Shown one piece after another: positions 1-39,122 of a stretch of 39,122 nt of DNA. This stretch comes from Planctomycetota bacterium (GTDB lineage: Bacteria; Planctomycetota; Planctomycetia; Isosphaerales; Isosphaeraceae): NCBI GenBank assembly GCA_021777685.1, contig JAJYDH010000002.1, positions 1 to 39,122 of the forward strand, given 5' to 3'. The notes under the pieces are model-generated. The model did not search any database and was not told where the DNA came from. It saw nothing but the letters and a program-made list of their open reading frames with translations. The first letter of the stretch is position 1. Every line of letters starts with the position of its first letter. The translations under genes were made by a program, and so were the position numbers.

Positions 1-10
1 AACGATCTCT

Positions 11-116
11 GGCCCCCTCTCCCCTTGTGGGAGAGGGTTGGGGAGAGGGGTCATTCACCGCGGATGGTGCCAAGACCCCCTCACCCCAACCCTCTCCCAC
101 AAGGGGAGAGGGGGTC
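11..116. repeat. REP/MITE-like inverted repeat element (C-rich arms, CCCTCTCCCC...GGGGAGAGGG)
   Basis: Arm 11-52 GGCCCCCTCTCCCCTTGTGGGAGAGGGTTGGGGAGAGGGGTC is near the reverse complement of arm 74-116 GACCCCCTCACCCCAACCCTCTCCCACAAGGGGAGAGGGGGTC; each arm is also internally palindromic. Confidence 0.8.
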
Positions 117-147
117 AGAAAGACCCATCCTCGCCTCGACTTACGGT

Positions 148-744
148 TCATTCAACGGGATTGAGGCTAGGCCGGTCCTGATAGTGGCGGGTGATGAGGT
201 CGTTCTGGAGCCAGAGGAGCTTGCCGAAGGCCCGGAGGGTGCGGACCTCGGCCTCGCGGTCGAGCCCGAGCCCCAGGATCGTGGCGGTGAGCGCGTCGGA
301 CACGAACCCCATCAGGGCGTTCATCTGGACCAGCGGGACGTCCAAATCGGGCGAGCCGGCCTTGGGCGTGTGCATCTTGCCGACGAAGTCGAGGTACTCG
401 ACCAGCCGCGTGTCATAGGGCCACGTCACCAGTCGGGTCAGGTAGCGCCCGAGGTGCTGCTTGCGGAACTGGATCTGGGCGTGATCCATCGTCAGGGCCG
501 CGACGTCCGGGGGAAGTTCCCCCTCGTAGCCGTGCTGCCGAGGGACGAAGTGCCGCCAGGTGGCGTCATACCCACTGAGCTTGTCGTACACGGCGTCCAC
601 CAGCGAAGGGACCACCGGCCCCAATCGCGGGGCGGACTCGTGGATCGCGGCGATGTCCCCCTCGCCGAAGCCGATGAACTCGGCCAGATAGCCGAAGCGG
701 TAGCCCAGGTCCGACTCCAGTCTCCCCTCGTCGATCCGACGCAT
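148..744 (-). CDS. Protoglobin-domain protein
   Basis: MRRIDEGRLESDLGYRFGYLAEFIGFGEGDIAAIHESAPRLGPVVPSLVDAVYDKL...; globin-coupled-sensor/protoglobin-like sequence; start moved to internal Met of the 148..852 ORF. Confidence 0.75.
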   Translation of the reverse strand: MRRIDEGRLESDLGYRFGYLAEFIGFGEGDIAAIHESAPRLGPVVPSLVDAVYDKLSGYDATWRHFVPRQHGYEGELPPDVAALTMDHAQIQFRKQHLGRYLTRLVTWPYDTRLVEYLDFVGKMHTPKAGSPDLDVPLVQMNALMGFVSDALTATILGLGLDREAEVRTLRAFGKLLWLQNDLITRHYQDRPSLNPVE

Positions 745-880
745 CCCACCCTCCCCTTTTCCGGACTTGACGATCTCGGCCACGAACCGCCAAACTGGAT
801 CTCGTTGTCCTCTTGCGTTTCGAAGCGTACTCCACCGCAAACTGGATGTCAACGTCTTCTTTCTCCATCGGGCCCGTTTA

Positions 881-1333
881 ATGCTCTCGCAATCGGTCGA
901 ATACGCGTTGAGGGCGGCGGTCTACCTGGCGGGCCAGGCTCCCGAGCCCCGGACGACGGATGAGATCGCCGAGGCGACGCGAGTCCCCCGGCCTTACCTG
1001 TCGAAGATCCTTCAGGGGCTCGGCCGGGCCGACCTGGTCCAGCTCCGACGGGGGACCGGCGGCGGCGTGACCTTGACGAAACGGCCCGAGGAACTGACGA
1101 TCCTGGAGGTGGTCGACGCGGTCGACCCGATCGGGCGGATCAGGACCTGCCCACTGGGGTTGGAGTCGCACGGTGTCCGGCTCTGCCCGCTCCACAGGCG
1201 TCTGGACAACGCCCTGGCGTCGGTGGAAGATGCCTTCGGGAAGACGACCCTCGCCGAGATCCTCGCCGAGCCGTCCGGGAGCATCCCGCTCTGCGACTTC
1301 CCCGCAACGCCCGTTGTGAGGTCGCCCGGCTAA
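881..1333 (+). CDS. Rrf2-family transcriptional regulator
   Basis: MLSQSVEYALRAAVYLAGQ...TDEIAEATRVPRPYLSKILQGLGRADLVQLRRGTGGGVTL...CPLGLESHGVRLCPLHRRLD; typical Rrf2 wHTH. Confidence 0.9.
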   Translation: MLSQSVEYALRAAVYLAGQAPEPRTTDEIAEATRVPRPYLSKILQGLGRADLVQLRRGTGGGVTLTKRPEELTILEVVDAVDPIGRIRTCPLGLESHGVRLCPLHRRLDNALASVEDAFGKTTLAEILAEPSGSIPLCDFPATPVVRSPG

Positions 1334-1368
1334 CGGGCCCGGCGATCCCGGATCGATCAAGCCTGGAG

Positions 1369-2211
1369 ATGGCCTCGATGAGGATCGCGACGATGTCCGC
1401 GTGCTGGCTCGCCCTGGTCGTCGCCACGACCCTCGGCGGCGAGCCCCGACCCTTCCCCGGCGCCGAGTCGCGATGGAATGGCTTCGTCCGCCACGATTTC
1501 GACGTCGACGGGGCGAGGGCCATCGTCGTCGAGCCGAAGACCCCCCTGCCCGGTCGCCCCTGGGCCTGGCGGGGCGAGTTCTTCGGCGCGTTCCCGAACG
1601 CGGACATCGCCCTGCTCGAATCGGGCTGGCACCTGGCCTATCTCGCCGTGCCGGACCAGTTCGGCTCGCCCCGGGCGATGGCCGGGTGGGAGAAGTTCCA
1701 CCGGCGGCTGGTCGACGATCACGGCCTGGCCTCGAAGCCCGCCCTGATCGGCCTGAGCCGGGGCGCCCTCTACTGCATGAGCTGGGCGGCGGGCCATCCC
1801 GAGAAGACCCTCGCGGTCTACCTCGACAACGGGGTCTGCGACTTCAAGAGCTGGCCGGGCGGCAAGCCGAAGGGGCACGGGACCGGGCCGGGCTCGGCCG
1901 GCGAGTGGGCGAACCTGCTCCGAGCCTACGGCTTCAAGGACGACGAGGAAGCCTTCGCCTACGACAGAAATCCGGTCGACCGCCTCCGGCCGCTCGCCGA
2001 CGCGAAGATCCCCATCCTCCTGGTCTACGGCGACGCCGACCGCCTGGTCCCGCCCGGGGAGAACTCGGGCTTCCTCTTCGACCGCTACAAGGCGCTCGGA
2101 GGCTCCATCGAGCGGATCGTCAAGCCGGGCCAGGACCATCACCCGCACGGCCTGGTCGACCCGAAACCCATCGTCGAGTTCTTCGAGAATGCCCGGCGGG
2201 ATCTGAAGTGA
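1369..2211 (+). CDS. Secreted alpha/beta hydrolase
   Basis: Signal-peptide-like N-terminus; GLSRGALY nucleophile elbow; ILLVYGDADRLVP; terminal His-containing GQDHHPHG. Confidence 0.8.
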   Translation: MASMRIATMSACWLALVVATTLGGEPRPFPGAESRWNGFVRHDFDVDGARAIVVEPKTPLPGRPWAWRGEFFGAFPNADIALLESGWHLAYLAVPDQFGSPRAMAGWEKFHRRLVDDHGLASKPALIGLSRGALYCMSWAAGHPEKTLAVYLDNGVCDFKSWPGGKPKGHGTGPGSAGEWANLLRAYGFKDDEEAFAYDRNPVDRLRPLADAKIPILLVYGDADRLVPPGENSGFLFDRYKALGGSIERIVKPGQDHHPHGLVDPKPIVEFFENARRDLK

Positions 2212-2221
2212 GCGGGCGTTG

Positions 2222-3619
2222 TCAGAACAGGTCGCGGAGGACCTCGCCCCGGCTGATCGGCTGGGGGCGGCCGAGGCGGTCCTGATATTCGGCCTCGGGG
2301 CGGTGTCCCAGGCAGTGGAAGACGGTGGCCGCGAGGTCCTGCGGGCGGACTCGTCCGTCGCGGGGCTGGCCGCCGATCTTGTCCGACGACCCGTAGACCT
2401 GGCCGCCCCTGATCCCTCCCCCGGCCAGCGCGATCGAGAAGACCGAACCCCAATGGCCCCGGCCCCCGTTGGCCTCGAACCGGGGCGTCCGGCCGAATTC
2501 GGCCATGCAGACGACCAGCGTCTCGTCCAGCCGCCCCCGACGGTCGAGGTCTTCGAGGAGCGCCGAGTACGCCCGGTCGAAGGGCGGGACGAGGACAGTC
2601 TTGAGCCGCTCGGATTCGTTGGTGTGGCTGTCCCAGCAGGGGTTGGCGGGGGGCTCGTCGGCCCCTCGGTACCAGTTGACCTGGACCAGGCGCGTGCCCG
2701 CCTCGACCAGCCGTCGGGCCAGGAGGACGCCCTGGCCGAACGGGGTCGCCCCGTAGCGCTCGCGGGTCGCCTCGGGCTCCTCCTCGACCTGGAAGGCCCG
2801 GCGGGCCTTCGAGGAGCCCAGGAGGTCGAACGCCCGTCGGGTCTGCTCGTCGAGGAGCTTCGAGGCCGGGTCGCGATCGAGGTTGTCGACCCCTCGCCGG
2901 AACCCGTCGATCAGCTCCATCCGGCGGCCGACGCGGGCGGGGTCGAGGTCGACGGGGAGGTCGATCTCCTCGACGCGGTATCCCGAGCGCGTCGGCTTGC
3001 CGTTCAGGAGCCAGGGGTCGGCCGACCGGCCGAGGAACCCGGCGTCCTGGCCCGGCCAGACGCTCCCGTCGGTGTTGAAGATCCGGTGCGGCAGGGTGAT
3101 CGAGGACGGCAGGCCCCCCCGGGATGGCTCGACCCGCCCCACCAGGGCCCCCAGGCTGGGGAAGTCGTTGGGGGCGCCAGGGTTGGCGTTCTCGACGTTC
3201 TGGGGCGAGTGCGGCCGGCCCGTCAGCATGTAATAGCCGCTCGACGAGTGGGCGTTGTCGCCCGTCGAGACCGCCCGGAGGACGCAGAGCTTGTCCGCCT
3301 GCCGGGCCGTCATCGGCATCAGTTCGCCGATCGAGATCCCCGGCACGTTCGTCGAGATCGCCCCGAAGTCGCCGCGGATCTCCTTCGGCGCGTCGGGCTT
3401 GGGGTCCCACGTCGAGTGCTGAGGCGGCCCGCCCATCAGGAACAGGACGATGCACGACTTCGCCCGGCCGAAGCCCGCGTCGCCCGGCTCGGTCGATGCG
3501 CCCGCCAGGTCGGGCAGCCGGAGGCCCGAGCCGAGCAGCCCGAGGCCGCCCACGCGGAGGATCTCGCGGCGCGTCCGGCCGTCGCAGAGTCGCGATCCCG
3601 GGCCGAGGAAACGGAGCAT
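2222..3619 (-). CDS. DUF1501 domain-containing protein
   Basis: Tat-like RTRREILRVGGLGLLGSGL; FLMGGPPQHSTWDPKPDAPKEIRGDFG; VVCMAEFGRTPRFEANGGRGHWG. Confidence 0.9.
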   Translation of the reverse strand: MLRFLGPGSRLCDGRTRREILRVGGLGLLGSGLRLPDLAGASTEPGDAGFGRAKSCIVLFLMGGPPQHSTWDPKPDAPKEIRGDFGAISTNVPGISIGELMPMTARQADKLCVLRAVSTGDNAHSSSGYYMLTGRPHSPQNVENANPGAPNDFPSLGALVGRVEPSRGGLPSSITLPHRIFNTDGSVWPGQDAGFLGRSADPWLLNGKPTRSGYRVEEIDLPVDLDPARVGRRMELIDGFRRGVDNLDRDPASKLLDEQTRRAFDLLGSSKARRAFQVEEEPEATRERYGATPFGQGVLLARRLVEAGTRLVQVNWYRGADEPPANPCWDSHTNESERLKTVLVPPFDRAYSALLEDLDRRGRLDETLVVCMAEFGRTPRFEANGGRGHWGSVFSIALAGGGIRGGQVYGSSDKIGGQPRDGRVRPQDLAATVFHCLGHRPEAEYQDRLGRPQPISRGEVLRDLF

Positions 3620-3831
3620 CGGAGCCTCGTCGGGCTGGAGCGTTGAGAAACGTGGGACCGATGTTGAATATCCGGACTGTAGCAACCCGCCGGGACGGCG
3701 ACAAGTGCGACGGCCGGTCCTCGATCAGCCGCGATCCGAATTGCGGCGCAAGATCCGGGAAGATCCGGCCCGCGATCGGCGGATAATGGAGGCATCGAGA
3801 CCAGGACGAGCGGACCCGGCGAGACCTCGCG

Positions 3832-4998
3832 ATGACCCGGCCCGAAGCGACCGACGATGAACGCTGGCTCGCCGTGAAAACCCGGGATACCCGGGCGGAC
3901 GGCGCCTTCGTCTACGCGGTGAGGACGACCGGCGTCTACTGCCGGCCGAACTGCCGGTCGCGGATGCCGAACCGGGCGAACGTGGCGTTCTACCGCGACG
4001 CCGGGGCCGCCGAGCGGGCGGGGTTCCGGGCGTGCAAGCGGTGCGAGCCGAGGTCGACCGCCCCGGACCTGCGCCGCTCTGGGGCGATCGCCCGGGCGTG
4101 CTCGCTCCTGGCCGGTTCCCCGTCCATCCCCGGACTCGGCGAGATCTCGGCCGCCGTCGGGCTCAGCCCGGGTCACTTCCATCGGCTGTTCAAGAAGGCG
4201 ACCGGCGTGACGCCGAAGGAGTATGCGATGCACGTGCGTTCGGAACGGCTCCGCGACGGGCTGGCGGAGGGGGAGACCGTGACCCGGGCGATCCTGGGCG
4301 CGGGCTTCGGGTCGATCGGACGGGCTTACGACGACTCGGGCCAGGAGTTGGGGATGACCCCGGGCGAATATCGCCGAGGGGCGGAGGGGCGGCCGATCCG
4401 GTACGCGACGGCGGGGTGCTCGCTCGGCGTGGTCCTGGTCGCCGCGACGGACCGCGGCCTCTGCTCGATCTCGCTAGGAGACTTGGCGGTGGCGCTGGAG
4501 GCCGAACTCCGCGAGCAGTTCCCGAAGGCGGAGCTGGCGGGGGACGACCCGGTTTTCGAGGAGCACGTCCGCCGGGTCGTGGCGATGGTCGAGGAGCCGG
4601 GCGCGGCCTTCGACCTGCCGCTGGACGGCCGGGGGACGGCCTTCCGCCGCCAGGTCTGGGCGGCCCTGATGTCGATCCCGGTCGGCTCGACGGCGACTTA
4701 CGCGGAGATCGCCCGGCGGATCGGCCGCCCTTCGGCCGTCCGGGCGGTCGGGACGGCGTGCGCGACGAACGACCTGGCCGTCGCGATCCCCTGCCATCGG
4801 GTCGTCCGGGGGGACGGCGGTCTGGGCGGCTATCGCTGGGGAATCGGGCGGAAGAAGGCGTTGCTGGAGGCCGAGGCCCTGGCCACCTCAGAGGCCCCAT
4901 CGGACGATCTGGCCGAGCCGGGCGGGGGTGGGAGTCTTCCAGACCCTGACGACCGGCCGGGGCGGGTTGGTCGGCCGGCCGTTGGGCCCTCGGCCTGA
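3832..4998 (+). CDS. ada: Bifunctional transcriptional regulator / O6-methylguanine-DNA methyltransferase Ada
   Basis: N-Ada Cys motif (VYCRPNCRSRMP...FRACKRCEPR), AraC HTH, C-terminal PCHRVV active site. Confidence 0.93.
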   Translation: MTRPEATDDERWLAVKTRDTRADGAFVYAVRTTGVYCRPNCRSRMPNRANVAFYRDAGAAERAGFRACKRCEPRSTAPDLRRSGAIARACSLLAGSPSIPGLGEISAAVGLSPGHFHRLFKKATGVTPKEYAMHVRSERLRDGLAEGETVTRAILGAGFGSIGRAYDDSGQELGMTPGEYRRGAEGRPIRYATAGCSLGVVLVAATDRGLCSISLGDLAVALEAELREQFPKAELAGDDPVFEEHVRRVVAMVEEPGAAFDLPLDGRGTAFRRQVWAALMSIPVGSTATYAEIARRIGRPSAVRAVGTACATNDLAVAIPCHRVVRGDGGLGGYRWGIGRKKALLEAEALATSEAPSDDLAEPGGGGSLPDPDDRPGRVGRPAVGPSA

Positions 4999-6399
4999 GT
5001 GGTCGTCCTTGAGCACCGCGCAATCCCGGGCGATCCTGAGGACGTGCGACGGCATCAGCCCGGGCTCGGCCGCCTTGAGGATGACGGCGACGCCCGCCAG
5101 GTAGGCGGCGGCGTTCGAGGAGCCGAACGAGACCTGCCCGTCGCTGAAGTAGGCCCGCGAGTCTTCCAGGACCACGTCCGGCTTGGGACGGCCGTCCAGG
5201 GTCGGGCCGACCGAGGAGGACGGGCTGGCCTCGCCGACGGTGAGCACGCCCGGATGGTCGGCCGGCGGGTAGAGCTCTCCGACGTTGCTGGCGTCGACGA
5301 ACGTCACAGCGTCTTCCGGACCGGTCCCGCCGGCGGGGACGTAGGCGTCCCGGCTCGCGGTCAGGAGGATGCGGATGCGGTCGGTCGCGGTGAACCGCCC
5401 CCGGCGGGCCTTGACCCTGATCCGGTAGCAGAAGTCGGGGTCGGTCGGGACGTGCGGGTTGGCGGCGAGGTCGGCCAGGACCACCCGCTCGCGGGGGTTC
5501 CGGCTCTCGTCGGCCGTCGCGACCCTGTCCCCCGAGACCTGGATCTTCTGGCTCGAACCGACCACCTTGCCGGTCCAGTCCTCGACGAAGAGGTCGAGGT
5601 CCTTGTCGGTCCCGGCGTCCTCTTCCTCTTGATAGTCGTTCCAGGTGAGGGTGATGGTCAGCGTGTTCTCGTCGACCCGGTTGCGGAACCGGAGCGCGGC
5701 GACGTCGGCGATGTTCCGGAGCCGGAGGTAGCCGTCGGAGAGGACCCGGACGGGGCCGTCGTAGACCCGGCCGCCGTAGTTGCCCGCCGCGTTGACCCAG
5801 AGGATACCGCGATTGGTCGCCTCGGAGACGATCCGGTCGATGGGCCCCTTGCCGTCTCCGTTGCCGCCGCCTTCAAACGAGCCGCTGAAGAGGATGATGT
5901 CGACGTGCTTCTCGATCGCGAGGCGGACCGCCCGTCGGAGCATGGTCGGCCCGTTGGCGTTGAGGAGGAAGAACTTCGGGCCGCCCGTACGCGAGCCGGC
6001 GACCGACCAGACGATCTGGGCCATCTCGCGGCCGTGGCGATTGCCGGGCTCGAACGGCTTGCGGTACTTGGGATCGCCCAGGCCGAACCCGCGGACGAAA
6101 TCCGGGTCGTAGTGCTCGACGATCTCGGTCCCCTCGGGGAGATAACCCCGGCCCGCGCCGAGCCCCTCGAAGCCGTAGTCGAGCACGGCGACCTTGATCG
6201 ACTCGACGCCCGTCACCCCGTCGTATCCCGGGGCCAGGCCGAGGCGCTCGCGGACGGCCCGGACGTCGGCCAGATGGGCGGGGGCGCGCCGGGGCGCCGC
6301 GGGGCGATTCGGCTCGTCGGCCGCCGACCTGGGGAGGCCGGCGACCAGGAGCGCGAGGAGTCCCACGATCGCCAGGATCTTGATCCGGGCGGCGATCAC
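4888..6399 (-). CDS. S8 (subtilase)-like secreted protein
   Basis: VAVLDYGFEG (Asp), NRHGREMAQIVW (His), NAAGNYGG (Asn), SFGSSNAAAYLAGVAVILKA (Ser region); GTG start; signal peptide. Confidence 0.75.
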   Translation of the reverse strand: MIAARIKILAIVGLLALLVAGLPRSAADEPNRPAAPRRAPAHLADVRAVRERLGLAPGYDGVTGVESIKVAVLDYGFEGLGAGRGYLPEGTEIVEHYDPDFVRGFGLGDPKYRKPFEPGNRHGREMAQIVWSVAGSRTGGPKFFLLNANGPTMLRRAVRLAIEKHVDIILFSGSFEGGGNGDGKGPIDRIVSEATNRGILWVNAAGNYGGRVYDGPVRVLSDGYLRLRNIADVAALRFRNRVDENTLTITLTWNDYQEEEDAGTDKDLDLFVEDWTGKVVGSSQKIQVSGDRVATADESRNPRERVVLADLAANPHVPTDPDFCYRIRVKARRGRFTATDRIRILLTASRDAYVPAGGTGPEDAVTFVDASNVGELYPPADHPGVLTVGEASPSSSVGPTLDGRPKPDVVLEDSRAYFSDGQVSFGSSNAAAYLAGVAVILKAAEPGLMPSHVLRIARDCAVLKDDHSGRGPNGRPTNPPRPVVRVWKTPTPARLGQIVRWGL

Positions 6400-6782
6400 C
6401 AGCGTCCCCTGTGGAAGCCGTAACCGCCGAAGCCCCGACCGTAGCCGAACCCGTACCCGCCGAAGCCGAACGGATAGCCGAAGCCGAAGCCCCCGTATCC
6501 GAAGCCGCCGTAGCCGAAACGGCCGAAGCCGAGCCCGAAGCCGTAGCCCGGGAAGCCGTATCCGAAGCCGCCGAAGCCGAAGAAGCCGCGCCTCCGGCCG
6601 AAGAAGCAGGCCTGGGTCGGCGATTCGCCGTCCAGCTCGCTCCCGGGGGCCGCCTGGGCGACCGACGGCGTTGTCGAGGTCGCCTTCTCCTTCGTCCCGA
6701 ATTCCGAATCCAGCTCACCCGCCCGGGCGGCCGAGCCGAGGGCGAGCAGGATCGCCGCCAGGAACACGCCAGTCCGTTTCAT
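6396..6782 (-). CDS. Secreted Gly/Phe/Tyr-rich repeat protein
   Basis: Signal peptide MKRTGVFLAAILLALGSAARA then low-complexity FGGFGYGFPGYGFGLGFGRFGYGGFGYGGFG...; stop overlaps the GTG start of the downstream gene. Confidence 0.7.
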   Translation of the reverse strand: MKRTGVFLAAILLALGSAARAGELDSEFGTKEKATSTTPSVAQAAPGSELDGESPTQACFFGRRRGFFGFGGFGYGFPGYGFGLGFGRFGYGGFGYGGFGFGYPFGFGGYGFGYGRGFGGYGFHRGRW

Positions 6783-6986
6783 GGGTGCTTACTCCCGTCG
6801 ATGTTGGGGGGAATCCTCGTCTCCCCACCTGCAATTCTACGACCCGACGGCCCGCCAGGACACCCGGGATTCGCGAAGCTTCGCCGGTTCGGCACTGGCG
6901 GCGGCGTGACGACCCCCCTATGGTGGGAGGTCGGATACGCGCCCGGCCGGGTCCGCGAGTTTTCGAGCCTGATAGAGGGGGATTGG

Positions 6987-7718
6987 ATGATGAGAGTCGC
7001 GAAGTCGTTCGGCGGCACGCTCGTGATCGGCTGGTTCCTGGCGGTCGCCCCGCCGGCCGGGATCGCCGACGACCCGCCCAGGGCGTTCGTCGACGGGGCC
7101 GGGGCGGGGTGGAAGACCCTGGGCGAGGCCGACTTCACCCGGGCCAACTGCGACCCCCAGACCTGGACCTGGAAGGGGGCCGACGTCCACTGCACGGGCC
7201 AGCCGGTCGGCGTCCTCCGGTCGAAGAAGACCTACGCCAACTTCGAGATGGTCGCCCGCTGGAGGCACCTGAAGTCGGGCGGCAATTCCGGGTTCTTCGT
7301 CTGGGCGCCGGAGAAGGCACTTGAGGGGCTCAAGCCGGGCGAGCTGCCCCGGGGCGGGATCGAGGTCCAGGTCCTCGACCACGGCTACGCCGAGCAGTTC
7401 GAGAAGCAGAACGGCCGGAAGGCCGACTGGTTCACCACCAACGGCGACGTCTTCCCGGTCGGCACTTCAAGGATGAACCCCTTCGAGCCGAGGTCGCCCA
7501 ACGGGTCGCGGAGCTTCCCCTCGAAGAACCTGAGCAGGGGCGTTAACGAGTGGAATCACTACTACGTCCGGGCGATCAACGGCGAGATCCGGCTCTGGGT
7601 CAACGGCGAGGAGGTCTCCGGCGGCAACGGCTGCGACCCTCGCCAGGGATACCTCTGCCTGGAGTCGGAAGGCTCTCCCGTCGAGTTCACCCAGATCAGG
7701 ATCAGGGAACTGCCCTGA
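6987..7718 (+). CDS. DUF1080 (3-keto-disaccharide hydrolase-like) secreted protein
   Basis: SKKTYANFEMVARWRHLKSGGNSGFFVWAPE...GIEVQVLDHG...NEWNHYYVRAINGEIRLWVNGEEVSG; ATG chosen inside ORF 6411..7718. Confidence 0.85.
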   Translation: MMRVAKSFGGTLVIGWFLAVAPPAGIADDPPRAFVDGAGAGWKTLGEADFTRANCDPQTWTWKGADVHCTGQPVGVLRSKKTYANFEMVARWRHLKSGGNSGFFVWAPEKALEGLKPGELPRGGIEVQVLDHGYAEQFEKQNGRKADWFTTNGDVFPVGTSRMNPFEPRSPNGSRSFPSKNLSRGVNEWNHYYVRAINGEIRLWVNGEEVSGGNGCDPRQGYLCLESEGSPVEFTQIRIRELP

Positions 7719-7796
7719 GCGTTCCGGCCCTTCGAAATGCCGAGGGCCGGCGCGGTCGCCGGCCCTCGACGGTTCGGGGGGGCTCTCGGACGACGA

Positions 7797-8375
7797 TTAT
7801 CTGGCGACCGGGTAATAGAAGTAGCCGCCGGTCGCCGGGTTGTAGTAGAGCGGGTAACGGTAGCCGTCGCCCGGCTCGTAAGTCTGGGTGGTCAGATAGG
7901 GGGCCGCGGTCGTGGCCTGCTGATAGACCGGCGCGGAGGAATAGCCGCTGGAATAGTAGCCGGAGTTCCCATAGCCGTTGTAGTAGTTGTTGTACCCGGT
8001 CGAGTAGTTGTTGTACCCGCCGTAGTAGCCGCCGGAGCCCAGGCCATATCCGAGGCCGTAGCCGCCGAAGCCGAGCAGGCCCAGGCCGCCGAAGCCGCCG
8101 TAACCGCCCCCGTATCCGCTGAAGCCGCCCCCGTACCCGCCGTAGCCCCGGTTGTAGCCGCCGAAGTTGCCGCCGCGATAGCCGCCGCCCATGTGGGCCC
8201 CGCCGCCGCCCATGTGGGCCCCGCCGCCGCCCATGTGGCCGCCACCACCGCCGCCGTGCCCGCCTCCACCGCCCCCACCCCCGCCGCCGTGCGCGAGGGC
8301 CGAAGAGGCCGAGGCCGCCAGGATGACCATCGCCAGCGCCGTCGCCTTCGGAGCGAAGCCCAGGAACCGAATCAT
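7797..8375 (-). CDS. Secreted Gly/Tyr-rich low-complexity protein
   Basis: Signal peptide, then G-rich HMGGGGA repeats and GYGG/YNNY repeats, C-terminal YRYPLYYNPATGGYFYYPVAR. Confidence 0.7.
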   Translation of the reverse strand: MIRFLGFAPKATALAMVILAASASSALAHGGGGGGGGGGHGGGGGGHMGGGGAHMGGGGAHMGGGYRGGNFGGYNRGYGGYGGGFSGYGGGYGGFGGLGLLGFGGYGLGYGLGSGGYYGGYNNYSTGYNNYYNGYGNSGYYSSGYSSAPVYQQATTAAPYLTTQTYEPGDGYRYPLYYNPATGGYFYYPVAR

Positions 8376-8761
8376 GGCCGTTCTCCCTGTTGTTTCGAGC
8401 GTCCGGGCACGCGGATCGGGGATCTTGTCGGGCCCGTCTATTCATTCTACGACCGAATGACCGCGTTGGGTCGCTCGGGGTGACGGCTTGAGCAAGATTG
8501 CCGCCCGCGTCAAGCTCGCCATTTCAGGATGTATGCAATTCACAAGCCGCCAAGAGGGTGGAACAAGAACCGTCTGGCGATGATGGCGGGCCCGGGCCAA
8601 TGCCGCGGACGGGCCTCGGAGGCTACCCGGGCCGACACCGAACAGGATCGAGGCCGACGACCGGCCGGCCCCGGCGATTGAGGCCGGGGCCGGCCGCCAT
8701 GTCGTCTCAGATTCGCAATTTTGGATCTGAACGGATTTCGCTTGTTCGGCCCTCCCGAGGA

Positions 8762-9061
8762 TCAGGCCGCCTCGCGGGCCGATTCGCCCTCGTCGAGCTG
8801 GAGGACGTGCAGGCCGGTCCGGTGGAACTCCTCCTGGGTGACCTCGAACGGGCAGCCGTTGAGCGACCAGAGGGCCTCGACGACCTCGTCCAGCTCCTGA
8901 TCGGGCTCCTCCCACGTCACCTGGAACTTGCAGCCCTCGCGGACCCAGACGTCGGCGCCGAGGTCGTCCAGGTGTCCCTCGATCGCGGCCCGGTGGGCGG
9001 GGTCGGCGGTGAAGGTCCAGCGGATCAGGTCGGTCGAGGGCTCGTTCGCTTCCGGGCTCAT
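8762..9061 (-). CDS. Hypothetical protein (99 aa, acidic)
   Basis: MSPEANEPSTDLIRWTFTADPAHRAAIEGHLDDLGADVWV...; AGGAGG-like RBS upstream. Confidence 0.55.
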   Translation of the reverse strand: MSPEANEPSTDLIRWTFTADPAHRAAIEGHLDDLGADVWVREGCKFQVTWEEPDQELDEVVEALWSLNGCPFEVTQEEFHRTGLHVLQLDEGESAREAA

Positions 9062-9156
9062 CGGTCACCTCCTTGATTCGGTCGGGGCGACGCGGCCGGC
9101 CGCGTCGATCGGTAAATATCGGCCGGGCCGAGGCTCCCGCTTGACACAAAAGTCGC

Positions 9157-10086
9157 TCATTTCCCCGCCTTGAGGTGCTGGTCGAACCAGTCGGCGAACG
9201 CTTCCATGTCCTTGACCATGCTCAGCCAGCCGTGCCCGGCGCCCTTCTTGACGACGAGCTTCGCATCGACCCCGGCGGTCTTGAACTTCTCGACGATCGC
9301 CTCGGATTGCTGGAGCGGGACGAGTGCGTCGGCATCGCCGTGATAGATCAGCGAGGGTGCGTCGTCGGCCGAGACGTGGTTCGCCGGAGAGACCTTGCGG
9401 AGGATCTCCCGGCGCTTCTCCGGGTCGCTCACCGGCTCCCAGACGTTCTCGGCCGGGTCCAGCTCGCGGAAGTCGAAGGCGGGCCGGAACATCCGCCCGA
9501 AGTCGGTGACCTTCAGCATCTCGCGGCCCGCCTCGCCGTAGTTGAGGAAGTCGGTCGGCGGGAAGAAGCAGGCGACCGCCTGGACCTTGCTCGACTCGCG
9601 GTCGACGGGGTCCTTCGCGTTCGGGTCGCCCGGGCCGCCGGCCGTCCCCAGCATCAGCGAGAGGTGGCCGCCGGCCGAGGCGCCCGTCACTCCGATCCGG
9701 TTCGGGTCGATCGCGTAATCGGCCGCGTGATGGCGGATGAACCGGACCGCCCGGTTCACGTCGAGCACGATCTCCGGGACGGTGTAGCGGGGCTGGCTGC
9801 CGTGGACGACGGTGAAGACCGTGAACCCCCGGCCGAGCAGCGGCAGGAAGAAGACCGGGTTGATCGCATCGTGCGACGAGAAATAGCCGCCGCTGACCAC
9901 GAGCACCACCGCCGAGCCGTTGGCGTCCTTCTTCGGGGTGAAGACGTCCAGCGTCAACGCCGTGCCGACCTTCCGGCCGTAGATCACGTCCGCCTTGCGG
10001 TCGAACGTCGGCCCGTCCGCTGCGATGGCGAACGAGGGGATGAGCAGGGCCAATAGCGGTGCGGCAAGGGGGATCGTTCGTCTCAT
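9157..10086 (-). CDS. Secreted alpha/beta hydrolase (acetyl-esterase/BD-FAE-like)
   Basis: Signal peptide; VVLVVSGGYFSS; GVTGASAGGHLSLMLGT; SLIYHGDADALVP; GAGHGW. Confidence 0.85.
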   Translation of the reverse strand: MRRTIPLAAPLLALLIPSFAIAADGPTFDRKADVIYGRKVGTALTLDVFTPKKDANGSAVVLVVSGGYFSSHDAINPVFFLPLLGRGFTVFTVVHGSQPRYTVPEIVLDVNRAVRFIRHHAADYAIDPNRIGVTGASAGGHLSLMLGTAGGPGDPNAKDPVDRESSKVQAVACFFPPTDFLNYGEAGREMLKVTDFGRMFRPAFDFRELDPAENVWEPVSDPEKRREILRKVSPANHVSADDAPSLIYHGDADALVPLQQSEAIVEKFKTAGVDAKLVVKKGAGHGWLSMVKDMEAFADWFDQHLKAGK

Positions 10087-10514
10087 CGTGTCCTCTCGGC
10101 GGTGTCGTCGACCAGGCGGATCGGACCATCATAATCGCGAGGCCGGGCCGCGCCATTCCCTCCCGCAGTCGAGATCGGATGGCTTGACCGGACCTTGGCC
10201 AGGCCGTGAGACCCGGCGAGGCCCGCACCCGCGCTTCATCGAGTCCGAACGATCATGATCGGCACGTCGACCGGGCCGTTGAAGATCGTGTTCCAGGCCG
10301 GGAAGACCGTCTTGTCGGGCTTCCGGGCCGGTCTGGAGGTTGGGGCGTGTGTTGGGACGGTCAGCTTCGACACGACCGGAGCAGGCTCGACCAGGGACAA
10401 AAACGAACTGTCATGAGGTCACCCCTCCCCGTGAAACGGGGAGATTCCAGCGGATCACATTCGCGTGGCATCGGCCTTTTCCCGGAGGGAAGGGGTTGCC
10501 CTGCCGGATCGGGC

Positions 10515-10643
10515 TGGAAGCCGCTCAAGCCGACGGACACCTCGTGGGCCAAGGGCCCCGTCAGAGTCGGGCTGCTCTCGACCGACACCAGCAGCGAGCC
10601 GAGCTTGGTCAATTTCGACGATGACACGCTCGAGACCCGGTGA
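10515..10643 (+). pseudogene. Remnant resembling the C-terminus of a DUF1349/concanavalin-like domain
   Basis: GWKPLKPTDTSWAKGPVRVGLLSTDTSSEPSLVNFDDDTLETR* resembles a lectin-like C-terminal strand; upstream frame is incoherent. Confidence 0.4.
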
Positions 10644-10842
10644 GGGGCGAGACGACCCGTACCGAGATTTCCCGGGATTCGCCCAGGTCGTCTGATAATT
10701 CGACCCCTCGATTCGCGATGATATAGAGGGCCGGACGCCGTTGCGCGCCGGCCGAGCGTCCGCCGAGGCCCGGCGGGCGTCCTTTTGGACTCAGCGAAGG
10801 AGGAGCAATTCTCGGATCGAATCGGTCGGATTTCTCGAAGGG

Positions 10843-11472
10843 ATGGCCGCGTTGAACTGGTATGTTTCGTTGCTCGGTACGGTGGCCTGGCCGCTGTCGA
10901 CGCTGGGGATCGCCCTGTTGTTCCGCCAGGATGTGAAACGGGCCCTGGGACGGATCGGGCAGTTCCGCTATCGTGACCTCGAAGTGACCTTCCGCGCCGA
11001 ACTCCAGCAGGCCGAGTCGCTCGCCCGCTCGATGCCCCCGGCGCCCCCGAAACAGGCCGCCGTGCTGGAGATCGAGCCCGGCGGCTTCGTCCCCCTGGCA
11101 AGGCCCCTCCTGGGAGACGTCACGCGACCGGTCGCGCCCCTCCGCGAGCGTGAGGAGCTGATGGCGAAGGCCGCGCGATCGCCCCGCGAGGCCGTGGCGG
11201 GGGCGTGGGACGTCGTGACCGAGGCCATCGTCCGGACGGCCCAGTCCGTGGCCGAGCGTGGCGTTTCGCGCCTCGACGACCCGGACACGGCGCTCCGATA
11301 CCTGGTCGACCGGGGCTGGCTCACCGGTGCCGAGGCGATGCTCGTCGGGCTCCTGCGCTCGCTCCACGATCGAGCCGCGAGCCCCGATCGGACCGCGCCG
11401 TCGGTCGACGAGGCCCGGCGCTTCGTCGAGCTGTCCCTGGAGGTCGCCGGGAGGATCGAGCGGAAGGGCTGA
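10843..11472 (+). CDS. Hypothetical protein with N-terminal transmembrane helix
   Basis: MAALNWYVSLLGTVAWPLSTLGIALLFRQDVKRALGRIGQFRYRDLEVTF...; good codon structure; start inside ORF 10741..11472. Confidence 0.65.
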   Translation: MAALNWYVSLLGTVAWPLSTLGIALLFRQDVKRALGRIGQFRYRDLEVTFRAELQQAESLARSMPPAPPKQAAVLEIEPGGFVPLARPLLGDVTRPVAPLREREELMAKAARSPREAVAGAWDVVTEAIVRTAQSVAERGVSRLDDPDTALRYLVDRGWLTGAEAMLVGLLRSLHDRAASPDRTAPSVDEARRFVELSLEVAGRIERKG

Positions 11473-11508
11473 GGCCGCCGGGGAGGGGTGATACGGTCGG
11501 CTCGACCA

Positions 11509-11688
11509 GGTTTATTCAAAGGTCGAATCCGCGTCCATCGCCCCCCCACCCCAACCCTCCCCCGCGAGTGGGGAGGGGGCCAGATCCGGCCTTCGGCCGG
11601 TGAGATCCGCTGGTGTCCGTCCCTCTCCCCCCTCGCGGGGGAGGGTTGGGGTGGGGGGCGTCGCTAGATCGAGAACCTTTGAGTGACC
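11509..11688. mobile_element. MITE-like element with TTCAAAGG-containing terminal inverted repeats and nested C-rich palindromes
   Basis: Left end GGTTTATTCAAAGGTC; reverse complement of right end GGTCACTCAAAGGTT; inner arms 11541-11579 and 11620-11660. Confidence 0.65.
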
Positions 11689-11819
11689 CTGTCGGCCCGA
11701 CACGCTCCGTTGCGAGATCCGAACATCTGGCGTAGAGTGAGGATCGCGCGACCGACGCGCGGGCCTATCCCCCCTTCCCGGTCTCCCTCAGATCCGGGGA
11801 TCGATCGCGAGCGAGATCC

Positions 11820-13484
11820 ATGAGCGTCCAGACCACCGAGAGGCCCGTCGGGGCCGACCAGAACGCGCCCGACGTGGCCTTGCCCCCCCTCCCGGCCTCC
11901 TGGCGGTCGCTCCCCCGGGCGTTCGTCGACACCGCCCGCGCGCGCTGGTCGAAGGTCGGGATGGCCGACAGCACGGGCGTCGAATTGTCGTTCGGTTCGT
12001 CCTTGATCCGGGCGGTGGCACTGGGCAGGGCCCTCGCCCGCGATCTGGGGCCCGAGCGGTATGTGGGGGTGATGGTCCCGCCGAGCGTCCCCGGGGCGAT
12101 CACGAACATCGCGCTCCTGCTCCTGGGAAAGATCCCGATCAACCTGAACTACTCGGCCAGCCAGTCGGTGATCGATGCGGCGGTCGACCAGTCCGGTATC
12201 AAGCACGTCATCACCTCGAAGAAGGTCGTTGAGAAGGTCCACCTCACGCCGAAAGGGACGCTCGTCTACCTGGAGGACATGCCTGCGAAGGTCGGCAAGC
12301 TCGACAAGCTCTGGGCGGCCTTCGTGGGCAAGGTCTGCCCCGTTGGTTTAATGGGTTCGTTTTTGCCGGGACTGAAGGATGAGAAGTTCGACGCGACGGC
12401 CACGGTGATGTTCACCTCGGGCTCGACCGGCGACCCCAAGGGCGTGGTCCTCTCGCACGGCAACGTCCTGTCGAACGTCCATCAGATGAGGCATCACCTC
12501 AAGCTCGACCCGCTGGACGTGGTCGCCCTGGGCATCCTGCCGTTCTTCCACTCGTTCGGCTACACGGTGGGGATCTGGACCATCCTCCTGCTGGGCAAGA
12601 AGGCGGTCTACCACTCGAACCCGCTCGACACCAAGGTCATCGGCGACCTCTGCGAGAAGCACAAGGTCACGCTGATCGCGGCCTCTCCCACCTTCGCCCG
12701 GCACTACATCCAGCGCAAGCCCGAGCAGTTCGCCGGCCTGGTCCACCTGCTCCTGGGGGCCGAGAAGCTCCAGCCCCAGACCGCGCAGGAGATCCGCGAC
12801 AAGATCCACCTGGAGCCGCTCGAAGGCTACGGGACGACCGAGATGTCGCCGGTGGCCGCGGTCAACGTCCCCTTCGACGTCACCCTGCCCGACGGCCGGG
12901 TGGTGCCCGGGAACCGGCCGGGGACCGTGGGACGCCTCCTGCCCGGCACGGCGGTCAAGACCATCGACCCCGAGACCGACGCCGACCTGCCGAGGGGGTC
13001 CGAGGGCATGGTCCTGGTCAAGGGGCCGCAGATCATGCAGGGCTACCTGGACCGCCCCGACGCGACCGCGAAGGTCCTCCGCGACGGCTGGTATAACTCG
13101 GGCGACCTGGGCTTCCTCGACGCCGACGGGTTCCTCCGGATCACGGGCCGGCTGAGCCGGTTCTCGAAGATCGCCGGCGAGATGGTGCCGCACCTGGGCG
13201 TCGAGTCGGCGCTGATGGAGGCCGCCGGGGTCGACGAGATGGCCCTGGCCGTGACCTCCGTCCCCGACGACAAGCGCCAGGAGCGGCTGATCGTCGTCCA
13301 CACGAAGCTCGCGATCCCCCCCGCCGAGGTCTGCAAGAAGCTCCTCGCCGCCGGGTTGCCCCGGCTCTGGGTCCCCTCCGCCGAGGATTTCCTCCAGGTC
13401 GAGGCCATCCCCCGACTCGGCCCGGGCGGCAAGCTCGACTTGAGGAAGCTGAAGGAGATCGCCCTGGAGGCGAGGAAGAATTGA
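11820..13484 (+). CDS. AMP-binding acyl-CoA synthetase / acyl-ACP synthetase-like ligase
   Basis: TSGSTGDPKGVVLSHGN, EGYGTTEMSPV, YNSGDLGFLDADGFLRITGRLSRFSKIAGEMV. Confidence 0.9.
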   Translation: MSVQTTERPVGADQNAPDVALPPLPASWRSLPRAFVDTARARWSKVGMADSTGVELSFGSSLIRAVALGRALARDLGPERYVGVMVPPSVPGAITNIALLLLGKIPINLNYSASQSVIDAAVDQSGIKHVITSKKVVEKVHLTPKGTLVYLEDMPAKVGKLDKLWAAFVGKVCPVGLMGSFLPGLKDEKFDATATVMFTSGSTGDPKGVVLSHGNVLSNVHQMRHHLKLDPLDVVALGILPFFHSFGYTVGIWTILLLGKKAVYHSNPLDTKVIGDLCEKHKVTLIAASPTFARHYIQRKPEQFAGLVHLLLGAEKLQPQTAQEIRDKIHLEPLEGYGTTEMSPVAAVNVPFDVTLPDGRVVPGNRPGTVGRLLPGTAVKTIDPETDADLPRGSEGMVLVKGPQIMQGYLDRPDATAKVLRDGWYNSGDLGFLDADGFLRITGRLSRFSKIAGEMVPHLGVESALMEAAGVDEMALAVTSVPDDKRQERLIVVHTKLAIPPAEVCKKLLAAGLPRLWVPSAEDFLQVEAIPRLGPGGKLDLRKLKEIALEARKN

Positions 13485-13996
13485 ACCGCCAAGACGCCAA
13501 GCTCGCCAAGGAGGAAGAAGAGAAGTATCAGAGGAAGCAGATCAGGAGCGAACCGGAAAGAGAGCTGGATGAATTGGCCCATCGCGTGATCGGCGCGGCC
13601 ATCGAGGTGCATCGGCATCTCGGGCCGGGATTTCTCGAAGGGGTCTACGAGGATGCTCTCGCCGTAGAGTTCACGCTTCGCGGACTCGCCTACGCGAGGC
13701 AGAAATCCATCGCGGTCTATTACAAGGATCATCCCGTCGGTGAAGGTCGGCTCGACTTTCTGGTGGAAGAGTCTCTGATCGTGGAGTTGAAGGCGGTCGA
13801 AGGGCTCGCCGCGATCCACAAGGCGCAAGTCTTATCCTACCTGAAAGCCACCCGGCTGCGGCTGGGCGTCCTGATCAATTTTAATGTCCCCATCTTGAGG
13901 GACGGGCTACAAAGAGTCATCCTGTCCTGAATTCCCCCCTTTCTTACTCTCTTTCTCTTCCTCCTCCTTGGCGATCTTGGCGTCTTGGCGGTTCAA
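13480..13996. mobile_element. Putative TIR-bracketed GxxExxY element
   Basis: Left TTGAACCGCCAAGACGCCAAGCTCGCCAAGGAGGAAGAAGAG matches the reverse complement of right TTGAACCGCCAAGACGCCAAGATCGCCAAGGAGGAGGAAGAG with 2 mismatches. Confidence 0.6.
13481..13930 (+). CDS. GxxExxY family protein (PD-(D/E)XK-like)
   Basis: ELDELAHRVIGAAIEVHRHLGPGFLEGVYEDALAVEFTLRGL...GRLDFLVEESLIVELKAV...LSYLKATRLRLGVLINFNV; possible TTG start or internal start. Confidence 0.9.
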   Translation: MNRQDAKLAKEEEEKYQRKQIRSEPERELDELAHRVIGAAIEVHRHLGPGFLEGVYEDALAVEFTLRGLAYARQKSIAVYYKDHPVGEGRLDFLVEESLIVELKAVEGLAAIHKAQVLSYLKATRLRLGVLINFNVPILRDGLQRVILS

Positions 13997-14035
13997 TCCT
14001 CTTCAATCCCCGAGCGCAACCACCCGGAGCCTGGG

Positions 14036-15319
14036 ATGAACGTGGTTCTTCGGGTCACCGCCGGCCCCCACGCGGGGATGGAATACACCTTCGACCGTCA
14101 CGAGACGTTCGTGGTCGGGCGGTCGTCGCAGGTGCAGTTCCCGGTGCCCGAGGACGGATTCCTGTCGAGGAACCATTTCCTGATCGAGTTCAACCCGCCG
14201 GTCTGCTTCCTCCGCGACCTGGGCAGCACCAACGGCACGAAGGTCAACGGCCACCGGGTCGACGCCGTCCGGCTCCGGGACGGCGACACCATCACGGCGG
14301 GGGAAAGCTCGTTCGTGGTCCGGGTCGAGGAGACCTCGTGGGACGGCCGGCCGAAGATCCACTGCCTGGGCTGCGGCAAGAACGCCCCGCATGACATGGC
14401 CGTCAACGCCCGGCCCGACGAGGATGCCATCTCTTGGCTCTGCGACGAGTGCATCGCCCACCGCCGCAACTATCCGACCACCGACTCGGAATATCTGATC
14501 GAGAAGCGGATCGGCGGCGGCGGGATGGGCGAGGTCTTCCTCGCCCGCCATCTCCCGACCAACCAGCCCGTGGCCATCAAGATGATGGTCCCCTCGATCG
14601 CCGCCAGCGACCGCGCCAAGCTCCGGTTCCAGCGCGAGCTTGATGTCCTCAAGAACCTCCGGCATCCCAACATCGTCGCCTTCCACACGATGTTCGAGAT
14701 GGACGGCCAGTTCCAGCTCGTCATGGAGTACGTCGTCGGCAAGGACGCCCACGACTGGGTGAAGTCGCTGCCCGGCCCGCTCTCGGCCTCCGCCGCCTCC
14801 CGGATCGGCGTGCAGTTGATGATGGCGCTCGACCACGCCCACGCCAAGGGGTACGTCCACCGCGACATCAAGCCCTCGAACCTGCTCGTCACCGGCCCCC
14901 CGGTCCGGCCCTCGATGAAGCTCTCCGACTTCGGCCTGGCCAAGAGCTTCCGCGACAACGCCGGCTTCGCCGGCCTGACCCACCAGGGGGACATCGGCGG
15001 CTCGGGCGGGTTCATCTCACCCGACCACATCCGCGACTTCCGCGACGCCAAGGAGCCCGCCGATATCTACAGCGCCGGGGCCACGCTCTATTACCTGCTC
15101 ACGAACCAGTTCCCCTTCTACAACTTCAACCCCAACCGCGCCGACGCCTACACGATGATCCTGGAGCACCCCGCCGTCCCCGTCCGCGCCCACCGCCCGG
15201 ACCTGCCCGAGGGGCTCGACAAGGTGCTCCGCAAGGCGCTCGAAAAGCAGCCCAAGGACCGCTGGAAGTCCGCCGCCGCGATGGCCGCGGCGCTCAAGCC
15301 GTTCCTGGACGCGATCTGA
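14036..15319 (+). CDS. FHA domain-Ser/Thr protein kinase
   Basis: FHA VGRSSQVQFPVPEDGFLSRNHFLIEF...DLGSTNGTKVNG; CxxC pair region; kinase GGGGMGEVFLARH, HRDIKPSNLL, SDFGLAK. Confidence 0.93.
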   Translation: MNVVLRVTAGPHAGMEYTFDRHETFVVGRSSQVQFPVPEDGFLSRNHFLIEFNPPVCFLRDLGSTNGTKVNGHRVDAVRLRDGDTITAGESSFVVRVEETSWDGRPKIHCLGCGKNAPHDMAVNARPDEDAISWLCDECIAHRRNYPTTDSEYLIEKRIGGGGMGEVFLARHLPTNQPVAIKMMVPSIAASDRAKLRFQRELDVLKNLRHPNIVAFHTMFEMDGQFQLVMEYVVGKDAHDWVKSLPGPLSASAASRIGVQLMMALDHAHAKGYVHRDIKPSNLLVTGPPVRPSMKLSDFGLAKSFRDNAGFAGLTHQGDIGGSGGFISPDHIRDFRDAKEPADIYSAGATLYYLLTNQFPFYNFNPNRADAYTMILEHPAVPVRAHRPDLPEGLDKVLRKALEKQPKDRWKSAAAMAAALKPFLDAI

Positions 15320-15414
15320 TCGTGTAGGGTGGGTCGAACGATCCGATCAGATCGAAAGACCGCTGGACAGGCTCAGCCCTAGATTCCGAGACCGACGGTC
15401 GTGGAAAACGCCCG

Positions 15415-15708
15415 ATGCCCCGACATCAATTCCAGGTACGCCTGATCGACCTTATGCTGATCGCGGCGGCGACCGCGCTCGGCCTCTCGCCGTTCATGCG
15501 ACAGGTTGGCCACTTGCTGTACTCGACCATCGCTCACATCGTCAGGAAACCGCCGTCGCCGTCCGATTGCGCCAAAATCGCCCTGTTTCTCGGGCTGTTT
15601 TCCGCATATGTGACCGGTTTGATCATCCATCCCGCCGGCCCGGCCATCGGACCCGGCTCGGATCGGACGGAACTGAATGGGTCGAGGTCCGGGAGTAGAA
15701 AGTCTTGA
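15415..15708 (+). CDS. Short hypothetical membrane protein (97 aa)
   Basis: RLIDLMLIAAATALGLSPFMRQ...IALFLGLFSAYVTGLII; two hydrophobic segments; possibly a truncated gene. Confidence 0.4.
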   Translation: MPRHQFQVRLIDLMLIAAATALGLSPFMRQVGHLLYSTIAHIVRKPPSPSDCAKIALFLGLFSAYVTGLIIHPAGPAIGPGSDRTELNGSRSGSRKS

Positions 15709-16571
15709 GGCGCCAGGGGGAGATCGCCATCATCGGCGTGGGCCTGATCGGAGGGTCGATCGGCCTGGCCCTGCGCTCGAAGGGCCGGGCGAAGCGGGTT
15801 GTCGGGATCGGCCGCGATCGAGGCCGGCTGGAGGAGGCAAAACGGCTCGGCGCCATCGACGATTTCACGACCGACCCGGCCGAGGGGGTCGCGGAGGCCG
15901 AAATCGCGGTCGTCTGCACGCCGGTCACTCGGATCGTCGAGGACATCCTGGTTGCCGCCCGATCCGGCCCGGATTCGATCCTGGTGACGGACGCGGGCAG
16001 CACCAAGTCCCGGATCGTCGAGGAGGTCGGGCGCGACCCGCGCGGCCGGGCCTGCTTCGTCGGCGCCCACCCGATCGCGGGATCGGAGCGTCAGGGGGCC
16101 GCTCATGGCCGCGCCGACCTGTTCGAAGGCCGCTCGTGCGTGCTGACCCCGACCCCGATCACACCGCCCGATCGCCTCGAACGCGCCAGACAATTCTGGG
16201 CCGGGCTGGGCTGTCGGGTCTTCGAGTTCGACCCGGCCGAACACGACCGGCGGCTCGCCCTGACCAGCCACCTCCCGCACGTCGTGGCCGCCGCCCTGGC
16301 GGGCTCGATCGACCCGGATCTGCTCCCGCTCGCCGCCGGGGCGTATCGCGACGGGACCCGCGTGGCCGAGGCCGATGCCGCGCTCTGGGCGGGGATCTTC
16401 GTCGAGAATCGCCGGCCGGTCCTCGAAGCCCTCGACCGGTTCGAAGCCCAGCTCGCCGACTTTCGGGAGGCGCTGGAGGCCGACGACCCGGGCAGGCTCG
16501 TCGAGTGGTGGGACGCCGCGAAGGGCCACCGTCGACGGTTCGGCCCTCCGCCCGATTCGCTTCCGGTTTGA
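15705..16571 (+). CDS. tyrA: Prephenate dehydrogenase
   Basis: IAIIGVGLIGGSIGLALRSKG; TDAGSTKSRIVEEV; FVGAHPIAGSERQGAAHGRADLFEGR; TSHLPHVVAAAL. TTG start assumed. Confidence 0.85.
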   Translation: MRRQGEIAIIGVGLIGGSIGLALRSKGRAKRVVGIGRDRGRLEEAKRLGAIDDFTTDPAEGVAEAEIAVVCTPVTRIVEDILVAARSGPDSILVTDAGSTKSRIVEEVGRDPRGRACFVGAHPIAGSERQGAAHGRADLFEGRSCVLTPTPITPPDRLERARQFWAGLGCRVFEFDPAEHDRRLALTSHLPHVVAAALAGSIDPDLLPLAAGAYRDGTRVAEADAALWAGIFVENRRPVLEALDRFEAQLADFREALEADDPGRLVEWWDAAKGHRRRFGPPPDSLPV

Positions 16572-16749
16572 AATCCTCGCGGGTATTCCTCATAATAAGG
16601 GCGCTGGTCCAACAACCGACGCCTGAAATTGGCACAACTCCAAGCTTTTCCCGATCTTCCGCGAAGCGAGACGGCCGCCCCACCGCTCGACGGGGCGACC
16701 GACGCGGAGGATTTTCGACCTGGCGAGATACGAAACGGGTCCTGGCCTC

Positions 16750-19599
16750 ATGCTCTGGCATCTCCAAATCGACCCCGCGCCGGGTCAGCTCGACCTCGCC
16801 GGACGGCGGATCGCCGCCGATGCCGCCGAACTCGGCCTGCCCGGCCCCTGGACCGTAGGGGCCTCCCGAGGGTTCCTGATCGAAGGGCCGCTCGACCGTC
16901 CGAGCGTGACGAGGGCCGCCGAGGCCGTACTGGTCGACCCGGTCGTCGAGACGTACTCGATGCGGGGCGTCGATGAATTCCAGGCCGTCGCCTCTTCGAG
17001 CACGGTCGTCCACGTCCTGCCCAAGCCGGGCGTGACCGACCCAGAGGCCGAGAGCGCCCTGGCCCTGCTCCGCGACCTCGGGCTGGCCGTCGAGAACGTC
17101 CGGACGATCCGGACCTATCGCGTCGAGGGGCCGGAAGCATCCCTCCCCCGCCTGATCGGCCGGGTCCTGGCCAACGATGCCGTCGAGCAGGCCGTCGTCG
17201 GCCCCCTGCCCTTCGACCGGCTCGGCCAGGGGACCTCGTACCGCTTCGCCCGGGTCGAGGTGCCGATCCTGGGCAAATCCGACGCCGAATTGCTCGACAT
17301 CAGCCGGAAAGGGCAGCTCCACTTCAGCCTGGCCGAGTTCCGGGCCGTGGAGCGGTACTTCGAGGAACTGGGCCGCGAGCCGACCGACTGCGAGCTGGAG
17401 ACCCTCGCCCAGACCTGGAGCGAGCACTGCTCGCACAAGACCCTCCGGGGGCGGATCGAGTTCGACGGCCGGGCGATCGACAACCTGCTCAAGCAGACCA
17501 TCTTCGGCGCGACCCAGCGGATGGGGCTCGACTGGCTGGTCAGCGTCTTCGCCGACAACGCCGGGGTCGTCCGGTTCGACGAGGATTATGACGTCTGCTT
17601 CAAGGTCGAGACGCACAACCACCCCTCGGCGATCGACCCTTACGGCGGGGCCAACACCGGGCTCGGCGGCGTGATCCGCGATCCGATGGGCACGGGCCTG
17701 GGCGCCAAGCCGATCTGCAACACCGACGTCTTCTGCGTCGCCCCGCCCGACACCCCGGCCGATTCTCTGCCGGCCGGCGTCCTCCACCCGCGCCGGATCT
17801 TGAAGGGGATCGTCGCCGGGGTCCGCGACTACGGCAACCGGATGGGCATCCCGACCGTCAACGGGGCGCTCGTCGGCCATCCCGCCTACCTGGCGAACCC
17901 GCTTGTCTTCTGCGGGACGGTCGGCCTGATCCCCCGGGGGATGTCGACCAAGTCGGTCGAGCCCGGCGACCGGATCGTCGCCATCGGCGGCCGGACCGGC
18001 CGCGACGGCATCCACGGCGCCACGTTCAGCTCGGTCGAACTGACCAGCGAGAGCGAGTCGATCTCCGGCGGCGCCGTCCAGATCGGCAACGCGATCACCG
18101 AGAAGATGGTCCTCGACGTCGTCCTCCAGGCCCGCGATCGCGGCCTCTTCCGCTCGATCACCGACTGCGGCGCCGGCGGGTTCAGCTCGGCCGTCGGCGA
18201 GATGGGGGCCGAACTTGGGGCGGAGGTCGACCTCGACCGCGCCCCGCTCAAATACGAGGGGCTGTCATACACCGAGATCTGGATCTCCGAGGCCCAGGAA
18301 CGGATGGTCCTGGCCGTCCCGCCCGAGAAATGGGCCGAACTTCGGGCTCTCTGCGAGTCGGAAGGGGTCGAGGCGACCGACCTCGGCCGGTTCGTGGATA
18401 CCGGCCGGCTGACCTTGAAATACCACGGCGAGGTCGTCGGCGACCTGTCGATGCACTTCCTCCACGACGGCCGCCCCGCCGTGATCCGCAAGGCGACGTT
18501 CACGCCGGTCGAGCCGAAGCCCCTCGAATTGCCCAACCAGGCCGATTACACGAAGGATCTCCTCGACATCCTCGGCACCTGGGACGTTTGCAGCAAGGAA
18601 TGGATCGTCCGCCAGTACGACCACGAGGTCCAGGCCCGCACCGTGGTCAAGCCGCTGGTCGGGGTGCTCGACGACGGGCCGGGGGATGCGTCGGTTGTCC
18701 TGCCGGTGGCGGGCTCGATGCGAGGGCTGGCGATCTCCTGCGGGATCAACCCGCGTCACGGGCTGATCGACCCCTACGCGATGGCCGGGTGCGTGATCGA
18801 CGAGGCCGTGAGGAACTGCGTGGCCGTCGGCGCCGACCCGGACCGGATCGCGATCCTCGACAACTTCTGCTGGGGCAATACCGAGCGGCCCGAGACGCTG
18901 GGCTCGCTCGTCCGCGCCGCCGAGGGCTGTCGAGACGTGGCGCTGGCCTACGGGACGCCGTTCATCTCGGGCAAGGACAGCCTGTACAACGAATACACGC
19001 ATGAAGGCAAGAGCCTGGCCATCCCGCCGACCCTGCTCATCAGCGCGATGGGCCAGATTCCCGACGTCCGCAAGTGCGTGACGATGGATCTGAAGGAGGC
19101 CGGCAACCTCCTGCTCCTGGTCGGCGAAACGCGCGACGAACTGGGCGGCTCGCACTGGGCGATGGTCCGGGGACTTGAAGGGGGCGATGTTCCCCGGGTG
19201 GACCCCGAGACCGCGCCTCGCATCTTCCGGGCCCTCTACTCGGCCATCTCCCGTGGCCTGGTCCGGTCGTGCCACGACCTGAGCGAAGGGGGCCTGGCCG
19301 TCGCCCTTGCCGAGATGGCCCTCGCGGGCGGCCTGGGCTTGGAGGCGGGGTTCGGCCTGGACCACTCATCCTCGCACCCGGCCTCGTTGCTGTTCTCGGA
19401 GTCGCCGACCCGTTTCGTCCTGGAAGTCCGCCCCGACGCGGTCGCCGAGCTTCGATCCCTGTTCGAGGGGCTGCCGATTGGCGAGGTTGGCACGGTGACA
19501 GACACCCCTCGGCTGGTCGTCCGCCACTCCGAAACGACCCTCATCGATGCACCGCTGTCCGCCCTGAAAGAAGCCTGGCAGGCCCCGCTCCGCTGGTGA
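16750..19599 (+). CDS. purL: Phosphoribosylformylglycinamidine synthase, PurS-PurL fusion type
   Basis: N-terminal PurS-like [74 protein letters not shown]. Confidence 0.93.
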
Positions 19600-19648
19600 G
19601 CAAGCTCGCTCGAAAACGCCCCGCACTAAAACGCAAAGGAAAACGCCG

Positions 19649-20494
19649 ATGCTACGCTTCGTGACCTTCGTCGACGGCTCGAATCTCGACGGTGTCCTGA
19701 AACACCTGAATTTGCGGGTGGACGACTACGGTTCTTTCTATCGCCATGTCTTCGAGCAGAGCGTGCAGTACTGGGGCCGGACCTTCGCCGACGGCTCCCC
19801 CTGGCCCTCGGCGCAGCATTCGCGGATCTACTGGTATGTCGTCGGCAAGATGGACGAGTGGGACCTGAACGACCCCAAGGCCGAGGCCCGGCTCCGGAGC
19901 CGGTTCGAGTTGAACCCCCGCCTCCGCGACAGCTACCTGGAAGACATCGCCCGCCGCCTGCCCGACCTCCCGCACGACCGGCGGAACGAAGAAGCCTGGA
20001 ACCTCTGCTTCGCCGAGACCCGCGAGTGGTACGAGAACAAGCGCCGGGCCCTGGAGCGGAAGAAGCGGTTCTATCACGGCGTCCAGGCCGCGACCGACTT
20101 CGTCGAGATCCGCCAGGAAGGGCACTGGAAGGTCGACCTCCTGCACCACACCCTGAACGAGAAAGGGCTCGACACCAGCCTCGCCGTGGACATGGTCGCG
20201 CTCCAGGACACTTATGACATCGCCATCCTGATCTCGGGCGACGCCGACGGCATCCCGGGCATCAACTACGTCAAGGGGCGGTCGAAGCACGTCGGCGTGG
20301 CCGAGTTCCGCCGGGGGGCCCCGGCCGACTTCCCGACCAAGGGGGCCTCGTCCCGCCTCAAGATCGCCGCCGACTTCGTCGTCCAGGTCTACGAGGCCGA
20401 CATGATCCGCCGGAACCTCGCCTACCGCGCGGAGCCGGATTATCCCAATGTCTCGTATTCCCCGGCCACGCTGCCTCACGAGGGGAATTACTGA
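19649..20494 (+). CDS. NYN domain-containing protein (LabA/DUF88-like)
   Basis: FVTFVDGSNLDG; EGHWKVDLLHHTLNEKGLDTSLAVDMVALQDTYDIAILISGDADGIPGINYVK. Confidence 0.85.
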   Translation: MLRFVTFVDGSNLDGVLKHLNLRVDDYGSFYRHVFEQSVQYWGRTFADGSPWPSAQHSRIYWYVVGKMDEWDLNDPKAEARLRSRFELNPRLRDSYLEDIARRLPDLPHDRRNEEAWNLCFAETREWYENKRRALERKKRFYHGVQAATDFVEIRQEGHWKVDLLHHTLNEKGLDTSLAVDMVALQDTYDIAILISGDADGIPGINYVKGRSKHVGVAEFRRGAPADFPTKGASSRLKIAADFVVQVYEADMIRRNLAYRAEPDYPNVSYSPATLPHEGNY

Positions 20495-20528
20495 GCCCGG
20501 ATTTCGGATTGCCTCGCTCACATTTCAA

Positions 20529-20565
20529 ATCTCAGATTTCAAATCACAGATTTGAGATCTGAGAT
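20529..20565. promoter_or_regulatory. AT-rich hairpin upstream of purQ
   Basis: ATCTCAGATTTCAAAT / CACAG loop / ATTTGAGATCTGAGAT: 16-bp stem with one wobble; ends 38 bp before the purQ ATG. Confidence 0.5.
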
Positions 20566-20602
20566 GATCGTTCCTTTTTTCTGTCACCAGGGACATCGAC
20601 CC

Positions 20603-21376
20603 ATGCCCAAGCCCCGCGCCCTCGTCCTGCGGGCCCCCGGGACGAATTGCGACGAGGAGACGGCCTTCGCCTGGCGGCTGGCGGGGGCCGAGGCCGAGAC
20701 CTGGCACATCGGCCGCGTCCTGGGATCGCCCGACGGGCTCGACTCGTTCCAGATCCTGACCCTGCCCGGCGGGTTCTCGTACGGCGACGACCTCGGCTCG
20801 GGCAAGATCCTGGCGAGCCGCCTCGGCACCGTCCTGGGCGACCCTCTCCGGCGGTTCCTCGACCGCGGCGGCCTGGTCCTGGGGATCTGCAACGGCTTCC
20901 AGGTCCTCGTCAAGGCGGGCCTGCTGCCGGGCGCGGCGGGGCTGGGCCATGCCACGCTCACCTTTAACGACTCGGGGCACTTCGAGTCCCGCTGGTCCCG
21001 CCTGATCCCAACGCCCGGCCTCAGCCCGTTCCTGCTCGACGACGAGCCGATCGAATTGCCCGTCGCCCACGGCGAGGGGAAATTCGTCCTCGCCGAGGAT
21101 GACGCCCTGGCGAGATTGGAATCGGCCGGTCAGGTCGTCCTGCGCTACGCCGACGAGTCCGGTCGGGTCGCCTCGACCTACCCCGCGAACCCCAACGGGT
21201 CGCCCGGGGCCGTCGCCGGCCTCTGCGACCCCACCGGCCGCGTCTTCGGCCTGATGCCCCACCCCGAGCGCCACGTCGACCCGCTCCACCACCCCCGCTG
21301 GACCCGCCGTGGCCTCGACCGCGAGGGGGACGGCCTGCGGATCTTCCGGAACGCCGTCCGGGCCCTCGGCGCCTGA
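20603..21376 (+). CDS. purQ: Phosphoribosylformylglycinamidine synthase glutaminase subunit PurQ
   Basis: RALVLRAPGTNCDEETAFAW; LPGGFSYGDDLGSGKI; LGICNGFQVLVKAGLLPG; LMPHPERH. Confidence 0.93.
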   Translation: MPKPRALVLRAPGTNCDEETAFAWRLAGAEAETWHIGRVLGSPDGLDSFQILTLPGGFSYGDDLGSGKILASRLGTVLGDPLRRFLDRGGLVLGICNGFQVLVKAGLLPGAAGLGHATLTFNDSGHFESRWSRLIPTPGLSPFLLDDEPIELPVAHGEGKFVLAEDDALARLESAGQVVLRYADESGRVASTYPANPNGSPGAVAGLCDPTGRVFGLMPHPERHVDPLHHPRWTRRGLDREGDGLRIFRNAVRALGA

Positions 21377-21698
21377 GATCCTGACGCTCGGAAAACCTCG
21401 GATTCGCGCGAACATCACCGCGATGCCTCGCGTCTATCCTGCATCGGGCGAGGATGACGAGGGCCGGACGACCCGGCCCCGACATTTTCCCCCCGAAGCA
21501 CCTTACCGGACCGAGGACGCGATGAGTCGCCGGGGTGATTTCCGCCAGGATCGGCCGTCATCGAGCCAGGACGCCCATCGACCGGAGTCCCGGCGGCTCG
21601 ACGGCCCGTGGTCTCCCTAGGCCCCTCGCGACGAATCCTCGGATCGCGCGGAACGGGCCCGGTGTCATCGCGACGACCGGGCCTCTTCGTTGAATGAC

Positions 21699-21771
21699 GG
21701 CCCGTTCGGCTATCGGCACAGGCCACCGCCCCTACCAGGCGGAGAGGAGGGTTCGACTCCCTCACGGGTTA
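21699..21771 (+). tRNA. tRNA-Val(TAC)-like, C33
   Basis: Acceptor GGCCCGT/ACGGGTT (two G:U); stem CCGCC/GGCGG, loop CCTACCA; T-arm GAGGG TTCGACT CCCTC; A73. Confidence 0.6.
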
Positions 21772-21806
21772 CTGATCCGCGCATCGAGTTCGAACGATCC
21801 ACGCAT

Positions 21807-21880
21807 CGGGATGTGGGAAAGCCTGGTAATCCGCCTGCCTTGGGAGCAGGAGACCGCCGGTTCGAATCCGGCCATCCCGA
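21807..21880 (+). tRNA. tRNA-Pro(TGG)
   Basis: CGGGATG/CATCCCG; CCTGC CTTGGGA GCAGG; GCCGG TTCGAAT CCGGC. Confidence 0.9.
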
Positions 21881-21894
21881 CTGACCCGACCGTC

Positions 21895-21966
21895 GCACCG
21901 GTCATCTAGCGGCGAAGATCCCGCGCCCGTAACGCGGCAACGTGGGTTCGAGTCCCACCCGGTGCC
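21895..21966 (+). tRNA. tRNA-Thr(CGT), C33
   Basis: GCACCGG/CCGGTGC; D-stem ATCT/AGAT; CCGCG CCCGTAA CGCGG; GTGGG TTCGAGT CCCAC. Confidence 0.75.
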
Positions 21967-21999
21967 CTCTCGTCTTTGACAATCCGGCCTCGGTGAAGC

Positions 22000-22070
22000 G
22001 TGCCCATGATGTAGCGGAAGCCTGCCGCCTCGCCGTGGCGGAAGTGCGGGTTCGACTCCCGCTGGGCACT
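22000..22070 (+). tRNA. tRNA-Gly(GCC), C33
   Basis: GTGCCCA/TGGGCAC, U73; CCGCC TCGCCGT GGCGG; GCGGG TTCGACT CCCGC; weak D-stem. Confidence 0.7.
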
Positions 22071-22256
22071 TGAAGACAGCCGTGGGACCTCGACGGCGAG
22101 GTCGGATGAACGCCCGAGAACGGAAAACTAAGTGCATCATTGTCAAAGCGAGTGACGTCCGCTAATCTGCACCGTCCGACCCCTCTTTTCGCGAGTTGTC
22201 CCGGCGGGCCTTTTTTCGGCGCGGCGTCTCCGCCCTCCTCCGACAGGGAGTTTGCG

Positions 22257-23999
22257 ATGAAGCACCATCCCGTTTCGATCCGTCTCGCCCTAATTTTGGT
22301 CTTCGCGACCTCAACCGCCCGAGCCCAGGAAGCGCTCGCGCCGGAGACCGCCCGGCGGCTCAAGGATGCGACGGTTTACGTCAAGGTCGCCATCGGGCCG
22401 CTGGCCCTGTCGGGCTCGGGGTTCGTGATCGAGTCGACCGGGGATTCGGCCCTGATCGTGACCAATCAGCATGTCGTCGTGAAGCCCAAGGTCCTCGCCC
22501 CCGGCGGATTCATCCCGGGCCTTCGCGGTCGCGACCGGCTCGCGCTGTCCATGATCCAGCGGACGTTGGCGGCCAATGAGCCCGTCATCTCGGCGGTCCT
22601 CAACAGCGGCGAGCCCAACGAGCAGGTGGTCAAGGCCGAGGTGCTCTGCCAGGTGGAGGACCCCGACCTGGCCGTGCTCAAGGTCACGGGCCTGAAGGGT
22701 GCCCCGAAGCCGATCGAGTTCCGCCAGACGACCCCGCTCTCGGAGACGATGCCGGTCCTGATCCTCGGTTTCCCGTTCGGGGACACGCTCGCGACGAACA
22801 AGGGCAACCCGAATATCACGATCGGCAAGGGTTCGGTCTCGAGCATCCACAGGGACAAGTCGGGCAAGGTGACCAAGGTCCAGATCGACGGGGCCATCAA
22901 CCCGGGCAACAGCGGCGGCCCGGTGGTCGACGCCAAGGGGAACCTGATCGGGATCTCGGTGCAGGCCATCCAGGGGAGCAACATCGGCCTGGCGATCCCC
23001 GCCGGCGAGGTCCACGCGATGCTGGATGGGAGCCTGGGCCGGCCCTCGATCGCGGCGACCCCGTCCGTCAACGGCGCCCCGCCCAAATACGAGATCCTGG
23101 TGCCGGTGATCGACCCGATGAAGAAGCTCAAGTCGGCCACCGTGCAGTACGTCCTCAAGCCGATCCCGGCGGATGCGAGCCGGTCCGGCCAGTTCCAGCT
23201 TTCCTCCGACGCGGCGCTCAAGAAGCTCGACCTGGCCCCGAAGGGCGGGATCGCCCGGGTCGACCTGTCGCTCGACCCGAAGGCCGCGCCGACGATCAAG
23301 CAGGTCACCGTCCAGGCGTCTTACGTCAACGGCGAGGGGAAGACGGTCTATCTCAATCCGCAGGTCGTGACCATCCCGGCGGCGGTCCAGGTGACGAGGG
23401 CCGCCGGGGGAACCACCACGACGACCAGGACCGAGGGCGGGACCACGACCACGACCACGACGAAGACCGAGGGTGGCGTCACCACGACGACCACCGAGAC
23501 CGTGGGCCCCGACGGGCGGACGAGCCGCCGTCAGACGACATCGACTCGCGGAGGCTCGTCGGGCAATCCGCCGGCGACCTCGGGGGCCGGCAAGGGCCTG
23601 GCCCTCAAGGTCGGCGACAAGGCGATGGTGACCTGGGCGGGCAAGGCCGTGACCGCCGAGGTCGTCGGCTTCGCCGCCACGGGCTGGGTCAAGGTGAAGT
23701 TCCCCTTCAACGGCATCGAGCTGACGCCCACCCTCCCCCCGGACCAGGTGAAGCTGATCGCCGAGAAGAAGAAATCGCCGCCGGCCGGGGCTACCCTGCG
23801 GACCTGGGCGAGCAAGGGGAACAAGTTCACGATCAAGGCGAAGTTCGTCGAGCTGAAGGACGACTCGCTCACCCTCGAAAAAGAGGACGGCGAGGCCGTG
23901 ACCCTCTCGCTCGACAAGCTGACCGAGGCCGACCAGAAGGCGGCCCGCCAGCTCGCCGACGAGTCGGAAGAGAACCCCTTCGCCACCAAGCCCCGGTAA
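22257..23999 (+). CDS. Secreted trypsin-like serine protease with Thr-rich repeat and C-terminal SHD1-like domain
   Basis: VTNQHVVVKP, DPDLAVLKV, AINPGNSGGPVVD; TTTTRTEGGTTTTTTTKTEGGVTTTT; RTWASKGNKFTIKAKFVELKDDSLTLEKEDGEAVTLSLDKLTEADQKAAR. Confidence 0.85.
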   Translation: MKHHPVSIRLALILVFATSTARAQEALAPETARRLKDATVYVKVAIGPLALSGSGFVIESTGDSALIVTNQHVVVKPKVLAPGGFIPGLRGRDRLALSMIQRTLAANEPVISAVLNSGEPNEQVVKAEVLCQVEDPDLAVLKVTGLKGAPKPIEFRQTTPLSETMPVLILGFPFGDTLATNKGNPNITIGKGSVSSIHRDKSGKVTKVQIDGAINPGNSGGPVVDAKGNLIGISVQAIQGSNIGLAIPAGEVHAMLDGSLGRPSIAATPSVNGAPPKYEILVPVIDPMKKLKSATVQYVLKPIPADASRSGQFQLSSDAALKKLDLAPKGGIARVDLSLDPKAAPTIKQVTVQASYVNGEGKTVYLNPQVVTIPAAVQVTRAAGGTTTTTRTEGGTTTTTTTKTEGGVTTTTTETVGPDGRTSRRQTTSTRGGSSGNPPATSGAGKGLALKVGDKAMVTWAGKAVTAEVVGFAATGWVKVKFPFNGIELTPTLPPDQVKLIAEKKKSPPAGATLRTWASKGNKFTIKAKFVELKDDSLTLEKEDGEAVTLSLDKLTEADQKAARQLADESEENPFATKPR

Positions 24000-24128
24000 G
24001 AGCCCGCGACCGCGACCGAGCAGAGTGCGGGTTGCCCGCCGACCTTCCCCATCAATCCAGGGAGGGCCGGCGGCGTGCATCCTGCTGGAATCCGCCCTCG
24101 GACATCTCCCGACCGACTCCCGATCAAG

Positions 24129-24203
24129 ACCGGGGTTGGATGAGTTGGTTCATCCGCCTCCCTGTTAAGGAGGATCGCGCAGGCTCGATTCCTGCCCCCG
24201 GTG
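24129..24203 (+). tRNA. tRNA-Asn(GTT)
   Basis: ACCGGGG/CCCCGGT, G73; GGAT/ATCC; CCTCC CTGTTAA GGAGG; GCAGG CTCGATT CCTGC. Confidence 0.85.
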
Positions 24204-24223
24204 CTGTCCTCGCGCGACTCTTC

Positions 24224-24307
24224 GGAAGGGCAAGCCAATCGGAGATGGCAGCCGTTTCGAAAACGGCCGAGCGTTGAGCCTTGGGGGTTCGACTCCCTCC
24301 CCTTCCG
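24224..24307 (+). tRNA. tRNA-Ser(CGA)
   Basis: GGAAGGG/CCCTTCC, G73; GCCGT TTCGAAA ACGGC; long variable arm. Confidence 0.85.
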
Positions 24308-24319
24308 CCTCGACTCCAC

Positions 24320-24391
24320 GCGTCCCCGGCCGATCGGCCGAGGCGCCGGCATTCCGGACCGGACGGGCGGGTTCAACCCGCGCGGGACGCA
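24320..24391 (+). tRNA. tRNA-Gly(TCC)-like
   Basis: GCGTCCC/GGGACGC; CCGGC ATTCCGG ACCGG (31-39 mismatch); T-stem with one mismatch. Confidence 0.55.
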
Positions 24392-24392
24392 C

Positions 24393-24463
24393 TCGGGGAT
24401 CGGCCAACGGCAGGCCGCCCGGCCTTGGACCGGGCGATGGAGGTTCAAATCCTCCTCCCCGAA
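24393..24463 (+). tRNA. tRNA-Gln(TTG), C33
   Basis: TCGGGGA/TCCCCGA (U1-A72); CCCGG CCTTGGA CCGGG; GGAGG TTCAAAT CCTCC. Confidence 0.8.
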
Positions 24464-24507
24464 CCTGATGATGTCCAGACGTGTCAAAACCGACGAAGCG
24501 ACGATGA

Positions 24508-24582
24508 TCCGGGGCGGTTGCTGCTGGTAGTGACGCCGCGCTCTGAACGCGGAGGCCGCTGGTTCGATTCCAGCCCCCGGAA
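24508..24582 (+). tRNA. tRNA-Gln(CTG)
   Basis: TCCGGGG/CCCCGGA; CCGCG CTCTGAA CGCGG; GCTGG TTCGATT CCAGC. Confidence 0.85.
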
Positions 24583-24609
24583 CTCGCGAAGGACCGATCG
24601 GAATGACCC

Positions 24610-24683
24610 GTCCGGGTACGCCAACCGGCCGAGCGGCCCGGCTTAAAACCGGGTGCCTGTGGGTTCGAATCCCACCCCGGGCA
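24610..24683 (+). tRNA. tRNA-Leu(TAA), short variable loop
   Basis: GTCCGGG/CCCGGGC; CCCGG CTTAAAA CCGGG; variable TGCCT; GTGGG TTCGAAT CCCAC. Confidence 0.75.
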
Positions 24684-24712
24684 GTCTCGACGGCGCGGTT
24701 CGAAGCATGCCT

Positions 24713-24786
24713 GGCTCGGTAGGCAACCGGCAGACCACTCTCGTCCAGACCGAGAGATGCTGAGGGTTCGAATCCCTCCTGAGCCA
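24713..24786 (+). tRNA. tRNA-Leu(CAG), C33, short variable loop
   Basis: GGCTCGG/CTGAGCC; TCTCG TCCAGAC CGAGA; variable GATGCT; GAGGG TTCGAAT CCCTC. Confidence 0.7.
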
Positions 24787-24799
24787 CTCGGGTCGACAC

Positions 24800-24874
24800 G
24801 CCCTCGCGGAGCAGCCCGGAGTGCTCGCCACCCCGTCAAGGTGGAGGCCGTGGGTTCAAATCCCACCGGGGGCG
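24800..24874 (+). tRNA. tRNA-Asp(GTC), C33
   Basis: GCCCTCG/CGGGGGC, G73; GAGC/GCTC; CCACC CCGTCAA GGTGG; GTGGG TTCAAAT CCCAC. Confidence 0.85.
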
Positions 24875-24894
24875 CTGGATGGAAGATGGACCAC

Positions 24895-24976
24895 GCGTCG
24901 GCCGGGCATGGGCGAGCCCCGGTGTCTGTAGCACACCCGCCTTCGGGCTCTGGCGGTTCGACTCCGTCCCGACGCA
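24895..24976 (+). tRNA. tRNA-Tyr(GTA)
   Basis: GCGTCGG/CCGACGC; GGTGT CTGTAGC ACACC; long variable arm; GGCGG TTCGACT CCGTC. Confidence 0.85.
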
Positions 24977-24998
24977 TCTTCGATCGCGAGGGCTCATC

Positions 24999-25066
24999 CC
25001 CAGGCGAGCAGGCGCCCCGCCGGCCCTCATGAGGTCGGCTTTCCGGTTCGAGTCCGGGGCCTGGGA
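24999..25066 (+). tRNA. tRNA-Met/Ile2 (CAT)
   Basis: CCCAGGC/GCCTGGG; CGGCC CTCATGA GGTCG; TCCGG TTCGAGT CCGGG; compact 68 nt, weak D-arm. Confidence 0.65.
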
Positions 25067-25069
25067 CTT

Positions 25070-25137
25070 CGCGGGCGGGCCGGCGCCCGGCCGAGTTTCA
25101 TACGCTCGGCGGATGGGGTCGACTCCCATGCCCGCAA
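25070..25137 (+). tRNA. tRNA-Met(CAT), initiator-like C1xA72
   Basis: CGCGGGC/GCCCGCA with 1-72 mismatch; CGAGT TTCATAC GCTCG; ATGGG GTCGACT CCCAT. Confidence 0.65.
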
Positions 25138-25150
25138 TTCCTCCATCGTC

Positions 25151-25224
25151 GGCCGGGTAGGCAAACAGGCAAAGCCGCCAATCTGAGGGGTTGGTGCGTA
25201 TGGGTTCGATTCCCATCCCGGCCA
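25151..25224 (+). tRNA. tRNA-Leu(GAG), short variable loop
   Basis: GGCCGGG/CCCGGCC; CCAAT CTGAGGG GTTGG; variable TGCGT; ATGGG TTCGATT CCCAT. Confidence 0.7.
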
Positions 25225-25236
25225 CTCATCAAGGAA

Positions 25237-25307
25237 CGTCCCCTGGTCCAACGGCAAGGCGCCCGGCTTACATCCGGGAGACGGGGGTTCGATTCCCTCG
25301 GGGATGA
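25237..25307 (+). tRNA. tRNA-Val(TAC)
   Basis: CGTCCCC/GGGGATG; CCCGG CTTACAT CCGGG; GGGGG TTCGATT CCCTC. Confidence 0.85.
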
Positions 25308-25326
25308 CTCTCGGTCTCGCGTCGAC

Positions 25327-25398
25327 GGGCGGCTCGTCTCAACGGGAAGACACCCGGCCTGCAACCGGGAGATCGGGGTTCGACTCCCCGGCCGTCCA
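25327..25398 (+). tRNA. tRNA-Ala(TGC), C33
   Basis: GGGCGGC/GCCGTCC with G3:U70; GTCT/AGAC; CCCGG CCTGCAA CCGGG; CGGGG TTCGACT CCCCG; A73. Confidence 0.85.
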
Positions 25399-25415
25399 CT
25401 CCCGGATGTTGGAAC

Positions 25416-25505
25416 GGAAGGCGGCCGGATACGGCTCGCCGGGCCTCACTGCTAACGAGTGCGCCCCCTCCGGGGGGCATGAGGGTTCGAATCCCTCGCC
25501 TTCCG
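25416..25505 (+). tRNA. tRNA-Ser(GCT)
   Basis: GGAAGGC/GCCTTCC, G73; loop CTGCTAA in a weak stem; long variable arm GCCCCCTCCGGGGGGC; GAGGG TTCGAAT CCCTC. Confidence 0.75.
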
Positions 25506-25533
25506 CTGTCACGGGCGATCGAAAGGGGGACAC

Positions 25534-25986
25534 GTGCGGTCGGACATGGACAAGGTGCTGGTGGAACGCCCGCGAGGCGGGGCCGGATATGCCGGCAAGG
25601 GGTATCGCAAGGAGCTGCAACGCACCCCTCCCGAGGAGTGGCGGGGCCGCGAGGGGATGAAGGCCCGCTGGCGAGGCGGCTCGAAGCACTTCAGCGACCA
25701 CCTCGGCCCGCTCAGCCGGTTCTTGCTCTCAAACGTCGGCCGGCCGTGGGACCTCGTCTACTCGGAGATCTGCGAGGGGACGCGCCGGGGGTTCCCGGTC
25801 CGCGAGCACTTCCTGGTCCACGTGTTCCAGTTCGTCGAGAGGAGCGCGATCCTCGTCGACGGCGTCCCCTGCCACGGCCGGGGCAACGCCTACGGGACAC
25901 CGCTGTCGAATTACGGCGGGCGATCTCTCTACATCTGCCCCAGGACCGGGCTCCTCAGGAGGGTCCCGGTGCGGGATCGGCGATAG
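25534..25986 (+). CDS. Uncharacterised protein embedded in the tRNA array
   Basis: GTG start with GGGGGA RBS; MRSDMDKVLVERPRGGAGYAGKGYRKELQRTPPEEWRGREGMKARWRGGSKHFSDHLGPLSRFLLSNVGRPWDLVYSEICEG...; basic, coherent protein sequence. Confidence 0.75.
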   Translation: MRSDMDKVLVERPRGGAGYAGKGYRKELQRTPPEEWRGREGMKARWRGGSKHFSDHLGPLSRFLLSNVGRPWDLVYSEICEGTRRGFPVREHFLVHVFQFVERSAILVDGVPCHGRGNAYGTPLSNYGGRSLYICPRTGLLRRVPVRDRR

Positions 25987-26002
25987 CGACGATTTGAAAC
26001 GA

Positions 26003-26086
26003 GAAAGGGCCACCCGATCGGAGTCGGGACCCGCTTGGAAGGCGGGCGAGCGATGAGCCTTGCGGGTTCGACTCCCGCCCCTTCCA
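26003..26086 (+). tRNA. tRNA-Ser(GGA)
   Basis: GAAAGGG/CCCTTCC (2-71 mismatch); CCCGC TTGGAAG GCGGG; long variable arm; GCGGG TTCGACT CCCGC. Confidence 0.75.
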
Positions 26087-26120
26087 CTCCGAGGCCGCGC
26101 GTCGCGGCCTCGGTTTCGAC

Positions 26121-26193
26121 GGTGCCCGTGGTGTAACGGCAGCACGCGAGATTGTGGATCTCGCGGCGGTGGGTTCGACTCCCCCCGGGCACC
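26121..26193 (+). tRNA. tRNA-His(GTG)
   Basis: G-1; GTGCCCG/CGGGCAC, C73; CGAGA TTGTGGA TCTCG; T-stem with one mismatch. Confidence 0.85.
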
Positions 26194-26263
26194 CTCTCCC
26201 GATTCCGCCGACAACGACGGGCCGGCGGGCCGCCGCCGTCGAGGCCACCAGCCGACAGTTCAC

Positions 26264-26333
26264 AGGGGCGTCCTCCTGGGAGAGGACTCCGTCTCCAAAG
26301 CGGATGGACCGGGTTCAAATCCTGGCGCCCCTG
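26264..26333 (+). tRNA. tRNA-Trp(CCA)
   Basis: AGGGGCG/CGCCCCT, G73; TCCGT CTCCAAA GCGGA; CCGGG TTCAAAT CCTGG. Confidence 0.85.
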
Positions 26334-26353
26334 CTCTCTTCGATCGCTCGTAA

Positions 26354-26425
26354 GCCCTCGGGGTGTGACGGATGGCATGCGACGCTTCGAACGTCGCGGA
26401 CCGGGTTCGATTCCTGGCGAGGGTA
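26354..26425 (+). tRNA. tRNA-Arg(TCG)
   Basis: GCCCTCG/CGAGGGT; CGACG CTTCGAA CGTCG; CCGGG TTCGATT CCTGG. Confidence 0.85.
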
Positions 26426-26430
26426 TTGAA

Positions 26431-26502
26431 GTCCTCGGAGTGTGGCGGATGGCACGCGACCCCGCGAAGGTCGAAGGCCGGGTTCGACTCCCGGCGAGGG
26501 CA
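26431..26502 (+). tRNA. tRNA-Arg(GCG), C33
   Basis: GTCCTCG/CGAGGGC; CGACC CCGCGAA GGTCG; CCGGG TTCGACT CCCGG. Confidence 0.75.
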
Positions 26503-26564
26503 TCGATCGAGGAACGACGACGGGGCCGGGCCCGGCTCCGGCGGATCGCCCCGGAGGGCCGCGA

Positions 26565-27344
26565 TCAGGATCGGGCCGCCTTCCCGAGCAGGAGCCGTCC
26601 GGCCAGACGGTCGTAGACGGCGTCGGGCAGGAGCCGGACCAGGCCGAGCAGGCCGGCCATCCGCCGGGGGAAGTCGACGCGGGTCTTCCGCCGGGCGATC
26701 CCTTGGAGGATGATCCGGGCGGCGGGCTCGACGTCCATCAGGAGCGGCTGGAAGTTCGACTGCCGCTCGGTCATCGGCGTCCGGACGTAACCCGGGTGGA
26801 CGGCGGTGACGGCGATCCCCAGCCGCCTCAGCTCGGGCCGGAGCCCTTCCAGGAGCGCCGACAGCCCGGCCTTGGTCGCGCAGTAGCCCGCCGAGCCGGG
26901 AAGCCCCCGATAGGCGGCCAGGCTGCTGATCCCGACGACGTGCCCGCGACGGGCCCGGATCATGCCGGGCAGGACGGCCTCGATCGCGTGGCCGGCCCCG
27001 ATCAGGTTGACGCGGACCATCCGCTCGAACGCCTCGCCGGAGAATTGACGGGCGGCCGTGCCGATCCCAACCCCCGCGTTGGCCACGAGCAGGTCGACGG
27101 GCCCAAGCTCCCGGGCGATCGACCCGAAGGCCGCGAGCGTCGCCTCGCGGTCCCCCGCGTCGGCGACGGCGACGCAGGCCGTGCCCCCCGAGGCCCGGAT
27201 TGTCCCGGCCACGGCCTCCAGCTCATCCCGCCGACGCGCGGTCAGGCCGACCTTCAGCCCCGCCGAGGCGAGTTGCCGGGCCATCTCCGCCCCGAGGCCG
27301 CTCGATGCGCCCGTCACGACCGCGACTTCCGCCCTGATCCGCAT
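26565..27344 (-). CDS. SDR family oxidoreductase
   Basis: VAVVTGASSGLGAEMARQLASAG; NAGVGIG; ISSLAAYRGLPGSAGYCATKAGLSAL; start moved to MRIRAEVA. Confidence 0.9.
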   Translation of the reverse strand: MRIRAEVAVVTGASSGLGAEMARQLASAGLKVGLTARRRDELEAVAGTIRASGGTACVAVADAGDREATLAAFGSIARELGPVDLLVANAGVGIGTAARQFSGEAFERMVRVNLIGAGHAIEAVLPGMIRARRGHVVGISSLAAYRGLPGSAGYCATKAGLSALLEGLRPELRRLGIAVTAVHPGYVRTPMTERQSNFQPLLMDVEPAARIILQGIARRKTRVDFPRRMAGLLGLVRLLPDAVYDRLAGRLLLGKAARS

Positions 27345-27474
27345 GAAAACCCATCCCGATCCGAGGAATCGCCCGAGTCGACTGATCCCGGGCCATCCGG
27401 GCGGCCGATACCGATCCAAACTGGAATGTCGGCGTCGACAATCATGGCGGGACGGCCACTCCGGGGACAAGTCC

Positions 27475-28311
27475 ATGAGGCGGATCGTCGAGGAGATCGC
27501 GAACCGACGTGCCGGCGCCCGGCGAGGCCGCTCGCTGATGGTCGCCCCGCTCCTCGCGCTGGCGATCGCCGACCGCGCCCCCGGCGGCGAAGGCGACGGG
27601 CCGGAACTGGCCCCGCCCGCCGAGATGCCTCCCATCGTCTCCCGGCCGGCCACGCGATCGGCCGTGCCCCCGACCACGTTGAATGCCACCGGACAGCGGG
27701 CCGTCCTGGCGGTCCCGGGCGGGATGGCCATTCCTGGCCGGCCCTCCTCCCCTCCGGCAACGCCGGCCGAGCCCCTCGACCCGGGCGGCGAGCTGTCGCT
27801 CGACGCCCCGATCGAGATGCGGCCCGCTCCCTCACCATCGCGCGTCCCTTCCTCGACGGCCCCGGGACGCTCGCCCCGGCCGCTGGTCCTCGAATCCACG
27901 CCGATGGGCGACGACCCCCTGCCCGACGAGCCCTCGACGAAACGCCCCTCGACGACCAGGCCCCAGCCCATCCCCGCGCCCGTCCGGCGCCCCCGGCTGT
28001 TCGGCCCCCGTCCGGTCCCGATGAGATCCGCCCCGCCCGCCGCCGCCAGGCCCGGCTCGACCAATCGATCGGACGACGAGAACCTTCGCGACGACCCCGC
28101 CGCCGAGTCCGCCCTCAAGCGCCGGGTCGAGCGGCAGGCCCGCGAGGCGCTCGGCGACCGCGTCCGGTCGGTCGAGGTCCGGGTTGTCGGCAAGGATGTC
28201 GTGATCCTCGCCCGGGGGGTCCGGTTCTACCAGCGGCGAGGGGTCCGCAAGTCGCTCGAAACCCTCCCCTCCCTCTCCGGGCTCCGCTCGGTGATCGAGG
28301 TCGCCGACTGA
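27475..28311 (+). CDS. Pro-rich secreted protein with C-terminal BON-like domain
   Basis: SALKRRVERQAREALGDRVRSVEVRVVGKDVVILARGVRFYQRRGVRKSLETLPSLSGLRSVIEV. Confidence 0.6.
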   Translation: MRRIVEEIANRRAGARRGRSLMVAPLLALAIADRAPGGEGDGPELAPPAEMPPIVSRPATRSAVPPTTLNATGQRAVLAVPGGMAIPGRPSSPPATPAEPLDPGGELSLDAPIEMRPAPSPSRVPSSTAPGRSPRPLVLESTPMGDDPLPDEPSTKRPSTTRPQPIPAPVRRPRLFGPRPVPMRSAPPAAARPGSTNRSDDENLRDDPAAESALKRRVERQAREALGDRVRSVEVRVVGKDVVILARGVRFYQRRGVRKSLETLPSLSGLRSVIEVAD

Positions 28312-28334
28312 AGGCGGTCGAGATGGACGCGATG

Positions 28335-29543
28335 CTATCGGGTCGATTTCCAGACCTCGCGCGACCAGGCGTCGCGGATCCGCACATGCCGCCGCAGCTC
28401 GTCCAGCGGGTAGTGATGCCCCCGCCATCGGACTCCGTCCCTCAGCAGTGTGAGGGCGACCGATCTCACGAGCGAGACCAGCACCGCGACCGCCGCGAAC
28501 GGCAGGATTAACGCGTAATACCAGCCGATCCGGCTGTGACTCGACGCCGCCGCGAGGATGATCGCGACGGCGGCGATCCCGGCGACGCAGGTCGACCGGG
28601 CCCACCAGGGGCCGACGAACAGGCCGACGTAGGGCATTATCCCCACCGTCAGGAGCCCCAGGATGACAACGGCGGTCCGATCGAGCCGGTAGCCGAGCGC
28701 CGCGAAGAAGTTCTTCTCGAGCCCCCGGACCATCCCGCCCAGGCCGACCTGCCAGCGGACCGAGACCGCGTCTCGCCCCATAAGGAATCGCATCCGGTAG
28801 CCGGCGAACTTCATCGCCTGCGCCAGCCTCATGTCGTCGTCGACCGAGAGCCGGAGGTGGTGAAACCCGCCGATCGATCGGAATGCCCCGGCCCGGACCA
28901 GGTTGAAGGCGCCGATGCCGGCGTGGGCCTTGCTCCGGGGGTCGCCCAGCCGGCCGACCGGGGCATTCATCGCGAAAAGCGGACCGAAGATGCTGAGGAA
29001 GGCCCGCTCTCCGACCGACTCGGTGGGGACTTCCGGGGCGACGGTGACGAGGTCGGCCCCCTCGGCCTCCGCGAAGGCGACCGCCTTCCTCAAGGCTCCC
29101 GGGCGCAGGACGACGTCGGCGTCGGTGAACAGGACCCACTCGGCGCGGGTCGCCCCGGCGGCGACGTGGAGCGCGTGCGTCTTGCCGAGCCAGCCGGCCG
29201 GCAGCTCGCGGACGTGGACGACCCGGAGCCGGTCGTCCTCCCGGGCGATCGCGTCCAGGATCGCGCCGGTGGCGTCCGTCGACCGGTCGTCGACGGCGAT
29301 CACTTCCGACCTCGGGTAGCCCTGCGCGAGCATCGACCGGGCGGCGGCCTCCACGCCGCCGGCCTCGTCCCTCGCCGCGAAGGCGACGGCCAGGGTCGGC
29401 CAGCCGCGATCCGGCCGGTCATCCGGGAGGTCCGCCAGGAACAGGACCTTGTCCCGATGGCGGATCAGATGGGCCAGGTGGACCAGCCAGATCAGAGATC
29501 CGAGGACGCCTAGAAATGAGATTGCGAGCATCGCTGTGATCAT
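28335..29543 (-). CDS. Glycosyltransferase family 2 (HpnB-like) membrane protein
   Basis: VAFAARDEAGGVEAAARSMLAQGYPRSEVIAVDDRSTDATGAILD...VLFTDADVVL; C-terminal TM segments. Confidence 0.85.
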   Translation of the reverse strand: MITAMLAISFLGVLGSLIWLVHLAHLIRHRDKVLFLADLPDDRPDRGWPTLAVAFAARDEAGGVEAAARSMLAQGYPRSEVIAVDDRSTDATGAILDAIAREDDRLRVVHVRELPAGWLGKTHALHVAAGATRAEWVLFTDADVVLRPGALRKAVAFAEAEGADLVTVAPEVPTESVGERAFLSIFGPLFAMNAPVGRLGDPRSKAHAGIGAFNLVRAGAFRSIGGFHHLRLSVDDDMRLAQAMKFAGYRMRFLMGRDAVSVRWQVGLGGMVRGLEKNFFAALGYRLDRTAVVILGLLTVGIMPYVGLFVGPWWARSTCVAGIAAVAIILAAASSHSRIGWYYALILPFAAVAVLVSLVRSVALTLLRDGVRWRGHHYPLDELRRHVRIRDAWSREVWKSTR

Positions 29544-29557
29544 GGGGCGACCGGCCC

Positions 29558-30037
29558 TCAACCTACGACCGAGACGGTGATCCTGCGCCGGTGGGGGTCG
29601 GTCCGGTGTTCCCAGAGGTAGACGCCCTGCCAGGTCCCCAGGTCCAGCTCGGAGCCTTCGATGGGGATCGACAGCGACGTGGCGGTGAGGACCGAGCGGA
29701 CGTGCGCGGGCATGTCGTCGGGGCCTTCGGCGGTGTGGCGGAAGGCCGGGTCGCCGTCGGGGACGAGCCGGGCGAAGTACCGTTCGAGGTCCGACCGGAC
29801 GCTCGGGTCGGCGTTCTCGCAGACGATCAGCGAGGCGCTCGTGTGATGGACGAAGACCGAACAGAGCCCCCGCCCGATCCCCGAGTCGCGGACCGCGCGG
29901 GCGACCTGTCCGGTGATCTCCGAGGTCCCTCGCCCCCTGGTGCCGACGGTGAAGCTTTCCTGATGGAACACGCGAGCCTCCTCGAAGTTCGACGACGATC
30001 GGACGGCGCCCCTCGGCCTCCCATCATCGCCGATCAT
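29558..30037 (-). CDS. yjbQ: YjbQ/UPF0047 family protein
   Basis: GLCSVFVHHTSASLIVCENADPSVRSDLERYFARLVP...HTAEGPDDMPAHVRSVLTATSLSIPIEGSELDLGTWQGVYLWEHR. Confidence 0.9.
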   Translation of the reverse strand: MIGDDGRPRGAVRSSSNFEEARVFHQESFTVGTRGRGTSEITGQVARAVRDSGIGRGLCSVFVHHTSASLIVCENADPSVRSDLERYFARLVPDGDPAFRHTAEGPDDMPAHVRSVLTATSLSIPIEGSELDLGTWQGVYLWEHRTDPHRRRITVSVVG

Positions 30038-30101
30038 CGCGGGTCCGGCGAGCCCCGACGGGACGGGGACCCGTGGGCGAGCCGCCCGTCGAGGCGGAAC
30101 C

Positions 30102-30392
30102 TCAGTCCTGCTCGTCTTTTGCGCCCCGGAGGGTCTGTTTGATCGTCCGGAGCAGCCGTCGCGCGCGCCTACGGCCCGATGTCGAGAGATCGGCCTCGGC
30201 GATCAGTCGCTCGATCAGCCGCCGCGACTCGTCGAGCAGCATCTCGAACTCGATGCTGTTGCGACGTTCGAGGAACCAGGCATCGAGCAACTCATCGAAA
30301 TCCGACTCCGGCCGGTTTGCGAGGGTGCCGATCGGGGCCGAGGCCCCATCGTCGGCGGAATTCCAGAGGTCTTCCAGACGATTCTTCGACAT
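30102..30392 (-). CDS. Hypothetical protein (96 aa)
   Basis: MSKNRLEDLWNSADDGASAPIGTLANRPESDFDELLDAWFLERRNSIEFEMLLDESRRLIERLIAE...; start moved to internal ATG. Confidence 0.55.
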   Translation of the reverse strand: MSKNRLEDLWNSADDGASAPIGTLANRPESDFDELLDAWFLERRNSIEFEMLLDESRRLIERLIAEADLSTSGRRRARRLLRTIKQTLRGAKDEQD

Positions 30393-30868
30393 GTCCTGGG
30401 CTCCTTCGCCCTGGGCCGTCCCTGGCCGACCCGATTCTCCGAAGACCCGCTCGTCATCGTCGATCGTCGGGAGGAAGCTTGCACATGGGGATGGAGGAGT
30501 GGCGAGTTTTCTCGCCAGTCTCGGGCACAAGTCGGCGCGATCCCTCTCCATCCTGGAGTCGGATACGGCCGCGACCGTCGCTGAGTGGTGAATTCCGTCA
30601 TCGGGGACGAATGGCCCCGGCGGTCTTCCCTCCGGAGACGACCGAGGTTTCGAGTCCAGGGGGGGGATCGCCCCGAACCCTTCGGTCACAACCACACCCC
30701 GGCCGCGAGAACTCGGGCCGGGACAGGGTCAGTATGGTCCGGTCCGATGTCATTGCCTAGTCATCTCCCCCGAAAAAATCGTCCCGAACCTCCGGACCGG
30801 CCGGTCTGACCGGCCGGTCTGATTGGCCGGTCTGACCTCAAATCGTTGCGATTCCATCAGTTGACGAC

Positions 30869-32161
30869 TCAGGGCTCGAAGTAGACTCGGCCCTGTAATT
30901 TTTCGGGCCGGCCGGGCATCTCCTCGCGGGCACGCGGATCGTCGTGGACGTAGCGGTAGCCCTGGCCGTAACCCGAGCCGGCCATCAGCGAAGTGACGGC
31001 GTTCCGGAGGTGGAGCGGCACCGGCTCGCGGGCGGTCGCGATGGCGTCGGCCAGCGCGGCCTGATAGGCCCGCTTCACGGCGTTCGACTTCGGCGCCCGC
31101 GCCAGGTAGATCGTCGCCTGAGCCAGCGGGTAAAGTGCCTCGGGCAGCCCGATCAGGTGGGCGATCCGGGCCGCCGCATCGGCCTGCTCCATTGCCCGGG
31201 GGTCGGCGAGGCCGATATCTTCAGACGCGAGGATGCAGAGCCGTCGGGCGATAAAAAGCGGGTCGGCGCCCCCTTCGATCAGTCGGGCGAGCCAGTATAA
31301 ACCGGCATCCACGTCCGAATTCCGGACCGATTTGATCAGTGCCGAGGCCAGATTGTAATGCTCCTCGCCTCCCTTGTCGTAGGCGAACCGGGCGCGGCCC
31401 AGCGCCTCCTCGACCGCCGGTTCCTCGATCCGACGGACCCCCTCGGCGTCGGGCGCGGTCGACCGGACGGCCGCCTCGAGCGCGGTCAGGGCGACGCGGG
31501 CGTCGCCCCCGCTCGAGCACGCCAGCCGCCCGAGGATTTCGTCGGCGACATCGGCCCGGAGCGAGCCCAGCCCTCGCGTCGGCTCGTCGAGCGCCCGCCG
31601 GAGGATCGCGGAGACATCGGCCTCGGTCAGCGGGTTCAGCGTCACGACCCGCGACCGGGACAGGAGCGCGGCGTTGACCTCGAACGACGGGTTCTCGGTC
31701 GTCGCGCCGATCAGCGAGACCGCGCCGTCCTCGACGGCGGGCAGAAGCGCGTCCTGCTGGGACTTGTTGAACCGGTGGATCTCGTCGACGAAGAGGATCG
31801 TCTTCAGGCCCTTGCGCCGGGCATCGCGGGCCTCGGCGATCGCCTCGCGCAGCTCCTTGACGCCCGAGAGCACCGCCGAGAGCGGCACGAACCGCGCCCC
31901 GGCCTTCCCCGAGAGCATCCGGGCCAGGGTCGTCTTTCCGGTGCCCGGGCCTCCCCAGAAGATCAGCGAGGGGAACGCCCCGCCGTCCTCGATCAGCCGG
32001 CGGATCATCCGCCCGGGTCCGACCAGGTGCGACTGGCCGACGAACTCGTCCAGGCTCCTCGGCCGCATCCTTTCGGCCAGGGGCGCGTCCAGGTTCTCTG
32101 CCTCCGTTCCGGGCTCGGGGTCGGGGTCGTCGAAGAGGCTCATCGTCTGAGATCTGGCCAT
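30869..32161 (-). CDS. rarA: Replication-associated recombination protein A (AAA+ ATPase)
   Basis: LAERMRPRSLDEFVGQSHLVGPG; FWGGPGTGKTTLARML; LFVDEIHRFNKSQQDALLPAVEDG; SALIKSVRNSDVDAGLYWLARLIEGG. Confidence 0.95.
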   Translation of the reverse strand: MARSQTMSLFDDPDPEPGTEAENLDAPLAERMRPRSLDEFVGQSHLVGPGRMIRRLIEDGGAFPSLIFWGGPGTGKTTLARMLSGKAGARFVPLSAVLSGVKELREAIAEARDARRKGLKTILFVDEIHRFNKSQQDALLPAVEDGAVSLIGATTENPSFEVNAALLSRSRVVTLNPLTEADVSAILRRALDEPTRGLGSLRADVADEILGRLACSSGGDARVALTALEAAVRSTAPDAEGVRRIEEPAVEEALGRARFAYDKGGEEHYNLASALIKSVRNSDVDAGLYWLARLIEGGADPLFIARRLCILASEDIGLADPRAMEQADAAARIAHLIGLPEALYPLAQATIYLARAPKSNAVKRAYQAALADAIATAREPVPLHLRNAVTSLMAGSGYGQGYRYVHDDPRAREEMPGRPEKLQGRVYFEP

Positions 32162-32250
32162 CGCTTCTCCGGACCGGGGTCACCGGACGCCCGGTTCATC
32201 GTAGGAATTCGGATAAGGCCGGCCCCGACCGTCCGGGCGGCCTGGCGACC

Positions 32251-32370
32251 GCGGGGTTATTCAAAGGTCTTTGCTCGAACGGTGGCCCCCCCACCCCAAT
32301 CCTCCCCCGCAAGGGGGGAGGGTTGGGGTGGGGGTCGGAGGATTGCGGCGCGATCTTTGAACAACCCCGC
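32251..32370. mobile_element. MITE-like element, TIR GCGGGGTTATTCAAAGGTC
   Basis: Left GCGGGGTTATTCAAAGGTC vs reverse complement of right GCGGGGTTGTTCAAAGATC (2 mismatches); inner palindrome CCCCACCCCAATCCTCCCCC...GGGGGAGGGTTGGGGTGGGGG. Confidence 0.7.
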
Positions 32371-32463
32371 TCGCGCCCGCCGTCGACTTGAATCGGCCGA
32401 CGGCCGGGCTATGCTGAAGCTCGGCCCGACCCGCCCCCTCCGGCCCCGACCTCAAGGCCCCGG

Positions 32464-33027
32464 ATGCACACGACGCCCGCCAGCCTGCTGGAGCAACTGC
32501 GCCGGCCGGGCGACCAGGGTTCCTGGGCCCGGTTCGTCAGGCTCTACTATCCTCTGATCTACCACTGGGCCCGGCGTTCGGGCGCCTCGCCCGAGGACGC
32601 GGGCGATCTGGTCCAGGAAGTATTGATGATCCTGATCCGGACGATGCCAAGCTTCGAGTACGACCCGTCGAGGAGTTTCCGGGGCTGGCTGCGCACGGTC
32701 ACGCTCAACGCCTGGCGGAAGCGGATGAAATCCCCCTCGTTGCCGACCGATCTCGTCGAGGTCGACGGGATGATCGATCCGAGCATCCCGGCGACGGAGG
32801 AGTTCGAGGAGGCCGAATACCGCCGGCACCTGGTCGTCCGCGCCTTGCGGCTGATGGAGAAGGACTTCCGTCCGACCACCTGGCGGGCCTGCTGGGAGAA
32901 CGTCGCCCAGGGCCACCCGGCCGAGGATGTTGCCCGCGAGCTGGGGATCACGGTCAACTCGGTCTACCTCGCCAAGTCGCGCGTCCTGCGACGACTCCGC
33001 CAGGAACTCGACGGCCTGCTGGATTGA
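32464..33027 (+). CDS. ECF-type RNA polymerase sigma factor
   Basis: SLLEQLRRPGDQGSWARFVRLYYPLIYHWARRSGASPEDAGDLVQEVLMILIR...SFRGWLRTVTLNAWRKR...TVNSVYLAKSRVLRRLRQEL. Confidence 0.9.
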   Translation: MHTTPASLLEQLRRPGDQGSWARFVRLYYPLIYHWARRSGASPEDAGDLVQEVLMILIRTMPSFEYDPSRSFRGWLRTVTLNAWRKRMKSPSLPTDLVEVDGMIDPSIPATEEFEEAEYRRHLVVRALRLMEKDFRPTTWRACWENVAQGHPAEDVARELGITVNSVYLAKSRVLRRLRQELDGLLD

Positions 33028-33197
33028 TCGTGTTCGACCACTTGAACCCGCGCCGGAGGCCCCGACGCCGGACCCGCGCCCGGGTCGCGCCATCGCGGTC
33101 TCGGAATTTTCCCGACAGATCGCCGTCATCTCGGGGATAGTCTCCTCCGGAGCGATGTTCCGATCACGGATTCGAGCCCTTCGAGGAGCCTACAATC

Positions 33198-34031
33198 ATG
33201 TTCAGAATTCAAGGTACAGTGACCAAGGGAGTTCGCCTGGCGATCGCGATCTCGTCGATCATCGCGACCCAGATCGGATCGGCTGACGCGGGGCTGATCC
33301 GCGTGCAGTTCGAGCCAAGCTCGGCGTTCGTGGCCTCGACGATCGCTTTCAGCGGAGTGGAGGCATCGGCGGCGGCGGCCGACCCGGCATTCGGGAGCAG
33401 CGGGAGCAACGCCTGGAACCACCTGACCATCGCACCGGCGCCGACGCCAGCGGTCAGCCCGTCCTTCTCCAACCTCGTTGACACCAACGGGGTCGCCACG
33501 GGGGTCGGCCTCTCCTTCACGGGCACCGTCTATTCCGCCAACGACTTGCCGGTGGACAACAACGGCTCAGACGCGCTGGAGAACGAGTATTTTTTGATCA
33601 ATCCGACCAGTGTCCGGTACGCGATCACCGGGCTGGCCGCGAACACCTTGATGGCCTTTTACCTGTATTCTCCCAACTTCACCCACTACGACTCCTCCAA
33701 TTCGGTCGGGCAACCCGATCGGGGATTCACCCTGACGGCCAACGGTGACACGATCAACGTACCCAGCGGCACCGGCACCGGAAACAACGCGCTGGCGTTC
33801 GTCACGACCGACTCGACGGGCACGATCTCCGGGACGTGGAGCACCGCCGGCAACGAGGGCGACTGGTCCGGGTTCCAGCTCGCGACGGCCACCGTCCCCG
33901 AGCTCTCATCGCTCGTCCTCGCCGCGACCGGCGTGGCGCTCGTCCTGGGCTCCCGCGCCATGGGCCGGAGGCGGGCTGATCTTCGCCGCCCCGACGATCA
34001 CCCTTGGCCCGCTATCGGTGACGCGAGCTGA
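33198..34031 (+). CDS. PEP-CTERM-type exported protein
   Basis: Signal peptide; C-terminal VPELSSLVLAATGVALVLGSRAMGRRR followed by an atypical tail. Confidence 0.7.
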   Translation: MFRIQGTVTKGVRLAIAISSIIATQIGSADAGLIRVQFEPSSAFVASTIAFSGVEASAAAADPAFGSSGSNAWNHLTIAPAPTPAVSPSFSNLVDTNGVATGVGLSFTGTVYSANDLPVDNNGSDALENEYFLINPTSVRYAITGLAANTLMAFYLYSPNFTHYDSSNSVGQPDRGFTLTANGDTINVPSGTGTGNNALAFVTTDSTGTISGTWSTAGNEGDWSGFQLATATVPELSSLVLAATGVALVLGSRAMGRRRADLRRPDDHPWPAIGDAS

Positions 34032-34272
34032 GGGGAATGACTTCGCGGGCGGGGGCCGGATGCTCTACCTGACCGACACCGGGACCATCACCAACCTCTC
34101 GGCGGGCACGCTCCACGTCCGGCCGGGCGGCGGGTCCGGGACGCAGGGGCCGGGCACGGTCGACTTCGGGACGCTGGTCGCGACGGTGCCCGAGCCGTCG
34201 AGCCTGGTCCTGATCGGCGTCGGCCTCGGCGCGGTCGTCGGCCTCGTCAGGTCGGTCGGGCGCCGCCCGTGA
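33974..34272 (+). pseudogene. 5'-truncated second PEP-CTERM gene fragment
   Basis: +1 frame: LIFAAPTITLGPLSVTRAEGNDFAGGGRMLYLTDTGTITNLSAGTLHVRPGGG...VPEPSSLVLIGVGLGAVVGLVRSVGRRP*; no plausible own start. Confidence 0.55.
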
Positions 34273-34427
34273 GCCACGGGGCCGGGCGGGACGCCCGCCC
34301 GTGCCCGTTTCGGGGGCGATTTCCGATCGCGGGCCTGGTAATTTACGGCGGGAGACGCCCGCGATCCGCCCGAGGGATGGCCCTCGGGCGTTCAGCCGGA
34401 GACGGTCGACCGAGGGAGTCCCGTGAG

Positions 34428-36806
34428 ATGAGCGCCGAGGCTCCTTGTCCCGACCTCGCCCTCCTGGAGCGGTATCTCCGGGCCCGGCTCTCCGAGGAGG
34501 ACGCATCGCGACTCGAGGCGCACGCGGAACGATGCGATCGGTGCGCCTCGGCCATCCACTCGATGGCGGCCGACGACGACCTGATGCGGGCGCTCGGGGC
34601 CGACTCGTCGGCCCCGACGCGCGGCCAGGAGGAGGAATCGGAGGCGGAAAGCCGGGCCGAGCTCTTCTGCCGGGCCCTTCCGGCCCTCATCGCCGCAGGT
34701 GCCGGGACGACCGTCCTCGGCACCGACGACCGGGAGCGGGCGGGCGACGGTCCGGGCGACACGGAACAGGCGCTCGACTTCCTCGCACCGGCCGAGGGTC
34801 CCGGCGAGATCGGCCGGCTCGGCCCCTATCGCGTCATCCGCGCGATCGGCGCCGGGGGCATGGGGGTCGTCCTCCGGGCGGAGGACCCGGTTCTGGGTCG
34901 GCCCGTGGCCCTGAAGGTGATGAAGCGATCGCTCGCCGCGGGGCCGGCGGCGCGACGACGGTTCCTCCGCGAGGCTCGGGCGGTCGCGGCGCTGGAGCAC
35001 GACCATATCGTCTCGATTTACCAGGCGGGCGAGGACCGGGGCGTGCTCTTCCTGGCGATGCCGCTCCTTCGGGGCGAGACGCTCGCCGATCGCCTGGAAC
35101 GCGAGGGGCGACTGCCGATCGCCGAGGCCCTGCGGATCGCCCGAGAGATGGCCGAGGGGCTCGACGCGGCCCACCGGGGCGGGATCGTCCACCGCGACGT
35201 CAAGCCGTCGAACATCTGGCTCGAGGCCGAGCATGGCCGCGTCAAGATCCTCGACTTCGGTTTGGCCCGGAACCTCGTCCCCGACGGCCTGGAGACCCAG
35301 TCGGGCCTGATCGCGGGCACTCCGCACTACATGAGCCCCGAGCAAGCCCGGGGGGGCGAGGTCACATATCCTTGCGACCTGTTCGGCCTCGGATGCGTGC
35401 TCTATCGGATGGTCACGGGCCGGCCTCCCTTCGACGGCCCCGACATGTTGGCCGTCCTCTCGGCCCTGGCGCAGGGCACTCCGAAACGCCCGGAGACCTT
35501 CAATCCCCGGGTCTCGCCGGCCCTCTCCTCGCTGATGATGGCGCTCCTGGCCCGGGAGCCCGGCGCGCGACCCGGCTCGGCCCGTGCCGTGGCCCGGGCG
35601 ATCGGAGCGATCGAGGGCGACTCGACCCGGGTCGCGCGGCCCACGCCGAGGGGGCGGCTGGTGGTCGCGGGGTCGCTCCTGCTCGGACTGGTCGCGCTGG
35701 CTTCCTGGATCATCGTCGACCGCCGGGGCTCCCGCCCGGCCTCGGATGCGCGGACGCCGGGGTCGGAGAAGCCGACCGATCCGCCGTGGCCCTCGATCGT
35801 CCCGCCCTCGCCAAAGCAGTCGATCGAACGATTGACGGCGCTCCTCGACGAGCATCCCTCCGACGCCCGGCTGCTCCAGGAACGGGCCGATGCCCGATCA
35901 CGGCAGGGCGACCAGCACGGCGCGATCGCCGACCTCACCCGGGCCATCGCGATCGAGCCGACCTCGGATCGCTATTATTTCCGGGGCTGGGCCCATTACG
36001 CCGGGCGGGACCTGGACCGTGCCCTGGCGGATTTCCTCGAGGCGATCCGGCTCGAACCCTCGGTGGCCGCCCATCACACGGCCGCCGCGGCCGTGTTCCG
36101 ATCCCGGGGGGATCTCGACCGAGCCCGGGCCGAGCACAACGAGGCGGTCCGGCTCGAGCCCGAATCCTCGCCGGCGTTCTGCGGCCGGGCGGAATTCCTC
36201 CTGTCTCAAGGCGAGGTCGACCGCGCCCTGGCCGACCTCGACGAGGCGATCCGGCTCGATCGGACCGGCCCCCGGCTCACACCTCGCTCGATCGCCTTCA
36301 GGCTCCGTTCCGAGGCCCTTAGAGCCCGGGGCGAGCTCGATCGGGCGATGGCCGACGCCGATCGGGCGGTCGGGCTCGACCCCGACATCGCCGTGAACTA
36401 TCGAGTCCGCTCGGACGTCCTCCGCGAGAGGAAGGATCATCTCGCCGAGGTCGCCGACCTCGAACGTGCCCGAGCACTCGACCCCGACGACCCGTACACG
36501 ATGGCCAACCTGTGCAAGGCCCGATATCACCTCGGCGAGTTCCGCCGTGCCGTGGCCGATGGCGACGCCAGCATCCGCCTCAACCCCGGATTCCCCTGGG
36601 CCTATCTCTTCCGGGGAGAGGCCCACGCCGCCCTCGGGGAAGACGATCGGGCGATTGCCGATTACACCGAGGCGATCCGGCTCGATCCCCGGCTCTTTCA
36701 CGCCCTCAGGCTCCGCGCCAAGATCTTCGAAAAGATGGGCCAGAAGGACCGGGCCAAGGCCGATCGCGAGGCCGCCTACCGGATCGAGCATCCCGCCGAG
36801 AAGTGA
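34428..36806 (+). CDS. Ser/Thr protein kinase with N-terminal HC2-type zinc-finger-like region, TM helix and TPR repeats
   Basis: HAERCDRCASAIHSM; GAGGMGVVLRAEDPVLGRPVALKVM; HRDVKPSNIWLE; DFGLARNLV; TM VVAGSLLLGLVALASWIIV; TPRs. Confidence 0.9.
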   Translation: MSAEAPCPDLALLERYLRARLSEEDASRLEAHAERCDRCASAIHSMAADDDLMRALGADSSAPTRGQEEESEAESRAELFCRALPALIAAGAGTTVLGTDDRERAGDGPGDTEQALDFLAPAEGPGEIGRLGPYRVIRAIGAGGMGVVLRAEDPVLGRPVALKVMKRSLAAGPAARRRFLREARAVAALEHDHIVSIYQAGEDRGVLFLAMPLLRGETLADRLEREGRLPIAEALRIAREMAEGLDAAHRGGIVHRDVKPSNIWLEAEHGRVKILDFGLARNLVPDGLETQSGLIAGTPHYMSPEQARGGEVTYPCDLFGLGCVLYRMVTGRPPFDGPDMLAVLSALAQGTPKRPETFNPRVSPALSSLMMALLAREPGARPGSARAVARAIGAIEGDSTRVARPTPRGRLVVAGSLLLGLVALASWIIVDRRGSRPASDARTPGSEKPTDPPWPSIVPPSPKQSIERLTALLDEHPSDARLLQERADARSRQGDQHGAIADLTRAIAIEPTSDRYYFRGWAHYAGRDLDRALADFLEAIRLEPSVAAHHTAAAAVFRSRGDLDRARAEHNEAVRLEPESSPAFCGRAEFLLSQGEVDRALADLDEAIRLDRTGPRLTPRSIAFRLRSEALRARGELDRAMADADRAVGLDPDIAVNYRVRSDVLRERKDHLAEVADLERARALDPDDPYTMANLCKARYHLGEFRRAVADGDASIRLNPGFPWAYLFRGEAHAALGEDDRAIADYTEAIRLDPRLFHALRLRAKIFEKMGQKDRAKADREAAYRIEHPAEK

Positions 36807-36927
36807 CCCATCGGCCATTGCCCGGCGGACTCGCGCCGACTACCCTGAGTGGACCGGGGCGGCGGGGTCGCCGCGACCCGGGCTTTGCGAGTCATCTCCT
36901 AACCTATTGGACGGATCGGAACAGCCC

Positions 36928-37947
36928 ATGCCCCACCTTAGTCGACTCCTCGCAGCCTGCTGGGCCGTCGCGCTGCTCGTCACCCCGGCGGGGGCGCAGG
37001 AGAGTGCCTCCAGGACGCTCGGGACCATCGAGCGGAACGACCCCCGGCTCGACAAGCTCATCCCGCCCGGCGCGAAGGTCGAGAGGCTGGCCGAGGGCTT
37101 CGACTGGTCCGAGGGTCCCGTCTGGGACCGCAAGGGGCGATTCCTGCTCTTCTCCGATGTGCCGATGAACACGGTCTACAGGTGGAAGGAGGGGATGCCG
37201 AAGCCCGAGGTCTTCCTCAAGCCGAGCGGCTACACCGGCTCGACCCCCCGGGGCGGCGAGCCCGGCTCCAACGGCCTGATCCTCGACCCGCAAGGGCGGC
37301 TGGTCCTCTGCCAGCACGGCGACCGCCGGGTCGCCCGGTTGGAGGCCGATGGGTCGTTCAAGACGCTGGTCGACAACTACCAGGGGAAGAAGCTCAACAG
37401 CCCGAACGACGGCGTCTACCACTCCGACGGCTCGCTCTTCTTCACCGACCCGCCTTATGGCCTGCTCGGCAAGAACGACGACCCCAAGAAGGAGCTGCCG
37501 TTCAACGGCGTCTACCGGCTCTCTCCCAGGGGTGAGCTGACCCTGCTCACGAAGGAGATGACCTACCCCAACGGCATCGGCCTCTCGCCCGACGAGAAGA
37601 CCCTGTACGTCGCCAACTCCGACCCCGAACGGGCGGTCTGGATGGCGTACCCGCTCAAGGAGGACGGCACCATCGGCACCGGCCGGGTCTTCTTCGACGC
37701 CACGCGCGGGGTCAAGACGCTCAAGGGCCTGCCGGACGGGTTGAAGGTCGACAGGGACGGCAACCTGTTCGCGACCGGCCCCGGCGGCGTGCTGATCTTC
37801 GCCCCCGACGGCACCCACCTGGGCACCCTCAATACCGGCGAGGCCACCGCCAACGTCGGCTGGGGCGACGACGGCTCGACCCTCTACATCACCGCCGACA
37901 TGTACCTCGGGCGGCTCAAGACTTCGACAATGGGCCGGGGGTTCTGA
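36928..37947 (+). CDS. SMP-30/gluconolactonase family secreted protein
   Basis: EGFDWSEGPVWDRKGRFLLFSDVPMNTVYRW...NGLILDPQGRLVLCQHGDRRV...LNSPNDGVYHSDGSLFFTDPPYGL. Confidence 0.92.
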   Translation: MPHLSRLLAACWAVALLVTPAGAQESASRTLGTIERNDPRLDKLIPPGAKVERLAEGFDWSEGPVWDRKGRFLLFSDVPMNTVYRWKEGMPKPEVFLKPSGYTGSTPRGGEPGSNGLILDPQGRLVLCQHGDRRVARLEADGSFKTLVDNYQGKKLNSPNDGVYHSDGSLFFTDPPYGLLGKNDDPKKELPFNGVYRLSPRGELTLLTKEMTYPNGIGLSPDEKTLYVANSDPERAVWMAYPLKEDGTIGTGRVFFDATRGVKTLKGLPDGLKVDRDGNLFATGPGGVLIFAPDGTHLGTLNTGEATANVGWGDDGSTLYITADMYLGRLKTSTMGRGF

Positions 37948-37970
37948 CCCTCTTAAAGGCCGCTTTTCTG

Positions 37971-38108
37971 GCTCCCTCTCCCTCTGGGAGAGGGCCGGGG
38001 TGAGGGGCGTCGCCGGACGAGTGATCCCCGCTGGAACTCCGACCTCAAGCCCGTTGACAATGCGACGCCCCTCACCCCCGACCCCTCTCCCAGGGGGGAG
38101 AGGGGGGG
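37971..38108. repeat. REP/MITE-like C-rich inverted repeat element
   Basis: CTCCCTCTCCCTCTGGGAGAGGGCCGGGGTGAGGGGCGTCG vs CGACGCCCCTCACCCCCGACCCCTCTCCCAGGGGGGAGAGGG in inverted orientation. Confidence 0.75.
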
Positions 38109-38142
38109 TAGATTCAGAACAAAGCCAAGCCGATCGAGGAAA

Positions 38143-39122
38143 ATGTCCATGCGACCCGCCCGCGTCCTCCCCGTCCTTGCGATGCTCCTCGGTGCCTGCG
38201 CCGCCCCCTTCGAGGAGTCGCGGGCCGAGCCGCCGGCCGGGGAGGGGTGGGCGTTCTCGTATCCGGCGGGGGCCGACCCGGCGAAGAGCCTGATCGACCT
38301 CCGATCGCTCAACGAGCCGGTCGCCGGACAGTCTGGCTTCGTCAGGCTCTCGGCCAACGGCGACGACTTCGTGCTCGGCGACGGCTCCCCCGCTCGCTTC
38401 TGGGCGATCGGGTCGGAAGTCTTCCGGGGCAATCCCGCCGACATGAAGAAGCACGCCCGGTTCCTCGCCGGCCTCGGCGTCAACATGGTCCGGCTCCACG
38501 CCCAGATCTGCCCGCCGGGGCCGAACTCGAACCTCACCGACGTCAACGAGAAGGAGATCGACGGCATCTGGCGCTTCGTCGCCGAGCTGAAGGCCCAGGG
38601 GATCTACGCGACGATCTCCCCGTACTGGGCCCACTCGGCCGACGCGACCCGGTGGGGGATCGAGGGGCACAACGCCCCCGGCGCCCTCTGGGGCCTGCTC
38701 TTCTTCGACGAGACCCTGCAAAAAGGCTACAAGGCGTGGGCCGCCGCCCTCTACTCGCGGCCGAATCCCTACACCGGCGTCCCCCTGGCGAAGGACCCCG
38801 CCGTCGCCATCATCCAGGTCCAGAACGAGGACAGCCTCCTCTTCTACACGATGATGGGGCTCCAACCGGCGCAGAAAGCCCGGCTCGGCAGGAAGTTCGC
38901 CGCCTGGCTCGCCGCGAAGTACGGAAAGGCCGGCCAGATCCCGAAAGCCTGGGCCGGTGCCAGGCACGCGGACGACGACCTCGGGGCCGGCCGCGTCGGG
39001 CTCCTCCAGCCGTGGGAGACCCTCAAGCCGATCGCCGGGGGCATGGGCGTCCGGGCCTCGGACCAGTTCCGATTCCTCGTCGAGACGCAGCGGGATTTCT
39101 ATGCGGCCATGAGGCGGTTCTA
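38143..39122 (+). CDS. Glycoside-hydrolase-like (TIM-barrel cellulase type) secreted protein, truncated by window edge
   Basis: Signal/lipobox-like LLGACAAP; FWAIGSEVFRGNPADMKKHARFLAGLGVNMVRLHAQ...GIYATISPYW...AIIQVQNEDSLLFYT; open at 39122. Confidence 0.7.
   Translation, partial: MSMRPARVLPVLAMLLGACAAPFEESRAEPPAGEGWAFSYPAGADPAKSLIDLRSLNEPVAGQSGFVRLSANGDDFVLGDGSPARFWAIGSEVFRGNPADMKKHARFLAGLGVNMVRLHAQICPPGPNSNLTDVNEKEIDGIWRFVAELKAQGIYATISPYWAHSADATRWGIEGHNAPGALWGLLFFDETLQKGYKAWAAALYSRPNPYTGVPLAKDPAVAIIQVQNEDSLLFYTMMGLQPAQKARLGRKFAAWLAAKYGKAGQIPKAWAGARHADDDLGAGRVGLLQPWETLKPIAGGMGVRASDQFRFLVETQRDFYAAMRRF

Follow-up and report, generated by a model that had tools for sequence, protein, structure and literature searches.

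What is a protein gene doing inside a dense run of tRNA genes, and is it a gene at all? The question is raised by a 39,122-nucleotide stretch of DNA (the window; contig G000:C125), chromosomal-looking and taken from an assembly that is 82% complete, in which a short open reading frame separates two serine tRNA genes. We use the name HOM for this 150-aa protein gene and for its family. Its immediate surroundings are:

25416..25506, + strand: tRNA-Ser(GCT), 5' neighbour of HOM (ARAGORN; Rfam sees only a tRNA-Sec-like match, 33 bits)
25521..25533, + strand: purine-rich, RBS-like stretch AAAGGGGGACAC before the GTG (read from the sequence by eye, no statistical test)
25534..25986, + strand: HOM, 150 aa, GTG start, TAG stop (ORF call, homologs, conservation)
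26003..26087, + strand: tRNA-Ser(GGA), 3' neighbour of HOM (ARAGORN, Rfam)

A preliminary description of the locus had proposed a GTG-started frame for a basic protein, equipped with a good ribosome-binding site, co-oriented with the tRNA genes and set 28 nt behind tRNA-Ser(GCT) and 16 nt ahead of tRNA-Ser(GGA). The frame exists as claimed, follows a purine-rich stretch and runs in the direction of all 23 tRNAs of the array; the 16-nt gap is exact, while the gap to tRNA-Ser(GCT) measures 27 nt by ARAGORN. The product is strongly basic (28 K+R versus 15 D+E, pI 10.5). GC content by codon position is 0.67/0.51/0.90, giving a GC3 of 0.90. Compared with a 65%-identical sister copy, differences fall 38/34/85 across the three codon positions, with dN 0.26 and dS 2.5; the resulting dN/dS is about 0.11, far from the value near 1 that had been set as speaking against the proposed role. 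Homologs with 35-67% identity were found in many genomes, and in a sister genome of the same genus (G001) HOM occupies the identical slot, in the order Tyr-Met-Met-Leu-Val-Ala-[Ser]-HOM-Ser(GGA)-His. Homology, GC3 and dN/dS rule out a chance ORF, and HOM is a real, conserved gene.

The array that carries HOM comprises 23 tRNA genes, all on the + strand, within 4.8 kb (21699-26502; ARAGORN):

21699..22070, + strand: tRNA block 1, Val, Pro, Thr, Gly (ARAGORN)
22140..23999, + strand: trypsin-like protease with an SHD1 domain, in the Gly-Asn gap
24129..25506, + strand: tRNA block 2, Asn, Ser, Gln, Gln, Leu, Leu, Asp, Tyr, Met, Met, Leu, Val, Ala, Ser(GCT) (ARAGORN)
26003..26502, + strand: tRNA block 3, Ser(GGA), His, Trp, Arg, Arg (ARAGORN)

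The protease gene is probably unrelated cargo or an insertion. Elsewhere in the genome, 42 dispersed tRNA genes exceed the Rfam threshold with a median of 67 bits, against a median of 48 bits for the 16 array tRNAs that pass it (p = 1e-6, Mann-Whitney). The array thus represents a redundant, divergent second tRNA set, with many close, co-oriented genes duplicating the dispersed ones. Ordinary genes flank it: purL/purQ, an NYN-domain gene, an SDR, a glycosyltransferase, UPF0047, MgsA and a kinase-TPR gene.

Many members of the window's family have a syntenic array, with as many as 37 tRNAs, and protein cargo occupies fixed slots in these arrays. An HNH endonuclease gene fills the His-Trp gap in five related genomes (G001, G029, G015, G031 and G018); in the window that gap is empty and the HNH gene is missing. 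In another genome (G028), a GNAT acetyltransferase gene takes exactly the slot of HOM. Within the family, array-borne HOM is restricted to the window's genus, where it was found in two genomes, and since the other genera of the family have the array without it, HOM is optional. One of the five HNH-bearing genomes, G029, has a 37-tRNA array that continues into a YrlA-like RNA (49.7 bits, E = 2.6e-8) and then a Ro60 gene (TROVE and vWA_Ro60). The window's array holds no YrlA or other Y RNA and no sarcin-ricin mimic, and none of rtcB, rtcA, Ro60 or a Y RNA lies beside its HOM.

L114:8939-11081: end of the G029 array, Y RNA-like RNA and Ro60
L114:6233-6847; L013:1055-1678 (- strand); L120:4260-4871 (- strand); L121:4087-4701 (- strand); L124:4473-5066: array HNH genes

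To what family does HOM belong? Two motifs singled out beforehand, DKVLVERPR and LGPLSRFLLSNVGRPWDLVYSEI, proved to be the most conserved stretches of the family, and residues E11, R12, R14, K51, P59, R62, L64, G69, W72, E78, H92, H96, Y133 and P136 are invariant or nearly so. Most members are 230-250 aa long, with a family median pI of 10.1; the N-terminal domain alone is present in the window, G001, G029, Novosphingobium and the planctomycete G1019. The preliminary description had pointed to a conserved family of unknown function, and homologs do exist; the libraries searched (Pfam, NCBIfam and PHROG) gave no match for the window's HOM or 28 members, nor any HNH motif or family match, and current libraries thus leave the family blank and without a name. 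No PDB entry matched HOM by sequence. The structural model of the window's HOM, of moderate confidence (pLDDT 77, pTM 0.63), places three helices (53-66, 72-82 and 90-100) before two beta hairpins. Foldseek returned no significant PDB fold match for this model or that of a full-length member, and among known folds no RNA-binding fold was recognised; the full-length model matched one unnamed phage protein (BFVD A0A6J5RRD0, E = 2.4e-4).

The family is patchily spread over Planctomycetota, Cyanobacteria, Alphaproteobacteria and phage Mx1. An early profile detected it in 9 of 394 genomes of a phylum sample, and a better profile in 33 of 397 genomes of a class sample; among Cyanobacteria it occurs in 16 of 341 genomes. 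Two proteobacterial megaplasmids carry it when other family members serve as query, a plasmid search with the window protein itself having given no match. In the phage search, Myxococcus phage Mx1 was the only carrier.

Linkage to tRNA genes recurs beyond the window's genus. In Cyanobacteria a tRNA lies no more than 1 kb from HOM at 11 of 17 loci, in many cases 35-42 nt past the stop codon; the anticodons differ, and two of the loci are 32-tRNA arrays (L074 and L075). A rough binomial estimate for this adjacency, which ignores relatedness and assumes background rates, is about 1e-13. Three genomes of another planctomycete family (f3) have seven tRNAs followed by HOM (G847), HOM between tRNA-Arg and tRNA-Thr with half a tRNA just upstream (G949), and a weak tRNA preceding HOM (G821). 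Phage Mx1 has HOM, Ro60 and a region rich in tRNAs. On the HOM tree the tRNA-linked label changes 9 times, and supported branches force at least 6 of these changes, so no single event passed down unchanged accounts for the linkage; the count fits one gain with repeated losses as well as several gains. Of some 40 planctomycete homologs, about 32 lack both kinds of neighbour, tRNA genes and rtcB, within the stretch covered.

On a Dolichospermum plasmid (L038:9418-10510), the tRNA-like genes flanking HOM appear by eye to have one common acceptor stem, TTACATA/TGTGTGA, and one of them is a Ser(TGA) without a long variable arm. These genes may encode tRNA mimics.

A second association is with RNA repair. 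In four loci (G362, G322, Novosphingobium and G1019) rtcB is the next gene downstream of HOM, so that the pair recurs in more than one unrelated locus; the rough binomial here is 3e-8, again ignoring relatedness and assuming background rates. In G362, an RtcR gene (PF06956, 3e-72) on the opposite strand is followed by a PIN gene and then by HOM-RtcB, with a sigma54-like TGGCACTCTTCGCGCA 39 nt 5' of HOM. Three loci have about as many sigma54-like sites as chance predicts, and the window has fewer; the position of the one in G362 is alone suggestive. In G322 the genes are spread over two contigs, one reading Ro60, three YrlA RNAs (63, 61 and 48 bits), HD and the N-terminal part of HOM up to the contig end, and the other the C-terminal part of HOM, RtcB, PDDEXK and RtcA; the two HOM pieces presumably form one gene. 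The Novosphingobium megaplasmid carries HOM-RtcB2-PrfH-HD-PhyH together with RtcR, Ro60, a YrlA RNA (68.8 bits, E = 9e-14) and RtcB, and G1019 has HOM-RtcB2-PrfH, with proteins 72% and 64% identical to those of Novosphingobium. Such identity across phyla suggests that the HOM-RtcB2-PrfH module has moved between them.

L039:7905-16402 and L171:5742-7980: HOM-RtcB2-PrfH modules (Novosphingobium megaplasmid, planctomycete)

In nine cyanobacterial loci the gene next after HOM encodes a VWA protein of about 500 aa (PF05762, 3e-6), which may be Ro60-like; the TROVE profile did not reach it. We do not take the weak YrlA matches 5' of cyanobacterial HOMs (27-37 bits) as established, since two other places in the arrays score alike, at about 25 bits.

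Cyanobacterial HOM and tRNA-array loci contain other elements. A conserved RNA of about 200 nt joins an exact sarcin-ricin loop, AGTACGAGAGGA, to the 23S GTPase-associated centre (Rfam LSU positions 1093-1148, E down to 7e-13). The two parts lie about 60-100 nt apart, versus about 1.6 kb in 23S rRNA, and at 9 predicted pairs one or more of six sequences shows a compensatory change. This RNA looks like a mimic or decoy of the ribosomal factor site. Near HOM in these arrays is also an extra gene for ribosomal protein L7/L12. Cyanobacterial HOM loci further have in common a gene of about 71 aa, a ThiF/E1-like gene and a 281-aa gene without known function, possibly a ubiquitin-like (PRTRC-like) module.

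L074:13690-13925 (- strand); L075:4210-4450 and 16850-17090; L063:5775-6010 (- strand); L067:6735-6975 (- strand); L059:13500-13740: sarcin-ricin/GTPase-centre RNA of about 200 nt
L075:10741-11160; L074:2348-2740 (- strand); L059:10245-10631; L060:10395-10637 (- strand): extra L7/L12 genes
L067:4991-10749 (- strand): genes of about 71 aa, ThiF/E1-like and 281 aa

What, then, does HOM do? It probably helps in the repair or replacement of damaged translation RNAs. More specifically, we favour, with modest confidence, an accessory of Rtc/Ro60-type RNA-repair systems, most likely a basic RNA-binding protein, which in the window is carried as cargo of a backup tRNA array. Its task would be to recognise tRNA or rRNA that has been damaged, or to keep such RNA in place for ligation by RtcB or for quality control through Ro60 with Y RNA. 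As array cargo, it would be made alongside the backup tRNAs in response to damage to the main set or to stalled translation. Co-transcription with the tRNAs, RNA binding and the kind of substrate are what we infer from these arrangements, and by analogy with the Anabaena trn operon the array may be induced by translation stress. The preliminary description had suspected an array-linked RNA-binding or repair factor and proposed that homolog neighbourhoods be tabulated. In that tabulation tRNA genes appear in cyanobacterial arrays and in another planctomycete family, and rtcB adjoins four homologs together with Ro60, Y RNA, RtcR, RtcA or PrfH. The linkage to arrays and to repair thus stands; it does not extend to the planctomycete homologs, about 32 of roughly 40, that have neither neighbour in the stretch covered. 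What weakens the repair-accessory reading most is that the majority of planctomycete homologs lie apart from such genes and that neither rtcB nor Ro60 was seen in the window's own genome (82% complete), so HOM there would act alone or with unassembled genes. Its optional place in the array, the lack of a recognised RNA-binding fold and the missing C-terminal half of the window form also count against it.

The conserved residues allow another reading, which we regard as unlikely: HOM could itself be an RNase, either a toxin or an enzyme that processes tRNA or rRNA, with the linked backup tRNAs and RtcB making good the damage it does. H92, H96, K51, R12, R14, R62, E78 and Y133 would then form a metal-independent active site, for which such an invariant His/Lys/Arg/Tyr set is typical; toxins and repair ligases frequently travel together, and a PIN gene lies beside one HOM-RtcB pair. 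But HOM is the first gene of RtcR/RtcB/PrfH operons, which puts it on the repair side, no antitoxin-like partner recurs at HOM loci, no RNase fold was found for the models, and RNA binding explains the conserved basic residues equally well. The position upstream of rtcB, at the operon head in four loci, could instead mark a regulator, or a stress factor associated with ribosomes, whose part is to sense damaged RNA or stalled ribosomes and not to join in repair, in keeping with the extra L7/L12 gene and the rRNA mimic linked to HOM in Cyanobacteria; we give this slightly less weight, since two of the four rtcB loci already have RtcR as regulator and neither an HTH nor a ribosomal fold was detected in HOM. 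About as improbable is a selfish array cargo such as a homing-type DNA endonuclease, like the HNH genes of the other slot: fixed slots do hold HNH (five genomes, His-Trp), GNAT (G028, in HOM's slot) or HOM (one genus), HOM adjoins an HNH gene in G837 and its distribution is patchy, but none of 28 members has an endonuclease motif or family match, and this reading leaves unexplained why HOM associates with RtcB, Ro60 and PrfH away from arrays.

A wider proposal, which we put forward only tentatively, is that the redundant tRNA arrays of Planctomycetota and Cyanobacteria may be stress islands that replace, decoy and repair translation RNAs, with divergent tRNAs, Ro60 and Y RNA, the cyanobacterial sarcin-ricin/GTPase-centre RNA with a spare L7/L12, and HOM tying the array to RtcB/PrfH-type repair. 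The purpose of large redundant tRNA arrays and the substrate of many Rtc/Ro60 operons are largely open questions, and HOM, present in both settings across several phyla and a phage, offers a testable bridge between them. Such a bridge would mean that, when toxins cleave RNA or drugs target the ribosome, a single response draws on arrays for spare tRNAs and on Rtc for repair.

Rtc/Ro60 repair operons and tRNA arrays are each of known kinds. As far as we have checked, the HOM family is apparently undescribed, and so is its occurrence with both tRNA arrays and RNA repair, although a prior mention is possible, for example in the survey of Burroughs and Aravind (2016) or in PMC6514570, which mentions unnamed charged proteins ('RFR') associated with RFH/RtcB. 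In the Rtc operons described so far, rtcBA is under RtcR control, with Ro60/rsr and YrlA Y RNAs (PMC7790460). The likeness lies in the four HOM homologs directly 5' of rtcB, two of these loci having Ro60 and YrlA and two RtcR; unlike the established components, HOM is not a known part of Rtc, and in the window its place is within a tRNA array, away from any rtcB. PrfH-RtcB systems counter ribotoxins, and RtcB2-PrfH protects against colicin E3 (PMC9223846); HOM-RtcB2-PrfH in Novosphingobium and planctomycete G1019 resembles these RFH ribosome-repair modules (PMC9223846, PMC6514570). HOM resembles the HNH endonucleases of tRNA arrays, which in five related genomes are likewise encoded among the tRNAs of this array, but the slot differs and the sequences show no similarity. 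Closest to the arrays themselves are the Anabaena trn operon and other cyanobacterial and mycobacterial arrays, likewise dense, redundant and divergent second tRNA sets with HNH genes nearby (PMC10272220, PMC5966550). The trn operon is moreover co-regulated with rtcB, both being repressed by TrcR, and is induced by translation-targeting antibiotics (PMC10272220). The planctomycete arrays differ in being chromosomal and family-wide and in carrying HOM.
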